Below the pieces are notes generated by a model. It ran no database searches, was not told the DNA's origin, and saw only the letters and a program-made list of their open reading frames with translations. The position numbers and the translations under genes were made by a program. Positions 1-61,094 of a stretch of DNA of 61,094 bases are shown piece by piece. Every line of letters begins with the position of its first letter. Position 1 is the first letter of the stretch. Where the stretch lies: assembly GCA_017559825.1 (NCBI GenBank), contig JAFYQR010000060.1, positions 1-61,094 on the forward strand, in the 5' to 3' direction. This DNA is from Thermoguttaceae bacterium. GTDB taxonomy: Bacteria > Planctomycetota > Planctomycetia > Pirellulales > Thermoguttaceae.

Positions 1-189
1 GGTTACCCCGACGCTCGCGAACCGGCCCGCGTCGCGTTCGCCGACGAAGTAGCGGCGCAACTTCCGGTCGCGACGACGACGCAAAAAACGGCGCCGCAAG
101 CGTTCGACGACGGTCTCGGCGACTTCCAACCGGACTCGTCCGCGCCGCCGACCGAGGTTCGCGTCGGTCGTCCGCCCGCTCGTTACTGA
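1..189 (+). CDS. C-terminal fragment of an unknown protein
   Basis: The open frame enters from the left edge and ends at a TGA at 187-189, leaving about 62 residues. Codon choice (GCG, GAC, CAA, CGC) matches the confirmed genes of the window, and the frame is followed by a strong hairpin at 237-274, as expected for a real gene end. The visible residues are rich in Pro, Ala, Thr and Asp with no recognisable domain, so this is probably a low-complexity tail. The function cannot be told from this piece. Confidence 0.5.
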   Translation, partial: GYPDAREPARVAFADEVAAQLPVATTTQKTAPQAFDDGLGDFQPDSSAPPTEVRVGRPPARY

Positions 190-236
190 CGCGCCCCTAA
201 AACCGCGTCGACCTTAACGGTCTAACGCCGCTAACG

Positions 237-274
237 AAAAACGCTCGCGAAAGTTTTCCCCTCCGCGAGCGTTT
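237..274. terminator. Bidirectional hairpin terminator
   Basis: An 11-bp perfect stem (AAACGCTCGCG paired with CGCGAGCGTTT) encloses a 14-base loop. It lies between the end of the fragment at 1-189 and the end of the convergent BON-domain gene. The outer A and T runs let it work from either strand. Confidence 0.7.
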
Positions 275-338
275 GGCGTTTCTTGCGTTCAAGCGCGAAC
301 GTTTCGCGCCGTCGCTTAAAAACTTGCGATTAACGTCG

Positions 339-1070
339 TTATTTCAGCGGTCGCCCGAAAACGTCGACTTTTCCCGGCGCCGGTTCGAGCGGCTTGATTT
401 CGTTGACGACTTTCGCGACGCCCGGCTGCATCGAAACGACGTTTTCGAGCGTCTTAATCATCCGCGTCGACTTCAATTTGCCGCGCAAATAAACGACGTT
501 CCCCTTCGCCTCGTAAGCGAAACTTTCGACGTTTTTATCGACCGGGAACCGCGCGACGACGTTTTCGATTTGCGCCGCCAAGTTCGTTTGCGCGCTCCCC
601 GTCGTCAGCGAACGTCTCGGGAATTCGGCGAAGTTTAACGACAAGCGCGGCGGATACATCCGCGCGACGTCGACGTCGTTCTCGACTTCGTTGTCCCCGG
701 CGGCCAAGTCCTCAAGTTCGGAAAGACGGTCGCTCAGCGCCGTCAAATCGCGCAACGCGACCGAACCGCCGCCGAAAAACTTCCCAAAATTGTCGACGTC
801 GTAACGCGCCAAAATCCCGCCGAACGACCCGCGGCTCGACGAAATAAGACGCTGCATCGTCGAGTTGACGGCCAACGGCGTCCCCGGAACGATCTGCGCC
901 CGTTCCATCGCGACCGGCTCCGCGCCGCCGGCGAACCGGCTTTGTTGCGCGACGCCCAAACTCGCCGTCGCGTCGAGTTCCTCTTGCGCTCCGACGCTCG
1001 CGGCGCTCAAAGTCAACAACGCCGACGCCGCGACGCCGACCGCCGCGCGGAAAAATTTCTCGAATTTCAT
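339..1070 (-). CDS. Exported BON-domain protein
   Basis: Reading from the ATG at 1070 gives 243 residues. This start is preferred over an upstream alternative near 1265 because a GAGGAG ribosome binding site lies just before it and the protein then opens with a classical signal peptide (MKFEKFFRAAVG, a hydrophobic stretch, cleavage near SVGAQ). The C-terminal third, about residues 165-235, has the BON pattern: a GNVVYLRGKL strand, then a helix, then a QPGVAKVVNEI ending. BON domains are thought to bind phospholipid or other surfaces of the envelope. The middle part is Ala/Arg-rich without a recognisable domain. The gene runs toward the hairpin at 237-274. The BON call is by pattern, and the role in the envelope is inferred. 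Confidence 0.72.
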   Translation of the reverse strand: MKFEKFFRAAVGVAASALLTLSAASVGAQEELDATASLGVAQQSRFAGGAEPVAMERAQIVPGTPLAVNSTMQRLISSSRGSFGGILARYDVDNFGKFFGGGSVALRDLTALSDRLSELEDLAAGDNEVENDVDVARMYPPRLSLNFAEFPRRSLTTGSAQTNLAAQIENVVARFPVDKNVESFAYEAKGNVVYLRGKLKSTRMIKTLENVVSMQPGVAKVVNEIKPLEPAPGKVDVFGRPLK

Positions 1071-1354
1071 CGTTCTTCTCCTCGACGAACGCGAGCGCCG
1101 CCGCTCCGCCGCCGTTTGAGTTTGCGGGTTGTTCCGATTCGCCGCCGTCGTTTCGTTCGCTCGACCGCGACGCGCCGCGTCGTAAAAACGCGACCTTATC
1201 CCCTTCTCGACCGTTCGCCGCCGCCGACTCCAAAAAAAACGCGACGACCCGAACGACCAGACCAAACCGCAAACCCATTGCGCTTTACCCGCTTTAACAT
1301 TATTTCCTTCGTCGCTTCGTTCGCGCCGTCGCGCGCCAACGCCCTCAAGAAAAA

Positions 1355-1392
1355 CAAAAAACGCGCCGTCTCCGAAGAAACGACGCGTTTTG
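1355..1392 (-). terminator. Intrinsic terminator of the transporter gene
   Basis: Read on the minus strand, AAAACGCG plus four more pairs (one G-U) folds back on CGCGTTTT around a 10-base loop and is followed by six T. It lies about 100 bases beyond the stop of the transporter at 1493. A second hairpin without a good T run (AGCGGAACG/CGTTCCGCT, 1439-1463) lies between them. Confidence 0.65.
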
Positions 1393-1492
1393 CCTCAAAG
1401 CTCAAATCAAACCGTCGACAAAACGCCGACGGTTCGAAAGCGGAACGAACGCGCCGTTCCGCTCGCTTTTATTTTAACCGTTAAAGTCGAAA

Positions 1493-2944
1493 TCACGCGG
1501 CGTCGGAAGCGGCGGCTTCTTCGGCGGCTTTCGGTTCTTTGCCGAGGACGGCGAAAACGATCGTCCAGAAGAGGCAGAAAACGGTCGGGATGTAGAGGAG
1601 TTTTTTCCAGTCGGTCTTCGGAGCCGGAGCGGCGGCGGTCGCGGCTTCTTCAGCCGGGGCGGCTTCGACGGTCGCGGCTTCTTCAACCGGAGCGGCGGCG
1701 ACGGCGGCGTCAGCCGGGGCGGCTTCGGCAACCGGGGCGACGGCTTCAACCGGGGCGGCTTCGTCGATCGAAGCGTCTTGCGCGAACGCGACGCTCGTCA
1801 GAGCGAAGGAGACGGCTTCGGCCGGAGCGGCGGCTTCCGCCGGGGCGGCTTCTTCGGTCGTCGCTTCTTCTTGGACGGCGGCCGGTTGGGCGGCGTCGGC
1901 GACGGTGTACTTGTCTTTCAGGGTGTCGAGCGCGAAACCGCTGATGAATTGGCCGACGCCGAGGAGCAGGAACGCGATCAGCGATTGGACGGACGCCTTC
2001 ATTTCAGCCGGAGCGACGCGGTCGCCGAACATGTACGAAGCGGTGTAAAGGAACGCGTAAGCGAGACCGTGAAGCAGAATCGCGACGACGGCCAACGACA
2101 TAACGCCGGTCGAGAAGAGCGCGTAACGGATCGTCCAAGCGGCCAAACCGGCGAGCAAAACGCCTTTCAAACCGATGCGACCGACGGCGAACGCCAACGC
2201 GGCCATAAACAGGAGTTCCGAAACTTGGTTCAGGGTGCCGAAGGTCGCGGCGCGGTCCGTCGAGACGTTCAGGACGTCGCTGACGTAGGAACCGAACATC
2301 GGGAAGTAGAAGTTCGAACCGAAGATCGAGACCATAAAGGCGCAGATCATAAACGCGGCGAAGTCCTTGCGTTTGAAGAGCGCGAGGGCTTTCAAACCGA
2401 ACGGGTCGTTGTTCTTCGTGCCGGCCGGCGGGGTGTTCGGCAGCGTCAGCGCGTAAGCGGCGAAGACGAGCGAAACGAGACCGCCGAGGTAGAAGCACGT
2501 CGTCGGTTTAACGATCAGGTTGATGAGAATCCAGCCGAGCGTCCCGAAGATGAAGACGAACGAAGCTTTGTCTTTATTCGGAATGTGTTTGAAAACGACG
2601 GCGTTAATCAACGGAATCGACGGCATGTAAGCGAAACCGGCGACGAACATCAACGCGATGAAGGCGGTCATGTTGACCGTTTCGGCGTTCGAAACGACGC
2701 CGCAAGCGAGAAGGGCCGCGCCGCCGAGGAAGTGCATAAACGCCAAAACCTTTTGCGCCGCGAACTTGCTGTCGGCGATCGGGCCGATCACCGGAGCGAA
2801 GAGAGCGCCGAGCGCGAAGAACGAATAAAGAGCGCCGGGGTTGAACCCTTTCGCCGCGGCGAGCGCGCCGAGAGCTATGTTCCAAGAACCCCAAATCGCA
2901 AACTGCATCAAATAGGCGACTTGCAAACGCCCGTACATACCCAT
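1493..2944 (-). CDS. MFS transporter, nucleoside:H+ symporter (NupG-like) family
   Basis: A 483-residue major facilitator protein of the inner membrane. The N-terminus (QFAIWGSWNIALGAL), the FAYMPSIPLIN segment and the GTLGWI segment line up by eye with E. coli NupG, a proton-driven nucleoside importer. A perfect AGGAGG ribosome binding site at 2950-2955 fixes the ATG at 2944. The odd part is about 90 residues, from roughly 350 to 440, made almost only of Ala, Glu, Pro and Val (repeated EEAAPAEAA-like units), placed between what should be the last two membrane helices; the final helix (LLYIPTVFCLFWTIVFAVL) follows. The substrate is inferred from the family and could be another sugar or nucleoside. 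Confidence 0.82.
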   Translation of the reverse strand: MGMYGRLQVAYLMQFAIWGSWNIALGALAAAKGFNPGALYSFFALGALFAPVIGPIADSKFAAQKVLAFMHFLGGAALLACGVVSNAETVNMTAFIALMFVAGFAYMPSIPLINAVVFKHIPNKDKASFVFIFGTLGWILINLIVKPTTCFYLGGLVSLVFAAYALTLPNTPPAGTKNNDPFGLKALALFKRKDFAAFMICAFMVSIFGSNFYFPMFGSYVSDVLNVSTDRAATFGTLNQVSELLFMAALAFAVGRIGLKGVLLAGLAAWTIRYALFSTGVMSLAVVAILLHGLAYAFLYTASYMFGDRVAPAEMKASVQSLIAFLLLGVGQFISGFALDTLKDKYTVADAAQPAAVQEEATTEEAAPAEAAAPAEAVSFALTSVAFAQDASIDEAAPVEAVAPVAEAAPADAAVAAAPVEEAATVEAAPAEEAATAAAPAPKTDWKKLLYIPTVFCLFWTIVFAVLGKEPKAAEEAAASDAA

Positions 2945-3233
2945 AGGAACCTCCTGAAGGTTTTTCGAAAAAATTTCCGGAAATTTCGCGTCGACCGCCG
3001 ACCGTTTCGCCCGCTCGCCTCTTGGTCGCGAGAGCCGCGAATCGTCGCCAAATCCGGGGTTCTTGGGAAACCCGGGTTGTTCCGTCGAACGCCGTCGCGA
3101 ACGCTTCGCGAACCGCCCTCCGACCGAGCGAACGGCGAACCGCCGTCGTCAAACGCGTCGAAAAATCAGCGGCGAACATCCCCGTCGCGACGTTGCGAAA
3201 AAACCGCGCGGAACCGCTCGACGCTATCCGTTC

Positions 3234-3263
3234 ATTATAAGCTCAAGTCGCGGGCGATTTCAA
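3234..3263 (-). promoter_or_regulatory. Sigma70-like promoter for the transporter
   Basis: On the minus strand TTGAAA (3258-3263) is separated by 18 bp from a perfect TATAAT (3234-3239). Transcription would start near 3227, giving a 5' leader of about 280 bases before the ATG at 2944. Confidence 0.5.
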
Positions 3264-3364
3264 GCGTTTTTTTTCGGCGTTTTTCTCTTTTTTCCAAAAT
3301 TTTCTTTCCGCGCCGGGAAAATATTCGCGTCGCGACGGTAAAAACGACGATAATAACGATAACG

Positions 3365-3398
3365 AACGCCGTTAAACTTTACCGGTTACAACGGCGTT
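3365..3398. repeat. Inverted repeat in the divergent intergenic region
   Basis: AACGCCGTT (3365-3373) and AACGGCGTT (3390-3398) form a perfect 9-bp stem with a 16-base spacer. It lies between the divergent transporter and porin genes, followed at 3444-3455 by the perfect palindrome ATTAATATTAAT. Neither lies at a gene end, so an operator or a leader structure is possible. The rest of the 2945-3564 interval shows only the promoter listed above. Confidence 0.4.
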
Positions 3399-3564
3399 TG
3401 CCCGACAAACCGTCGACGCTTCCCCGCCGCCGCGCTCGCGCCTATTAATATTAATGACAAAAACGCCGTTTCGCCGTTCGCGTTCGTTCTCCCATTCGAC
3501 GCGCGCCCGACGCCGAAATCGACGTTTTTGAAATCCAAACGCTTATTTAATTTTCGCCGTCGTT

Positions 3565-5355
3565 ATGAAAACCGCCGTTTTCACCGCCGCCGACGCCGCG
3601 TCTCGCCGACGCCGCGCCCTTTGGAACGCGCTTCGTCTCGTCGCGGGTCGCGGAGCGGGCGTTTTCTCGTTTTTCGTCGCTATTTTTATTTCGCTTCCGA
3701 ACGACGCGTCGCCCAAGACGCTCGCCGTCGAAAGCGACGGTTGGCGAGCCGTCGAAACAACCGCCGCCGAAGAAACCGACGCGCCCTTTTACGCTCTCGA
3801 CGAAAACGAGGACGCGGCCGATTACTCGGACGAAGAATACGTCGAAGCGGAGCCGGACGACGCCTACGCCGAAGCGCTCGCTCCGTTAGCCGAAACGGAC
3901 GACGCCGAAACGGGTCCGTTTCATCGGTTGCGTTCTCTTCGCCGCGGTCGAACGCCTCGTCTTTTCGGGAGTCGTTTCGCCGACTATGACGCGCCGGAGC
4001 CGCCGGAAGTCGAGCCGGTCGAGCACGTCGAACGCGTCGAGGAACCGAAATTGACGCCGGTAAACGAAAACTTGCCGCCGCTCGATTTAGACGGTCGGCT
4101 CGATTCGAACGGAACGTTCGCGACTCGCGCCGAACTCGACGCGCTTCGAGAAGAAATGTCGACGATGAGCTGGAAAAAAGGCGACTTCCGAATCACGCCG
4201 TACGGGTTCCTGAACCTCTCCATGTCGAGCGACACGCAGCGCGCCGTTCCGGGCGAATACATACTTTACGCGCAGACGCCGGACGTCGACGATTCCGCCG
4301 ACTTCACCGTCGACGCGCGGACGTCCCGCCTCGGCCTCAAAATGGAGGGCTCCCGAGTCGAACGGCTGAACGCCGACTTGCGCGGCTGCCTTGAGTTCGA
4401 CTTCCAAGGCGCGCCGAACGGTTCGAAAAACAAAGGGGGCGTCCAGCTCCGCCGCGCTTACGCCGAGTTGGTCGACGCGGAAAATCAACGACGCTTCTTG
4501 GCCGGGCAAGAGTGGGAGATCATTTCGCCCCTCGCGCCGCAGATGCTGAACTATCTCCCGGGCGGATTCGCCGGAAGCATTCAATACCGCCGAGCGCAAG
4601 TCCGTTTCGAGCAAGGTTATACGTTCAGCCCAGACTTCCAAACGCTCGCTCAGTTCGCCGTTTGCGACAACGTTCTCGGCGACTATACGTCGACGGCGGG
4701 CGTTTCCGCCGCGACGTCCGGTTGGCCGGTGCTCGAAGGGCGTTGCGCCGTTTCGCTTTTCAAAGACGCTCGCGACGGGCTGCCGATCACGCTCGGCGTC
4801 TCCGGGCATATCGGCGAGCAATATTACAAGTTTTCGCCGATCGCCGGAACCTTTGCCTCGACGAGCGAACGGGTCGCGGTCGAAACTTGGTCGGCGAACC
4901 TCGACGCGGATATTCCGTTGACGAAAAAGTTTCGCGTCCAAGGCGAATACACCGTCGGCGCGAACCTAAGCTCTTTCTGCGGCGGGATTAACCAAGGCGT
5001 CGACCTTTACCGTCGCGACGCGCTCGGAGCGTCCGGCGGCTGGCTCGCGCTCCATACCGACTGGACGGATAAATTCGCGACGAACGTCGGTTACGGCTTC
5101 GAAAAAATGGACGAGGACGATCTCGTCGGAACGAGCGTCGCGTCGAACGGCTTCACAACGTCGCGAACGCGCAACGAGTTGTATTTCGTCAACTTCCTGT
5201 ACAACTGGACTCCGAACTTCATGACCGGAATCGAGTGCGGCTATTGGCGAACGCAATACCAAAAAGCCGACGTTACCGGCGAAACTCCGGTTTTTACGTC
5301 GATGAAACCGGGCGAAACGTTCCGAACCGAGTTTGCCGCTCGCCTTACGTTCTAA
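3565..5355 (+). CDS. Outer-membrane porin, DcaP-like
   Basis: A 596-residue exported protein. It starts with an Arg-rich N-terminus and a hydrophobic stretch (GVFSFFVAIFISL) that fits a long signal peptide. An acidic low-complexity region follows (residues 60-190). A short coiled-coil-like segment (about 193-205) precedes a beta-rich domain starting DFRITPYGFLNLSMS. The barrel has alternating aromatic and polar residues and ends in RLTF, the terminal Phe typical of outer-membrane proteins folded by the BAM machinery. The arrangement of coiled coil, then barrel, resembles DcaP-type porins. An in-frame stop lies just upstream of the ATG, so the start is well bounded although no clear ribosome binding site is seen. 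The transported solute is unknown. Confidence 0.72.
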   Translation: MKTAVFTAADAASRRRRALWNALRLVAGRGAGVFSFFVAIFISLPNDASPKTLAVESDGWRAVETTAAEETDAPFYALDENEDAADYSDEEYVEAEPDDAYAEALAPLAETDDAETGPFHRLRSLRRGRTPRLFGSRFADYDAPEPPEVEPVEHVERVEEPKLTPVNENLPPLDLDGRLDSNGTFATRAELDALREEMSTMSWKKGDFRITPYGFLNLSMSSDTQRAVPGEYILYAQTPDVDDSADFTVDARTSRLGLKMEGSRVERLNADLRGCLEFDFQGAPNGSKNKGGVQLRRAYAELVDAENQRRFLAGQEWEIISPLAPQMLNYLPGGFAGSIQYRRAQVRFEQGYTFSPDFQTLAQFAVCDNVLGDYTSTAGVSAATSGWPVLEGRCAVSLFKDARDGLPITLGVSGHIGEQYYKFSPIAGTFASTSERVAVETWSANLDADIPLTKKFRVQGEYTVGANLSSFCGGINQGVDLYRRDALGASGGWLALHTDWTDKFATNVGYGFEKMDEDDLVGTSVASNGFTTSRTRNELYFVNFLYNWTPNFMTGIECGYWRTQYQKADVTGETPVFTSMKPGETFRTEFAARLTF

Positions 5356-5480
5356 CGCGAACCGCCAAAAATTGGCGCTGTTTTCAAAAAATCAAAGAAC
5401 GCGAAAACGCCGACTCGCCGCGACCTTGAAACCGTCAAAAACGGAAACGACGGAGCCGCTCGGCGAGCGAAACGATAAAA

Positions 5481-5525
5481 AAACGACGCGAACGTTCCGG
5501 CGCCTTCCGCGTCGTTTATTTTTTT
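5481..5525 (+). terminator. Intrinsic terminator of the porin gene
   Basis: AAACGACGCG pairs perfectly with CGCGTCGTTT around a 17-base loop and is followed by a T-rich tail (ATTTTTTT). Confidence 0.75.
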
Positions 5526-5527
5526 GG

Positions 5528-5533
5528 TATAAT
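5528..5533 (+). promoter_or_regulatory. -10 box before the ACT-domain gene
   Basis: A perfect TATAAT directly follows the porin terminator, about 100 bases before the ACT gene start. No convincing -35 box is seen because the expected position falls in the terminator hairpin. Confidence 0.4.
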
Positions 5534-5635
5534 AAGGCGAGACGCGATAATTTTCGCGGGCTCCCGGCGACGCCTTTTTTCGAGTCGACGCGCCGCCTCG
5601 ATTCCCCGCGACCGACATAAATCCGGAGCGAAATC

Positions 5636-6064
5636 ATGAAACTGCAACAAATTTCGGTCTTTCTCGAAAACAAACCGGGTCGCCTGATGGAAGCGTGTTC
5701 CGCGCTCTCCGACGCCGGCGTCAACGTCGAAACGATGTCCCTCGTCGAAGCGGGCGAGTTCGGCGTTTTGCGCGTGTTGGCGAAGAATCCCGACGCCGCG
5801 TTCGAAGCGCTGAAAGGGCGTTTCACCGTCAAAAAGACGGACGCGCTCGCCGTTCAAGTCGCCGACGAGCCGGGCGCGCTGGCGAAACTTCTCGCGCTTT
5901 TCGCGCAAAACGACGGTTTGAACGTCGAATACATGTACGGCTTCACGTCGAAGAAACGCGGCGTCGCGGCGATCGTTTTGGCGATGAACGACGTCGACAA
6001 AGCGTTGGAAGTTCTGCGAGCGGCGAACGTTTCGCTCGTCGGCGCGGACGACCTTTTCGTTTGA
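5636..6064 (+). CDS. Tandem ACT-domain protein
   Basis: A 142-residue cytosolic protein made of two ACT domains: residues 1-68 (MKLQQISVFLENKPGRLMEA) and 70-140 (AVQVADEPGALAKLLALF). Each has the ligand-loop pattern ENKPGRL or DEPGALA. Stand-alone tandem ACT proteins bind amino acids and are thought to sense them; no catalytic domain is present. The ATG is preceded by a GGAGCG ribosome binding site. The gene has its own -10 box and ends in a convergent hairpin, so it is probably monocistronic. The amino acid bound is unknown. Confidence 0.85.
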   Translation: MKLQQISVFLENKPGRLMEACSALSDAGVNVETMSLVEAGEFGVLRVLAKNPDAAFEALKGRFTVKKTDALAVQVADEPGALAKLLALFAQNDGLNVEYMYGFTSKKRGVAAIVLAMNDVDKALEVLRAANVSLVGADDLFV

Positions 6065-6132
6065 TTTTCCGCAACTTAGCGCGCGTTCCGTCCGTTTCGC
6101 AAACGCCGCGAAACCGTCGAGCGCTCGTATCC

Positions 6133-6192
6133 AACGACAAAACGCTTTCGCGACGACGGGGAAAACTCGCGTCGCGAAAGCGTTTTGTCGTT
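6133..6192. terminator. Long bidirectional hairpin between convergent genes
   Basis: A 23-bp perfect inverted repeat (AACGACAAAACGCTTTCGCG continuing for three more pairs, and its complement ending at 6192) surrounds a 14-base loop. It lies midway between the ends of the ACT gene and the convergent exported protein, so it can stop both transcripts. Confidence 0.7.
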
Positions 6193-6242
6193 AATTCGAT
6201 CGACTTTCTAGCCGACCGTCGTTAATTTCGCTCGACGCCCGC

Positions 6243-6761
6243 TCAAAGGGCGACGTCGCGAAACGCCGCGTCGATATCCGAATCGAAACGAACGCCGAGC
6301 AACGTCCACGAAACCGACGCCGGATCGGCGGAGTTCGGACGCGGGCGGTAATAAGTGAAACGCCAAACGATCGGATGGTTCTGACACTTGTACAGATAAT
6401 GAAACTCGATCAAATCGGAACCAAGCGTTTTAACGCCGACCGGTTCGTAAGCGACGTAAGCGCCGAAGTTAGTCGAAATCTGCTTCAAATTGTCGGCCAG
6501 TCCGCTCGTCGTTTTTTCGTTGTCGCCGAGCGCGGTGTTTTTCATCAATTCGTCGAGCGCTTTTCTCGGGCCGCGATTCGGGTCGGAGAGGTTTTCGAAA
6601 AAGTTCCCGATCGCCGAGCGCAATGTTTCGACGTCGGCGCCGGTCGCTCCGGTTTGCGCTTCGACGGACGCCGGCGTCAACGCGTCGTTATCTCGCCCGA
6701 CGACGACCGCCAACAGAAGAATAAAAACGCCCCAAAGCCCCGCGTTTCGCTTATTTCTCAT
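6243..6761 (-). CDS. Small exported protein of unknown function
   Basis: 172 residues from the ATG at 6761, chosen because an AAGGAG site lies 10 bases upstream and the product begins MRNKRNAGLWGVF followed by a hydrophobic segment LLLAVVVG, a signal peptide or anchor. An upstream in-frame extension to 6932 is possible but has no ribosome binding site. The mature part has a WRFTYYRPRP segment and a C-terminus rich in beta-type residues. I recognise no family. It is convergent with the ACT gene. Confidence 0.6.
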   Translation of the reverse strand: MRNKRNAGLWGVFILLLAVVVGRDNDALTPASVEAQTGATGADVETLRSAIGNFFENLSDPNRGPRKALDELMKNTALGDNEKTTSGLADNLKQISTNFGAYVAYEPVGVKTLGSDLIEFHYLYKCQNHPIVWRFTYYRPRPNSADPASVSWTLLGVRFDSDIDAAFRDVAL

Positions 6762-6947
6762 CGCCGCCGACTCCTTAATTATTTTCCTATTCCGCCTCGT
6801 CGACGGAGTTTCGCTCGCGACGCCGTTTTTGAACGTCGTCGACGTCTCTTTAATTACCGACGCCGCGACGTTAACAAAAAAAACGCCGCGAGTCAACACC
6901 GATTTTGCCGCTTTTGCGAAAGTCGCAAACAATCGTCATTAGCCCGT

Positions 6948-6975
6948 CTTATACTTCCATAACGTTCCATTTCAC
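6948..6975 (-). promoter_or_regulatory. Possible promoter for the small exported protein
   Basis: On the minus strand GTGAAA (6970-6975) is followed after 16 bp by TATAAG (6948-6953). It would give a leader of about 180 bases. It is the best match in the divergent interval. Confidence 0.35.
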
Positions 6976-7089
6976 CGGCTTATTCCACGACTTCGCATTA
7001 GCTTCGCTTATCGTTCCCCCGCGCTAAATTCCCTTTCCTTATACTCTGCCGCAAACCGCCGCGACCGCGAAAAAAATCCCGAAAAAACG

Positions 7090-7117
7090 TTGAATTTCGT
7101 CGCCGCGTTCCTATAAT
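7090..7117 (+). promoter_or_regulatory. Sigma70-like promoter for the beta-CASP gene
   Basis: TTGAAT (7090-7095), a 16-bp spacer and a perfect TATAAT (7112-7117), about 90 bases before the start codon. Confidence 0.55.
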
Positions 7118-7207
7118 TAATAACGAAAAGCCGAACGCCGACGTTTTCCGCGCCGACGCTCGCCCGTTTCCCCAACGACGCAAGTCGTTCAACGAAAGGA
7201 GTTCGCG

Positions 7208-8632
7208 ATGGAATTTCAATTTTGCGGCGCCGCCGGAAGCGTTACCGGCTCAAAGCACCTCGTCGTTTGCGACAATTTCCAATTTCTCGTCGACTGCGGG
7301 CTCGTCCAAGAGCGAGCGCATATCGGTCGCAACTGGGAGCGGCTCCCGGAAACGCCGAGCGCCCTCGACGCCGTTTTCCTGACGCACGCGCACCTCGACC
7401 ACTGCGGTTTGCTCCCGAAACTCGTCGCCGACGGCTTCAAGGGCGCGATTTACGGCACGCCGGCGACGCTCGAACTGACTCGTTTGATTCTGTTCGACTC
7501 GGCGCGAATCCAAGAGGAAGACGTCGCGTTCAAGAGAAAACGACACGCGAAAGAAAATCGCAAGCCCAACCCCAACCGACCGAATCGCGCGCTTTACGCG
7601 CAAAGCGACGTCGACGCGACGCTCCGTCTTTTTCGTCCGATTCCTTACTCGACGCCGACGCAAATCGCGCCCGGCGTCCGAGCGACGTTCCGCGACGCCG
7701 GACACATCCTCGGCTCCTCCTTTATCGAAATCGAGCTGACGCGCCCGGCGTTCGACGCCGACGAGCCGCGCCGTCTCGTTTTTTCCGGCGACCTCGGTCG
7801 CGCGAACCGCCCTATCCTCCGCGATCCCGAATGTTACGTTGACGAGGCGCCCGTTTCGCACCTCTTCCTCGAGTCGACTTACGGCGACCGAGTTTCGGAC
7901 GCGATCGAAACGGTCGACGACCAGCTGGCGGACGCGATTTCTCGAACCGTCGCTCGCGGCGGCAAAGCGATCATGCCGGTTTTCGCGGTCGAACGAGCGC
8001 AAGAAATTCTGTACAGAATCGCGACGCTCCGCGAAGGCGGGCGAATCCCGTCCGACGTTCCCGTTTTTCTCGATAGTCCGATGGCGGTCGAAGCGACCGA
8101 AATCTTCGTTCGGCATCCGGAGTGCTTCGACGAAGAAACGCTCGAACTTTCGAAACGCGGCGCGCAAACGCTGTCGAATCTAGGCTTGCTGCGAACTCCG
8201 GACGAGTCGCGCAAACTCAACGACATGAAGGGCCCGGCGCTGATTCTCGCGTCGTCGGGGATGTGCAACGCCGGACGAATCAAGCACCACCTAGCAAATC
8301 ACATCGGCGACGCGAAAAACTCGGTCGTTTTCCTCGGTTACCAAGCGGCGGGAACGCTCGGACGGTTGATCGTCGACGGCGCTCCGGAGGTGCGAATCCA
8401 CGGTAAGCCGCGCAAAGTCAAAGCGGAAATTATCGTCGTTCGCGGCGTTTCCGGACACGCCGACCAAAACGAGCTGCTCGCCTGGCGCGCCGCCATGCCG
8501 AATCCGCCGAAAACGACGTTCGTCGTCCACGGCGAAAAATCGGCGTCGCAAGCGCTTGCGTCGAAAATCCGCGAACGCGAGCCGGACGCTTTCGTTTACG
8601 TTCCGGAACACGCGGAAATCTACAAAGATTAA
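7208..8632 (+). CDS. Metallo-beta-lactamase/beta-CASP ribonuclease
   Basis: 474 residues, a typical length for single-unit bacterial proteins related to the eukaryotic CPSF73 nuclease. The metal site HAHLDH is at residues 60-65 and later metal ligands include the GHIL and SGDLG segments. The beta-CASP insert follows, and the C-terminal RNA-metabolising motif is visible (SSGMCNAGRIKHHL, FLGYQAAGTLGR, GVSGHADQNELL). Such enzymes cleave or trim RNA in the cytosol using two zinc ions. An AAGGAG site 7 bases before the ATG fixes the start. The gene stands alone, with a promoter upstream and a strong terminator downstream. The RNA substrate is unknown. Confidence 0.9.
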   Translation: MEFQFCGAAGSVTGSKHLVVCDNFQFLVDCGLVQERAHIGRNWERLPETPSALDAVFLTHAHLDHCGLLPKLVADGFKGAIYGTPATLELTRLILFDSARIQEEDVAFKRKRHAKENRKPNPNRPNRALYAQSDVDATLRLFRPIPYSTPTQIAPGVRATFRDAGHILGSSFIEIELTRPAFDADEPRRLVFSGDLGRANRPILRDPECYVDEAPVSHLFLESTYGDRVSDAIETVDDQLADAISRTVARGGKAIMPVFAVERAQEILYRIATLREGGRIPSDVPVFLDSPMAVEATEIFVRHPECFDEETLELSKRGAQTLSNLGLLRTPDESRKLNDMKGPALILASSGMCNAGRIKHHLANHIGDAKNSVVFLGYQAAGTLGRLIVDGAPEVRIHGKPRKVKAEIIVVRGVSGHADQNELLAWRAAMPNPPKTTFVVHGEKSASQALASKIREREPDAFVYVPEHAEIYKD

Positions 8633-8663
8633 CGCTCAAAAATAAACTTTTTCAAACGCGCTA

Positions 8664-8713
8664 AAAAACGCGGTGTTTTCGCTCCCCGTCGACGCGAAAA
8701 CACCGCGTTTTTC
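8664..8713 (+). terminator. Intrinsic terminator of the beta-CASP gene
   Basis: A 17-bp stem (AAAACGCGGTGTTTTCG with its complement) around a 12-13-base loop, ending in a T run. Confidence 0.8.
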
Positions 8714-8888
8714 TCACTTTGTTTCCTCACGTTTTTACTCGTCTCGCTTACGTTTCCTTTTCCCTGCTTTTCCTCGTTCCACCACGCCAAACCTCGCCTT
8801 TGGCATTATAAGCGCGGTTTATTACTTGTTAAAACCGTCGCAAACTCCGCTTATAAAACGCCGCGATAAAAAATTCCTTCGCGCCCCC

Positions 8889-8916
8889 TTGCGCCTCGCC
8901 GCTTCGCGATTATAAT
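8889..8916 (+). promoter_or_regulatory. Sigma70-like promoter of the thiamine locus
   Basis: TTGCGC (8889-8894), 16 bp, then a perfect TATAAT (8911-8916), about 120 bases upstream of the TPP riboswitch. Confidence 0.5.
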
Positions 8917-9039
8917 AACGCCCAACGTTCCGAGCGACGACGGAAATTTTTTTGCCGCCGACGTTCGGAAACGACGCGACCGAACGCCGAAATCAACGTT
9001 AAACAACGCGATCTCAACAACTTCGGTTTCACCCGCAAC

Positions 9040-9127
9040 GTAATGGGGGCGCTTCCGCTCGAACGCGAGCGGAGGCTGAGAAGCACCCCTCGAACCTGCT
9101 CCGGATAATGCCGGCGAAGGAAATTAC
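9040..9127 (+). promoter_or_regulatory. TPP riboswitch (THI element)
   Basis: The conserved thiamine-pyrophosphate aptamer is visible: closing stem GTAAT/ATTAC (9040-9044 with 9123-9127), the GGGGG strand near 9045, the CTGAGA box (9076-9081), the ACCC strand, then GAACCTG and the 3' element ATGCCGGCGAAGG. It lies about 110 bases before the thiazole synthase gene and should lower its expression when thiamine pyrophosphate is plentiful. The expression platform between 9128 and 9237 was not resolved. Confidence 0.95.
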
Positions 9128-9237
9128 GAGCGACGCCCCTCCGTTTCCAGCGACTTTTTCGTTTTGCCGAAAGTCGTTCGAACGCGAGACGCCGGTCTAA
9201 TTTCCTTTCGCTCCGTCCAAGAAAGGAAAGACCGACG

Positions 9238-10014
9238 ATGGAAAACCTTGTTTCCTCCGCTATCGTATCTTCTTTTAACGCGAAACTTATCGACAACCTC
9301 CAAGTCGACGTCGCGATCGTCGGCGGCGGCCCGTCGGCTCTCGTCGCGGCGAAATACTTGGCCGACGTCGGCGTCAAGACGGCGATTTTCGAACGAAAAC
9401 TTGCGCCTGGCGGCGGAACTTGGGGCGGCGGCATGCTCTTCAACGAAGCCGTCGTTCAACGCGACGCGCTCGAAATTCTCGACGATTTCGGAATCGGAAC
9501 GCAAGAGATCGCGACCGCGCCCGGCTTTTACACACTCGATACGGTCGAGATGGCGAGCGGTTTAATCTTCGGCGCGCTAAAGTCCGGCGCTAAAATCTTT
9601 AACGCGATGAGCGTCGAGGACGTCGTCTTCAAAAACGACGAAATCGGCGGACTCGTCGTCAACTGGACGCCGGTCGAACGCCTCGGAATGCACGTCGACC
9701 CGCTCGTCGTTATCGCCAAACGCGTTCTCGACGGCACGGGACATCCGAGCGAAATTATTAATCTCGCGACAAAAAAAGCGCAAATCAAACTCGACACCCC
9801 GACCGGCGGAATTCTCGGCGAAAAACCGATGTTCGCGATTTCCGGCGAAGCGTCGACGGTCGAAAACACGCGCGAATATTTTCCGAATCTTTTCGCTTGC
9901 GGAATGAGCGCAAACAACGTAATGGGCGGTTATAGAATGGGCCCGATCTTCGGCGGCATGCTCCTTTCCGGTCGCAAAGCGGCGCGTTTGATTCAAGAGA
10001 GTTTGCAACGTTAA
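9238..10014 (+). CDS. thi4: Thi4-type thiazole synthase (sulfide-dependent)
   Basis: 258 residues, with an FAD/NAD-binding Rossmann motif IVGGGPSA at 27-34, the GGGTWGGGM loop near 58-66 and a C-terminal CGMSANNVMGGYRMGP segment typical of Thi4. Thi4 makes the thiazole half of thiamine from NAD, glycine and sulfur. At the place where yeast Thi4 gives up a cysteine sulfur, this protein has His152 in GMHVDP. This is the methanogen-type form that uses free sulfide and turns over many times, so I infer a sulfide-fed, low-oxygen setting. A TPP riboswitch lies upstream, and thiE follows 146 bases later. An AAAGGA ribosome binding site precedes the ATG. Confidence 0.92.
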   Translation: MENLVSSAIVSSFNAKLIDNLQVDVAIVGGGPSALVAAKYLADVGVKTAIFERKLAPGGGTWGGGMLFNEAVVQRDALEILDDFGIGTQEIATAPGFYTLDTVEMASGLIFGALKSGAKIFNAMSVEDVVFKNDEIGGLVVNWTPVERLGMHVDPLVVIAKRVLDGTGHPSEIINLATKKAQIKLDTPTGGILGEKPMFAISGEASTVENTREYFPNLFACGMSANNVMGGYRMGPIFGGMLLSGRKAARLIQESLQR

Positions 10015-10041
10015 TCAAATTTATCATTTTCGCGTTTTCAC

Positions 10042-10063
10042 CGCCGCGACGCCGGTCGCGGCG
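10042..10063 (+). terminator. Hairpin between thi4 and thiE
   Basis: CGCCGCGAC and GTCGCGGCG form a perfect 9-bp stem with a GCCG loop just after thi4. No T run follows directly, so it may be an attenuating or RNA-stabilising hairpin instead of a full terminator. Confidence 0.4.
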
Positions 10064-10085
10064 AATCGCTATTATTTATTTTGCT

Positions 10086-10091
10086 TATAAT
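10086..10091 (+). promoter_or_regulatory. -10 box upstream of thiE
   Basis: A perfect TATAAT about 70 bases before thiE in an AT-rich gap. The -35 region is weak. It suggests thiE may also be transcribed separately from the riboswitch-controlled message. Confidence 0.35.
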
Positions 10092-10160
10092 AAGCGTTTC
10101 TTATTATAAGTTCGTCGTTTTTTCAACGTTCGCGTCCAATTTCCCTCAACGAGAACCGCC

Positions 10161-10832
10161 ATGTCGCAACCAATCGTTCCGCCTTCCTGTTTCCCTTCCC
10201 TTGCCGAACGCGCCGCGGCGTTTTGCCAAATCGATATTTATCCGGTCGTTACGTCGGAATTTTGCGCCGGTCGCGACCCGCTCGCCGTCGTTCGAGAAGT
10301 TTTTGAAGGCGGCGCCCGAATCGTCCAACTTCGGGAAAAAAGCGCGTCCGACCGCGACGTTTTCCGTCTCGCCGTCAAGTGTCGCAAGCTCGCCAACCGT
10401 TTCGGCGCGCTCTTTATCGTCGACGATCGCCTCGACGTCGCGCTGGCGGCGAACGCGGACGGCGTTCATCTCGGGCAAGACGATATTCGCTGGGACGTCG
10501 CGAAGCGTTTGGCGCCGGAATTGTTGATCGGCGCGTCGACGCACAACCTCGCGGAAATCCAAGAAGCGCAGGCGCTTAACGTCGACTATCTCAACATCGG
10601 ACCAATTTTCGCGACGCAAACGAAAGCGGTCGCTTACCCGCCGGTTGGGCTCGAACTTTTGGCGGAATTAAGAAAAGCGACGACCGTTCCAACGACCGTA
10701 ATGGGCGGCGTTAAAGCGCGTCACATCAAAGAGTTGCGTTCGATCGGCGTCGAAAGAATCGCGCTCGTTACGGAGATAACGCAAGCGCGGGACGTCGCCG
10801 CCAAGACGCGGGAACTCCGCTCGCTGTTTTGA
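10161..10832 (+). CDS. thiE: Thiamine-phosphate synthase
   Basis: 223 residues, the usual ThiE length plus a short N-terminal tail. ThiE couples the thiazole phosphate to the pyrimidine diphosphate to give thiamine phosphate in the cytosol. The TIM-barrel motifs are clear: VQLREKSA (pyrophosphate/pyrimidine site), FIVDDRLDVALAANADGVHLGQ and IGPIFATQTK, then the phosphate-binding GGVKARHIKEL region. It follows the Thi4 gene, so the window encodes the thiazole branch and the coupling step; thiC and thiD are not here. Confidence 0.93.
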   Translation: MSQPIVPPSCFPSLAERAAAFCQIDIYPVVTSEFCAGRDPLAVVREVFEGGARIVQLREKSASDRDVFRLAVKCRKLANRFGALFIVDDRLDVALAANADGVHLGQDDIRWDVAKRLAPELLIGASTHNLAEIQEAQALNVDYLNIGPIFATQTKAVAYPPVGLELLAELRKATTVPTTVMGGVKARHIKELRSIGVERIALVTEITQARDVAAKTRELRSLF

Positions 10833-10910
10833 CGCGTCTCCTAAAAAAAAATTTTTCAAACGATTATCAAACTTTTCAAACGCCGCGTTTGCAACGCCGT
10901 TTTAACAATA

Positions 10911-10958
10911 AAAAACGCGACGCTCGGCGTTTAAAAAACGCTTGGCGGCGCGTTTTTG
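10911..10958 (+). terminator. Intrinsic terminator after thiE
   Basis: A stem from AAAACGCG-CGCT-GGCGTTT with its near-complement ending CGCGTTTTTG. It also lies about 50 bases beyond the end of the convergent rubrerythrin gene, and the A run on its left side would serve that strand. Confidence 0.6.
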
Positions 10959-11006
10959 TTTCCGTTTTCTAAAAATCAAAGACGCTTTAAAAAACGGGGT
11001 TTCGAA

Positions 11007-11585
11007 TTACTTCCAATTCTCGGCGAGGCGTTCGAAGTGCGCTTGCGGGTGCGCGCAGGCCGGGCAAACTTTCGGCGCCGACTTGCCAAGGTGAACAAAA
11101 CCGCAGTTGCGGCAGCGCCAAACGATTTCGCCGTCGTTTTCGAACATCGTTCCGTTTTGGATCGCGTCGGCGAAACCGCGATAACGGCGTTCGTGTTGCT
11201 TTTCGGCGATCGCGACGTTGCGAAAGACCGCGGCGATTTCGTTAAAGCCTTCTTCTTCCGCGACTTGCGCAAACTCCGGGTACATTTGCTCCCATTCTTC
11301 TTGTTCGCCGCAAGCCGCCGCGAGAAGATTTTCGAGCGTCGTCCCGATTTTTCCCGCCGGGAAGGTCGCGGTAATTTCCAAATCGCCGCCTTCCAAGAAC
11401 TTAAAGAAGCGTTTCGCGTGTTCCTTTTCTTGGTTCGCGGTTTCTTCGAAAACGGAAGCGACGAGTTCGTACCCGTCTTTCTTCGCTTGCGACGCGAAGT
11501 AGGTGTAACGGTTGCGCGCTTGAGATTCGCCGGCGAACGCTTTCAGCAAATTCGCTTCGGTTTTCGTTCCTTTCAAACTTTTCAT
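11007..11585 (-). CDS. rbr: Rubrerythrin
   Basis: 192 residues, the standard rubrerythrin length. The N-terminal ferritin-like four-helix domain carries the di-iron ligands ([41 protein letters not shown]). The C-terminal rubredoxin domain has two Cys pairs (CRNC and CPAC) for one iron. Rubrerythrins reduce hydrogen peroxide in the cytosol and are common in anaerobes and microaerophiles, which fits the sulfide-dependent Thi4 next door. The ATG at 11585 is preceded by an AAAGGAAA stretch. It is transcribed alone from its own promoter. Confidence 0.95.
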
Positions 11586-11716
11586 TCTTTTTTCCTTTCC
11601 TAAAATCCGTCGTCGTTCCGTTTATCGTCGACGACGTCGTTTAAAAGACGACTCAAAAAAGCGTGGGAATCGGCGCCGCCGTCGATCCGTTCTTCGCGAT
11701 CGCCGTCTCTTTATTA

Positions 11717-11745
11717 ATTATATACCTCATTTTCGGCGTCGTAAA
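11717..11745 (-). promoter_or_regulatory. Sigma70-like promoter of rubrerythrin
   Basis: On the minus strand TTTACG (11740-11745), a 17-bp spacer and a perfect TATAAT (11717-11722). The leader is about 130 bases. Confidence 0.45.
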
Positions 11746-11850
11746 GGCTCGCTCGTTCGTTTTCTTCGCTTCCGTCCGATTTTTCCGCCTCGCGACACAA
11801 AAGCGCCCGAAAATATCGCGGACGCCGCTTCACCTTTGCGAACTTCCCGC

Positions 11851-11856
11851 TATAAT
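11851..11856 (+). promoter_or_regulatory. -10 box upstream of the glycosyltransferase fusion
   Basis: A perfect TATAAT in an AT-rich stretch (TATAATAGTTAATATAAG), about 125 bases before the start codon. The -35 box is weak. Confidence 0.4.
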
Positions 11857-11979
11857 AGTTAATATAAGAAGGATAGCGCGGCTTCGTCGAGTTTGCCGCC
11901 GTTTCAATTCAACGTTTCGCGTTGTTTTCTTCGACTTGTTATCCGCCCGTTTTCCCCTTCCTATTCCACGCAAATCATC

Positions 11980-13482
11980 ATGAGCGCCAACGTTTCGTCG
12001 TCGACTTCCGCCGAGCGCGGGAGCGTTCTCTTTTCGATTTTGATTCCGGTTTACAACGAACAGGCGTATTTGGCGCGGGTCGTCGAGCGCGTCTTGGCGG
12101 CGCCCCTTCCGAACGGCGTCGATCGGGAGCTGATTCTCGTCGACGACTGCTCGGCCGACCGCACGCCGGAAGTCGTCGCCGCGTTGGTCGCCCGCTATCC
12201 GGACAAAATTCGAGCGTTTCGTCAGCCGAAAAATCAGGGCAAAGGCGCCGCCATCCGACGCGCAATCCAAGAAACGAGAGGCGATTACGCGATCATTCAG
12301 GACGCCGACCTCGAATACAATCCGAACGAATATTCGCTCGTTTTGGCGCCCCTTCTCGACGGTCGCGCCGACGTCGTGTACGGCTCGCGCTTTGCGACTC
12401 GGGAAACGCGCAAAATCGTCAATTATCATCACAAGCTCGGCAATTTATTTTTAACGCATCTTTCGAACTGGACGACCGGCCTTGACCTAACCGATATGGA
12501 GACGTGTTATAAAGCGTTTCGCGCGGACGTTTTAAAGTCGATTCCGTTACGCTCGAATCGATTCGGGATCGAGCCGGAAATCACCGCGAAAATCGCCAAG
12601 CGCGGCTGGACGGTTTACGAAGTGCCGATCAGTTACAACGGTCGCCGTTATTCCGAAGGAAAGAAAATCGGCTGGAAAGACGGCGTCAGCGCGATCCGCA
12701 CCATCGTCAAATATTGGCTTGTCGACGACTGTTTTTACGACGGCGATCCGGAAAGCGGCGCCGCGCGAACGTTCGAGCGCAGCCGTCTTTCGACGAAAGC
12801 GACCGTTGATAAAGCCTCGCCGTTCCTAGGATTGCGAACGCTTGAAATCGGCGCCGGGCAAGGGGAAGCGTCGCGCTATTTGCCGCAAAAAGAGCGGTTG
12901 ACGCTCGCCGACCCGGACGAGAAAAACGTCAAATTTTTGCGCGCCGGTTACGACGGAAACGCGGTCGTCGACGTCGCTCGTCTCCGTCTCGACGCGACTT
13001 CCGCTCCCGACGCGCCCCTTCTCGATTTCGCCGTTTCCTCCGCGACGCCGGAACCGACGCAAACCGCGCGATCCCCGCAAGGCGCCCCGACGCTCCAATA
13101 CGACGCCGTCGTCGCTTTCAACCGAGTCGACGCGCTTCGTTTCGACGACGCGCATGCGTTCGGGCGTCTCCGTTCGCTGTTAAAATCTAACGGTCGCGTC
13201 GTCTTTACGCTCCCCGCCGAGAACGCTTGCGCCGTTTCGCGCCGTTATTTGCCGTCGGAAATCGAGCGCCGACTCGCGGAGGCCGGGTTCCGCGCCGAAA
13301 AAATCGAACGTTTCGACGCGCTCGCGGCGCTCCTTGGAAAGCGCGGCGGAAAAACGCCGAGTCGGCGAGCGCTCAAATTCTACGACTCGCTTTTCCGTTG
13401 GACGCGTTGGCTCGACAAATTTGTTCCTGGCGCCCGCTTTTTCGTCGTCGCGACGCCCGATTCGCCGAACGCCAAGCGTTAA
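11980..13482 (+). CDS. Glycosyltransferase family 2 fused to a methyltransferase-like domain
   Basis: 500 residues from the ATG at 11980; an upstream in-frame start at 11893 would add a tail unlike this family. The N-terminal half is a DPM1-like family 2 transferase: FSILIPVYNEQAYL, LVDDCSADRTPEVV, NQGKGAAIRRAI, the metal-binding QDADLEYNP and the acceptor region NRFGIEPEITAKI. Such enzymes usually load a sugar from GDP- or UDP-sugar onto a polyprenyl phosphate. The C-terminal half has a class I methyltransferase-like pattern: LEIGAGQGEASRYL (SAM loop), LADPDEK, YDAVVAFNRVDAL, then RSLLKSNGRVVFTLP. Its active-site residues are less certain. The gene precedes sugar-metabolism genes, so a role in surface polysaccharide is inferred. 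Confidence 0.85.
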   Translation: MSANVSSSTSAERGSVLFSILIPVYNEQAYLARVVERVLAAPLPNGVDRELILVDDCSADRTPEVVAALVARYPDKIRAFRQPKNQGKGAAIRRAIQETRGDYAIIQDADLEYNPNEYSLVLAPLLDGRADVVYGSRFATRETRKIVNYHHKLGNLFLTHLSNWTTGLDLTDMETCYKAFRADVLKSIPLRSNRFGIEPEITAKIAKRGWTVYEVPISYNGRRYSEGKKIGWKDGVSAIRTIVKYWLVDDCFYDGDPESGAARTFERSRLSTKATVDKASPFLGLRTLEIGAGQGEASRYLPQKERLTLADPDEKNVKFLRAGYDGNAVVDVARLRLDATSAPDAPLLDFAVSSATPEPTQTARSPQGAPTLQYDAVVAFNRVDALRFDDAHAFGRLRSLLKSNGRVVFTLPAENACAVSRRYLPSEIERRLAEAGFRAEKIERFDALAALLGKRGGKTPSRRALKFYDSLFRWTRWLDKFVPGARFFVVATPDSPNAKR

Positions 13483-13530
13483 GCCGGCTTCCCTGCTTAC
13501 GCAAACATCCTATTTTATCAATCCGCCTTA

Positions 13531-13587
13531 AAAACCGCTTCCTCGCCTTACGCTTTTCGCCGTTCGACGCGATGAAGCGGCTTTTTT
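13531..13587 (+). terminator. Terminator after the glycosyltransferase fusion
   Basis: CCGCTTC (13535-13541) pairs with GAAGCGG (13574-13580) across a 32-base loop, followed by six T. Confidence 0.5.
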
Positions 13588-13782
13588 CCGCGCCGCCTCG
13601 GCCTCGACTTGCCTTTTTTTTCTCTTCGTAATAAATTTCAAACCTAAAACGCGATTATCGTCGTCGATTTGATTATTTTTTGATTAAAGTATCAAACAAA
13701 TTTCATTCTCTTTTCTTCTTTTGCGAGAACGAGGGCCGACGCGACTTTTTTGCGAGAAATTTTTGCAAATTTCACTCGTTCC

Positions 13783-13811
13783 TTGACAAACGCCGCCGCT
13801 TGGAGTTAAAT
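13783..13811 (+). promoter_or_regulatory. Promoter for the HAD/PfkB genes
   Basis: A perfect TTGACA (13783-13788), 17-bp spacer, then TTAAAT (13806-13811), about 115 bases before the HAD start. The rest of the AT-rich gap 13483-13933 shows only this and the terminator above. Confidence 0.6.
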
Positions 13812-13933
13812 AGAAAAGAGGAGGCGCGAACGATTTTCCGGCGTTTTTATCCGTCGAGCGCGTTCGTTCCGCGTCGTCTAAGTCGCCAATCCGCCTAATC
13901 TACCCGTCTTACTGTTCTCGAAAGGAGCGTCCG

Positions 13934-14764
13934 TTGTCCGCCTCGCCGTTTTCCCTTGAAATTATCCGAGCTCCAGAAACCACTCGCCGCTTCCGCGCCG
14001 CGCTCTTCGATTTCGACGGCACGTTGAGCCTCGTTCGCGAAGGTTGGCAAGACATTATGGTTCCGTATTTTCGCGACGTTCTCCTCGAAACGATGGACGA
14101 CGCGACGGAGGCGGAGCGAATCGTTCGCGATTTCGTCGACCGAATCACCGGCAAACAAACGATTTACCAATGCATCCATCTGGCGAAGGAAGTCGAAGAG
14201 CGCGGAGGAACGCCGCTCGACCCGCTCGTATACAAAAAGGAATATTTGCGCCGACTTCAAGAGCGGATTCAAAGCCGAGTCGACGCGTTGGCCGCCGGAA
14301 CCGCCTCTCCGGACGATTTCGTCGTCCCGGGCGCGCGCCGCTTCTTAACTCTTTTGCGCGAAGCCGGTTGCAAACTTTATCTTGCCAGCGGCACCGACGA
14401 GTTTTACGTCAAGCAAGAAGCGGAACTTCTCCAATTAACGGACTTTTTCGACGGCGGGATTTACGGCGCGCAGGACGATTACAAGACGTTCTCGAAGGCT
14501 CTCGTCATCTCGCGGCTGATCGAAATCAACAAATTGGACGGCGCGGAGTTGGTCGGCTTCGGCGACGGTTACGTCGAGATCGAAAACGTCCGCGAAGTCG
14601 GCGGTTACGCGGTCGGCGTCGCGACGAACGAAGCGAATCCGGGCGCCGGCGTCGACGCTTGGAAGCGAGGCCGTCTCCTCGAAGCGGGCGCTGACGTTAT
14701 CGCGCCGGACTTCGGCGAACCCGAGCGTTTGTTCCGCTTTTTGACGACCGGCGTCGACGCGTAA
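13934..14764 (+). CDS. HAD-family phosphatase
   Basis: 276 residues from a TTG start chosen because a near-perfect AAAGGAG lies 7 bases upstream. HAD motif I is FDFDGTLSLV, with the nucleophile Asp in the first D. Motif II is LASGTDE, the Lys region is near DYKTFSK, and motif IV is VGFGDGYVEI. The cap between motifs I and II is helical. HAD enzymes with this layout remove phosphate from small sugars or nucleotides. The following gene resembles heptose-phosphate kinases, so a step in heptose or other sugar-nucleotide synthesis is a reasonable guess but is not shown by the sequence. Confidence 0.82.
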   Translation: MSASPFSLEIIRAPETTRRFRAALFDFDGTLSLVREGWQDIMVPYFRDVLLETMDDATEAERIVRDFVDRITGKQTIYQCIHLAKEVEERGGTPLDPLVYKKEYLRRLQERIQSRVDALAAGTASPDDFVVPGARRFLTLLREAGCKLYLASGTDEFYVKQEAELLQLTDFFDGGIYGAQDDYKTFSKALVISRLIEINKLDGAELVGFGDGYVEIENVREVGGYAVGVATNEANPGAGVDAWKRGRLLEAGADVIAPDFGEPERLFRFLTTGVDA

Positions 14765-14981
14765 ACTCGCCGCCGTTTACTCAATTCACCCGTTTTAACG
14801 CCTTTAAACGCCGTGCCGCAAATAGCGTAAACATCGCAAACCGCCCAATTCAACGCCTTTTTTGCGACGCCGGACGGCTTGCGGCGCCGGTCGCGTCGTT
14901 TTTTCCCCGTTTTGCGTCGCTCGCTTGTTTCCTTTATTTTCCCCGTCGTCGCCAACCGCCCTATTTCTCCGAAAGCGCCCA

Positions 14982-16157
14982 ATGTCCGATTTAATGCCCG
15001 TTCCGTTCGCTCCGCCCGCCGACTTAGCCGACCGTTTGGCGCGTCTTGCCGCCGCGAAAACGCCGAAAATCGCGGTGATCGGCGACTTTTGTCTCGACAA
15101 ATATCTCTTTTTGTCGCCGGAATTAAACGAAATTTCGGTCGAAACGGGGAAAACGGCGTTCCAAATTCGGGCGCGGCGCGTTTTTGCCGGAGCGGGCGGG
15201 ACGGTCGCGAACAACTTGCGGGCGCTCGGCGCGGCGACGTCTTGCTTCGGAATCGTCGGCGACGACGGCGACGGTTTCGAACTTTTGAAGGCGCTTCGCG
15301 GAATCGGCGCCGACGTTTCCGGAATGGTCGCGTCGTCGGAAGTCCTTACGTCGACTTATGTTAAGCCGACGAGTCCGGACGGCGACGGCGGTTGGGTCGA
15401 AGAAAATCGTTACGACGTTCGCAATCCGGGCCCGTTCCCGACGGCGGCGGTCGACGCGCTCAAAGAAAATTTCCGCAAGCGCGTCGCGGAGTTCGACGCG
15501 GTCGTCGTTTTGGAGCAGTTCCCGCCCGGTTCGGAGACGACGTTTTCGCCGGACTTTCGCGCTTTTTTGGCGGACGTCGCCCGCGCCAACCCCGACGTTT
15601 TCTTCCTTTGCGACTCGCGTTTCTTCGCCGAAAGTTACCGCGAAACGCTCGTCAAATGCAACGCGAACGAGCTGCTCGACGTTTTCGCGACCGCTCGCGG
15701 GGCCGACCGCAAACGAGAAACGACGCTCACCGGCGACGCGGAGTCGAACGTCGCGGCGCTTTGCGAAGCGGGCGCTTGGTTGGCAAAGCGCAACGGTCGT
15801 CCGGTTTTAGCGACGCGCGGCGCCCTCGGTTCCCTCCTCTTCGGCGTCGCCCAAACCGACCAGACGCCGCAAACTTCCCAAACCGCCAAAGCCTCCGACG
15901 TTGCCGATATTGCCCCGTCCGCTAAAAACGCCCAGATTTCCGTTTTCGCCGTCCCGCCGCGTCCGGTCGAACCGCCGTTCGATATTTGCGGCGCGGGCGA
16001 CGCGACGAACGCCGGTTTTGTTTTCGCGCGGTCGCTCGGTTTTTCGCTCGTCGAGTCGGCGTTTTTGGCGGGCGTCGTCTCGTCGATCACGATCAAGCAA
16101 CTCGGCGTTACCGGAACCGCGACGGTCGAGCAAATCGTCGCCGCGTTGACGGAATGA
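14982..16157 (+). CDS. PfkB-family sugar kinase, HldE kinase-like
   Basis: 391 residues from the ATG at 14982; an earlier in-frame start at 14862 has an unlikely Arg/Cys-rich leader. The opening IAVIGDFCLDKYLF and the GAGGTVANNLRALGA segment are those of ADP-heptose-type kinases (HldE N-terminal domain). The PfkB signature DICGAGDATNAGF, with its anion hole and catalytic Asp, lies near the C-terminus. A Thr/Gln/Ala-rich insert (about residues 289-320) interrupts the domain before this motif. HldE kinase phosphorylates heptose 7-phosphate on the way to surface heptose. There is no adenylyltransferase domain. The neighbouring HAD phosphatase and glycosyltransferase fit glycan-precursor synthesis, but other sugar substrates are possible. 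Confidence 0.82.
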   Translation: MSDLMPVPFAPPADLADRLARLAAAKTPKIAVIGDFCLDKYLFLSPELNEISVETGKTAFQIRARRVFAGAGGTVANNLRALGAATSCFGIVGDDGDGFELLKALRGIGADVSGMVASSEVLTSTYVKPTSPDGDGGWVEENRYDVRNPGPFPTAAVDALKENFRKRVAEFDAVVVLEQFPPGSETTFSPDFRAFLADVARANPDVFFLCDSRFFAESYRETLVKCNANELLDVFATARGADRKRETTLTGDAESNVAALCEAGAWLAKRNGRPVLATRGALGSLLFGVAQTDQTPQTSQTAKASDVADIAPSAKNAQISVFAVPPRPVEPPFDICGAGDATNAGFVFARSLGFSLVESAFLAGVVSSITIKQLGVTGTATVEQIVAALTE

Positions 16158-16233
16158 TCGCCCGCCGACACGCCGACTTCGCGCTTTTATCGTTTTCGCA
16201 ATTCCTTTCCCTCCGCGTTTTGGAGTTTTTGTA

Positions 16234-17463
16234 ATGTCGACGTCGAAAAATTTATCGTCGCAAGAAATTGTCGGGCGTCAGTTGGAGGACTTTTACGAGC
16301 TACGTCGCAAAATCGTCAAAATCCTTACGCCGCGCAACGAATACGAAGAACCGTCCGTCGCAGAATACCGCGAACTTCTCGACGCGCTTCAAGAAAATCT
16401 CGGCGAAATGGAGGCCGCGACGCGGGAGCTTCTTCAACGTTACAATCGCTCGGAAAATCGTTTAAAAAACGTCTTAGAAGCCAACCGTTCCATTTGGACG
16501 CGCCCAACGGGCTTAGCGGCGGAAAAAATTCCGGTCTTTTGTCCTCTTGTTCGTCGCCCGACGGCGCCAAGCGGCGGAAAAACGCGAATCGTCTCTTTTA
16601 TTAATCTAAAGGGCGGCGTCGGCAAAACGACGTTGACGGCGAACCTCGTCGCGGCGTTCGCGGCGGGCAATTTTCGCGACCTCGACGGTCGCTCCAACCG
16701 CCCGGCCCGCATTCTTGCCGTCGACCTCGACTTCCAAGGGACGCTTAGCCAACGTTGCGCTCGTCCCAACGACTTACAAAACGCGTATAAAAACAGATTA
16801 ACGTCGACTCGGCTTCTCGACAACCCGTCAAAAGTAAAAATCGAGTTTGAGGATTTAACCGTTCCCTTCCTCGGCTCGCCCAACGCGGACCTCCTTCCGG
16901 CTTACGAAGATCTCGACGATAAAGACGTTCGCCGCCTCAACGAATTGTCGAGTCGTTACCAAGAAACGCGTTTTTTTCACCGTCTTTGGTTCCATCGTCC
17001 CGACGTTTTTGAAAAATACGACTTCGTTTTCTTCGATTGTCCGCCGCGTTTAACGGCCTCCTCGGTTTGCGCGCTTGTCGCCTCCGATTCGGTCTTTATT
17101 CCGACGGCGCCGGAATCGTTCGACGTCAATTCGATCGCGCGAATGTTAAACTGGTTCGGGAAAACCCGACAAAATTTGCGCCTCCCCGTTCAATTTGGCG
17201 GCGTCGTCCTTAATCGCACCAACAACGAAAACGACTTGACGACGATCGAAGAAAAGAATAAAACTCGCATAAAATTATTTTACGACGATTTCCGCGCTTT
17301 TTTTCCCGATTCGCCCGATCGTCCCGCCGTTCTCGACGCCTTTATCCCACGTCGCACCGGCGGCAATTACATTAACGGCGTCGACGGCAAACCGCTTCCT
17401 TACGCCGCGTCGCCCCATTTTCACCGTCTCGCGACGGAAGTTTATCGGAGAGTTTACCAATGA
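16234..17463 (+). CDS. ParA/MinD-like ATPase with N-terminal helical extension
   Basis: 409 residues. The deviant Walker A motif KGGVGKTT is at 126-133, the switch I-like region VDLDFQGTLSQRC follows, and Walker B is FVFFDCPP. A later TAPESFDVNSIARML segment is typical of ParA. Unlike a plasmid ParA, the first 90 residues form a predicted helical, Glu/Arg-rich extension (YELRRKIVKI, EYRELLDALQENLGEMEAAT). ParA-type ATPases position DNA or protein cargo by ATP-driven binding to the nucleoid or membrane. The ATG has a GGAG site. The stop overlaps the next start by four bases (ATGA), so the two proteins are probably made in a fixed ratio. No ParB and no parS-like repeats are seen nearby. Confidence 0.82.
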   Translation: MSTSKNLSSQEIVGRQLEDFYELRRKIVKILTPRNEYEEPSVAEYRELLDALQENLGEMEAATRELLQRYNRSENRLKNVLEANRSIWTRPTGLAAEKIPVFCPLVRRPTAPSGGKTRIVSFINLKGGVGKTTLTANLVAAFAAGNFRDLDGRSNRPARILAVDLDFQGTLSQRCARPNDLQNAYKNRLTSTRLLDNPSKVKIEFEDLTVPFLGSPNADLLPAYEDLDDKDVRRLNELSSRYQETRFFHRLWFHRPDVFEKYDFVFFDCPPRLTASSVCALVASDSVFIPTAPESFDVNSIARMLNWFGKTRQNLRLPVQFGGVVLNRTNNENDLTTIEEKNKTRIKLFYDDFRAFFPDSPDRPAVLDAFIPRRTGGNYINGVDGKPLPYAASPHFHRLATEVYRRVYQ

Positions 17464-18152
17464 CCGCGAACGCCGAAAAAGTTACGTTCCTTCAATCGTT
17501 ACAAGCGTTGGTTCCGTTTTTGAGCGCGAACGCCAAGAAAGAACTCGAAGCGTTGTCCGAGTTGTTGACGATGTTCAAGACGACTTCTCTCGCCGAATTA
17601 AAAAACGCGCTCGTCAAACAACGCAAAAACTTCCTGAAAACGCCCGACGGTTTCGTCGCGAGAATCGAAAAGTTCCAAAACGGCGAAACGCCCGATTTCG
17701 GCGATCCGGACACGGTCGAAACGCTTGTCGCCGACTTCCGAAAAGCGACCGCCTCGACCGTTAAAGCGGTCGCGAAAAAATTCGATCTCGCGTTAACCGA
17801 CAAAAAGGACGCCGACGCGTTCGAACGTTGGTTGAAAACCGGCGTTAAGCCGCCGACCGCCGAAGAGTTGTTAAAAGACGAAATCGACTCGGAAATCAAA
17901 CGAGCGCTTGAATTGCGCGACCAAACTCGCCGCGAATTGGCTCCCGAAACAATTCGCCAAATCCTCGAAATCGCCGAACGGGTTAAAAAAACGTTTAAGG
18001 CCCCCGGACTCGCAATTTTTATGCGGGGCGTCGACGCAATTCCCACCGCGAAAACCGTCGCGGCGTTAATGAAAGAATTACGCGATTTTTTAGAGGATTA
18101 CGCGCTTAACCGTTACAAAGCAACGCAAATCCGCGAAGAGCTTTCCTATTAA
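17460..18152 (+). CDS. Helical partner protein of the ParA-like ATPase, unknown function
   Basis: 230 residues, nearly all predicted helix and rich in Lys, Glu, Ala and Leu; no signal peptide or membrane segment. Visible segments include LSANAKKELEALSELL, a central FDLALTDKKDADAFERWLKTG, and a C-terminal helix ending YKATQIREELSY. The start codon overlaps the stop of the ATPase gene (ATGA at 17460-17463), so translation is coupled. I recognise no domain and in particular no ParB or helix-turn-helix motif. By position it may regulate the ATPase or be the cargo it moves. It could also be a membrane-free adaptor. Confidence 0.7.
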   Translation: MTANAEKVTFLQSLQALVPFLSANAKKELEALSELLTMFKTTSLAELKNALVKQRKNFLKTPDGFVARIEKFQNGETPDFGDPDTVETLVADFRKATASTVKAVAKKFDLALTDKKDADAFERWLKTGVKPPTAEELLKDEIDSEIKRALELRDQTRRELAPETIRQILEIAERVKKTFKAPGLAIFMRGVDAIPTAKTVAALMKELRDFLEDYALNRYKATQIREELSY

Positions 18153-18232
18153 TCGTCCGCGCGTTTTTCAGCGTTTGCGTATTTTCCATCGCTTCACTCC
18201 TCCTATTTCACCTACTTTCTCAACATTAACCA

Positions 18233-19411
18233 ATGTCCCAGTTATTTTCCCGCGACCGCCTTGAAATTTTCCCCCTTGCCCGCCGCGTCAACAAAATCGA
18301 TATCCAACGCGAAGCGATCGACCCGGCGACGCACCCCGTTTCACTGACCGACGAAGCGTTTCGCGACGTCGAAGCGACCGCCGCCGAACTCCGACGCGCT
18401 AAAAAACTCGGCGCCGCTCGCGTTCTAACATACGGCGCGCACTCGATTAAGAACGGCCTCGGCCCGATTCTTTCCCGTCTCGCCGAAAGCGGTTGGCTGA
18501 CGCACCTGACGACGAACGGCGCCGGCGTCATTCACGACTGGGAGTTCGCGTTCCAGGGCCGATCGGGCGAAGACGTCCAACGTTACGCGACCGAAGGCCA
18601 GTTCGGAATTTGGGAGGAAACCGGCCGTTTCATTAACTTAGCGATTATCGTCGGCGCTTACCGCGGGCTCGGTTACGGCGCGGCGGTCGGGCAAACGATT
18701 CTCGACGACGGTTTCGAAATCCCGTCCGACGCCGAACTTCGCGACGCGATCGCCGCCGGAGCGCGCCTTGCCGACGCGTCTATTCCCCCCAATTCGCCCA
18801 ATTTGCCGCAATTCGCCGACGCCAAGCTAACGGAAACGCTCGACCGCGCCGCGGCCGCCGCCGATTTGCTCCGCGCCAAACGACGTTTCGCGCTTCCGGA
18901 CGGCAAGCACGAAATCGCGCACCCGTTCCGCGAATACTCGACCGCCTTCCGAACCCGACGCGCCGACGTCCGTTTCACCTGCGGACCAATGATCGGCTGC
19001 GATATTATTTACACGCACCCGGCGAACGACTGCGCGGCGATCGGTCGCGCCGCCCAACGCGATTTTCTCCTTTACGCCGACTCCGTTTCGCGGCTCGAAG
19101 GAGGCGTTTATCTCTCGGTCGGCTCGGCGGTTTTGTCGCCGATGATTTTCGAAAAGTCGCTCGCGATGTCGCGCAACGTCGCCCGACAGGAGGGGCGTTC
19201 GATAACCGATTTCTCGATTCACGTCGTCGACCTCGCCGAGTCGACCTGGGATTGGACGCGGAACGGCGAACCGCCGCAAACCGACCCGGCTTACTACCAC
19301 CGTTACTGCAAAACGTTCAGCCGAATGGGCGGGCGGATGACGTATTGCGGCGCCGACAACCGCTCTTGGTTTGTCGCGCTCTTGAACGAATTGGAAAAAA
19401 CGCCGGAATAA
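18233..19411 (+). CDS. Conserved protein of unknown function, distantly deoxyhypusine-synthase-like
   Basis: 392 residues, cytosolic, with well-formed motifs that look enzymatic: GAHSIKNGLGPIL, TTNGAGVIHDWEFA, FTCGPMIGCDIIYTHP, LEGGVYLSVGSAV and HVVDLAEST. The stretch ending NGAGVIHDWE has the same shape as the NAD-binding TGGxxEHD region of deoxyhypusine synthase, which suggests a related fold; this is only pattern reading. My recollection is that similar proteins sit beside heptose-synthesis genes in some Gram-negative bacteria, which would fit the kinase upstream, but I cannot verify it. The start ATG lacks a clear ribosome binding site. Confidence 0.6.
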   Translation: MSQLFSRDRLEIFPLARRVNKIDIQREAIDPATHPVSLTDEAFRDVEATAAELRRAKKLGAARVLTYGAHSIKNGLGPILSRLAESGWLTHLTTNGAGVIHDWEFAFQGRSGEDVQRYATEGQFGIWEETGRFINLAIIVGAYRGLGYGAAVGQTILDDGFEIPSDAELRDAIAAGARLADASIPPNSPNLPQFADAKLTETLDRAAAAADLLRAKRRFALPDGKHEIAHPFREYSTAFRTRRADVRFTCGPMIGCDIIYTHPANDCAAIGRAAQRDFLLYADSVSRLEGGVYLSVGSAVLSPMIFEKSLAMSRNVARQEGRSITDFSIHVVDLAESTWDWTRNGEPPQTDPAYYHRYCKTFSRMGGRMTYCGADNRSWFVALLNELEKTPE

Positions 19412-19467
19412 TCCGATTTTTCGCTTGAAAAGCGCCGTCGTTTCGCGTAAAATCGTTGAAAACGGCG

Positions 19468-19501
19468 CCGCCGAGCGCATTTTCTCGGCGTTCGGCGGTT
19501 A
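19468..19501 (+). terminator. Hairpin after the unknown conserved gene
   Basis: GCCGCCGAG and CTCGGCG-CGGCGG arms form a GC-rich hairpin about 60 bases past the stop, followed by TTAAATTTTA. Confidence 0.5.
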
Positions 19502-19675
19502 AATTTTACCGTTTTTAACGATTTTCTTCAATTTTTCCGACGCCAAGACGTTCAAAAAAACCGATAAAACCGGCGTCGACGCGTCGCCCGTCGAGCGGTT
19601 CCCCCCTCCGTTTCGCCGTCGACGCGGAATTTTGTTCCACCCATTTTCGCCATTTTACCGTATAAGGAGACCGCG

Positions 19676-20983
19676 ATGGCTCTCAATCGTCGTCAATTTC
19701 TGAAAACGTCCGCCCTTTCCGCCGCCGCGTTGAGCGTTTCGGGCGTCGCTTCCCCGTATGTCGCCCGCGCCAACAACGCTTCGTCGAAGCTGAACATCGC
19801 CGTTATCGGGATCGGCGGTCGCGGCAATGGGAACATCAACGAACTTCCGCACGACCTGGTCAACATCGCCGCTCTTTGCGACGTCGACGAAAACACGCTC
19901 GCGTCGCAAGGCGCCAAATTTAAAGACGCGAAACGGTTCTACGATTATCGTACGATGTTCGACGAAATGAAAGACCTCGACTGCGTTCTCGTCAGCGGCC
20001 CGGACCACACGCACGCCGTCCAATCGTTGGCGGCGATGAAGCGCGGCCTTCCTTGCTTCTGCGAAAAACCGCTCGCGCACGACGTCGCCGAAATTCGCGC
20101 GATGCAAAAGGTTGCGAAGGAAAAGAACCTCGCGACGCAAATGGGGACGGTCATTCACGCGACCGACAACTATCGCCGCGTCGTCGAGCTGATTCAAGCG
20201 GGCGCGATCGGCGAAACGCAAGAAGTTCACGTTTGGTGCGGCAAAGGTTGGGGCGGCTATCCGGAACCGTCGAAAGAAAAATTTGAAGTTCCGAAACACT
20301 TCCACTGGGACGAATGGCTCGGCCCGGCGCAATGGGTCGACTACAACCCGTGCTACGTCCCGGCTCGTTGGCGCGGCTACTGGCCGTTCGGCACCGGCAC
20401 GTTCGGCGATATGGCCTGCCACCTGATGGACCTTCCGTTCTGGGCGCTCGATCTGCAATATCCGAAGACGATCGAAGCGACGTGCGACACGGAAATCAGC
20501 CCGATGTGCTGCCCGCTCGACGTCGAATGCCGTTACGAATTCGACTGGAACGGCAAAACGCTCCCGCTCACTTGGTACGACGGCAAGCGTCGTCCGAAGG
20601 TCATCGCCGAAAAGAAACTCGAAAACCTCGGGATGGGCGTCATTTTCGTCGGCGACGAAGGGATTTTGGAAGCGGACTACGGCACGATTCGTCTTTACCC
20701 GACCGAAAAATACGAAAAATACGAACGTCCGGCGCAAACGATTCCGTCGTCGGCGGGCCATCACCGCGAATGGATCAACTCGATCATCGACGGCGGCAAA
20801 TCGACGCCGCTCTGCAACTTCGAGTACGCCGGTCGTCTTTCGGAAGCGGTGCAACTCGGCGCCGTTTCGCTCCGCGCGGGCAAGGTCAAGCTGGAATGGG
20901 ACGCGAAGGCGATGAAGATCGTCAACAACGCCGACGCGAACAAGTTCCTGCAAACGGAATACCGCGAAGGTTGGGAAGTCTGA
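19676..20983 (+). CDS. Tat-exported Gfo/Idh/MocA-family oxidoreductase
   Basis: 435 residues. The N-terminus RRQFLKTSALSAAALSVSG is a twin-arginine leader, so the folded protein with its NAD(P) is predicted to cross to the periplasm. The Rossmann motif VIGIGGRGNG follows, then the family EKPLAHDVAEI motif with its catalytic-type Lys, and a C-terminal beta-sheet domain with planctomycete-type segments (GHHREWINSI, GRLSEAVQLG). Members oxidise, reduce or rearrange sugars and cyclitols. The ATG has a strong AAGGAG site. It is probably transcribed alone. A second, diverged paralogue is at 59245-60612. The substrate is not predictable. Confidence 0.88.
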   Translation: MALNRRQFLKTSALSAAALSVSGVASPYVARANNASSKLNIAVIGIGGRGNGNINELPHDLVNIAALCDVDENTLASQGAKFKDAKRFYDYRTMFDEMKDLDCVLVSGPDHTHAVQSLAAMKRGLPCFCEKPLAHDVAEIRAMQKVAKEKNLATQMGTVIHATDNYRRVVELIQAGAIGETQEVHVWCGKGWGGYPEPSKEKFEVPKHFHWDEWLGPAQWVDYNPCYVPARWRGYWPFGTGTFGDMACHLMDLPFWALDLQYPKTIEATCDTEISPMCCPLDVECRYEFDWNGKTLPLTWYDGKRRPKVIAEKKLENLGMGVIFVGDEGILEADYGTIRLYPTEKYEKYERPAQTIPSSAGHHREWINSIIDGGKSTPLCNFEYAGRLSEAVQLGAVSLRAGKVKLEWDAKAMKIVNNADANKFLQTEYREGWEV

Positions 20984-21022
20984 TTTAGCTTAACGTCTTT
21001 TGACGTTTAACGTTGCGAAATG

Positions 21023-21051
21023 CCGCGCCGTCGTTTTTCTCGTCGGCGCGG
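21023..21051 (+). terminator. First hairpin after the oxidoreductase
   Basis: CCGCGCCG/CGGCGCGG stem with a 13-base loop and a TTGTTT tail. Confidence 0.55.
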
Positions 21052-21076
21052 TTGTTTCGCGAATCGTTGTTTCTTG

Positions 21077-21106
21077 CGCCGCGTCCTCCGGAACGCGGCG
21101 TTTTGC
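21077..21106 (+). terminator. Second hairpin after the oxidoreductase
   Basis: CGCCGCGT/ACGCGGCG stem with an 8-base loop and a TTTT tail, in tandem with the hairpin at 21023. Confidence 0.55.
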
Positions 21107-21400
21107 GTTTCCCAACGTTAAAATAGGCAAGCCGCGTCATTTTCATCGGCCAACCTTAAAACAAAGGCGCCGATCTTCCCGCAACGCTTTGACTTTCCCG
21201 TCGTCGGCAAAATTTTCGACGCGTCGCGAACCGTTTTCTTCTCCTTACCGTTCGCCCCGCGTTGAACCCGAAACACCCGCGCGTCGTTTTCACTCCGACG
21301 CGTCGCTAAAAACGAGCGAATCGGACAAAATAAGCAAAATGTGCAAACCGCGCAAGCGTTAAGCAAAAATCCAAAAGAGCGCCGCGTTAAAAAGCGGCAA

Positions 21401-21450
21401 GAAAAAACGACGCGAACGTCGGACGCCGGAGCGTCTTTCGTTCGCGTCGT
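21401..21450 (-). terminator. Terminator of the ffh-rpsP-trmD-rplS operon
   Basis: ACGACGCGAACG (beginning 21407) pairs with CGTTCGCGTCGT (ending 21450). On the minus strand the hairpin is followed by six T, 27 bases past the rplS stop. Confidence 0.8.
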
Positions 21451-21476
21451 CAATTTTGACGAACGTTAAGCGGCGA

Positions 21477-21932
21477 TTATTCGGCGGCTTTCTTCGCGGC
21501 TTCGGCGGCTTGGCGACGAGCGCGCGCGGCCTTCTTCCCGCGTTTCATAACCTTCGCGCCGGTTTGTTGCGTCGCGGCGCGTTCCACGCGGCGTTCGGCC
21601 AAACGGGTCGCCTTCCCGACGCGATCGCGGAGGAAGTAAAGTTTCGCGCGACGAACGACCGAAGAACGAACGACTTCGATCTTCGCGATACGCGGGCTGT
21701 GAAGCGGGAACTTGCGTTCAACGCCTTCGCCGGCGACGATGCGACGAACGGTGAACATTTCGGAGGAACCGCCGCCGCTGCGCGCGATAACGACGCCGTT
21801 GAAGATTTGAACGCGCTCTTTGTCGCCTTCGAGAATCTTGCAGTGAACGTTGACGACGTCGCCGATTTCAAATTTGGAAACGCTCTCTTTTTTAGCGCGA
21901 GCTTCAACTAAACGAATGAGATCTTGACTCAC
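21477..21932 (-). CDS. rplS: 50S ribosomal protein L19
   Basis: 151 residues. The L19 core is unmistakable ([68 protein letters not shown]). L19 sits at the subunit interface of the ribosome. The protein is about 35 residues longer than most L19: the tail after residue 115 is almost all Ala, Arg, Lys and Glu ([19 protein letters not shown]). It is the last gene of the operon. Confidence 0.97.
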
Positions 21933-22115
21933 GGATATATTCCTTCAATTTCTTGATTTTTTTCTCGGAAAGGCGGCGTTAAAAACTTCCGGCAAACCGC
22001 GCCGGACTAGAAAGAAAATTGGAAACGTTTTCCCCGACGCTTCGTCGGAACGCTCGTCGCGATTCGCTCGAATCGCCGATTCCAATTAACTCGCCCCTTT
22101 TATTGTTTTTGAAAA

Positions 22116-22967
22116 TCAAACGTCGACGTTTTTTTCTTTTTCGGGCGCGTCGGCGGCTTCCGGCGTTTCGCTCGGCTTCGCTTCGACGACGTTTTCCGAT
22201 TCCGCGACTTGTTCCGGCTCTTTCGCCTTTTTCGGTCGCTTCTTTTTCTTCTTTTTCTCGTCTTCGTCGGTTTTCATTTCCTCGCCGTCCAGCAAATCGG
22301 GACGCCGAGCCAGCGTTTTTTCTCTGCGGTTGCTCAATCGCCAACGTTCGATCGCGCCGTGATCGCCGCTCAGAAGGATTTCCGGAACGGTCAAACCGCG
22401 ATATTCGCGCGGTCGCGTGTATTGGTCTTCTTCGAGGAGCCGGTTGCCCGAGGAGAACGAATCGACCACCGCCGAATTTTCGTCTCCCAACACGCCCGGA
22501 ATCAAACGCATGACGGAATCGATAACGACCGCCGCCGCGACTTCCCCGCCGTTCAAAACGTAGTCCCCGATGGATATTTCGTCGGGCTGCAGGATTTCTA
22601 CGACGCGCTGATCGAACCCTTCGTAACGTCCGCACAACAAAAGAATCCGCTCTTCTTGAGCCAACTCTTCGACGACGCGCTGCGTCAACGGACGGCCTTG
22701 AGGCGTCATCATCACCAAACGACCGGGCCGCTCGGCGTACGTCTGCACCTCTTCGACGCAAGGTACGATTCTGTCGACTTTCAACACCATGCCGGGCCCG
22801 CCTCCGAAAGGCCGGTCGTCCATCGTGTTGTGCTTGTCGTTCGCCCAGTCCCGCATATTGTGGAGGAACACTTCAAGCGAGCCGCGTTCGATCGCGTCTT
22901 TCAACAGACTTTCCGAAAGATAACCTTCAAAAATTCCGGGAAACAACGTCAAAACGTCGAATCGCAT
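22116..22967 (-). CDS. trmD: tRNA (guanine37-N1)-methyltransferase
   Basis: 283 residues from the ATG at 22967; a TTG eight codons upstream is less likely because all family members begin MRFDVLTLFPGIFEG. TrmD methylates G37 of tRNAs and prevents frameshifting. The trefoil-knot SAM site is visible in LLLCGRYEGFDQRV and ISIGDYVLNGGE, and the GGGPGMVLK loop lies near the N-terminal third. After about residue 225 a charged tail with a run of Lys (KKKKKKRPKK) and an acidic end (EKEKNVDV) replaces the normal C-terminus. It lies between rpsP and rplS, the usual place. Confidence 0.96.
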   Translation of the reverse strand: MRFDVLTLFPGIFEGYLSESLLKDAIERGSLEVFLHNMRDWANDKHNTMDDRPFGGGPGMVLKVDRIVPCVEEVQTYAERPGRLVMMTPQGRPLTQRVVEELAQEERILLLCGRYEGFDQRVVEILQPDEISIGDYVLNGGEVAAAVVIDSVMRLIPGVLGDENSAVVDSFSSGNRLLEEDQYTRPREYRGLTVPEILLSGDHGAIERWRLSNRREKTLARRPDLLDGEEMKTDEDEKKKKKKRPKKAKEPEQVAESENVVEAKPSETPEAADAPEKEKNVDV

Positions 22968-23155
22968 TCGCTTTTTACCCCCGGGCCGCAAAAATCGTCG
23001 CTTCGTTCGGAGTCTTCGACTCGCTTCGAAACCGATCGACTCGCGCCCATTTAACAGGCGGTCGACGACAAAAAACGCGTTTTTTTCGACGCTTAACCGC
23101 GTCGCAACGCTTCAATTATCAATCAAATTTCGCTCGTTCGAACGTCAAACCGAAA

Positions 23156-23482
23156 TTATTCGGCGTCGACGGACGGACGACGACGGCTTTGGGCCAAACG
23201 TTCTTGCGCGGCTTTTTGCGCTTCGAGGCATTTGCCGTTCGGGCCGTATTTCTTGATCAAAACGGCGCATTTGTCGGTCGGTTGAGCGCCGACGCCGAGC
23301 CAATAGGCGACGCGTTCGTTCTTGAGAACGACGCGAGCGTCCGTTTCCGGAACCATCGGGTCATAGTAACCGAGTTCTTCCAAAACGCGACCGTCGCGCG
23401 GGCAACGAGCGTCGACGGCGACAACGCGGAAAAACGGGCGGTGCTTGCGACCGAACTTCTTCATACGAATTTTAACAGCCAC
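23156..23482 (-). CDS. rpsP: 30S ribosomal protein S16
   Basis: 108 residues, with the S16 core (MAVKIRMKKFGRKHRPFFRVVAVD, GRVLEELGYYDP, ERVAYWLGVGAQPTD). The family is usually 80-90 residues, and here a C-terminal tail rich in Gln, Ala and Arg is added. S16 is an early-assembling protein of the small subunit. The next gene downstream is trmD at 189 bases; rimM, which usually separates them, is absent. Confidence 0.96.
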   Translation of the reverse strand: MAVKIRMKKFGRKHRPFFRVVAVDARCPRDGRVLEELGYYDPMVPETDARVVLKNERVAYWLGVGAQPTDKCAVLIKKYGPNGKCLEAQKAAQERLAQSRRRPSVDAE

Positions 23483-23834
23483 TTAAAACTCCTTCGTCAA
23501 AAGGTATTTCGTTATTTTTTCGAACCGCTCGTTCTTCGAACGGCTCGTCGTTTATCGTCGACGTTTTCGGCGCGGCCGCCCGAGTTTTCGGGGGGACTCG
23601 CTTGCGCGAAGCAAGCGTCGCGGCGCCGACCGTCAAAGTCGACTCGATTTAAGAGGGCGTTTCCAACCGACTTAAATATTCCCTAACTTGCCGAACCGCC
23701 GTTATTTCCACCGGTTTCGATTCGGCGCGACGCTCGCCGCTCGGCGAGCGTCTTCGTTTGTTCTCGTTTTTGCCGACTTATCGACAAAATCCACGCGCGT
23801 TCTTTTATCGGCAAAATTTACCGACGCGACGTTT
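23483..23834. other. Gene-free spacer between ffh and rpsP
   Basis: This 352-base interval shows no open frame with normal codon use and no clear promoter or hairpin terminator, so ffh and rpsP may be transcribed together. Confidence 0.3.
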
Positions 23835-25307
23835 TTACTTGCGCTTCTTCTTGCGGCGCTCTTTTTCAAGACGCTTGCGCTGTTCGGCGCGTTCTTTAGG
23901 CGTGAGGCGTTTCCCAGTCGAGCCCTTTTTCATCGGGCCGAGCATCGAGAACGGGTTCGCCGAAACTTGCTGCGTCATCTGTTGCAGCGAGCGCATACGA
24001 TCGCCCATTCCCATCGAGGACCAACTCTTGACCATGCCGGCCATCCGCTCGTGCATTTTCAGGAGCTCGTTGACTTGCGTCGTTTCGACCCCGGCGCCGG
24101 CGGCGATGCGTTTTTTGCGGCGCAGGTCGATAATGTCCGGACGGCGGCGTTCTTCCGGCGTCATCGAGTCGATGATCCCGCCGATTTTGCGCATTTCTTT
24201 ATCCGGGTCGACGTTCAGTTCGCCGAGCATGCCGCTAAGCCGTCCCATTCCCGGGATAAAGCTCATGATTTTGCTCATCGAACCAAGGCGGCTCGCTTGC
24301 GACATTTGCTTGCGGAAGTCGTCGAGCGTGAAAACGCCCTTCTCCATTTGCTCTTGTTGGCGGCGGAGTTCTTCTTCGTCGAACTTCGCTTGCGCCGTTT
24401 CGATGAGCGTCATCACGTCGCCCATCCCGAGCATGCGGCTCGCCATCCGTTCCGGATGGAAGTCTTCGAGCGCTTCGAGCGTTTCGCCGACGCCGATGAA
24501 TTTGATCGGAACGCCGGTAACGGATTTGACGGAAAGCGCCGCGCCGCCGCGAGCGTCGCCGTCGAGCTTCGTCAAAACGACGCCGTCGAGTTCGAGCGCG
24601 TCGTTAAACGCCTTGGCGCTGTTGACCGCGTCTTGCCCGGTCATCGCGTCGACGACGAAGTAAACTTGGTCGGGCTGAACCTTGCGTTCGATTTGGTTCA
24701 GTTGCGCCATCAACTCTTCGTCGACGTGCAGGCGGCCGGCGGTGTCGAGAATCACGACGTCGACGGCTTTTTCTTTCGCTTCTTTCAACGCGCGGCGGCA
24801 CACGTCGACCGGGTCTTTCGATTCGCGGTCGACGAAAACCGGAACGCCGAGCTGACCGCCCAACACTTCGAGCTGGTCGATAGCGGCGGGACGCTGCAAG
24901 TCGGCGGCGACGAACATCGGCTTGCGACCGGCGGCCAGGAGACGTTTGCCCAACTTGCCGCAACTCGTCGTTTTCCCCGACCCTTGCAACCCGCAAAGCA
25001 TAATCGTCGCGAACGGCTTCTTTTCCGGAAGCGAATGGTCGACCGGGCCCATCAGCGCAATCAACTCGTCGTTGACGATCTTCAAAATTTGTTGCGTCGG
25101 GTTCAAAGCTCGCGAAACTTCGAGCCCGAGAACCTTCTCTTGAACGGAGTCGACGAACTTGCGCGTCGTCTCGACGTTCGCGTCCGCCTCGAGCAACGCT
25201 TGGCGAACGAGGTTCATTCCCTCGCGAATATTCGATTCGGTAAGGCGACCTTGGCCCGTCATCGCGCGGAAAGCGGCGCTTAAACGGTCGGTTAAGGACT
25301 CAAACAT
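23835..25307 (-). CDS. ffh: Signal recognition particle protein Ffh
   Basis: 490 residues. The N domain (1-90) carries the ALLEADAN motif. The GTPase domain has the P-loop GLQGSGKTT at 106-114, the DTAGRLHVDEE motif, and the TKLDGDARGG G4 region. The C-terminal M domain is Met-rich (about residues 320-470: RMAGMVKSW, SMGMGDRMRSLQQM), which binds signal peptides and 4.5S RNA. The tail ends in Lys/Arg. Ffh delivers nascent membrane proteins to the Sec translocon with FtsY. It is the first gene of the ribosomal operon, as in many bacteria. No 4.5S RNA gene was seen in the window. Confidence 0.97.
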   Translation of the reverse strand: MFESLTDRLSAAFRAMTGQGRLTESNIREGMNLVRQALLEADANVETTRKFVDSVQEKVLGLEVSRALNPTQQILKIVNDELIALMGPVDHSLPEKKPFATIMLCGLQGSGKTTSCGKLGKRLLAAGRKPMFVAADLQRPAAIDQLEVLGGQLGVPVFVDRESKDPVDVCRRALKEAKEKAVDVVILDTAGRLHVDEELMAQLNQIERKVQPDQVYFVVDAMTGQDAVNSAKAFNDALELDGVVLTKLDGDARGGAALSVKSVTGVPIKFIGVGETLEALEDFHPERMASRMLGMGDVMTLIETAQAKFDEEELRRQQEQMEKGVFTLDDFRKQMSQASRLGSMSKIMSFIPGMGRLSGMLGELNVDPDKEMRKIGGIIDSMTPEERRRPDIIDLRRKKRIAAGAGVETTQVNELLKMHERMAGMVKSWSSMGMGDRMRSLQQMTQQVSANPFSMLGPMKKGSTGKRLTPKERAEQRKRLEKERRKKKRK

Positions 25308-25696
25308 TGGGCGGCTCGTTTCGAAAGGGGGACGTTTTCGGCGCCGAAACGCCGCGTCCGAGGCTTCTTTCGTCGCTCAAAAACGACGCGCTATTAATAA
25401 TATTGACAAAATCGACGTTCGCGGGAACGCGTCCGCTCCCCAAAGTCTAAGAAAGAGAGGCGGGAACTTGGCGCGACGCCGCTTCTAATCTTTTCGATTT
25501 TACCCCCAAACGCAACAAGCGCAAGGAGGGGGCGCCAAATTTTCTTCCATTTCTTCGTTATCCGCGACTTTATTCCCATTTTTAACGTTTTTTCCGACGC
25601 GGCGTTCGCAAAACCGCTTCGCTTTTCGCCGTCGCCGCGTTTTTCTAATCTCCCCAAAGAGTCGCGTCTTCCCAAACGACGCGTTTTTACTCGCCG
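25308..25696. other. Gene-free spacer upstream of ffh
   Basis: 389 bases with no gene. It holds an AT island (TATTAATAATATTGAC near 25390) that probably includes the ffh promoter on the minus strand, and a small stem CGCGTC/GACGCG (about 25663-25683) with a T run near the end of the DUF4159 gene. Confidence 0.35.
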
Positions 25697-28315
25697 TCAA
25701 AACGACTCCGCCGCGTAAAACAAAATATTCGTCGCCAATCGAAACGCGCTTTTTTGCGTTAAACCGTCGCAGTTTGACGCGGCGACGTTCTCCAACGCGC
25801 AGGCGACGTCGTCCGGCGAGTACAGCAAGACCCAGCGTCCGTCGACGGCGACGCCCTTCAAGCGCGGCGGCCCCTCGACGACGGTCGCGGTCGTTTTCCG
25901 TCCGTTTTCGATTTTTCGCGTCCGATATTGCAGCGTTTCAATTTTAAAACCGCCGTATCGCCCGGTAAAAATCGGGTCGTCCGCCGGCACGTCGACGAGC
26001 TCGGCGTCGGGGAAAATCGCTTCGATTTCCGCTAAAAACGCCTCCTCGAATGTTTTCGAAGCGCAAACGGCGTTCGCAAACAAAAATCCGCCGCGCTCAA
26101 AGTAAAGTTTTAATCGTTCTCTTTCCTCTTTTTCAAACGAAAAAGCGTTCCGACCGTGCATGAAGAGGGTCGGATAATCGAAAATATCGTCGCGTTTCGC
26201 CGACGCTCGCGGGACGTAAAGTTGCGCCGGAACCCCTAAATTGCCGCGAACCGCCTTCATCAGATTCGGAATCGCCCGCGGAGCGCAGGAGGAACCGGCC
26301 CCGCATTCGAGAATCGCCGCGAACAGATGGTTGCGAACGCCCTTATTTTTCTCCAACTCGGCGGCGACGTCGGCGGGAATCTCTTCCTTGAACTTCATTT
26401 CTCGGTTCGTCGCGTAAGCGCAAACGTTCAAGCCGAGCGCGAACGCCGCCTCGATTTCCGCCGCCGCGTTCGCGGAAATCGCCGTTCCGTTTTCGATATT
26501 TTGCCCGTTCCCGCCGTTTCGTTCGAACGGTTTCGCCGCTTCCCAAAGACAAGAAAGGGACGGCCGGTCGTCGAAAACGCTCGGCGCTTCGCCGCTCTCG
26601 CCCGAAGTCGGACGATACGCCGGAACGAAAACGACGCTTGTTCGGCAGCCGAAGTCGAGTCCCCAAATCGGCCGAACGCGTTCCGGAGCGACGACCTTTT
26701 CCGCCGTCCAAATCGGGTGATCCGGCTCCAGCAACCGCAACTCGCCGCCGTCTTTCGCCGCGATTTCCGCAATCAACTCCCGAAAACCGCTTTCGAAACC
26801 GACGTCGCCGTCGATCGCCTCCGCGAAAATGAAGCCGCCTTGCTCCAAATAACCGCGCAAATTTTCGATTAAGCGACGTTTTTCCTCCGCGTCGCTCGGA
26901 ACGGGCGTTTCTGTTCCGCTAATCGACAAAATCGGCGTCTGCAGCAAGTCGTCGAGCGTCGCCCGTTTCGCGTCGATCGTTTGCCAAATGAGGTTCGTCT
27001 TCCACTCCCGCTCGACGCGGCGCGTCAGCCGAGCCAAGTCGTTCGGGTGAGCGTTCCAGTCTTCCCCGTCACCGTATTTTAACTTCGAAACGAGAACCGG
27101 CCAACGCCCCTTCGACAAGAAAAGAAGCGCGAACGCCGTCGAAACGCAGTTGTTTCCGGCCAAATCCTTTTGAGCGTTCCAAAATTGCGACAGCGCCCCC
27201 TTGCGCCGCAGAAGCGCGTCCGCCCCTTCGCGATACCAGTCGTTGCGCCCGACGAAGCGGTTCGCCGTCAGCCGCCCGATCCGCTCGAGTCCGTACAAAT
27301 AATAAAAAAAGTACGAGTCGGTTCCGGCGGCGCGACCGGGGTTCGTCCTCGCGCTAAAATGTTTCCCCATCCAGTTGAGCCCGGACGAAATCCGGACGGC
27401 GATCTCGTCCTCGAAATCTTGACAGCAAAGAAAATCGTCTCCTTCGACCCGCGCTCGGGCCGCCTCGCGAACGCCGGAACACATCGCCAACGCCGCGATT
27501 CCGGCGCACGTCATGCTTCCCGTTCCGTATCCGCTCGGAAAGCCCTCCGGATTGAGCGTCGAGGCGCGGTACCCCCACGAACCGTCGTCGTTTTGCATTC
27601 GCGACCAATAATTTTCGGCGCGTTTCCAAACGGTCTCGTCGATCGCGACGCCGACTTGCTCCGCTTCGTAAAGCGCGAGGACGGCGAACTGCGAGTTCGA
27701 GTTGTCGGCCCGCTCCGACGCTTGGTCGATTCCGACGTAAGACCAGCCGCCGTCGTACTCGTTCGACGTTTTCAGCTGCCGTTCGACGAGCCAAGCGACG
27801 TTCGCTTCGATGCGCGCCCGGTCGGTTTCGGGGTCGGCGAGGCAAAAAACCATCGTTTGGAGCGAAATCGGGTACGTTTGATTTTGCTTCTCCGGCGAAA
27901 ACTCGCGCAAAAATTCGAGCGCTTTCGCGACCGTCGGATCGTCTTTGTCGAGTCCCGCGCTCAACAAGGAAAGCGCGCAAAGAGCGGTCGTTCCCGGTCG
28001 GTACCCCGGATACTCGTCCCATTCGCCGGTCGGACGCTGCTTTTGTCGCAAAAAAGCGATCGCTCCGTCGACGCCGGAGCGCACCGCCTCCGCGCTCAAG
28101 CCGCCGTCCCCGCTTTCCTCGCCCGCCGAGTCCGCGTCGTTTGCCGAAATCGCCGAACCTGCCGAAGCGTTTCGAGTTTGCCCCAACGCCGTCGATCGGT
28201 CGAGCGTCGCGCTCAAAAACGCTCCGACGACGAGCGCCGCCGCTATTCCTCGCCGCCAAGCGTTCGCCGCCGTTCGATTCGACAAATTCGACGCGTTCTC
28301 CGCCAATTCGCGCAT
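25697..28315 (-). CDS. Exported squalene-cyclase-repeat and DUF4159 protein
   Basis: 872 residues with an N-terminal signal segment (GIAAALVVGAFLSATL). Residues about 80-400 are alpha/alpha-toroid repeats of the prenyltransferase/squalene-oxidase type (AIAFLRQKQRPTGEW, GTTALCALSLLSAGL, YDGGWSYVG, QNDDGSWGY, GTGSMTCAGIAALAM). The last 200 residues match DUF4159 (YFERGGFLFANAV, FPDAELVDVPADDPIF, DGRWVLLYSPDD). A similar unit occurs earlier (residues about 450-600: GYLEQGGFIFAEA, LRLLEPDHPIW), so this may be a duplicated, rhodanese- or GATase-like fold. Proteins with this architecture are typical of planctomycetes, with no known function. No cyclase DxDD motif was seen, so catalysis is unlikely to be squalene cyclisation. 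Confidence 0.85.
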   Translation of the reverse strand: MRELAENASNLSNRTAANAWRRGIAAALVVGAFLSATLDRSTALGQTRNASAGSAISANDADSAGEESGDGGLSAEAVRSGVDGAIAFLRQKQRPTGEWDEYPGYRPGTTALCALSLLSAGLDKDDPTVAKALEFLREFSPEKQNQTYPISLQTMVFCLADPETDRARIEANVAWLVERQLKTSNEYDGGWSYVGIDQASERADNSNSQFAVLALYEAEQVGVAIDETVWKRAENYWSRMQNDDGSWGYRASTLNPEGFPSGYGTGSMTCAGIAALAMCSGVREAARARVEGDDFLCCQDFEDEIAVRISSGLNWMGKHFSARTNPGRAAGTDSYFFYYLYGLERIGRLTANRFVGRNDWYREGADALLRRKGALSQFWNAQKDLAGNNCVSTAFALLFLSKGRWPVLVSKLKYGDGEDWNAHPNDLARLTRRVEREWKTNLIWQTIDAKRATLDDLLQTPILSISGTETPVPSDAEEKRRLIENLRGYLEQGGFIFAEAIDGDVGFESGFRELIAEIAAKDGGELRLLEPDHPIWTAEKVVAPERVRPIWGLDFGCRTSVVFVPAYRPTSGESGEAPSVFDDRPSLSCLWEAAKPFERNGGNGQNIENGTAISANAAAEIEAAFALGLNVCAYATNREMKFKEEIPADVAAELEKNKGVRNHLFAAILECGAGSSCAPRAIPNLMKAVRGNLGVPAQLYVPRASAKRDDIFDYPTLFMHGRNAFSFEKEERERLKLYFERGGFLFANAVCASKTFEEAFLAEIEAIFPDAELVDVPADDPIFTGRYGGFKIETLQYRTRKIENGRKTTATVVEGPPRLKGVAVDGRWVLLYSPDDVACALENVAASNCDGLTQKSAFRLATNILFYAAESF

Positions 28316-28361
28316 TTTTCCTCCCGACGCGGCCGCTCCGCCCGTTGCTTCCGTTTTATTC

Positions 28362-28405
28362 CAAAAAAATAAGAAACGCCGTCCGTTCGAACGCGCGTTT
28401 CTTAT
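28362..28405 (-). terminator. Terminator of csrA
   Basis: ATAAGAAACGC (28369-28379) and GCGTTTCTTAT (28395-28405) form a perfect 11-bp stem; on the minus strand seven T follow. It lies about 100 bases past the csrA stop and just before the DUF4159 gene, separating the two. Confidence 0.75.
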
Positions 28406-28507
28406 CGTCGACTTTCGTTCGCCGCCCTAAAGAGGCGACGTTTCCGCTCCGAAGCGCGTCGAGTCCGCTTTTTAACAAAAGCGCGACGCGTCCGGCCGCA
28501 ATTTCGT

Positions 28508-28933
28508 TCAAACTTTCTTAGTTTTAACGTTTTTTACAATTTCGCGCAACGTCGTTCGGGCGGCGTTTCTTTTCTCCTCCGACGTTTCCGCTTTCTCTAA
28601 ATCGCCCGTTTCTCCCAAATCTTCGTCCTTATCTCGTTCGACGTTCCGCTCCGAAGCGACGTCGCGATAAAATAGCGCGAGCATTTTCGAAAGACACAAC
28701 GTCTCGACCGTTTCGTCGGGCGTCGGCTCCGCGTCGCGAGCGTTCGTTTCGTCGCTCGAATTCTTCGCTTCAGCCGCCTCTTTTTTGGCCAGCACTTCGC
28801 TTCGATAGACGGCGACGTCGGCGGGCGCCTCGATTCCGATCCGCGCTTTGTCCCCGCGCACGTCGACGACGACGATCCTTATCTTCCCGTCGATAACGAC
28901 GCTCTCGCCCTTTTTCCTCGAAAGCACCAACAT
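28508..28933 (-). CDS. csrA: Carbon storage regulator CsrA with long C-terminal extension
   Basis: 141 residues. The first 55 are a standard CsrA: MLVLSRKKGESVVI, the IRIVVVDVRGDKARIGIEAP core and VYRSEV, with the RNA-binding Arg (VYRSE) kept. CsrA binds GGA motifs in mRNA leaders and blocks or stabilises translation. E. coli CsrA ends at 61 residues, whereas here a further 85 residues follow, highly charged (EAAEAKNSSDE, RDKDEDLGETGDLEKAE) and ending in a basic KNVKTKKV tail. The core shows that the gene is real; the role of the tail is unknown. It is monocistronic, with a promoter and terminator of its own. Confidence 0.93.
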   Translation of the reverse strand: MLVLSRKKGESVVIDGKIRIVVVDVRGDKARIGIEAPADVAVYRSEVLAKKEAAEAKNSSDETNARDAEPTPDETVETLCLSKMLALFYRDVASERNVERDKDEDLGETGDLEKAETSEEKRNAARTTLREIVKNVKTKKV

Positions 28934-29050
28934 TTGACTTCCCTTCCTCGAAAGCGTTCCGATCGTTTTCAGTTCGACCGCGACGCCGTCCGATTATCGT
29001 TCTCCGAATCGATTTCAACGAGCTTTCGCTAGACGCTCGCCGCGCCTAAC

Positions 29051-29097
29051 TCAATTCTACCATTTTAATCAGAATTGTCAATTCTACCATTTTAGTC
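29051..29097. repeat. Direct repeat overlapping the csrA promoter
   Basis: A 20-base unit TCAATTCTACCATTTTAATC at 29051 recurs with one change at 29078-29097 (27-bp period), so that the -35 and -10 boxes of the promoter above each fall in one copy. Two copies at a fixed period of about 2.5 helical turns are consistent with a two-site operator. Confidence 0.5.
29054..29081 (-). promoter_or_regulatory. Consensus promoter of csrA
   Basis: On the minus strand a perfect TTGACA (29076-29081), a 16-bp spacer and TAGAAT (29054-29059, 5 of 6). It lies about 120 bases upstream of csrA. Confidence 0.65.
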
Positions 29098-29360
29098 GGA
29101 GTCGCCATATCGTCTTTTTTCGAACGTCGACGCGTAAAATATGAGCGCAAAAAAATCAAGAAATGGGAAAAACCGAAAATTTTCATGAAATTCTAACGGT
29201 TGTTTCGATTTTAACGCAACTGCCACCCGCGACGCGTCGATTAATACCTACGACGGAACGTTCGCGACGCGGCAAAATCGCGGTGCGAGCCGCTTTTTCG
29301 CGCCGTCGTCGATCGTTTTTCGCTAGTTTTCGCCCTTCGATTCGCCGTTTTTCGCCGCTC

Positions 29361-30317
29361 ATGTCCGCGCCCGTTCGTTTTTTGCCTCTCGTCGACACGC
29401 ACGCTCACCTGAATTTGGACGCTTTCGCCGCCGATCTCGACGACGTCGTCGCTCGGTCGCGCTCGGGTCGTTTTCCGGAAATCCGCGGTCGGCAAGTCGA
29501 AGACGCGCTCTTTCGCCCGTTCCTTGCGGCGGCGGTTTGCCCGGCGGTCGACCTCGAATCGTCGATCCGTTCCCTCGAACTGTCGCGCCGATTCGACGTT
29601 CTTTACGCCGCGGTCGGAATCCATCCGAATCACGCCGCGTTGACGGAGCCGGGCGATTGGGAGGCGATCGAACGCCTCGCGCTCGCCGCCGTCGACGTTA
29701 AAGACGACGCGGACGACGCGAATCCCGCTCCGTCGCCCCTCGACGGCGCCCGTCTCGTCGCGATCGGCGAAACCGGCCTCGACCGTTATTGGGACGACGC
29801 GCCGTTCGACGTTCAAAGCGCCCTTTTCCTTAAGCACCTCGAACTCGGCCGACGAACCGGGCTCCCGGTCTTGATTCACAGCCGCGACGCGAACGACGAT
29901 TTGGACGCCGTTTTGCGCGACTTTTACGCCGAAACCGCTTCCGACGCGCCGACGCCTGGCGTCGTTCACTCGTTCAGCGGAACGCCGGAACAAGCGCTCG
30001 CTTGGACGGAACTCGGATTCTACCTTGGGTTCGGCGGGTTCGTTACTTACCCGAACCGCAAGTTCGCCGAAATCGCGGAGGCCGCTCGCGTCGCGCCGCT
30101 CGACCGGATTTTGCTCGAAACGGACGCGCCCTTTTTGACGCCGCATCCGCTTCGCGGCAAGCTCGAACGGAACGAGCCGCTGACAACCGCGTTCGTCGCC
30201 AAACGAATCGCCGAGTTGCGCGGTCTTTCGGTCGCCGACGTCGTTCGTCAAACGACCGAAAACGCCGCTCGGCTCTTCCGTTTCCCGCCGCTTCCGAGCG
30301 AGCCGTCGTCCCTTTAA
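29361..30317 (+). CDS. TatD-family metal-dependent hydrolase/DNase
   Basis: 318 residues from the ATG at 29361; a longer in-frame reading from 29163 adds an Arg-rich leader that no TatD has. The metal ligands stand out: VDTHAHLN, AVGIHPNH, AIGETGLDRYW, LPVLIHSRDANDD, VVHSFSG and LLETDAPFL. TatD enzymes are cytosolic 3'-5' exonucleases or D-aminoacyl-type hydrolases that act on damaged DNA. A 19-residue Asp/Ala-rich insert (DDADDANPAPSP) interrupts the first half. The next gene follows by 123 bases on the same strand. Confidence 0.9.
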   Translation: MSAPVRFLPLVDTHAHLNLDAFAADLDDVVARSRSGRFPEIRGRQVEDALFRPFLAAAVCPAVDLESSIRSLELSRRFDVLYAAVGIHPNHAALTEPGDWEAIERLALAAVDVKDDADDANPAPSPLDGARLVAIGETGLDRYWDDAPFDVQSALFLKHLELGRRTGLPVLIHSRDANDDLDAVLRDFYAETASDAPTPGVVHSFSGTPEQALAWTELGFYLGFGGFVTYPNRKFAEIAEAARVAPLDRILLETDAPFLTPHPLRGKLERNEPLTTAFVAKRIAELRGLSVADVVRQTTENAARLFRFPPLPSEPSSL

Positions 30318-30440
30318 CCCCGCAAACATCGCCGTTTAACGTCTTTCGTTTCGCGCTCCCGCCGACGTTTCCTTTTCCCATTGCGCTCGTTCGAGTTTCG
30401 GCTCGACGCGCCCGACGACCATTCAGGAGACTATATAATA

Positions 30441-32237
30441 ATGACGCGTTTCGCTTCCCGTTCGACTCGCCGCTCGTTCCGCCGCGCCGCGCTTTTCGCC
30501 CTTTCGACGGCGATTCTCGGCGCCGCTCTTTGCGCGCCTCGCGACGCCGCCGCTCAAAACGCCGATTCGAAACGCGGCTCGTTCGCCGATCGAGTCGGGG
30601 CCGCGCTCCGCAATCAAGGCCCGAACGCCGACCGCTCGAAGAAGCCCGCCGTTCCGAGCCCGAACGGCCCGCAAACTCGCAAAGGCGCCGTTCCGGCTCC
30701 GCGCCCGCTCCCGTCGCAACGTTTCGGAGCGGTCGCGCCCGCGCAACCCGCCGCTTCGGCCCCGCAATCTTGCCTTCTGCAGTCGTCCCGCAAGATCGGC
30801 TCGGCGGACGTCGTCGAAATTTCGCTCGAAGCGTCGGGCGACGTCGTCCAAACGACTTACGACGGCCAAACCGAGCGCGCGCCGATGGAAGTCGTCGCCG
30901 GATTCAAATACGAAGAGCGTTACGAACTTTACTCGCCGGTCGGGCCGGTTCGCTCGATTCGCCAATACGAGCAAGCCGGGATGAAGCGCAAGTTTGGCGC
31001 GAGCGTCGCTCGTCCGCTCCTCGACGCGTCGCGCAAGTTTATCGTCTCCGATTTCGACGGCAAAAAAACGACGATTTACTCGCCGGTCGGCGCGATGAAA
31101 AGCGAGCAATATTCGCTTCTTAGCGAGCTGCCGTTCAACACCGTCCTTCTCGACCGCCTTCTTCCGAACAAAACGGTCAAGCTCGGCGAAGACTGGCGCG
31201 TTTCGAACGACGTTCTCGCGGCGCTCCTCGGCGTCGAGGCGATCGAAAGCAACACGCTGCGGCTGACGCTGACCTCGATCGTCGACGATTTCGCCGAAGT
31301 CGAGCTTTACCTGCAAGGCGACCCCGGCCCCGACGGTCAGCCGACGCCGAGCGCGCTCGTTTGCGCGTCGGAAGGCGCCGTCGTCGAAATCGAACTTTCG
31401 GGCAAATTCCAATTCGACCTGAAAGCGCGCCGCTTAACTTGGTTCGGCGTCCGCGTCGACGAGCGCCGTTCGGAAAGCGTCGCGGCGCCGGGGCTCGAAT
31501 GGTCGGCGACCCTCCAAATCAACGTCGCGCCGCTTCCCGAGCCGCAAAAGTTGACCGACGACGTCGTCGCCGACCTCCGCGGCCCGGTCGAGCCGGAGTT
31601 GTTGCGCCTTTATTACAACGCTCAAAAGGGGTTCTGGCGCTTCCAACACTCGCGCGACTGGAAGATGACGCAAGACGGCGAAACGTCGGCGGCGCTCTGC
31701 TGCGTCGTCGGCGGCGAGGCGATCGCGCAGTGCAACATCGTTTCGAACGGCAAAATCGACCTTGAGTCGAAACCGTCGATCGACGCTTACAAAGCGGAAA
31801 TCAAGAAAGGGCTCGGCGACCGTTTCGGCGCGTTCGTTCAAGACGCGGTTTACGAAGGGCCGTCCGGCGACTCGATTTATTACGTCGTCGCCGACGGGAC
31901 GCACGAAACCGTTCCGTTCCGTTGGGTTTACTACCTCGTTACCGACGACGACGGAAACCAAGCGACGCTGATGTTCGAGATTCGCGCCGACATGCTCGAA
32001 AATTACGACGATTCCGGCCGCGAAATCGTCGAGACGTTCCGCATCGTTCCGCGCGTCGACCCCGCCGCTAAAGCCGCCGCCGAAAAGGCCGCTCGCGAAG
32101 CCGCTCAAAAAGCGAAAAAAGACGCCGCCAACGCGACGAAAGCGCCGGAAGGGCTCGGCCTCGACGCGAAAACGTCGAACGACGCCCCAAAAGCCGACGC
32201 CGCCGACCTCGAACGCGCGCCGTCGCCGGAAAAATAA
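30441..32237 (+). CDS. Exported protein of unknown function
   Basis: 598 residues from the ATG at 30441, chosen for the GGAGA site 11 bases upstream and because the N-terminus is then an Arg-rich signal peptide (FRRAALFALSTAILGAALC, cleavage near AAAQ). A Pro/Ala/Ser-rich linker (residues 45-110) is followed by a domain with beta-type segments (YELYSPVGPVRSIRQYE, FDLKARRLTWFGVRV). A second globular domain (about 395-560) includes FWRFQHSRDWKMTQ and FRWVYYLVTDDDGNQ and has the mixed alpha/beta look of PsbP-like periplasmic domains, though I cannot assign a family. The end is a run of Ala/Lys coiled coil (AAKAAAEKAAREAAQKAKKD). Confidence 0.7.
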   Translation: MTRFASRSTRRSFRRAALFALSTAILGAALCAPRDAAAQNADSKRGSFADRVGAALRNQGPNADRSKKPAVPSPNGPQTRKGAVPAPRPLPSQRFGAVAPAQPAASAPQSCLLQSSRKIGSADVVEISLEASGDVVQTTYDGQTERAPMEVVAGFKYEERYELYSPVGPVRSIRQYEQAGMKRKFGASVARPLLDASRKFIVSDFDGKKTTIYSPVGAMKSEQYSLLSELPFNTVLLDRLLPNKTVKLGEDWRVSNDVLAALLGVEAIESNTLRLTLTSIVDDFAEVELYLQGDPGPDGQPTPSALVCASEGAVVEIELSGKFQFDLKARRLTWFGVRVDERRSESVAAPGLEWSATLQINVAPLPEPQKLTDDVVADLRGPVEPELLRLYYNAQKGFWRFQHSRDWKMTQDGETSAALCCVVGGEAIAQCNIVSNGKIDLESKPSIDAYKAEIKKGLGDRFGAFVQDAVYEGPSGDSIYYVVADGTHETVPFRWVYYLVTDDDGNQATLMFEIRADMLENYDDSGREIVETFRIVPRVDPAAKAAAEKAAREAAQKAKKDAANATKAPEGLGLDAKTSNDAPKADAADLERAPSPEK

Positions 32238-32276
32238 CGGCTCGCCGACGGTTCCGCAAAAAGAAAGGGAAAACGA

Positions 32277-33173
32277 ATGTTCGCCGCGTCCGAGAAAAAA
32301 ACGCTCGCCGCCGCCAAGCCGGTTAAAAAACGCGCTTGCAAAAAAGCGACGAAAAGCGAAACGGTCGAAGCGCCCGCCGCCCAACCGGTTAAAAAGCGCG
32401 TTTGCAAGAAAACGACGAAAAAAGCCGAAACGCCCGAAACGGTCGCCGACGCAAAATCCGTCAAGAGACGAACTTGCAAGAAAACAACGGAGAAAAAGAA
32501 CGTCGCCGAAACGCTTCCCAACGCTCCGTCGACGCTTTCTCCGACGGAGCGACGCCGCCTCGCCGACCGCGTTTTCGCGACGTTGACCGAACGCTACCCG
32601 AACCCGAGTTGCGCGCTCGACCACACGTCGCCGTTTCAGCTGCTCGTCGCGACGATTCTTTCGGCGCAATGCACGGATAAGCGCGTCAACGCCGTTACGC
32701 CCGCCCTCTTCGAGCGGTTTCCGACGGCGGAAGCGTTCGCCGACGCGCCGGTCGAAGAAATTGAAGAGCTGATCAAAAGCTGCGGTTTTTACCGAGCGAA
32801 AGCGGCGAACGTTTCGCAAGCGAGCCGCGCTATCGTCGAGCGGTTCGGCGGCTCCGTCCCGGCGACGCTCGAAGAACTCGTCCAACTTCCCGGCGTCGGA
32901 CGCAAAACGGCGAACGTCGTTCTCGGCAACGCTTTCGGAATCGCGTCCGGTTTCGTCGTCGACACGCACGTCTTGCGGTTGAGTCGCAAAATCGGCCTTT
33001 CCGACGCCGAAACGCCGGAAAAAGTCGAACGCGACCTTAACGAGCTCGTCCCGCAAAGCGATTGGATCGACGGAAGCCACCGCCTCATTTACTTGGGGCG
33101 CGAATATTGTATCGCGCGCCGTCCGCAGTGCGACGTTTGCCCGCTCGGCGAGCATTGCTTGAAGCGGCCTTAA
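32277..33173 (+). CDS. nth: Endonuclease III with a Lys/Cys-repeat N-terminus
   Basis: 298 residues; E. coli Nth has 211. From about residue 88 it is a clear endonuclease III: helix-hairpin-helix LPGVGRKTANVVL with catalytic Lys210, catalytic Asp229 in FVVDTHV, and the 4Fe-4S cysteines in the C-x6-C-x2-C-x5-C spacing near the end. The enzyme removes oxidised pyrimidines and nicks the DNA backbone. The first 80 residues are new: three units (residues 14-26, 37-48, 60-72) of the form VKKRxCKKxT separated by Glu/Thr-rich spacers. Each unit has a single Cys in a highly basic patch. The ATG is preceded by AAAGGGAAA. It lies 39 bases after the previous gene, likely in the same transcript. Confidence 0.92.
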   Translation: MFAASEKKTLAAAKPVKKRACKKATKSETVEAPAAQPVKKRVCKKTTKKAETPETVADAKSVKRRTCKKTTEKKNVAETLPNAPSTLSPTERRRLADRVFATLTERYPNPSCALDHTSPFQLLVATILSAQCTDKRVNAVTPALFERFPTAEAFADAPVEEIEELIKSCGFYRAKAANVSQASRAIVERFGGSVPATLEELVQLPGVGRKTANVVLGNAFGIASGFVVDTHVLRLSRKIGLSDAETPEKVERDLNELVPQSDWIDGSHRLIYLGREYCIARRPQCDVCPLGEHCLKRP

Positions 33174-33345
33174 CCGCGAGCGACGCCGCTTCCGTTAATT
33201 TTGCGAACCGCGCTCGATTCGCTTTGCCGCGCGGCTTATTTTGTTTCCTATTCCTCCTTAACCTTCCGCTTTGCGCCGCCCGCCGATTCCCCCGCGATAT
33301 TTTGCGGGCGCCGCCGCGACGCCGCGTTTTGATTTTTAGAAAACG

Positions 33346-33684
33346 ATGCCAATTTTCATTACTATTCTCCTTCTTATTTGCTCGAACGCCTTCATGACGT
33401 TCGCTTGGTACGGGCACCTTTCGACGCTCAAAGGCAAATGTTGGCTCGTCGCCGCGCTGGTCAGTTGGGGGATCGCGTTTTTCGAGTACATGCTGCAAGT
33501 TCCGGCGAACCGAATCGGCTCGACGGCGATGACGCTCCCGCAGTTGAAAATTTTGCAAGAGGCGATTTCGTTGTCGGTGTTCGTCCCGTTCGCGATTCTT
33601 TTCGCCAAGCAGGAAGTCGGCTTAAACTACCTTTGGGCCGGGCTTTGCATCGCCGGCGCCGTTTTCTTCATCTTCCGCGGTTGA
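33346..33684 (+). CDS. DUF486-family small membrane protein
   Basis: 112 residues with four predicted membrane helices (TILLLICSNAFMTFAWYG, LVAALVSWGIAFFEYML, ISLSVFVPFAILFA, YLWAGLCIAGAVFFIF). The pattern FMTFAWYGHL, SWGIAFFEYMLQVPANRIG and LKILQEAISL is that of DUF486, a group within the drug/metabolite transporter clan. No transported compound is established for the family. No clear ribosome binding site is seen, but length and fit to the family support the start. Confidence 0.88.
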   Translation: MPIFITILLLICSNAFMTFAWYGHLSTLKGKCWLVAALVSWGIAFFEYMLQVPANRIGSTAMTLPQLKILQEAISLSVFVPFAILFAKQEVGLNYLWAGLCIAGAVFFIFRG

Positions 33685-33746
33685 CGTTTCGACGCGTCGG
33701 CGCTTGTTCTTTTTCCGAACGCCGACGCGCCGAAAGCGCCGATTTT

Positions 33747-34796
33747 TCAAACGATTCCGCGCAACTTGAACTGTTTGATTTTGTTGTAAATCGTTTTCTC
33801 GCTGACGCCGAGTTTGCGAGCCGACTGCGCCCGGTTCCCGCCGCAAGCGTTGATCGTTTCGATGATCGCGCGGCGTTCGATTTCCGCCATCGTCAGCCCG
33901 GCCAACCCCATCGCGCCGTCCGGCGAGCGCGAGTCTTTAATCATCGTGTCGAACGAAATGTCGTTTTCCGACACGACGACGTCCGGCGCGGTCTCCATCG
34001 CTTTTTGCAACACCGACTCGAGTTCGCGCACATTGTACGGCCACGAGTATTGCCGCAATTTGTTCAGCGCCGACGTCGACAAAATCGACAGATTCCGATC
34101 GTTCGCCCGAGCGACGCGGCTCATGATTTCGCGAGAAAGCGCCGGAATATCCTCCGCTCGGTCGCGAAGCGGCGGCACGTTCAGCGTCAGCGCGTTCAAG
34201 CGGAAGTAAAGCTCGTCGCGGAACCGGCCTTGCACGCAGGCGATCGCCAAATCGCAACTCGTCGAGGCGACGACGCGGGCGTCGACGCGGCGCGTTTCGG
34301 TCGAGCCGACCCGACGCGTCGTCTTGTCTTGAATAAATTGGAAAATTCGCTTTTGCAACGACGGCGACAAATCTTCGACGTGATCGAGAAAAATCGTGCC
34401 GCCGCGAGCCAACTCCAACCGACCGGGCCGCTCGCCGGAAACGCCGGGAATCGCGCCTTTGGCGACGCCGAACAGATCGGCTTCGAGCGTTTCAGGCGGA
34501 AGCGCGTTGCACGAAACGACGACGAACGGAAAACGCGCCCGCGGCCCGGCTTGGTGAATCTGCTGAGCGACGACGCTCTTCCCGACGCCGCGCTCGCCGG
34601 AAATCAAAATCGTCGCGTCGAGCCGTCCGAACGCTTCGATTTGTTTGCGGAGCGTTTGAATCGGCGTCGAGACGCCCGCCATCGTCGCGGGAAGCGCCGG
34701 CGTTCCAACCGTTTGGCGCAAGGAACGATTTTCTCGCGCATCCTGCTCAATTTCAAGACTTGGCGCGTCGCCTGCAGGAGCGCTTGGCGTTCGCAC
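33747..34796 (-). CDS. AAA+ and Fis-type DNA-binding part of a split response regulator
   Basis: An NtrC-like protein without its receiver. The AAA+ domain has Walker A GERGVGKS, Walker B FLDHVED and the sensor regions RFRDELYFRLNAL and YSWPYNVRELESVL. The C-terminus is a Fis-type helix-turn-helix (NRAQSARKLGVSEKTIYNKI). The sigma54 contact motif GAFTGA is replaced by GAIPGV and the Walker B Glu by His, so it probably does not activate sigma54 RNA polymerase. The first 20 residues of this open frame are an artefact: they lie opposite the correct frame, and real coding sequence enters from the receiver part at 34729-34732. See the receiver feature for the frameshift. Confidence 0.85.
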   Translation of the reverse strand: MRTPSAPAGDAPSLEIEQDARENRSLRQTVGTPALPATMAGVSTPIQTLRKQIEAFGRLDATILISGERGVGKSVVAQQIHQAGPRARFPFVVVSCNALPPETLEADLFGVAKGAIPGVSGERPGRLELARGGTIFLDHVEDLSPSLQKRIFQFIQDKTTRRVGSTETRRVDARVVASTSCDLAIACVQGRFRDELYFRLNALTLNVPPLRDRAEDIPALSREIMSRVARANDRNLSILSTSALNKLRQYSWPYNVRELESVLQKAMETAPDVVVSENDISFDTMIKDSRSPDGAMGLAGLTMAEIERRAIIETINACGGNRAQSARKLGVSEKTIYNKIKQFKLRGIV

Positions 34797-35275
34797 GGCT
34801 TGACGATGTACGAGTGCACGAACTTGCTCAACCGTTTGCGGCGCTCGGCGTCGCCGGTCGGCTCGTCCATAAAAATGATCGGCGCGTCCGGATATTTGTC
34901 GACCAGTTGGCGGCAGAGCGTTTCAGGCGACGCGTCCAACGTCGCGGAGTCGATCAGGAACCCGGCGGCGTCTCCAAGCGCAAGCCCGGACAGCGTTTCG
35001 GAAGAGGCCGCCTCGACGACGCCGACGTTTTCGACTTCGAGACAACGACGCATCGCCGCTCGCGACCCGGCGTCTCCGCAAAGAACGACGATCGAATCGA
35101 CCGCTACCGAAGCGACCGAACGCTCGCCGGTCGAGCGACGCTCTTCGACCGCGGAAGCGAAAAACGCGCCCTCGTCGTTCCGAGGCTCGACGCTCGAACG
35201 GACGAAATCGGAAGAAGACGGGCGATCGACGATTTGATTTTGTTGTTCCAACGAGTAATAAGACGCGCTGCTCAT
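34604..35275 (-). CDS. Receiver part of the split response regulator
   Basis: From the ATG at 35275 (AAAGGA site upstream) a Ser-rich leader of about 60 residues leads to a receiver-like domain: SIVVLCGDAG, the acceptor-type Asp in FLIDSATLD, APIIFMDEP and SYIVKPCE with the conserved Lys. The DD pair at the first strand is reduced to one Asp. The frame stays in register only to MREK, where a run of four A (34729-34732 on the plus strand TTTT) is followed by the AAA+ frame, and one extra base there would join the two into a 509-residue REC-AAA+-Fis protein. The end at 34604 is an out-of-frame run of Arg and Lys. Sequencing error, a true mutation or ribosomal slippage are all possible. Confidence 0.8.
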   Translation of the reverse strand: MSSASYYSLEQQNQIVDRPSSSDFVRSSVEPRNDEGAFFASAVEERRSTGERSVASVAVDSIVVLCGDAGSRAAMRRCLEVENVGVVEAASSETLSGLALGDAAGFLIDSATLDASPETLCRQLVDKYPDAPIIFMDEPTGDAERRKRLSKFVHSYIVKPCERQALLQATRQVLKLSRMREKIVPCAKRLERRRFPRRWRASRRRFKRSANKSKRSDGSTRRF

Positions 35276-35981
35276 GGTGGTGTCCTTTTCTTTTTTGATC
35301 TGGGCGACGCGGCGCCGACCGACGACGCGTCGAATATATAACGTAAGCGAAATCGATAACGAACGATTTTTCCTCTCCGAAGAGCTCGGCTCGACGAAAC
35401 GCGCAATCGACGCGCTTCGAGAAAAATCCTTCGCCTCCGGAGCGCCGCGAAAAAAAACTTGCGAGGCGCGAGCGAACGACGCGAACGTTTTCACGTCCGG
35501 CGCTCCTTGGCGCGCACCTTTGCGGCGACGTCGACATTTTACAACGAATCTTAATTTACTTACAGCGCTTAAATCGCGTTATCGCAAGATTTTAAAACAA
35601 ATTCGCATAGAAATTTTACACGCGAAAAAACGCCGCTAAAAGTTACCGAAAAATCGGAAATAAATACCGAGAAACGGCTCCGCGTCTTCCGCAAAGCGCC
35701 TAGATTCGCTTTTCTCGTCGGAATCGGCGCGGCGCAACAAATCGCGTCGACCGTAAATATCGGCGTCAACCGACGCAGATTTTGCGTCGCTCGCGCTTGC
35801 GTCGACGACGCGACGCGCAAAAACAAGTCGGCCTCCGACGCGAAAACGTTCGGAAAAAGAAGAAATCGGAGGAACGTTCGCCCCGAAAACGCTCGCTTAA
35901 AAAAAAAGACGCCGTTTAAGAATACGCGAAACGGAGGGAAAAAAACGGGACGCGCGTCTTCAAAAAAGAGAAAATCGACGG
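35276..35981. other. Gene-free region upstream of the response regulator
   Basis: About 700 bases hold only short open frames with poor codon fit. The right half is AT-richer and purine-rich (runs such as GAAAAAGAAGAAATCGGAGG near 35850 and AAAAAAAAAGACG near 35900). I found no riboswitch, tRNA, promoter with good spacing or hairpin apart from the terminator at 35982. Confidence 0.35.
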
Positions 35982-36017
35982 AAAAAAACGACGCGCCGTC
36001 AAGACGCGCCGTTTTTA
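35982..36017 (-). terminator. Terminator of the inositol-monophosphatase-like gene
   Basis: AAACGACGCG pairs with CGCGCCGTTT with one mismatch. On the minus strand a run of seven T follows, about 90 bases past the stop at 36108. Confidence 0.55.
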
Positions 36018-36107
36018 ACGGTTTTCACGCCGCCGACAACGCGACGTTCCTTCCCCCCTTGCGTTTTTCAGCTCTTTTAACGTTTAAACGCTTCCCGCGA
36101 CGTCGGT

Positions 36108-36938
36108 TCAGTCGTTGAGCAACTTCAAAAACGCGCCGTGCAGTTCGGAGTTCGCGGTCGCTAGGAGCGGTTTGACCGCCAAGTCGAACGGTCGTCCGTC
36201 CGTGTTCGTCGCGACGCCCCCCGCTTCCAAAACGAGCAGAACGCCGGCGGCGACGTCCCACGGGTGCGCGCATTGGCAGATTTTCGCGTCGAAGCGTCCG
36301 GCGGCGACGTACGCCAAGTTCAGCGCGGTCGAGCCGGTGCGCCGCATCGCTTGGCAGACCGGAACGCAACGCTTGAACGCCAAATAATCGGGCGAATCCG
36401 GCTTCGTTTGCGTCGGAAAAGAAACAGCCGTCAGCGCTTGCGTCGGACGCGACACGTCGCTCGTTCGCAGACGTTCGCCGTTGAGGAACGCTCCGGCGCC
36501 CCGTTCGGCGGCGAAAAGTTCGTCGGAAATCGGGTTGTGCACGACGCCGCAAAGAATCTCGTTCCCCCGAGTCAGCGCGATCGACGTTCCAAAAAACGGA
36601 ACGCGGTGAACAAAGTTCGTCGTTCCGTCGAGCGGGTCGACGATCCAAGCGAACGGCAAATTCGCCGGCGCGCCGCTTCCGCACTCCTCTTCGCGCAAGA
36701 CGTTTTTAAGGCGCGGCGCGTCGGGCCCGAGCGAACTTTGCGGCTCCTCGCCGATAAAATAATGCTCCGGAAACGCCGTCGACAAAATCTCGGCGATCTT
36801 CGCTTGCGCCGCGACGTCGGCTTCCGTTACCAAATCGCCCGGATTCTTTTCGCGAAACCCGACTTTCCCGACCTTTTCCCGCAAAATAGCGCCCGCTTCT
36901 CGCGCGGCTCGAATCGCAACCTCCAAATACTCGGACAT
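36108..36938 (-). CDS. Inositol-monophosphatase-family phosphatase
   Basis: 276 residues, the normal length. The lithium-sensitive phosphatase motifs are intact: GEEPQS, DPLDGTTNFVH, the GAGAFLNG loop, and the C-terminal HPWDVAAGVLLVLEAGG. These bind two or three Mg ions and hydrolyse phosphate from inositol, sugar or 3'-phosphoadenosine substrates; the true substrate is not readable. The start ATG is preceded by AAGGAAGG. It is monocistronic between the gene-free region and the RNase HI gene. Confidence 0.92.
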   Translation of the reverse strand: MSEYLEVAIRAAREAGAILREKVGKVGFREKNPGDLVTEADVAAQAKIAEILSTAFPEHYFIGEEPQSSLGPDAPRLKNVLREEECGSGAPANLPFAWIVDPLDGTTNFVHRVPFFGTSIALTRGNEILCGVVHNPISDELFAAERGAGAFLNGERLRTSDVSRPTQALTAVSFPTQTKPDSPDYLAFKRCVPVCQAMRRTGSTALNLAYVAAGRFDAKICQCAHPWDVAAGVLLVLEAGGVATNTDGRPFDLAVKPLLATANSELHGAFLKLLND

Positions 36939-37292
36939 TCGCCGTCCTTCCTTTCTTTACAACTTCTCCAATCTTAACCAATCTAACGTTATTATTTCCC
37001 TTACAACGCGCCAAACGCCGCCGCGCCGCGCCGCGTCCAACGTTTCGCGCGTTTCGTTTCCTTCGGCCTATTTTAAGTCGAGCGGCCGTCCCTTCGATTC
37101 GCCCGTCTCGCCAATTTTCGCTATTCTCGCGTTCGTCGCGAATCTTTTTTCATTCCCGAACCGCCGACTCGTCGCGACGTTCGTTCTCGAACGCCCGGAG
37201 CGCCCCTTAATCATCTCGAACCGAACGGAACGCGACGCCGACGGTTCGACGAGCTTCTTACCAAGGTCGGTTTCGCCCGACGCGAACGCTTG
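36939..37292. other. Gene-free spacer between the phosphatase and RNase HI genes
   Basis: 354 bases with no plausible gene. It must contain the promoter of the phosphatase gene, but no box pair with good spacing stands out. Confidence 0.3.
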
Positions 37293-37769
37293 TCATCGTC
37301 CGCCGCGAATTTTTTTCCACTCTTCGACCGCCAACTCGTCGCAGCGTTCGTTCTCGGGATGACCGGAATGTCCCTTGATCTTCTCGAACTGAACGGAGTG
37401 CGACGAAACCAGCTCGTCGAGCCGTTTCCACAAATCGAGATTTTTCACCTCGGCCCAGCCGCTTTTCTCGCGCCGCCGCCACCCGTTTCGCTTCCAGTTC
37501 GCGAGCCAACTCGACAGGCCGTTCAAAACGTAAGCGCTGTCGCTGACGATTCTTACCGACGTCGGTCGCTTCAACGCCGACAGTCCCTCGACGACGGCCT
37601 GCAGCTCCATGCGATTGTTCGTCGTTTCGCGTTCGCCGCCGGAACGTTCGATTTCCTTCCCCGTCGGCAGGTGCCGCATCACGAACGCCCAACCGCCGGG
37701 CCCGGGATTGCCGCTGCACGCGCCGTCGGTGAACAACGCGACTTCCGATTCGCCGCTCGTCGCTCTCAT
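37293..37769 (-). CDS. rnhA: Ribonuclease HI
   Basis: 158 residues from the ATG at 37769, which has a GGAGGA site. An upstream in-frame extension is unsupported. RNase HI cuts the RNA strand of RNA-DNA hybrids. All four catalytic residues are present: Asp15 (LFTDGACSGNPG), Glu55 (NNRMELQAV), Asp77 (IVSDSAYV) and Asp144 (NERCDELA); the His in the GHSGHPEN loop is also kept. It lies 150 bases downstream of the kinase gene on the same strand and may be co-transcribed with it. Confidence 0.95.
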   Translation of the reverse strand: MRATSGESEVALFTDGACSGNPGPGGWAFVMRHLPTGKEIERSGGERETTNNRMELQAVVEGLSALKRPTSVRIVSDSAYVLNGLSSWLANWKRNGWRRREKSGWAEVKNLDLWKRLDELVSSHSVQFEKIKGHSGHPENERCDELAVEEWKKIRGGR

Positions 37770-37919
37770 CGTCTTCCTCCGTTTTTCGTTCGTTATTCGT
37801 ATTCTCTTTTTTTCGCCCGACTCCGCCGACTTTAACCGCTCGGCGAGCGCGAAAACGCCGACGCGTTTCATTGCGCTCGCTCGCCGGCGTTTGACAAGAG
37901 AAAATCGTTCGTTTCGCGT

Positions 37920-39791
37920 TCAAAACGCCGAGCCGCTTCTCTCGCGTTTCCTTTCGCCGCCCGGTCTCGGCGCGTTGGGCGCCGGCCCTCTAAAACCGCC
38001 GTCGGGGCCGTTCGGCTTCGGCCCTCCGAAACCGCCGGGAGGACTCGGCTCGCCCTTGCGTTTGCGAACGATTTCCTCCGTTTTCGCCAACGCGAATTCC
38101 GTCAAGCGGTCGTATCCGGTCGCCCGCGCCGTTCGCAACTCCGAAATCGTCGCGACCGCCGCCTTCAAATCGCCGTCGAGCGCGGCGCACCAAGCGAGCC
38201 CGGCCAATCCGAACGGATCGGAATCGCGCCCGGCGCTCGGATTCTCCGCGATTCGTTCGAAAATCGCCCGCGCTTCCGGAACGTTCTTCTCGTCTAAATG
38301 CGCGAGCGCGAGCTGACGCTCCGCGCGGCTCGTCCAATACGCGTCGTTCGGAAAATACTCGCCGACGCTCCGCCAAGCGTCGACCGTTCCGGCGTGCAAC
38401 GCGAAAACCCACTGCTCCTCGACCGAATCGAAACGCCGAATCGTCGACGGCGGCTCGGCCGTTCGCGCCGCGACGACGCGATTTTTCGCCGCCGTCGCCG
38501 CCGCTCCGCAGAGAAACGCGCCGAGAAACGCCGCCGTCGTCGCCGCGACGCCGCGCCTCGTCCAACGCGTCGCCGACGCGTCTCGCAACGTTCGCAACTT
38601 GGCGCGGTTCGTTTGCCAAGTTTGCGCTAAATTCGTCGTTTCGAGCGCCTGTTCGAACGCCGCGCGCTCGTCCGCCGATTGAAAAAATCCGGTTGCCGCG
38701 ACGACGTTTTCCGGTTCGCGCTCGCTCTTTCGCTCGGCGTCCTCGACCGTCGCCAACTCGAACGCCGTTTGCGTCGACGCGGCGCACTCCTCGTTCCGCT
38801 CGAACTCCCGCCGCGCTTCCCGCAACGCGTCGAGCAGAACGTCGGGCGACGCCGGACGGTCGCTCGGCTTTTTCTCGATCATCCGCCGAATCAGCGCGAC
38901 CAACGCCGGCGGCGCGTCCGGGCGCAGCTCCTCGATCGGACGCGGACGCTCGTTCAAATGCTTCAAAATAACGGCCAACGGAGCGTCTCCGTTAAAAGGC
39001 GTCGTTCCGGTCAGCATTCGGTACGCGACGATTCCGAGCGAATAAATGTCGGAACGCGAATCGATTTTTCCTCCGCGAGCCTGTTCCGGGCTCATATAAA
39101 GCGGCGTTCCGAGCGCGACGCCGGTTCGCGTCAACGTCGCCGCCGTCGCGCCGAGCGAAGCGTCGAGCCGCGCCAAACCGAAATCGACGACTTTAATCGT
39201 TCCGTTCGCGTCGAGCAACACGTTTTCCGGCTTGACGTCGCGGTGAACGACGCCCGCGTCCGCCGCCCGTTTGAGCGCCGCCGCGATTTGTTCGAGCGCC
39301 GAAAAGGTTTGCGGAATCGACGCTCGGGCGCCGCGCCGCAAAAACCGCTGCAAACTCATGCCGTCGACGTATTCTTGCGCGACGAAACGGTACGTTTTCG
39401 ACGCCGCGCCGCGTCGCCGCCGTTTTCTGAATCGCCGCTCTTTCCGCGGTTTAGCGCCGTCGTCGAACGCTTCGACGGAGAAATCGCGCTTCATCTCGCC
39501 GTCGAGCGTCGCCGAACCGACCTCGTACACGCGAACGACGTTCGGGTGCTCCAAGCGCGCCGCGACGCGCGCTTCCTGCAGAAACCGCCGCAAATACGTT
39601 TCGTCGCGGGCCAGCTCGTCTTTCAAAATTTTCAGCGCGACCGGACGTCCCAACGAAAGTTGCGTCGCTAAAAAAACGTCCGACGTCGCGCCGCCGCCGA
39701 CGCGCCGCTCGATTCGGTAATCTCCAAGCGTTCGTCCGCAAAGCTCCTCGCGCCGGTCGACGGCGCCGTCGTTCGTCGATCGTTCGGTCAT
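37920..39791 (-). CDS. Ser/Thr protein kinase, PknB-like
   Basis: 623 residues. The kinase domain (24-330) has the Gly loop VGGGATSDVF (31-40), Lys54, the catalytic HRDVKPEN (183-190), the DFG at 203-205 and the APE-equivalent YMSPEQA. A basic insert (RKERRFRKRRRR, 116-127) sits between early strands and the hinge. A single membrane helix follows (about 415-438: AATTAAFLGAFLCGAAATAA), then an external part with a short TPR-like segment and a Pro/Gly-rich end (PPGGFGGPKPNGPDGG). Such kinases sense envelope signals and phosphorylate cytosolic proteins in planctomycetes. Substrate unknown. A good promoter lies at 39845-39872. Confidence 0.92.
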   Translation of the reverse strand: MTERSTNDGAVDRREELCGRTLGDYRIERRVGGGATSDVFLATQLSLGRPVALKILKDELARDETYLRRFLQEARVAARLEHPNVVRVYEVGSATLDGEMKRDFSVEAFDDGAKPRKERRFRKRRRRGAASKTYRFVAQEYVDGMSLQRFLRRGARASIPQTFSALEQIAAALKRAADAGVVHRDVKPENVLLDANGTIKVVDFGLARLDASLGATAATLTRTGVALGTPLYMSPEQARGGKIDSRSDIYSLGIVAYRMLTGTTPFNGDAPLAVILKHLNERPRPIEELRPDAPPALVALIRRMIEKKPSDRPASPDVLLDALREARREFERNEECAASTQTAFELATVEDAERKSEREPENVVAATGFFQSADERAAFEQALETTNLAQTWQTNRAKLRTLRDASATRWTRRGVAATTAAFLGAFLCGAAATAAKNRVVAARTAEPPSTIRRFDSVEEQWVFALHAGTVDAWRSVGEYFPNDAYWTSRAERQLALAHLDEKNVPEARAIFERIAENPSAGRDSDPFGLAGLAWCAALDGDLKAAVATISELRTARATGYDRLTEFALAKTEEIVRKRKGEPSPPGGFGGPKPNGPDGGFRGPAPNAPRPGGERKRERSGSAF

Positions 39792-39844
39792 TGATTCGCT
39801 TCTCCTTATTCGTCGGCGCCTAGTTTCGCCGTTTCGTTTTCTTA

Positions 39845-39872
39845 ATTATACCGTCGACGCTCGCCGTTTCAA
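39845..39872 (-). promoter_or_regulatory. Sigma70-like promoter of the kinase
   Basis: On the minus strand TTGAAA (39867-39872), 16 bp, perfect TATAAT (39845-39850), about 55 bases before the ATG. Confidence 0.6.
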
Positions 39873-40035
39873 CGGGTTCGCGCCGTCCATTAATATATCA
39901 AAGCCGCGCCGATTCCGCTCGCCGACGCGTTTCGCTCGCAAGAAACGCCTCAAGCGACGCCCGAACTCGCGAGCGCCTTCATTTTCGAAAACGCCTCGCC
40001 GTCGAGCGCCGCTCCCGCGCCTTCTCGCTTCGCCG

Positions 40036-40986
40036 TTAGAACGTCAGCTTGATTAGGCCGTCCTTCGAGACGTAATGCTTGTCGACGCCGAGTTCCTCCA
40101 TCCAAGCGCGAACTTCGAGCGTCTTCCAAGGCCCGGAGTTCTTGCCTTTTCCGCCGGCGTTGTTGTCCCAAAGCCAGTCCGGCGTCGGCCAAAGGCAAAC
40201 GGTCGGCGACGCGACTTCGTAAAATTCCTTCGCAACGCCCTGTTGGCCGTGGTGCGCCATCTGAACGAAATCGGCGTCGATCTTTTCCTTCGGAACGTTT
40301 TTCAAAACGCGGTTTCCGCCCTCGACGCCCAAATCGCCGAGCATTAAGAGCGACTTTCCGGCGACGTCCAAGCGGAAAACGATCGTCGAGTTGTTGATCG
40401 CGTTCATCGTCAGCGACTCGTCGAAGTCGTTGAGCGTTTCGATTTTCAGCGCGCCGAACTCCAAAACGTCGCCCGGTTTCGGCGTAATCGTTTCGCCTTT
40501 GAAAAGCTTTTGCGCGGCGAAGAAACGAGCGGTCGCCGGTTTGCAGTACGCTTCGTATTTGTCGAGCCAAGCTTGCGTCGGGAAGTTGAAGTAGAGCTTT
40601 TTAATATCGAGCGCGTCCGGATTCGTCTCCATAATACGGCAAAAGGCGCCGAAGTGGTCGTCGTGCGCGTGCGTCATAATCCAAGCGTCGACTTTTCCTC
40701 CGCAACGCTTTTTCAGGAGCGCGGTTAAGTAGTCCGCGTCGCCGACCGTTCCGCCGTCGAAAACGACCGTTTCGCCGGTCGCCGTTCGGAAGACGTACCC
40801 CATCATCTGCGATCCGGTTTGGCGCGGCGTTTGCCACATCGTTACTTTCGGCGCGCTCGGGTCGGCGGCGAACGAAACCTCGATCGCGTTATCCTCGGCG
40901 GAAAACGCCTGTTTCGGCGAAACCAGCCCCGACTTGAACGCCAACGGAGCCGCCAGCCCCAACGCCAAAAAAGTTCTTCTCTTCAT
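40036..40986 (-). CDS. Tat-exported metallo-beta-lactamase-fold hydrolase, copy 2
   Basis: 316 residues with a twin-arginine-type leader (MKRRTFLALGLAAPLAF). The metal motif HAHDDHFGAF and later ligands (LGDLGVEGG, MAHHGQQG) match the ComEC/Rec2-like branch of the fold, which hydrolyses diverse substrates. Nearly every residue outside residues 95-160 is identical to the copy at 41033-41989, which lies 46 bases upstream on the same strand. Natural substrates are unknown, and a nuclease or phosphodiesterase role would fit the fold. Confidence 0.85.
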   Translation of the reverse strand: MKRRTFLALGLAAPLAFKSGLVSPKQAFSAEDNAIEVSFAADPSAPKVTMWQTPRQTGSQMMGYVFRTATGETVVFDGGTVGDADYLTALLKKRCGGKVDAWIMTHAHDDHFGAFCRIMETNPDALDIKKLYFNFPTQAWLDKYEAYCKPATARFFAAQKLFKGETITPKPGDVLEFGALKIETLNDFDESLTMNAINNSTIVFRLDVAGKSLLMLGDLGVEGGNRVLKNVPKEKIDADFVQMAHHGQQGVAKEFYEVASPTVCLWPTPDWLWDNNAGGKGKNSGPWKTLEVRAWMEELGVDKHYVSKDGLIKLTF

Positions 40987-41032
40987 ATCTTCGTCTCTCC
41001 CTTATTTCAACCGTTGCCAATCGAATCCAACG

Positions 41033-41989
41033 TTAGAACGTCGCCTTAATAAGGCCGTCCTTCGAAACGTAATGTTTGTCGACGCCGAGTTCCTCCATCC
41101 AAGCGCGCGTTTCGAGCGTCTTCCAAGGGCCGGTGTTCTTGCCTTTCCCTCCGGCGTTGTTGTCCCAAAGCCAATCCGGCGTCGGCCAAAGACAAACGGT
41201 CGGCGACGCGACGGCGTAAAACTCCTTCGAAACGCCCTGTTGGCCGTGGTGCGCCATCTGGACGAAGTCCGCGTCGATCTTTTCCTTCGGAACGTTTTTC
41301 AGGACGCGGTTTCCGCCCTCCAAGCCGAGGTCGCCCAACATCAGCAGCGACTTTCCGGCGACGTCCAAGCGGAAAACGACCGTCGAGTTGTTGATCGGAT
41401 TCATTGTCAACGATTCGTCGAAGTCGTTGAGCGTTTCGATCGTCAGCGCGTCGCCAAACGTTTGAACGTCGCCCGGCTTCGGCGCGATCGTTTCGCCCTT
41501 AAAGCTCTTTTCGAGCGCGGCGAAAAACGGGTCGCGCCATTTTTTCCCGCCCGCTTCGTATTTGTCGAGCCATTCGCGTTTCGGGAAATTGAAGTAAAGT
41601 TTCTTGATTGCGAGCGCGTCCGGCGTTTTCGCCAAGATTTCGCCGAGCGCGCCGAAGTGGTCGCCGTGCGCGTGCGTCAGATACCAAGCGTCGACTTTTC
41701 CGCCGCAATGTTTTTTCAGGAGGTCGGCCAAATACTTCCCGTCGGCCGGCATTCCGCCGTCGAAAACAACCGTTTCGCCGGTCGCCGTTCGGAAGACGTA
41801 CCCCATCATCTGCGACCCGGACTGACGCGGCGTTTGCCACATCGTTACTTTCGGCGCGCTCGGGTCGGCGGCGAACGAAACCTCGATCGCGGAGTCTTCG
41901 GCGCAGTATCCCCATTTCGGCGAAACCAATCCCGACTTAAAAGCCAACGGAGCCGCCAACCCCAACGCCAAAAAAGTTCTTCTCTCCAT
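41033..41989 (-). CDS. Tat-exported metallo-beta-lactamase-fold hydrolase, copy 1
   Basis: 318 residues from the ATG at 41989 (leader MERRTFLALGLAAPLAF); an upstream in-frame ATG at 42046 would add 19 residues and disrupt the leader. Metal motif HAHGDHFGAL. The copy at 40036-40986 is the same protein with substitutions concentrated in the segment between FGA and the KGETI motif. Both genes run the same way with only 46 bases between, a recent tandem duplication. It is probably the first gene of a two-gene transcript. Confidence 0.86.
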   Translation of the reverse strand: MERRTFLALGLAAPLAFKSGLVSPKWGYCAEDSAIEVSFAADPSAPKVTMWQTPRQSGSQMMGYVFRTATGETVVFDGGMPADGKYLADLLKKHCGGKVDAWYLTHAHGDHFGALGEILAKTPDALAIKKLYFNFPKREWLDKYEAGGKKWRDPFFAALEKSFKGETIAPKPGDVQTFGDALTIETLNDFDESLTMNPINNSTVVFRLDVAGKSLLMLGDLGLEGGNRVLKNVPKEKIDADFVQMAHHGQQGVSKEFYAVASPTVCLWPTPDWLWDNNAGGKGKNTGPWKTLETRAWMEELGVDKHYVSKDGLIKATF

Positions 41990-42036
41990 CTTCGTTCCTC
42001 CCGACGTCGAAAACGCCCCAAAATTCAAAACAGCGA

Positions 42037-42074
42037 TAAAAAACAACGCGGCGCCGAACGCTCCGACGCCGCGT
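42037..42074 (-). terminator. Terminator of the M48 peptidase gene
   Basis: ACGCGGCG/CGCCGCGT stem with a 13-base loop, then TTGTTTTTT on the minus strand, about 100 bases past the stop at 42176. Confidence 0.65.
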
Positions 42075-42175
42075 CTAACCGCTATTTTCCCCGTCGACGC
42101 GCGAATTTCAAGCGAAATCCGTTCTCAAACGCCAAAAATCGCCGAAAAAGCGGATTTTTTTTCAACGCCGAACGC

Positions 42176-44188
42176 TCAACCGCTCAACGACTCCCAAACG
42201 GGCGCCGGAACGCCGAGCGCGGCCGAAATCGCCTCGATCAATTCGCCCTCGCGCTCGACGACGACGCCGTCCGCCGCGACGCAGCGATAAAACGCCGTCA
42301 ACAATTTTTGCTTCAAAACCGGCGTCGCTTGCGACAAGTCGTTAAGCGCGCGGCTGAACGCTCCGAGCGTTCGCGTCTCGGTAGGCGTCGGCTCGAGCGT
42401 CAAATAGAAATACGACGCGCCTTCGTCGAACGCTTTGCGCTCCGCCGCCGCGTCGCCGTCCGCGCCTTCGCTCGCCAAGAACGAAAGAACCGTTCGGAAC
42501 GGCTCGACGACGTCGTCGAAGCGCGAAAATCGGATTTTCGTCCCCCGAGACAGCCGATAATAAACGTCCAGCTCGCGAATAATCGACGCTTGCAGCGCGT
42601 ATTCGAAGAGGTCGAGCGTTCCGTCCGCCGCGCAAAGAGCGAGAACCGTCTCGCGAAACGGTCGGTAAAGCCCGATCGGCGCCGTCTTCAACGCCGGAAC
42701 CGCCAAGCGAGCGACCGTCGACCGCGCCGAAAAGGAGGTTCCGCAAAGCGCCCGCGTCGCCGTCTCGATTCGCGCGTCGAGTCGGTTCCCTTCGGCGCGG
42801 CGAATCGCGGCGAACTGACGGTCGCGAACCTCGGCGCTTTCGTCGAGCAGAAGCGCGTAAAGAACCGCCCGCGCGCCGTCGAAATCGGTCAAAAACGGCT
42901 CGACTTCCGACGGCGTCTTCGCGAGCAAACTTTCGGCGACGGCGAGTTTTCCCGCCGCTTGCGTCGCGATCGATTCGATCAACGCCGCCGCGAACGCCGC
43001 TCCGTTCGCGCAACGCTCCGACGCAGCCGACGTTCCGTTCGTTCCCGCGCTCCGGTTCGCGCCGCCGCGAACGCTCGCCGGAGTCCCGTCGTAAAGCGGA
43101 ACGCTCAAACGTCCCCCGACGCCGGAATCGACGGCAACCTTCGGGAACCGCCCGTCGAACGTCGGCTCGAGTCGGCGAATCCGCTCGGTCAAATCCGGGT
43201 GCGTTTTGAAAAGCGACTCTAAAAAACCGCCGGAAAAAACGGAACCAAAAAAGAGGTGCGCCATCTCCGCCGAACGCGCCGCGTTCACCCGCGAACCGGT
43301 CAAACCGCCGATTTTCTTAAGCGCTCCGGCCAAGCCCGCCGGGTTCCGCGTAAACTGCGCCGCCGACGCGTCCGCCAAAAACTCGCGCTGTCGCGAAATC
43401 GCCGCCCGGATAACGTTGCTAAAGAAAACGCCGATCGAGCCGATAACAACCAAGCCGAACGCGAAAAGCCAAATCGCCAACACCGCTCCGCCCGCGCCCT
43501 TGCGATCGTCGGACGAACCGCCGAACGACAAATACAACGTCGAGCGGAAAATGCCGACGCCGATTAACGTCAACATTTGCAAGCCGAACAAAACGCCGAT
43601 CAGCCGCATATTCATTTTAACGTCGCCGTTGAGCAGGTGCCCGAACTCGTGCGCGACGACGCCCTGCAGCTCGTCGCGGCTCAACGTTCGAAGCGCGCCG
43701 TCCGTTGCCGCGACCGCCGACGCTTCCGGGTCGCCGCCGATCGCGCAAGCGTTGATCGCTTTTTCCTCCCGCATAACGTAAACGCTCGGAATCGGGACGC
43801 CGGACGCGATCGCCATCTCCTCGACGACGTTGTAAAACCGACGCTCAGCCGGGTCGGTCGCCGCTCGAGTGATCCGCGTTCCGCCGAGCGCCTCCGCGAC
43901 GCCGTCCGCGCCCATCGACTTCAATTCGCCGACCTTAAAAATCGATCCGCCGCCGATCAACAAAAAAACGGCGACCGCGACGCCCGCGATCAACGACGGC
44001 TCCGCTAAATAACGAACGAAAAGCTCGCTCGTCGTCGCGCCTTCCGTCGCCGCGTCGGCTCCGAGCGCCGCGAACCAAGCGACCAACGCGAGAACCGCCG
44101 CGAACGTCGCGAAAAGAGCGCAAATAAAGAGAAAAACCAAGAGCCTCGTTCGTCCGCGCGCTTGATCCTGTCGTTCGAAAAAATTCAT
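42176..44188 (-). CDS. M48-family membrane metalloprotease, HtpX-like
   Basis: 670 residues. Two membrane helices near the N-terminus (LVFLFICALFATFAAVLAL, LIAGVAVAVFLLIGG), then the zinc site HEFGH at 180-184, the downstream zinc Glu region (REFLADASA), and two more membrane segments (LFGLQMLTLIGVGIF, VLAIWLFAFGLVVIG). HtpX-type enzymes degrade damaged membrane proteins at the cytosolic face. After the catalytic region comes an extra C-terminal half of about 330 residues, helical and rich in Ala and Arg, with no recognised domain. The LemA gene lies upstream on the same strand; LemA and M48 genes commonly occur together. Confidence 0.88.
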   Translation of the reverse strand: MNFFERQDQARGRTRLLVFLFICALFATFAAVLALVAWFAALGADAATEGATTSELFVRYLAEPSLIAGVAVAVFLLIGGGSIFKVGELKSMGADGVAEALGGTRITRAATDPAERRFYNVVEEMAIASGVPIPSVYVMREEKAINACAIGGDPEASAVAATDGALRTLSRDELQGVVAHEFGHLLNGDVKMNMRLIGVLFGLQMLTLIGVGIFRSTLYLSFGGSSDDRKGAGGAVLAIWLFAFGLVVIGSIGVFFSNVIRAAISRQREFLADASAAQFTRNPAGLAGALKKIGGLTGSRVNAARSAEMAHLFFGSVFSGGFLESLFKTHPDLTERIRRLEPTFDGRFPKVAVDSGVGGRLSVPLYDGTPASVRGGANRSAGTNGTSAASERCANGAAFAAALIESIATQAAGKLAVAESLLAKTPSEVEPFLTDFDGARAVLYALLLDESAEVRDRQFAAIRRAEGNRLDARIETATRALCGTSFSARSTVARLAVPALKTAPIGLYRPFRETVLALCAADGTLDLFEYALQASIIRELDVYYRLSRGTKIRFSRFDDVVEPFRTVLSFLASEGADGDAAAERKAFDEGASYFYLTLEPTPTETRTLGAFSRALNDLSQATPVLKQKLLTAFYRCVAADGVVVEREGELIEAISAALGVPAPVWESLSG

Positions 44189-44377
44189 CGCGTTCCCCGT
44201 TTGTTCGCGTCGACGCCGAGCCGCTCGCCGCCGTTTTCGCTTTCCGTTCGTTTAAAAAACGCCGCCGTTCGCGTCGAAACGTCGTTTTCGCCCTTATATT
44301 AATAACAACGGCAAAAACGCGTTCCGTCGCCGACGGCGTTTCCGCTTTCGTTTCCCTTATTTCTTGCGCTCGCTCCG

Positions 44378-44983
44378 TTAGAACGAAATTTTCGGCGCTT
44401 CCTTTTCGGCTTCGTTCGTTATTTCGAAGAGCGACGATTCGCCGAAGTTGAACATGCCGGCGATAATATTCGTTGGGAACATTTCGCGCTTGGTGTTGTA
44501 AAGCGTCGCCGCGTCGTTGAAACTTTGACGAGCGAACCCGATTTTGTTTTCGGTCGACGTCAGTTCTTCTTGGAGCGCGAGAACGTTTTGGTTCGCCTTC
44601 AAGTCCGGATACGCTTCGCAGACGAGCGCCAAACGTCCGAGCGCGCCGGAAAGCTCGCCTTCCGCTCCGGCCAAACGACGCATCGCGCCCGGGTCGCCCG
44701 GTTGAGCCGCCGCCGCTTGATTCGCCCCCATCGCGGCGCCGCGCGCGGCGATCACCGCTTCGAGCGTTTGCGCTTCGTGCTTCAGGTAGCCTTTCACCGA
44801 CTCGACCAAATTCGGAATCAAGTCGTACCGCCGCTTCAACTGCACGTCGATCTGCGCGAACGCGTTTTTGTAGCGGTTCCGCGCCGCAACGAGCCCGTTG
44901 TACGCGCTAATCGCCCAAAGAACGAAAATCCCGGCGACGCCGACGACGGCGATTCCGACGATCGCCAATATTCCCAACCCCAT
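44378..44983 (-). CDS. lemA: LemA-family membrane protein
   Basis: 201 residues. An N-terminal membrane helix (GILAIVGIAVVGVAGIFVLW) is followed by the LemA pattern YNGLVAARNRYKNAFAQIDVQLKRRYDLIPNLVESVKGY and a helical bundle ending SFNDAATLYNTKREMFP. LemA proteins are envelope proteins of unclear biochemistry often encoded beside M48 peptidases, as here. The ATG at 44983 has an AAGGAGAAG site. A good promoter is at 45108. Confidence 0.95.
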   Translation of the reverse strand: MGLGILAIVGIAVVGVAGIFVLWAISAYNGLVAARNRYKNAFAQIDVQLKRRYDLIPNLVESVKGYLKHEAQTLEAVIAARGAAMGANQAAAAQPGDPGAMRRLAGAEGELSGALGRLALVCEAYPDLKANQNVLALQEELTSTENKIGFARQSFNDAATLYNTKREMFPTNIIAGMFNFGESSLFEITNEAEKEAPKISF

Positions 44984-45107
44984 CTTCCGCTTCTCCTTAA
45001 TTTTTCGTCGAATCGGCCTCTTCCGCCGTCGACGCGATTCGTTTGATTCGACCGTTCCGAACCGACGTCGGCGACGGCGCGAAGTTTCCCTCGCTTTTCT
45101 CTAATTT

Positions 45108-45136
45108 ATTGTAGGCGAAAAAACGCGTCGGGTCAA
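45108..45136 (-). promoter_or_regulatory. Promoter of the lemA-M48 genes
   Basis: On the minus strand TTGACC (45131-45136), exactly 17 bp, TACAAT (45108-45113), about 125 bases before lemA. Confidence 0.65.
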
Positions 45137-45634
45137 GTAAAATCGTTTTTTTCTTACTTGGAAACGCGTAAATTTTCGCTCGTCGTTTCTCTTATCCGCC
45201 GCCCGCAAACAACGCGTCTTTCCTATTCCGCGTCGACGTTGTTTTTTCTCGCCGCTCCGCGCTTTTCCAAATCTTCGTCTTCTTTTTTTTTAACCTATTT
45301 CGACATTTTGTCGCACCTCGCCCTTTTTAACGTTTTTTTCCTCTAATAAACGACGTTTTATTCGTTTTATTTTTTACAAATTCGCTTTCTTTTGTATTTC
45401 TTCAAAACCGTCTATTCATTTTCGACGTTCTCTCTTGCTCCGCTTAAAAGTTTTACGTTTTCTTCTCAATCCTAATTTTCCAACAAAACATCCCATTTTC
45501 TCCAATAATATTGATAAAATAAGAAAATCCGTTCGATTTATTCTTTTAGCGCCGAAGTCCGTCGCTTTGCCGTTCGCTCTCCTTCACCGAAAGACGAACG
45601 TTTCCGTTTATCCCGTTCCCCTTGACGCGCTCTA
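45137..45634. other. AT-rich gene-free region
   Basis: About 500 bases clearly richer in A and T than the window, with several T runs and short frames (for example 45158-45346) that lack the codon bias of real genes. It lies between the divergent lemA and orphan Fis genes. A weak -35-like TTGATA occurs near 45509. Confidence 0.4.
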
Positions 45635-46117
45635 ATGAATTCCTTCGACCGCTTTTCCCGCAATTACAAACCGTCGTCCGCTTTAACGTTTCCTCGTCCC
45701 GACGCGTCCGCCGTTTCCGCCGAGGCGCGTCGAGAACGCGTTTCGTTCGGCGTTTCGAGCGATTCGTCGCGCTCCGTTTACCGCCTCGTTCGGGCCGGCG
45801 AGTTCGCGACGTCTTGCGTTTCGATCGTTTCCGAATCGACGCCGACGCCGCGTTCTCTTCCCGTTTCCTTCCGTCCTCCCGAACGCGCCGTCGTTTCGCC
45901 GCCCGATTCGCTCGGACTCGCCGGATTGACGCTGCCTCAAATCGAACGGCTCGCGTTCCTCGAAACGCTCGTCGCTTGCAACGGTTGTCGTCGCCTCGCG
46001 GCTCGCAAACTCGGCGTTAGCGAAAAAACGATGTACAACAAAATCAAGCAATACAAACTCGCCGCGGAACTCGACCGCCTCGCCGATCGCGCGCCGCAAG
46101 AGCCGATTTTTAATTAA
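45635..46117 (+). CDS. Orphan Fis-type DNA-binding protein
   Basis: 160 residues. The first 95 are low-complexity (Ser, Arg, Pro, Val). Residues 93-142 are a Fis-type DNA-binding domain: GLAGLTLPQIERLAFLETL, then the helix-turn-helix RRLAARKLGVSEKTMYNKI. This domain is closely similar to the end of the split response regulator at 33747-34796, so the gene may have arisen by duplication of that end with loss of receiver and AAA+ domains. It could act as a DNA-binding competitor or partner. The ATG has no clear ribosome binding site. Confidence 0.68.
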   Translation: MNSFDRFSRNYKPSSALTFPRPDASAVSAEARRERVSFGVSSDSSRSVYRLVRAGEFATSCVSIVSESTPTPRSLPVSFRPPERAVVSPPDSLGLAGLTLPQIERLAFLETLVACNGCRRLAARKLGVSEKTMYNKIKQYKLAAELDRLADRAPQEPIFN

Positions 46118-46168
46118 CGCGCCGCCGGTCGCAAGCGCCGTTTCGCGTTCGTCGTTCCCCGCGCCCCG

Positions 46169-46196
46169 TTGACAAAATTTCCGGAAGAGCGATAAT
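46169..46196 (+). promoter_or_regulatory. Consensus promoter of the B12 riboswitch transcript
   Basis: A perfect TTGACA (46169-46174), 16 bp, GATAAT (46191-46196, 5 of 6). It is followed by the riboswitch about 130 bases later. Confidence 0.7.
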
Positions 46197-46334
46197 GTAA
46201 GCGACGTTTGCTCGCGCTCCTTCGAGCGTCCCGTTCCGTTCGCCGGTCGACTCGCTTTCGACCGCGCCGACGACGCCGTCCGCGTCGTTTTTTCGGACTC
46301 GGAACCGGCGAACGTCGGCTTTTTGAGGACGCGG

Positions 46335-46711
46335 GCGGCGGGTCGCAAGACTCGCGCAACAGGGAATCCGGCGCAAATCCGGAACGGTCCTCGCCGCTGT
46401 GTTCGGAGAAAACGCGCTTCTCGGCAACCGGTCGAACGGCCGCGTTTTCAACTTTTTTCCCTTCGCGAACGTTTTTTTTCGAAAAATCTTCGTCTTTTTT
46501 TTCGCAAGCGTTCGCGTCGCCGTCATTGACGCGCTTCGGCGAGTCGAGCCGGTTTGAATCGACAAGCGTCCGTCGTTTCCGACGACGTTTTTGCGTCGCG
46601 AACCAATTTCCGCAACGACGATCCAAAATTCAAACGCAGCTCCGTCCGTCGTCGATTTTTCGCGTTGAGAAGACCGGAAAAGAGGATTCCGTTAGTCAGA
46701 AGACCTTCCCG
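46335..46711 (+). promoter_or_regulatory. Cobalamin riboswitch with oversized internal insert
   Basis: The conserved B12-aptamer blocks appear in order: GGCGGGTC (46337-46344), AACAGGGAATCCGGCGCAAA starting at 46358 and continuing TCCGGAACGG, then CCTCGCCGCTGTG (46389-46401), and the 3' block AGTCAGAAGACCTTCC (46694-46709). The 3' GACC pairs with the 5' GGTC and the pairing extends outward (GGCGGGTC with GACCTTCC, one mismatch and one G-U), as in the basal stem of known B12 riboswitches. The gap between the CGCCGCTGTG and AGTCAG blocks is about 290 bases, whereas it is about 100 in the E. coli btuB leader as I recall it. A CTCCG followed by six T (46806-46816) may be part of the expression platform. 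Confidence 0.82.
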
Positions 46712-46974
46712 CGTCTTTGAGGTTTTCTCGGAGAACTTCAAAATCGAACGTCAGCCGCGAAGGACGGCGCGTCGATCGGGTCGAATCCCCCAATCTCAAG
46801 AGTCGCTCCGTTTTTTCTTTCCTCGACTCGAACTAAACTCGGCTATTTAGCGCGAACCAACCAAAATTCCGCTAAATAAACGCCGCGTCGCGCCGTCGAA
46901 CGCCCGCGCTCCGTCCCCAACGAGCCGTCGTTCGCCGCGTTTCGAGTCGGCAAAACAACGGGAGACCTCTCCAA

Positions 46975-48024
46975 ATGCGTTTCATTTTTTCGCAAGCGAA
47001 TCGTTTCGCTTCCGCTCGTTCCGCGTCGCCTCAAGAGAAAACGCGACGATTTTTAAAATTTTCAAACGCGCCTAAAAAAACGACGTTTTCCGCTCGTTTC
47101 GTCGGTTTTACGTTGGTCGAACTCCTCGTCGTGATCGCGATTATCGGGATCTTGATCGGGCTCCTCCTGCCGGCGGTTCAAGCGGCGCGCGAAGCGGCTC
47201 GGCGCATGTCCTGCTCGAGCAATATGCGCCAGCTCGGAATCGCGGCGCTCAACTACTCCGATACGATCGGGTCGTTCCCCCCCGGCAAGCTCTCGGAACC
47301 GCGCGCCGACGGGACGGACGCCGGCAACTATTTCGGTTGGGGCGCCCTCCTCTTGCCCTTCTGCGAACAACAAAACGTTCAAAATTTGGTCGACTTTAAG
47401 GAAAAAGTTTACTCCGAAACGAACCAAAAAGCCGGGCAAACGCGCCTTTCGCTCTTCCTTTGTCCGTCGGACGGCGACGTCGAAGTCCGCTCCGTCGACT
47501 ATTACAACCCGGACAACGGTTGGGCGCTCGAGCAACTCAAACTCGCGCCGTCGCATTACGCCGGAATCGTCACCGAAAAGATCAGCGAATACGGTTCCGC
47601 GACGACCGACGGTTGGACGCTCGCGCACGACGAACTCGGCGTTTTGCTCGAATCGCGCTCGGTTCGAATCGCCGAAATTACCGACGGAACGTCGAACACG
47701 CTCCTCGTCGCCGAAGCGTCGTCTTACGAAGTCGGCTCGCCTAAAACTTACGACAACGGGAGTTGGATCGTCGGAACGAATATCTTCCGCAAGACGAAAG
47801 CGCCGATCAACTACCGTCCGAAGTGTTCCCATTTCGGCGGCGGAACGTTCGACTGGAGCTGCGCCGAGTGTTCCGCTTATCAATACGAAGCGCGGAGCCG
47901 ACACCCGAGCGGAATGAACGCGCTCTTCTGCGACGGTTCCTGCCGTTTCGTCTCCGAAACGGTCGATATGGACGCGTTCGCGGCGGCGATCACCCGCAAC
48001 CGCGGCGAAGTCGAATCGCTTTAA
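46975..48024 (+). CDS. DUF1559-family prepilin-like protein
   Basis: 349 residues. The N-terminal motif GFTLVELLVVIAIIGILIGL is a type IV pilin/pseudopilin leader with cleavage expected between Gly44 and Phe45 and the conserved Glu49. The pattern LLPAVQAAREAARRMSCSSN that follows marks DUF1559, a family greatly expanded in planctomycetes, and the C-terminal H-x-G-G, HPSGMNALFCDGS segment is typical. Such proteins are probably exported and anchored or assembled at the surface. The 44-residue leader is long but the only in-frame ATG is here; a GGGAGA site precedes it. It is the first gene after the cobalamin riboswitch, 264 bases away. Confidence 0.9.
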   Translation: MRFIFSQANRFASARSASPQEKTRRFLKFSNAPKKTTFSARFVGFTLVELLVVIAIIGILIGLLLPAVQAAREAARRMSCSSNMRQLGIAALNYSDTIGSFPPGKLSEPRADGTDAGNYFGWGALLLPFCEQQNVQNLVDFKEKVYSETNQKAGQTRLSLFLCPSDGDVEVRSVDYYNPDNGWALEQLKLAPSHYAGIVTEKISEYGSATTDGWTLAHDELGVLLESRSVRIAEITDGTSNTLLVAEASSYEVGSPKTYDNGSWIVGTNIFRKTKAPINYRPKCSHFGGGTFDWSCAECSAYQYEARSRHPSGMNALFCDGSCRFVSETVDMDAFAAAITRNRGEVESL

Positions 48025-48046
48025 CCTTCGCTTAATCTCTCGCTCG

Positions 48047-48083
48047 ACTCGCCGTTCGTCGTTTTAGGCAAGCGGCGAGTTTT
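48047..48083 (+). terminator. Terminator of the DUF1559 gene
   Basis: ACTCGCCG/CGGCGAGT stem with an 18-base loop and a TTTT tail. Confidence 0.65.
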
Positions 48084-48449
48084 GCGTCTTTCTCGCCTCT
48101 CTTCCTTTTCTCTCCTCTTTCTTCGCCCTTTTTCCGCGCGCGTTTTTTTCCGAAAAAAAAATTTTTTTCCCCCGAAACCTTTCTCGACGTTTCGGGTTTA
48201 AGACTTGTCGAAGGAAAGAGCGATCGCTCGCTTTGACGCAGCTTTTCCGCGGAGCCTCCGAAACCGACGCGAAGAAGGTTTCGCCGCGCCGCCGAAAAAA
48301 CAGTTTTCACGCTTAATCTTTCGTTTGCGTCGACCTAAACAACGATTGAACGAAACAGCGAACGAAACCTTAGCGAGTCGCCCCGCGCTTCGTTCCGACG
48401 CGCTCGACGACGTTCCTTTTTCACAACGCAACAACTTGGAGAAGACAAA
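48084..48449. other. Gene-free leader region of the EF-hand gene
   Basis: 366 bases with a striking run of A then T (GAAAAAAAAATTTTTTT near 48150) and no good open frame. It must contain the promoter of the next gene. Confidence 0.35.
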
Positions 48450-49385
48450 ATGAAAAAGACGATCCTTTTCGCCGCTTTGTTGGCTTCGACCGCGACCTTC
48501 GCGACCGCTCAAGACGGCGGCCCCGGCCCGCGCGGCCCGCGTCCCGAACGTAAAATCGAACTTTCGAAGCTCCCGGAACAAATGCCGCAAGAGCTTAAAG
48601 ACAAAATGAAGGAAGCCGACAAAAACGGCGACGGCTTCGTCGAAGGCGAAGAACTGCGAGGCGTCTTCCCGGCCCAAGGGAACGGCCCGCGCTTCGGCGG
48701 TTTCGGCCCCGGTTTCGGTCCGCAAGGCCCCGGTTTCGGTCCGCAAGGTCAAGCGCCGCGTTTCGGCGGCCCGGCTTTCGGCGAAGCGTTCAAAGACGGC
48801 AAACTCGAACTCGCCAAGTTGCCGGAACAAATGTCGCAAGAACGTAAAGACGCGCTCAAAGCCGCCGACAAAGACGGCGACGGCTTCCTGACCGCCGAAG
48901 AAATGAGAGGCGCCGCGCCGCGCTTCGAACGCCCGGCCTTCCTCGCCGAAGGCGGCAAAATCGACGTCGCGAAATTGACCGAAGCGATCAAAGCGGCGGA
49001 CAAAAACAACGACGGTTTCATCGACCAAGACGAACGCAAAGACGCGGTCGAAGCGGCGCAAAAGAACTTCGGCCCGATGTTCCTCGCTCGTCTCCTCCAA
49101 CTCCCGACGCAATTCCCGCAATGGGGCGCGCCGCAACCTTGGGGCGGTCAAGGCCCGCAAGGCGACTTCAACCGCGCCCCGCGTCGCGAAGGCGATCGTC
49201 CGCAAGGCGACTTCAACCGCGGCCCGCGTCGCGAAGGCGACCGTCCGCAAGGCGAATTCAACCGCAACCGCGGCCCGCGTCGCGAAGGCGATCGTCCGCA
49301 AGGCGACCGTGTTCGCGCTCAACGCCGAGGCGGCGACCGACCGCAAGGCGACCGTCCGAAACCGGACGCTCCGAAAGCCGAATAA
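48450..49385 (+). CDS. Exported EF-hand protein with Arg/Gly/Asp-rich repeats
   Basis: 311 residues with a signal peptide (MKKTILFAALLASTATFATA). Three EF-hand loops of the form DKNGDGFVEGEE, DKDGDGFLTAEE and DKNNDGFIDQDE are at residues 57-68, 140-151 and 184-195, each with the acidic ligands for calcium. A Gly/Phe/Pro-rich linker lies between the first two. From about residue 245 the protein is built of repeats RREGDRPQGDFNRGP and shorter forms of it, ending QGDRPKPDAPKAE. The repeats are neither classical RGG nor known adhesive repeats. Calcium binding outside the inner membrane is inferred. GGAGAAG precedes the ATG. A strong terminator follows. Confidence 0.88.
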   Translation: MKKTILFAALLASTATFATAQDGGPGPRGPRPERKIELSKLPEQMPQELKDKMKEADKNGDGFVEGEELRGVFPAQGNGPRFGGFGPGFGPQGPGFGPQGQAPRFGGPAFGEAFKDGKLELAKLPEQMSQERKDALKAADKDGDGFLTAEEMRGAAPRFERPAFLAEGGKIDVAKLTEAIKAADKNNDGFIDQDERKDAVEAAQKNFGPMFLARLLQLPTQFPQWGAPQPWGGQGPQGDFNRAPRREGDRPQGDFNRGPRREGDRPQGEFNRNRGPRREGDRPQGDRVRAQRRGGDRPQGDRPKPDAPKAE

Positions 49386-49414
49386 ACGTTTTCGCGCTTT
49401 TTTAAAAACAACGC

Positions 49415-49434
49415 CCGACGCTTGCGAGCGTCGG
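49415..49434 (+). terminator. Hairpin after the EF-hand gene
   Basis: CCGACGCT/AGCGTCGG, an 8-bp stem with a TGCG loop. Confidence 0.5.
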
Positions 49435-49488
49435 CTTACGACCAAGTTTCGGCGACGATATAACGGGTTGACTCGCCGAAACGAGGAG

Positions 49489-49526
49489 CGTTCGTCGGAA
49501 GTTTTTATTCCGACGAACGTTTTTTT
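49489..49526 (+). terminator. Strong intrinsic terminator after the EF-hand gene
   Basis: CGTTCGTCGGAA pairs with TTCCGACGAACG around a short T-rich loop and is followed by seven T. Confidence 0.8.
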
Positions 49527-49736
49527 CTTTCTTGCCGCGCTCTCTTTACTCCGCCGAAGTCGGTTTTCTTCGTCGGTTTCGCTCGCGTCGCTCGCCGTCG
49601 GTTTCCGTTCGCCACGCGTTTCTTTTCGCCGCCGTTTCCTCGTCGAAACGCGCGATTTTCTTCCGTTCGTCTCGCCAAGCGACAAAAAAAGCGCCGCTTT
49701 CGACGCGACGCTTAACAACGATTCGACGCGAACGAC

Positions 49737-50618
49737 TTAACGCTCGTTCGACTTTCGATAATACGTTCGGAAATTGACTTCTTGGAACTGCGCGGCGAAG
49801 TGAATCGCACGAGTTACGCGGTTGCGATCTTTTTCCGAGAGCCGACGCGCCAACTTGTACTCGGCGCTCGTCTGATACGAACGGTTAAAGAACATTTTCC
49901 CCTTCGGGTAAATGTCGACGACGATTTTCTCCGGAAAACGCGCCTCCTCCTCGAAGCGGCGATGCACGGCCAACCGCGCCAACGGCGTTACCGAGCCGGG
50001 ATTCATAAAGACGTTCAACTTGCAAAGCGCGTTCGAAAAACCGAGGTACGCGGCGAGGATTTTCGGCTCGTCTAATGTTCGCGTCGTCGCTCGGTAATCG
50101 ATCCACTTGCTTTGAAAGAGAAGCTCGTCCTCTTTTTGCGACGTTTCAAAACTCGGATCGGTCATAAAAGCGCAGAACCCGTCGTCGCGCTTTTCCAAGC
50201 GCGGTTTCACGAAGGCTAAAAAACGGTCGATTTCCTCGACGTCGACCTCCGTTCGCAGTCGACGAATCGGGTCGATCAGCGCGAACTTCTTTTCGGCGAA
50301 CGAGTAAATAATGATCTCGCCGTTGTCGCCGATAAAATCAAACGCGAAGTCGTCGCAAAAGACGGACGACGTTTTGAACGAACGTTCCTCGTCCTCGCTG
50401 CGCGAAAATTTAACGACGGCGTCGACGCGAAACCGCAACGACGATTCGTTCGTCGCGTCCCACTCGGGCCAACGAGTCGTCGCGTCGAAATGAAAAACGC
50501 CGCTCTCGCCGCCGTTTTCGTCGCTCGTCTCTTGCGCCGACGCGCCGACGCAAACCGACGCGAGCGTCAAAATCGCTAGAAACTTCCCCAAACGCCAAAG
50601 TCCGACGCTTCGCGCCAT
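49737..50618 (-). CDS. Exported protein of unknown function
   Basis: 293 residues from the ATG at 50618, which has a GGAGG site and opens with a signal peptide (RLGKFLAILTLASVCVGASAQ). The mature protein has an N-terminal acidic linker, a beta-rich centre (FRVDAVVKFSRSEDEE, GEIIIYSFAEKKFALIDP), and a charged C-terminal helix region (RRLSEKDRNRVTRAIHFAAQF). I do not recognise a family. It lies about 270 bases downstream of infC, and an upstream in-frame extension to 50843 is possible but lacks a ribosome binding site. Confidence 0.62.
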   Translation of the reverse strand: MARSVGLWRLGKFLAILTLASVCVGASAQETSDENGGESGVFHFDATTRWPEWDATNESSLRFRVDAVVKFSRSEDEERSFKTSSVFCDDFAFDFIGDNGEIIIYSFAEKKFALIDPIRRLRTEVDVEEIDRFLAFVKPRLEKRDDGFCAFMTDPSFETSQKEDELLFQSKWIDYRATTRTLDEPKILAAYLGFSNALCKLNVFMNPGSVTPLARLAVHRRFEEEARFPEKIVVDIYPKGKMFFNRSYQTSAEYKLARRLSEKDRNRVTRAIHFAAQFQEVNFRTYYRKSNER

Positions 50619-50890
50619 CGACGGTTCCTCCGTAAACCGCGAACGACGGCTCGCGAGCCGCCGCGTCCGCGCCGCTTCGCACCTCGAAGCGCTTTCCTTC
50701 GTTTTTCGCGACCGCCGACGCAATCTCTCGGCGACGCGCCCCAAATTCTCGTCTCTCGGACGTTTCGTCAAAAGTTGAAAACTCAAAACGGCCCGCCGCG
50801 TCAAAGCGTCGAGCCGTCGAGTAAAAATTAGCCCCGAGCGCAAAGCCGAGCGCCGTCCGCCCGTTTTCGCGCTTCAAGTCGAGAAAACGC

Positions 50891-51439
50891 TCATTTAGGC
50901 GCGAGCGTGCACCAGATGCGTTTCCCCATTTGTTTCGGCGCCGATTCGACCTTCGCGACGTCTTCGAGCATCGCCATAACGGACGAAAGGAGCTTTTCGC
51001 CTTCGCCGACGTGCGCCATTTCGCGCCCGCGGAAGAGAATCGAAAGCGTAACCTTATCCTTCTTGGCCAGGAATTCGCGCGCTTTGTTGACCTTGACTTG
51101 CACGTCGTGATCGCCGGTTTTCGGACGCAAACGCAGTTCCTTCACTTGCGTTTTGTTCGTTTGTTGCTTCGCGACGCGTTTCTTTTGTTGATACTTATAT
51201 TTGCCGTAATCCATGATGCGGCAAACGGGCGGTTTCGCCGCCGGCGCGACCTCGACCAAATCGAGCCCGGCCGCGCGCGCTTTCGCCAGCGCTTCCGCGG
51301 AGCTCATGACGCCCAATTGTTCGCCTTCGTCCGAAATAACGCGCACTTGCGGAATGCGAATCATTTCGTTCACGCGTTGCCCGGCGTTCGCGCCGTTGTT
51401 TCCTCTCGGGCCGTTGTTGTCCATCCTCCTCAGCGACAT
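50891..51439 (-). CDS. infC: Translation initiation factor IF-3
   Basis: 182 residues. N-terminal domain: VRVISDEGEQLGVMSSAEALAKA and DLVEVAPAAKPPVCRIMDYGKYKYQ. C-terminal domain: KELRLRPKTGDHDVQVKVNKAREFL and LFRGREMAHVGEG. IF-3 binds the 30S subunit and checks the start codon. The ATG at 51439 is chosen because an internal ATG at 51424 overlaps AGGAGG with no spacing. The expected downstream genes rpmI and rplT are missing, and thrS is not upstream. Its end faces no other gene within 270 bases. Confidence 0.96.
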   Translation of the reverse strand: MSLRRMDNNGPRGNNGANAGQRVNEMIRIPQVRVISDEGEQLGVMSSAEALAKARAAGLDLVEVAPAAKPPVCRIMDYGKYKYQQKKRVAKQQTNKTQVKELRLRPKTGDHDVQVKVNKAREFLAKKDKVTLSILFRGREMAHVGEGEKLLSSVMAMLEDVAKVESAPKQMGKRIWCTLAPK

Positions 51440-51717
51440 AACTCGTTACAAAAAACCTTTCTTACGGCTTCTAAAGAAAAAATTGAACGCGCCGCGTCGA
51501 GCGCGCCGTCCGCGCCGCTTTGAAACCTGTGCAAGAACACAATTAACGCTCGTTTCATTTAGCGGCAATTTCCATTCCATTTTAGCGCTCTTTTCCGCAT
51601 TCGGCAAGCGCTCGCCGGCCCTAAACGCCATGTTTTGAGCAACTTTTCCCACTTTTTGCCCAAATTTATCGTCTTTGCCGTTAAAAGCGCCGTCGTCGAG
51701 CGGTTTAACGTCGTTCG

Positions 51718-52866
51718 TTAGGGCGAATTGGAAAGCACGGAATCGACGTTTAACGCTTCGTCGTCGAGCGCGGACTCCGCTTCGTCGCTCGTTCCGCCGA
51801 CGTCGTAATCGGCGAAATCGGACGCGGTCGGATCGAACGCCGGGCTCCGTTCGAGCGTTTTCTCGGGAACGGCCGTCGTCTTCTCGAACCCTTCGACGCC
51901 GACGCGCAATTCGGCGTTCTCGCTAAATTCGTCGAGCGAAACGCCGTTTTTCTCGTTCTCTCGCCGCACGATCTCGCGGAAGTCGGGAAAACGGTCGAAC
52001 TCGCCGTCGCGCTGCGTAACCAAAAGGCGCAGAATCAGGATTTTTTGGTCGTAATCGTCGCCGCCGTCGGTGAAAAACCAGCGTCCGAGCGCGCTCGTTT
52101 TCGCGTCGCTGGCGCCGATCGCCAAAAACTGTCCCGGCCGCAACGCGAGCGAACATTTGAGCGCGTCGAACGTTTTCGTCGGCTGTTCCTGCGTTCGCAC
52201 GAGCTGCCCGTGTCGGTATCGCGTCGTCAAGCGAGGTTCGCCGTAGCGCAAAAAGGGCGTGACGTCGAAACGCGTCGAGCCGTCCGGCGACGGTTCAACC
52301 GCGACGGTGAAAAGCGTTTGCGCGTCGTTGTAGCTCTTACCGACAAGCGCGCCGTTTTGGTTCTCCAAAATCGGAATCGACGGTATCACGTCCCCGCGCG
52401 CCTCGACGACGCTCTTCATGCCGGCGCGCAAGTTGATCGGCTTCGAGTACGCGACCGGCGCGCTCGCCGACTTTTTCGAATAATCGACCTCTTCCTCGAG
52501 ACTCGATCGAAGCTCGCGCCCTTTGAGCGTCAAGAGGCGAGAAAGCGAATCGGGAATCGACGCGCCGATCAAGCCGGCTCGAAAACCTTGCTCGTTGAGG
52601 TAACGGCGGGTTTCCGGGTCGATTTCCAGCTCGTCGACGTCGTTCCAAAACGCTCGCACCAGCTCGCGATCTTGATACGGAACCTGCACGATGAGCGCGT
52701 CGAACGAAACGGCGTCGGGCGGAAGCTCCGGACGGCGCAGCGCGGATTTCGTTTCGACCGGCGGAGGCGGCGCGTCGGACGTCGACGTTTGCAACGAAGC
52801 GCACGAAGCGAGGAGTCCGGCGCAACACGCCGTTAAGACCGCTCCTTTTTTCGCTCGTTTGCCCAT
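51718..52866 (-). CDS. Lipoprotein of unknown function
   Basis: 382 residues from the ATG at 52866; the signal peptide ends in the lipobox LLASC with the lipid-attachment Cys22. The protein has no clear domain. Segments include DALIVQVPYQDRELVRAFWNDVDELEID, GLIGASIPDSLSRLLTLKGREL and LRPGQFLAIGASDAKTSALGRWFFTDGGDD, with a Ser/Ala-rich start and an acidic Ala-rich tail. It is probably an envelope protein. An upstream ATG at 52911 would spoil the signal peptide. No clear ribosome binding site. Confidence 0.7.
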   Translation of the reverse strand: MGKRAKKGAVLTACCAGLLASCASLQTSTSDAPPPPVETKSALRRPELPPDAVSFDALIVQVPYQDRELVRAFWNDVDELEIDPETRRYLNEQGFRAGLIGASIPDSLSRLLTLKGRELRSSLEEEVDYSKKSASAPVAYSKPINLRAGMKSVVEARGDVIPSIPILENQNGALVGKSYNDAQTLFTVAVEPSPDGSTRFDVTPFLRYGEPRLTTRYRHGQLVRTQEQPTKTFDALKCSLALRPGQFLAIGASDAKTSALGRWFFTDGGDDYDQKILILRLLVTQRDGEFDRFPDFREIVRRENEKNGVSLDEFSENAELRVGVEGFEKTTAVPEKTLERSPAFDPTASDFADYDVGGTSDEAESALDDEALNVDSVLSNSP

Positions 52867-53137
52867 AATTCGTCGTTTCGACCGAAGCCGCGTTTTCTCT
52901 ATTTCGCCCAACTCTTCAAACCGCGCTCGACCGCCGAGCGCCTCGGCGTCCGTTCGTAGCGATAACGCCGAGAATTATTGCGGACGATAATGAAAAACGG
53001 TTTCCGCGTCAAGGGCGATTCGGCAAATTTTACCGCGCCGAGCCGCCGCTCGTCGAAAGAGCGGCGCCGACGCGAGAAACGACGGCGGAAAAAACGTCGA
53101 ACGCCGCGTCGCGAGCGGCTCCTATAGAATTAATGGC
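52867..53137. other. Gene-free spacer upstream of the lipoprotein gene
   Basis: About 270 bases without a convincing gene, containing an AT island (TATAGAATTAATGG near 53123) just before the tatC terminator. The lipoprotein promoter is expected here. Confidence 0.3.
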
Positions 53138-53174
53138 AAAACGCCGCTCCGAGTCGTCTCGAAGCGGCGTTTTT
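53138..53174. terminator. Terminator of tatC
   Basis: AAAACGCCGCT and CGAG arms pair with CTCG and AGCGGCGTTTTT (one bulge). A run on one side and T run on the other mean it can work for both strands; it lies 23 bases past the tatC stop. Confidence 0.7.
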
Positions 53175-53196
53175 GTCGAGCGAGCGAACAAGCCGA

Positions 53197-54348
53197 TTAC
53201 AACGCGTTCTCCTCGTAGTCGTCGAAGCGATTCTTCGGCGCCGGGAAGAGCATGCAGAGCCCGACCCCGCCGAAGTAAAGCACGATCAAACACGCCAACA
53301 TGAAGAGCATGCTCCACGGGTCCGGCGGCGTGACGAGCATCGCCATGCAAGCGACGCTGAAGATCGCGACGCGCCATTTCTCCATGTAAACTTGAATCGT
53401 GAAGATCTGCAGCCGCTCGAGGACGAACATCGCCAACGGAAGCTGGAACGCCGCGCCAAAAATAACCGGAATCAGGAGCGCGAAGTTCAGCCACTCGCTA
53501 ATCCGCGCGTCCGGCTCGATGTTCATCCCGGCGTTAAAGCGGAAGAGGAACGAGAGCACGAACTCGAACACGACGAAAAACGCCAGCGAAAAGCCCGCCA
53601 AAAAGAGCGCGACGCTAAGCGGAAGAAAACGGTACACGTATTTCTTCTCGCTCGGATAGAGCCCGGCGCCGACGAAACGCCAAAAATAGTAAAAGACGCC
53701 GGGGCTCCCGAGCACGACGCCGAGGAAAAGCGCCGTCTTCAGGAAGATCAAGAACGACTCCTGCACCGACAGCGAGCGCGTTTTCGTTCGCGGGTCGTCG
53801 GCGATTTTTTCCCAAAGGATGACGGAGATCGGCTCGTTCGGATCGACGCCGCCCAAGCTCGTGCTCGTCGTCGGCAGATCGTTCTTATAACGGCCGAAGT
53901 TGTCGACGTCGTTCAATTTTTCGCGGCGTTTCGTTTCGTATTCGGGACGCGAAAGAGCGGTCGTCGTCGGAACGCCGGCGCCGCGGAGCGTCTCCAAGTC
54001 GCGCGGAAAGACGTAAAACGTTTTCGCCGTCATGCGGAGTTTGCTCGGCAGCGACGCGACTTCTTCGGAATAACCCAATTCCAACAGCTCGCGGCGTTTC
54101 TTGTCGAGAAGTTTCTCCGATTGCAAAATATGGTAATTTTCGAGCGATTTTTTCAACGGGCGCTGAATGTAATCGACCGCCATTGTCGCCATCGACGGCG
54201 CGAAACCGAGCGGAATCACCGAAATCAGCAAACCGACGACGACGCAGGTAATCGCGCCGATCATACAAACGCGCAGTTCGTCCAAGTGTTCCAAAAAGGA
54301 CATCGACGACTGGTTGAACAAATCCTCGTCTTTTTTGGTGCGGGGCAT
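53197..54348 (-). CDS. tatC: Sec-independent protein translocase TatC with large periplasmic insert
   Basis: 383 residues from the ATG at 54348 (a TTG five codons upstream is possible). TatC is the substrate receptor for folded, twin-arginine proteins, of which this window encodes several. The start MSFLEHLDELR matches the family. Membrane segments are CMIGAITCVVVGLLISVI, FLKTALFLGVVLGSPGVFYYFW with GAGLYPSEKK after it, LPLSVALFLAGFSLAFFVVFEFVL, LNFALLIPVIFGAAFQLPLAMFVL, VACMAMLVTPPDPWSMLFML and LIVLYFGGVGL. The first periplasmic loop, about 25 residues in E. coli, is about 150 residues here (55-200), charged and helical. tatA is not nearby. A good promoter is at 54434. Confidence 0.95.
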   Translation of the reverse strand: MPRTKKDEDLFNQSSMSFLEHLDELRVCMIGAITCVVVGLLISVIPLGFAPSMATMAVDYIQRPLKKSLENYHILQSEKLLDKKRRELLELGYSEEVASLPSKLRMTAKTFYVFPRDLETLRGAGVPTTTALSRPEYETKRREKLNDVDNFGRYKNDLPTTSTSLGGVDPNEPISVILWEKIADDPRTKTRSLSVQESFLIFLKTALFLGVVLGSPGVFYYFWRFVGAGLYPSEKKYVYRFLPLSVALFLAGFSLAFFVVFEFVLSFLFRFNAGMNIEPDARISEWLNFALLIPVIFGAAFQLPLAMFVLERLQIFTIQVYMEKWRVAIFSVACMAMLVTPPDPWSMLFMLACLIVLYFGGVGLCMLFPAPKNRFDDYEENAL

Positions 54349-54433
54349 GGGAAGACCGTTCAATGGGTAAAAGGAGGAAACAGCGCGGACGTCGATTCTT
54401 CGCCGCCGACCGCGCGATCGCTAAACTTTCTCC

Positions 54434-54462
54434 AGTATACCGCAAATCCCCCCGTTTGACAA
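54434..54462 (-). promoter_or_regulatory. Promoter of tatC
   Basis: On the minus strand TTGTCA (54457-54462), 17 bp, TATACT (54434-54439), about 85 bases before tatC. Confidence 0.65.
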
Positions 54463-54735
54463 GGGAAAAACCTCTTTCCGCCGCGTTAAACTAGAAAAAG
54501 CAGGCAAAATAAGCAAAATAATCGTTACCTCGCCCTTCGTTTTTTCTCTTTTTTTATCTCAAACGCGTCTTTTGTTTCCATTTGCGCCGTTTCAACAAAA
54601 TGTTCCGGCGAGCGCGCCGAAACGCGAAATTCCCGTTGGCGCCAAGCGAAAAAAACGTTAAAATAGCGTCGAGTCGGTCGTCGCCGCGCTCGCCGATTTT
54701 ATCCGTTTCGCCCGTTTCCCCTAATTTTCGTTCGA

Positions 54736-55821
54736 ATGTCGCTTTCGTTTCCCGCCGTCGACGCTTTTTTTTCCGCGAACCGTCCGTTTTTTCTCGCCGA
54801 CGTTTTTCCGCCGTCGACGCTTGAACGAGCGGAAATCGCCGCCGCGTCGGAACTTCCGATTTTTATTTCCGGCGAGCCCGGCGTCGTCAAGGAATCGCTG
54901 GCTCGTCTGATCGCCGCGTCGTCGGAGCGGAAAAACGCTCCGTTCGTTAAAATCCGTTGCGACCGTCTCGCGCCGCGCCGCGTCGGAACGCTCTTTTCGA
55001 CGCGCTCGAACGACGACGAACGAATTTCGGCGCTTTACGCAAAACCGGCGAACAGGGAAACCTCGGCGCTTTACGACGACGAAAGCGACGCGGCGGTCGA
55101 ACTCGACGGCGATTGGGCGGAGGCGGTCGGCGACGGCGTTCTTTATTGGGCGGAGGTCGACGCGCTTCCGGCTCGCGCTCAACGGCGTTTGGCGACTCTT
55201 CTTTCGGCGAACGCGGCGTCGTTCCGTTCGATTCTCGGCTCGTCGCGACCGTTCGTCGACGCGGCCCGCGACGGCGCTTTCGTTCCGGAATTTGAAGCGA
55301 TTTTAACGGCGTTTCCAATTTTTCTACCGTCGCTCGCCGCTCGTCGAGCCGAAATCGCGACGCTTCTTTCGCCGTTTCTTCGCGACGCGGCCCGGCGTCT
55401 CGGCGTTTCCCCGCTTGTTCCGACCGAGCGCGACCTCGCGACCGCTTCGAAAATCCATTTTCGAGACAACTTCCGCGATTTGCGTCGTTATTGCGAAATC
55501 GCGACGCTAACCGACGCTTTTCCAAAAACGCTTCCCGCCGCCGACGCGCCGTCCGAACGCGCCGAAACCGACGAAAAACGGAAAGCCGCGCCCAAGAATC
55601 GCCGCGCCGAAACCGACGAAACGCCGCCGACTAAGGAAAATTTCCCGACGCTCGACGCCGCCGCGAAAGCGCACGTCGTCGCCGCGCTCCGTTTGACCGG
55701 CGGAATCGTCGAGGGCCCGTCCGGCGCCGCCGCGTTATTGGCGATCAATCCTCACACGCTCCGCGCCCGGATGCGCAAGCTCGGCCTCGATTGGGCGAAA
55801 ATCCGCGACGAATCTCGATAA
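54736..55821 (+). CDS. Degenerate AAA+/Fis-type regulator
   Basis: 361 residues. The layout of an NtrC-family activator is recognisable but eroded. Walker A is GEPGVVKES in place of GESGTGKE; Walker B is VLYWAEVDAL. The GAFTGA segment is absent, replaced by an acidic insert (TRSNDDERIS and EGDWAEAVG-like). Sensor II is LRRY, and the C-terminus is a Fis-like helix-turn-helix (EGPSGAAALLAINPHTLRARMRKLG) of the FhlA/NtrC kind. It probably cannot bind ATP well or contact sigma54, so it may be a DNA-binding remnant with a new role. It is monocistronic. Confidence 0.72.
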   Translation: MSLSFPAVDAFFSANRPFFLADVFPPSTLERAEIAAASELPIFISGEPGVVKESLARLIAASSERKNAPFVKIRCDRLAPRRVGTLFSTRSNDDERISALYAKPANRETSALYDDESDAAVELDGDWAEAVGDGVLYWAEVDALPARAQRRLATLLSANAASFRSILGSSRPFVDAARDGAFVPEFEAILTAFPIFLPSLAARRAEIATLLSPFLRDAARRLGVSPLVPTERDLATASKIHFRDNFRDLRRYCEIATLTDAFPKTLPAADAPSERAETDEKRKAAPKNRRAETDETPPTKENFPTLDAAAKAHVVAALRLTGGIVEGPSGAAALLAINPHTLRARMRKLGLDWAKIRDESR

Positions 55822-55906
55822 TCGCGACGTCTTTACGTTTCCGCCGCAATTATCTTCACGGGCGTTCGCCGCTCGCGTTCTTTCAAGCGAAAAGCGCCGC
55901 CGCTCC

Positions 55907-55934
55907 TTGAAAATTTTGCGGAAATCGTTACAAT
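55907..55934 (+). promoter_or_regulatory. Promoter of the PqqD-like gene
   Basis: TTGAAA (55907-55912), 16 bp, TACAAT (55929-55934), about 95 bases before the ATG at 56029. It makes the small gene an independent unit from the regulator upstream. Confidence 0.6.
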
Positions 55935-56028
55935 CTTCGTTAAAGCGAAGGCGCCGCGAATCTTGTCGTTTCGTTATTCGACGTTTCCGCGCGAGCCGTT
56001 CGTTTCCCCGCTTTTTAAGGATTTCCCT

Positions 56029-56292
56029 ATGAAATTGAATCCCAACGTTGTTTTTCGCCAAGACGAACCCGGAGTCGCCGTTCTTTACGTTCCTCAAACT
56101 TGCGCGCTCAACGGTTCCGGAATCGCGCTTTGGAAGGCGCTCGAAGCGGGCGCGGACAAAGCCGGGCTCGTCGCCGCGTTGAAAGCGACGTTCGAAGTTT
56201 GCCCCGACGACGCGACGCTCGAACGGGACGTCGACGCGTTCCTCGCCGAACTCTTGCAACAGGGTTTCCTCCTCGAAGAAAACGACGTTTGA
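56029..56292 (+). CDS. PqqD-like peptide-binding (RRE) protein
   Basis: 87 residues from the ATG at 56029 (AAGGA site). The PqqD pattern is clear: three strands at the start (NPNVVFRQDEPGVAVLYV), the ALNGSGIALWKAL helix, and a winged-helix end (LERDVDAFLAELLQQGFL). PqqD-like domains are RiPP recognition elements: they hold a short precursor peptide for a radical-SAM or other maturase. No maturase and no obvious precursor peptide is seen within 1 kb. It lies between a degenerate regulator and a GH43 gene. It may serve an enzyme elsewhere or have another binding role. Confidence 0.82.
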   Translation: MKLNPNVVFRQDEPGVAVLYVPQTCALNGSGIALWKALEAGADKAGLVAALKATFEVCPDDATLERDVDAFLAELLQQGFLLEENDV

Positions 56293-56365
56293 CGCGACGG
56301 CGTCGGCCGATCGTCCGCTTTGCCTTTTCCCTATTCCTTTTTTACGAAATTTAAGGAGCGTTCCG

Positions 56366-57424
56366 ATGCGACGTTTTTCCCTCGACGCCGAATTTTCGCC
56401 CTCTCGCCGCCGCTTTACGACGCGACTGAGCGCCGCGCTCGTCGGAGCGCTCGCCGTCGGGCCGAAACTTTTCGCCCAAGACGCCCCAAGCGTCGAAACC
56501 GCGCGAGCCGCTTCGTCGAAGCCGGTCTTCGTCCGCAAGGGCGCCGACCCTTGGATTCTCGAACATCGCGGCAAGTATATTTGGAGCGAATCGAACAACG
56601 CGAAACGCCAAATCGTCCTTTCGATCGGCGACGCTCCGGACAAGCCGGGCCGTCCGCGCGCCGTTTGGACCGCGCCGGAAAAGGGCCCGTACTCCCGCGA
56701 ACTTTGGGCGCCGGAAATTCACTTCCTCGACGGTCGCTTTTATATTTACTTCGCGGCGGACGACGGTAAAAACGAGAACCACTTGACTTACGTTCTCGTC
56801 TCGGAAACCGACGACCCGTTCTCGGAATACCGCCTCGAAGGTCCGCTTTACACCGGCGACGATTTCGACGGCAAAACGAACAACCGTTGGGCGATCGACT
56901 CGACCGTTTTCGAACACCAAGGGAAACGTTACCTGATTTGGTCCGGTTGGGAAGACGACCGCGATATTCAGTACCTTTACGCCGCCCCGATGAAGTCGCC
57001 GACCGAAACCGCCGGCCCGCGCGTCAAACTTTGCGACAACGCCGACTTCCTTTGGGAGCGGGTCGAGGAACGCCTCGGAACGCGCGGTCTCAACGAGGGC
57101 CCGGAACTCGTCGTCGCGCCAAACGGTCGGACGTTCGTCTCGTATTCCTGCGGCGCGAGTTGGCTCCCGACGTACAAAGTCGCGCTCCTCGAGTTCGTCG
57201 GCGACGACCCGCTCGACCCGGCCTCTTGGCGCAAGCTCGACAAGCCGTTCCTGCAGAGCGACGAAAACCTTTTCGGCGTCGGACACGGTTCGTTCGTCCG
57301 CGACGCGAACGGCCAAACGCTTTACTTCTATCACGCGAAACTCGACCGCTCGCCCGGTTGGAATCGCGCCGTTTACTACCGTCCGGTCGAGTTCGACGCG
57401 GACGGTTTCCCGCGCTTAAAGTAA
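56366..57424 (+). CDS. Exported glycoside hydrolase family 43
   Basis: 352 residues with an Arg-rich, probably Tat-like leader (RRRFTTRLSAALVGALAVG). The five-bladed propeller of GH43 is readable: KGADPWILEHRGKYI with catalytic base Asp61, WAPEIHFLDGRFYIYF, the pKa-adjusting Asp178 in WAIDST, and the catalytic acid in NEGPEL (Glu244 or Glu247). GH43 enzymes release arabinose or xylose from plant or algal polysaccharide. It probably acts in the periplasm. The ATG has AAGGAG. It ends in a hairpin shared with the convergent dehydrogenase gene. Confidence 0.9.
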   Translation: MRRFSLDAEFSPSRRRFTTRLSAALVGALAVGPKLFAQDAPSVETARAASSKPVFVRKGADPWILEHRGKYIWSESNNAKRQIVLSIGDAPDKPGRPRAVWTAPEKGPYSRELWAPEIHFLDGRFYIYFAADDGKNENHLTYVLVSETDDPFSEYRLEGPLYTGDDFDGKTNNRWAIDSTVFEHQGKRYLIWSGWEDDRDIQYLYAAPMKSPTETAGPRVKLCDNADFLWERVEERLGTRGLNEGPELVVAPNGRTFVSYSCGASWLPTYKVALLEFVGDDPLDPASWRKLDKPFLQSDENLFGVGHGSFVRDANGQTLYFYHAKLDRSPGWNRAVYYRPVEFDADGFPRLK

Positions 57425-57527
57425 CGCTTTCCCCAAAATCGCCCGAACCTCCGCTCGCCGACGTCGCGCAATCCGCGCAAACCGCTCGTCTTAACGCGAT
57501 TTCCCCGTTTGAGTCGGCGAAGCGAAA

Positions 57528-57570
57528 TAAAAAAACGACGGCCGCCCGTTCGAACGCGCCGTCGTTTTTT
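57528..57570. terminator. Bidirectional terminator between convergent genes
   Basis: AAAACGACGGC/GCCGTCGTTTT, a perfect stem around a 15-base loop with A and T runs on both sides, between the GH43 gene and the convergent dehydrogenase. Confidence 0.75.
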
Positions 57571-57630
57571 CGTTCCAACGTTTCAAGTCGACGCTTCAAC
57601 CGGTTTTAACAGTTTTAGCGTTTCCAACCT

Positions 57631-58944
57631 TTACAGCCGCCAGTAAAGATACCCGGCGCGCTCGTATTCGTCGCGGTCGAGCAAGCCTTTCAAGTCGAGC
57701 AACGTTTTGACGCCGCTTCCGAAAAAGCTCGCGATCTCCGCTTCGGTCAGCGCCGCGAACTCCCGATGCGCGACCGCCAAGACGACCGCGTCCATTTGGC
57801 GAACGTCGGCCAAGTCGACGAACTCGACGCCGTACAGAGCCCGGGCCTCGTCCGCGTCCGCGACCGGGTCGGCGACGACCGGCTCGATCCCGTACTCGCG
57901 CAACTCTTTAACAATATCGAAAACCTTCGTGTTGCGAGTATCCGGACAATTTTCTTTGAACGTAAACCCAAGAATCGCGACGCGGGCGCCCTTGACAGTT
58001 TTGTCGGCTTTAATCAAATTTTTGACGAGATTTTCCGCGACGTAACGCCCCATATCGTCGTTGATTCGCCGCCCGGCCAAGATAATTTGGCTGCGGTACC
58101 CGACTTGCTCCGCCTTGTACGTCAGGTAATAAGGGTCGACGCCGATGCAGTGTCCGCCGACGAGCCCGGGGTAAAACTTCAAAAAATTCCACTTCGTTCC
58201 GGCGGCTTCCAGCACCGACTTCGTGTCGACGCCGAGTTTATTGAAAATAATCGACAACTCGTTCATAAAGGCGATGTTAATGTCGCGCTGGCAGTTCTCG
58301 ATCACCTTCGCCGCTTCCGCGACCTTAATCGACGGCGCCCGGTAAACGCCCGCCTCGACGACGAGTTCGTAAACCTTCGCGACGACGTCGAGCGTCTCGG
58401 CGTCCATCCCGGAAACGATTTTGACGATCGTTTCGAGCCGCCGCTCTTTGTCCCCCGGGTTGATGCGCTCCGGAGAATACCCGACTTTAAAATCGACGCC
58501 GCAACGCAAACCGGATTCCCGCTCCAAAATCGGAACGCAAACGTCCTCGGTAACGCCGGGATAAACGGTCGACTCGTAAACAACGACGCTTCCAGGCGTT
58601 AGGTTGCGCCCCAAAATCCGGCTCGCCCCTTCGACCGGCGACAAGTCGGGCGTGTGATCGGCGCGCACCGGCGTCGGAACGGCGACGACGTGAAATTTCG
58701 CCTCGCGCAACTTCGTTTCGTCGGAGGTAAACTCGACGGTCGTCGCCCGAAGCGCGGCGGCGCCGACTTCGTTCGTCGGGTCGATTCCGGAGCGGTAAAG
58801 CGCGATTTTCTTCTCGTTGATATCGAATCCGACGACCTTGGCCTTTTTCGCGAACGCGACCGCGATCGGCGTCCCGACGTATCCGAGCCCGATCAGCGAA
58901 ATCTTTTCTTCGCCGGAAACAATTTTTCGATACAACGCGTCCAT
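57631..58944 (-). CDS. Nucleotide-sugar dehydrogenase (UDP-GlcNAc/UDP-Glc type)
   Basis: 437 residues from the ATG at 58944. The Rossmann motif SLIGLGYVGTPIA is at about residues 16-29. The central EAAKVIENCQRDINIAFMNEL helix and the catalytic Cys in LVGGHCIGVDPYYL are intact, and a second Rossmann-like domain (VAILGFTFKENCPDTRNT) closes the protein. The family oxidises the C6 hydroxyl of a UDP-sugar to a carboxylate with two NAD. The sequence is of the TviB/WbpA/WbpO branch, which favours UDP-GlcNAc-type sugars and feeds surface polysaccharide. An upstream start near 59055 is possible but has an unlikely leader. Confidence 0.92.
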   Translation of the reverse strand: MDALYRKIVSGEEKISLIGLGYVGTPIAVAFAKKAKVVGFDINEKKIALYRSGIDPTNEVGAAALRATTVEFTSDETKLREAKFHVVAVPTPVRADHTPDLSPVEGASRILGRNLTPGSVVVYESTVYPGVTEDVCVPILERESGLRCGVDFKVGYSPERINPGDKERRLETIVKIVSGMDAETLDVVAKVYELVVEAGVYRAPSIKVAEAAKVIENCQRDINIAFMNELSIIFNKLGVDTKSVLEAAGTKWNFLKFYPGLVGGHCIGVDPYYLTYKAEQVGYRSQIILAGRRINDDMGRYVAENLVKNLIKADKTVKGARVAILGFTFKENCPDTRNTKVFDIVKELREYGIEPVVADPVADADEARALYGVEFVDLADVRQMDAVVLAVAHREFAALTEAEIASFFGSGVKTLLDLKGLLDRDEYERAGYLYWRL

Positions 58945-59244
58945 TTTGCCCGCTTTTTCTTTCTTGCGCAACTTCTCCAAACGCCGCGAACTATTCCGCG
59001 TCGTCTCCAAATTACCGATTATATCAAATCTAATATTCTTTATATTATTTTTCATATTATCGATAAAATCGCGCTCCGTCTTTCGCTATTTTGCCGCGAC
59101 GGCGAAAAAAACGGGGCAAAATCCCCGACTTTCTCCTTTAACGCCAAAACGACGCCGCCCGCCGTCCCGCGTTCGCGAGTCGACGTTCGCCGTCGTTTCG
59201 TTTTTCAACCGGCGCTCGAAAAGCGCGTCGAAACCGCCGCTTCG

Positions 59245-60612
59245 TTAGAGCGTCAACTTCCAAGGCTCGCGGTACGTAACGCCGAGGAGTTCGTTCGCCG
59301 CTTCGTCGTTGGTAATCCGTTCGTTTTCGGCGTCCCACTCGAGCCGCAACCGCGTTTTCAGCGAAATATTCGCCAAATGGCTCATCGTCGTGCTGAGGTG
59401 CGCCTCTTCGACGTCGGTGTTCGGCGTTTTGCGCGACCGCATGCAGTCGAGGAAGTTTTGCGCGTGAGCCGCCGTCGCGTCGAGATTCATTTGCGCGGCG
59501 CCTTCGATCGCGATCGTTTCCTCCGCCGCGCGCGGCTCCTTCGTTTGGAACTGCCCCGGTTTCTCCGGTTTGATCAGGAGGCGATTGTCGTAAATATAGC
59601 CGGTGCCTTGCGTTCCGCGGAACTCGACGTATCCGAGCGCGCGGAAATTTTCGTCGGTCGCCATAATCGGGTTCCCGTTCCCTTCGAAGTGGTTGAAGGT
59701 CGCCAAGCGGCCCGACGCGAACTCGAAGCAAACCGCCATCGTGTCCGGAATGGTTCGGTCGTCGTCGACGACGAACTTCCCGCCCATCGCGCAAATCGAC
59801 GCCGGCGCTTTTTCGTTCAAGAACCAGCGAATCATATCGAAAAAGTGAACGCCCTGGTTCGCAACTTGCGAGCAATATTCGTCCCACCAACGGAATTTAT
59901 ACGGCGTAATATTTTCCTGATACGCCCGTTCGGCGCGGGGCCCTATCCAAAGTTCCCAATCGAGGTTTTCCGGCGGCGCGGTCGGTTTCGCCTTCCCCAT
60001 TCCGTTCGGGTACATATTCGAACAATGGCAAGTCCGCGCGACCGTCGCCCGCCCGATTTTGTTTTCGAGCCCGATTTCCGCGACCTTGCGATAAAGCGGC
60101 GACGAACGCCGGTGAATCCCGACCTGCACGACGCGCTTGTATTTTCGCGCCGCTTCGACCATCGTTCGCCCTTCGACGACCGACGTCGCGAGCGGTTTTT
60201 CGCAGTACACGTCGAACCCGGCCTTGCACGCCTCGACCGTTTGATAAGCGTGCCAATGATCCGGCGTCGCCAAAACGACCGCGTCGACGTCGGAGCGTTC
60301 GTAAATCTTGCGGAAGTCGGTTTCGAGCGCCTGAGAACCGTCGCCGAACTTCTCCGCCGCGTTGGCCAGCGTCTTCGAGTCGACGTCGCAAAACGCCGCG
60401 ATCTTCATATCGCTCGACTTTTTGAACGCTTGCAACAATTGCGAACCGCGGTTGGCGACGCCGAGGAACGCGAGACGGATTTTATCGTTGGCGCCGAGAA
60501 TCTCGGCTTTCGACGTCGGCGTCTGCAACGCGGCCAAGCCGAAGGCGAGCGACGTCGCGGCGCTTCGTCGGACAAAAGAACGGCGGTTCATCGAATGTTG
60601 ACGGTCGGACAC
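59245..60612 (-). CDS. Tat-exported Gfo/Idh/MocA-family oxidoreductase
   Basis: 455 residues from a GTG at 60612, chosen because AAAGGGGG lies 6-7 bases upstream; an ATG at 60591 is the alternative and leaves the same Tat leader RRSFVRRSAATSLAFGLA. The Rossmann motif LAFLGVANRGSQ, the family EKPLATSVVEGRTM motif and the substrate-domain segments (PYKFRWWDEYCSQVANQGVHFFDMIRWFL) are clear. It is a paralogue of the protein at 19676-20983 with low similarity. The family acts on sugars and cyclitols. Probable periplasmic location. The substrate is unknown. Confidence 0.88.
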   Translation of the reverse strand: MSDRQHSMNRRSFVRRSAATSLAFGLAALQTPTSKAEILGANDKIRLAFLGVANRGSQLLQAFKKSSDMKIAAFCDVDSKTLANAAEKFGDGSQALETDFRKIYERSDVDAVVLATPDHWHAYQTVEACKAGFDVYCEKPLATSVVEGRTMVEAARKYKRVVQVGIHRRSSPLYRKVAEIGLENKIGRATVARTCHCSNMYPNGMGKAKPTAPPENLDWELWIGPRAERAYQENITPYKFRWWDEYCSQVANQGVHFFDMIRWFLNEKAPASICAMGGKFVVDDDRTIPDTMAVCFEFASGRLATFNHFEGNGNPIMATDENFRALGYVEFRGTQGTGYIYDNRLLIKPEKPGQFQTKEPRAAEETIAIEGAAQMNLDATAAHAQNFLDCMRSRKTPNTDVEEAHLSTTMSHLANISLKTRLRLEWDAENERITNDEAANELLGVTYREPWKLTL

Positions 60613-60675
60613 GGCGGCCCCCTTTCGTTGCGTTAAAATAGTCAAAATAGGAGTTATCGCAAAGTAAAAACGCGC

Positions 60676-60873
60676 TTGCCCTCCCTTGCGTCGAAGCGCA
60701 AGCTAAGTATAACCGAACGGAACGCGATTTTCAAGCAAATTCGCGACAATTTCGCCGCGCCCGTTGAAAATTCTCAAAAAATCGTTATCATTAAGGAAAC
60801 GGCGGTCGAGGTTGCGTCGTCCGAATCGAACGCCGTTCGGAAACAGCGTCAAAAAAGCGCGAGAAAACAATGA
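60676..60873 (+). CDS. Possible small protein of unknown function
   Basis: A 65-codon frame from TTG with a helical, Lys/Gln-rich product (ITERNAIFKQIRDNF, ending QRQKSARKQ). Its stop overlaps the next ATG by ATGA, a coupling pattern. Codon choice is only fair, there is no ribosome binding site, and it runs across the promoter of the divergent gene. I treat it as doubtful. Confidence 0.3.
   Translation: MPSLASKRKLSITERNAIFKQIRDNFAAPVENSQKIVIIKETAVEVASSESNAVRKQRQKSARKQ
60706..60734 (-). promoter_or_regulatory. Promoter of the second Gfo/Idh/MocA gene
   Basis: On the minus strand TTGAAA (60729-60734), exactly 17 bp, TATACT (60706-60711), about 95 bases before the GTG. Confidence 0.55.
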
Positions 60874-61094
60874 AAAGAACCGAAAACGAAACCGACGCGC
60901 CGCGTCGTCCGACGCCGGAAGAGTACCGCGCCGCCCGTCGCCGAGTTCAACGCGAAGCACCAGACGGCCGAGGGCTACTGGTCTGATCCGGCAGAGTTCC
61001 ACACCGCTCTCGCCACGCGTGGTCGCGAGACCGGCTATTCGGGTCTCGGGCTTGAAGTCCGTTACTTCGGTCCGGCGACGAACGACACGTCTGA
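60870..61094 (+). CDS. Start of a gene running into a probable foreign or chimeric segment
   Basis: The ATG at 60870 begins MKRTENETDAPRRPTPEEYRAARR in the codon style of the window, but the frame meets TGA at 60984. From about 60940 another frame, open to the edge, reads AEFNAKHQTAEGYWSD and FHTALATRGRETGYSGLG, a plausible protein segment with different codon use (GAG, CAG, CAC, GGC). The switch in frame and codon style near 60930-60945 suggests a joined fragment from another genome instead of one gene. No family was recognised for either part. Confidence 0.4.

Follow-up and report, generated by a model that had tools for sequence, protein, structure and literature searches.

The window, a 61,094-nucleotide stretch of a Thermoguttaceae bacterium contig, was found to hold a two-gene locus on its forward strand, in which a ParA-type ATPase gene is followed by a gene for a helical protein; the features and immediate neighbours of the pair are collected in Table 1. 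Both open reading frames and their coupling through ATGA were recovered as the first-pass annotation had described them. Among the genus members listed, the stop and start codons overlapped or abutted in 10 of 10, mostly as ATGA, with GTGA, TAATGA and TGATGA once each, and a purine-rich stretch recurred in relatives' loci at the position of the GGAGAG. Coding constraint is clear and the junction recurs across the genus, so the locus exceeds chance. The earlier statement that no ParB lies nearby also held: neither ParB nor a parS-like array was detected near the pair, no ParB was seen in the genus loci, and inspection for an iterated parS-like array beside the genes gave only short, imperfect, chance-like repeats within positions 16000-18400. 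The canonical ParA-ParB operon of the same genome sits on another contig (L001), and the pair is therefore not the chromosome partition system.

Table 1. Features of the ParA/partner locus and its flanks (window positions).
Feature	Position	Strand	Evidence
RfaE/PfkB-type sugar kinase, upstream neighbour, left edge of site	14982..16157	+	TIGR02198 8e-25, below model cut-off
ParA-type ATPase, 409 aa	16234..17463	+	Pfam AAA_31 7.6e-24; AF2 pLDDT 81; Foldseek Soj/ParA E 2e-14; genus-conserved motifs
ParA N-terminal helical extension, residues 1-115, ending in linker with Trp88	16234..16578	+	predicted helices, hydrophobicity, W column
ParA ATPase domain, residues 117-409	16582..17460	+	Pfam and PDB matches
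GGAGAG, ribosome-binding-site-like, inside ParA 3' end, 7 nt before partner ATG	17447..17452	+	sequence
ATGA stop/start overlap of ParA and partner genes	17460..17463	+	sequence
Helical partner protein, 230 aa, no known family	17460..18152	+	AF2 pLDDT 87; no family match; genus-conserved
Partner N-terminal core, residues 5-112	17472..17795	+	hhalign to partners of membrane-anchored ParAs
Partner C-terminal domain, residues 139-226	17874..18137	+	homologous to end of phage-like polyvalent protein in G017
GSU2086 family protein, downstream neighbour, right edge of site	18233..19411	+	NF052581 1.6e-86, above cut-off

Residues 117-347 of the window ParA were matched by Pfam AAA_31 and by CbiA (6.2e-13), and the folds nearest to its AF2 model were those of Soj/ParA. 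The best PDB matches by both sequence and fold were Soj/ParA structures (Thermus Soj 2bek and 8ray; Vibrio ParA2 7npd-7npf), which share with it the ATPase fold, KGGVGKT and DxDxQ. The KGGVGKTT, DLDFQ and FDCPP motifs were kept across the genus, and in an alignment of 25 members of the wider clade described below KGGVGK and D-x-D-x-Q were invariant and D...PP nearly so. A deviant Walker A with its signature lysine, Walker A' and Walker B were assigned from these motifs, which place the protein in the ParA/MinD (A/D) ATPase superfamily. It also matched phrog_164 (2.6e-38), of the partition ATPase superfamily, and plasmid searches returned only generic ParA proteins of about 30% identity or less.

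The extension preceding the ATPase domain (about 110 residues) is mostly helical, with helices predicted at residues 9-31 and 42-82, and gave no helix-turn-helix match. Its maximum hydrophobicity was 0.54, that is, without a transmembrane (TM) helix, and intact ParAs of the genus ranged from -0.13 to 0.76 as against 1.4-2.8 in the other, distant clade members. The first-pass annotation had called this a unique 90-residue helical extension; it is helical and somewhat longer, and it is not unique, since homologous ParAs elsewhere carry a longer TM helix plus extension; the window version is a reduced form of this common family trait. Trp88, just before the ATPase domain, was retained in 24 of the 25 family members in the alignment; a Trp likewise lies upstream of the ATPase domain in 19 of 59 other ParAs, and its conservation is thus only suggestive.

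The partner was modelled by AF2 as helices only, with a helix from residue 10, and comparison of its sequence with Pfam, NCBIfam, PHROG, PADLOC and the PDB gave nothing above noise, in keeping with its original description as fully helical and free of known domains. A match to ParB, BcsQ or a phage partition protein, which the annotation had proposed to look for, was not obtained from Pfam, NCBIfam or PHROG. Foldseek (PDB, BFVD) and VIA-align searches with the model gave no significant match, the top rows being ribosomal protein S20-like chains at Z 6, within helical-bundle expectation. A SAP-like identity considered for the C-terminal domain was dropped, being supported neither by Pfam nor by fold search. 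IMG/VR viral contigs scanned with the window ParA and with the partner yielded no relative. A basic, disordered N-terminal tail is described as usual for partner proteins of A/D ATPases (PMC10241942); this was sought in the partners and was absent, since most of the 28 examined have a net charge close to 0 over their first 15 residues (range -3 to +3), so that activation of the ATPase, if any, must use another region of the partner. Genus partners were about neutral (pI 5-9) and many distant partners basic (pI 9-10). Co-evolution of ParA and partner beyond that of the flanks was weak (partial Mantel p 0.046).

GTDB genomes were scanned with the ParA alignment, and distant ParAs were recovered from Gemmataceae, Isosphaeraceae, Thermogutta and Myxococcales and, on the alphaproteobacterial side, from Hyphomicrobium, Hyphomonas, Henriciella, Methyloligella and Rhodobacteraceae; these come from the best 80 of 494 matches, and the number of family members is accordingly a lower bound. 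In a tree of the ATPase domain, calculated with the N-terminus left out of the alignment, the genus and at least 20 ParAs of Planctomycetota, Myxococcota and Alphaproteobacteria formed one clade (SH-aLRT 98), set apart from the other ParAs sampled. Comparable gene pairs thus extend beyond the genus, over three phyla. An N-terminal hydrophobic helix was present in the distant ParAs (Kyte-Doolittle values of at least 1.6 in 18 of 20, the other two borderline at about 1.4), followed by an extension of variable length that is long and coiled-coil-like in most planctomycete members. Judged by these hydrophobicity profiles, the predicted TM helix of the other clade members is lost or absent in the window's genus. 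A small gene for a helical protein lay directly downstream of ParA in 20 of 20 distant members, and no other gene was common to the clade's loci beyond close kin.

Homology of the downstream genes was assessed with profiles of 9-10 sequences, on which the following values rest. With hhalign, the N-terminal half of the genus partner was aligned to alphaproteobacterial partners at 88-90% probability (score 45.6, shuffled maximum 20) and the genus partner to planctomycete partners at 51-85%; scores against the two groups were 42-46, and shuffled or reversed profiles scored no higher than about 20. Planctomycete and alphaproteobacterial partners matched each other at 97-98% profile probability, with a reversed control itself raised to 65%. 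Searches of about 390 planctomycete genomes with the partner domain gave only marginal matches, so either members of the class are few or the profiles lack power. An IMG/VR scan with a Hyphomicrobium family member returned one generic ParA only, and a search of the open-access literature for membrane-anchored ParA proteins found nothing relevant, which counts as weak evidence. The pair apparently belongs to an undescribed branch of ParA systems that is mostly membrane-anchored elsewhere. In one Hyphomicrobiales locus (L090, 8146-13372), two adjacent TM-ParA/partner pairs and, beside them, one more ParA-like gene were found downstream of genes named from their sequences as dnaX-ybaB-recR; a related genome (L117) has similar surroundings.

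Within the genus, at least 14 of 20 genomes had the pair, whole or truncated by a contig end; most genomes compared were draft MAGs. As far as contigs reach, the site in every carrier was between the RfaE/PfkB-type kinase and the GSU2086-family gene, and wherever the contig continued the partner gene was directly downstream of ParA. Empty sites, in which the kinase directly adjoins the GSU2086 gene, were found in G006, G009, G011 and G016, with a gap of 42 bp in G009. In G008 the start of ParA runs into a frameshifted partner, which we read as a probable decayed copy; the G019 contig breaks at the site, leaving its state outside the counts, and an apparent frameshift interrupts the ParA of G001. 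A tree built from the two flanking proteins required at least three changes, and both genes always went together; from the four precise empty sites and the one decayed remnant it follows that both were lost together at least three times. Outside the genus, the partner was absent from 40 of 40 family and order genomes tested. The co-occurrence in relatives that had been put forward as a test was therefore borne out as strict pairing, with a patchy distribution.

The pair differed from its neighbours in composition and divergence. Mean identity of the partner was 40%, as against 70% in the flanks. GC3 was 0.59-0.61 in the pair versus 0.69-0.74 in neighbouring genes, and nucleotide identity to close relatives was 66-83% over the pair, whereas most neighbouring genes came close to 90% or exceeded it. 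In comparisons with the close relatives G010, G015 and G017, dS was 0.75-0.90 for the window pair and 0.18-0.32 for the flanking genes, a synonymous divergence about threefold that of the flanks; omega of both genes was 0.23-0.32 over all comparisons (about 0.25). This pattern is consistent with either an exchange of diverged alleles or a relaxed constraint on codons, with the proteins under purifying selection. In the rumen MAG RUG14274 (L082), ParA and a partner of 37% identity are followed by a different gene, presumably, from its sequence, a glycogen-synthase-like protein. The L082 ParA nests inside the genus (support 96), and the pair can therefore change place as a unit. On the evidence of joint losses, relocation, low GC3, high synonymous divergence and an omega of about 0.25, the pair is a functional, dispensable cassette outside sugar metabolism. 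Its placement inside sugar-metabolism genes, as first annotated, is correct insofar as the flanks are conserved neighbours; as a functional context it was rejected, because the flanks persist at empty sites and neighbours differ in L082 and in distant relatives.

A 1931-aa phage-like polyvalent protein was identified in G017 (contig C110, L061/L218, 10160-15952), the last 85 residues of which are homologous to the partner C-terminal domain (blastp 37%, E 4e-14; genome search E 1.2e-12). It matched phrog_21 (portal family, 1e-44) and phrog_19458 (primase, 1e-22), and a GHHRFNLAK motif in its phrog_21 region looks ParB/Srx-like, with no support from Pfam. An IMG/VR scan with this protein found no relative. 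Polyvalent proteins with ParB-like domains have been described, and an association with ParA-like proteins was reported absent (Iyer et al. 2017, PMC5512222); should the link to the phage protein prove correct, this would be a first connection of ParB-like polyvalent proteins to a ParA. Host proteins of about 560-630 aa, present in most genus genomes (L209-L217), share a region of about 140 residues with the polyvalent protein (873-1025 of the L061 protein), overlapping the primase-family match.

We consider it somewhat probable that the pair is a stand-alone, dispensable ParA/adaptor positioning module. The ParA would dimerise on ATP and attach to a surface within the cell, in this case probably the nucleoid, with its relatives tethered to the membrane by the TM helix and extension; the helical partner would bind the ATPase, probably trigger ATP hydrolysis and link it to a cargo, which ATP-driven release and rebinding would space or place. 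ATP-dependent dimerisation, physical binding, ATPase stimulation, surface choice and cargo are all features that we infer. The reading is drawn from ATPase motifs invariant across the clade; from genes either both present or both absent, with at least three losses and a decayed copy losing both; from movement as a unit in L082; from a single ATPase clade with a small downstream gene behind 20 of 20 membrane-anchored ParAs and no other common neighbour; from profile-homologous partner families, checked with shuffled and reversed controls, and the omega values of both genes; and from the separate ParAB of the genome. Against it stand the lack of a cargo gene or conserved neighbour, a partner fold that matches nothing known, the missing basic tail and the weak co-evolution. 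It is rather doubtful, though conceivable, that the pair further represents one branch of an undescribed ParA class, with a TM and extension tether secondarily lost in the genus, a tail-less helical adaptor and a self-sufficient cassette, whose adaptor C-terminal domain is carried on a polyvalent protein by phage-like elements of this genus so as to hook onto the ATPase of the host or jam it.

Three further readings, namely DNA partition, phage conflict and a relic, were given lower weight than positioning. A module that partitions or maintains (former) mobile elements, with a DNA-binding partner and a ParA that segregates or stabilises a replicon or integrated island, would accommodate the partition-superfamily match, the cassette-like GC3 and divergence, relocation as a unit, the basic distant partners and the partner domain at the end of a phage-like protein with portal- and primase-family regions; such a module is nevertheless unlikely, given that the chromosomal site is the same throughout the genus and lies between housekeeping-type genes, that neither an integrase nor a replication gene nor an iterated parS-like array was seen beside the pair, that genus partners are near-neutral, and that IMG/VR gave no match and plasmids only generic ParA matches. 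Neither protein of the window pair had a PADLOC 2.0.0 match at E 0.01, no effector domain was found, the pair is not in a defence island and omega is well below 1, all of which make an anti-phage or competition system with a ParA-type switch distinctly unlikely, even though patchiness with repeated losses, fast divergence (mean partner identity 40%, flanks 70%) and a phage-like protein that, like a decoy, bears the C-terminal domain of the partner are what such a conflict system might leave.

An ATP-dependent role in regulating the sugar-related enzymes next to the pair, or in assisting their assembly as a chaperone, is suggested by the constant position of the pair downstream of the RfaE/PfkB-type kinase in the genus, and was judged very improbable because the flanking genes persist without the pair, L082 has a different downstream gene and distant relatives have unrelated neighbours. 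Least probable of all is a relic with no current function in the genus: at least 5 of the 20 genomes have lost the pair or keep a decayed copy and the G001 ParA is frameshifted, but omega is low in both genes and the catalytic motifs are invariant in carriers.

The positioning reading was also compared with known systems. Unlike Soj/ParA, the window pair lacks an adjacent ParB or parS, its partner is unrelated to ParB and a helical extension is added. The carboxysome system McdA-McdB, as is generally known (see also PMC10241942), likewise consists of two genes, a ParA and a small non-ParB partner for a protein cargo; McdA, however, aligns only as a distant ParA, and the window pair has no carboxysome context and no basic N-terminal tail on its partner. 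MinD-MinE and other membrane-based A/D ATPases combine membrane attachment with a small downstream partner gene, as do the distant relatives of the window ParA, but those relatives bear a real TM helix plus extension and the window genus none, no MinE or MinC lies beside the pair, and the window ParA scored well below the MinD model cut-off. Tyrosine autokinases (eps_fam/Wzc) have in common with the TM-ParAs a TM segment and a P-loop of the MinD/ParA superfamily; the match was weak (1e-5, far below cut-off), and here there is a single TM helix, a ParA-type Walker A and a separate helical partner gene.

ParA/MinD ATPases are responsible for much of the internal organisation of bacterial cells; many are orphans, since their partners vary too widely to be recognised (PMC10241942). 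The clade defined here across three phyla has a fixed, nameable partner family and comprises mostly membrane-anchored members and a soluble branch, through which surface choice and adaptor recognition become testable.

ParA genes with coupled neighbours were also seen outside the clade. Actinobacterial ParAs (L141, L152) have an N-terminal region that reads as excisionase-like and a coupled gene of 149-197 aa, and may be another ParA pair without ParB. A verrucomicrobial group was represented by L137, and also by L110 and L125; the L137 ParA is coupled through ATGA to a helical-looking gene of 211 aa, without ParB.
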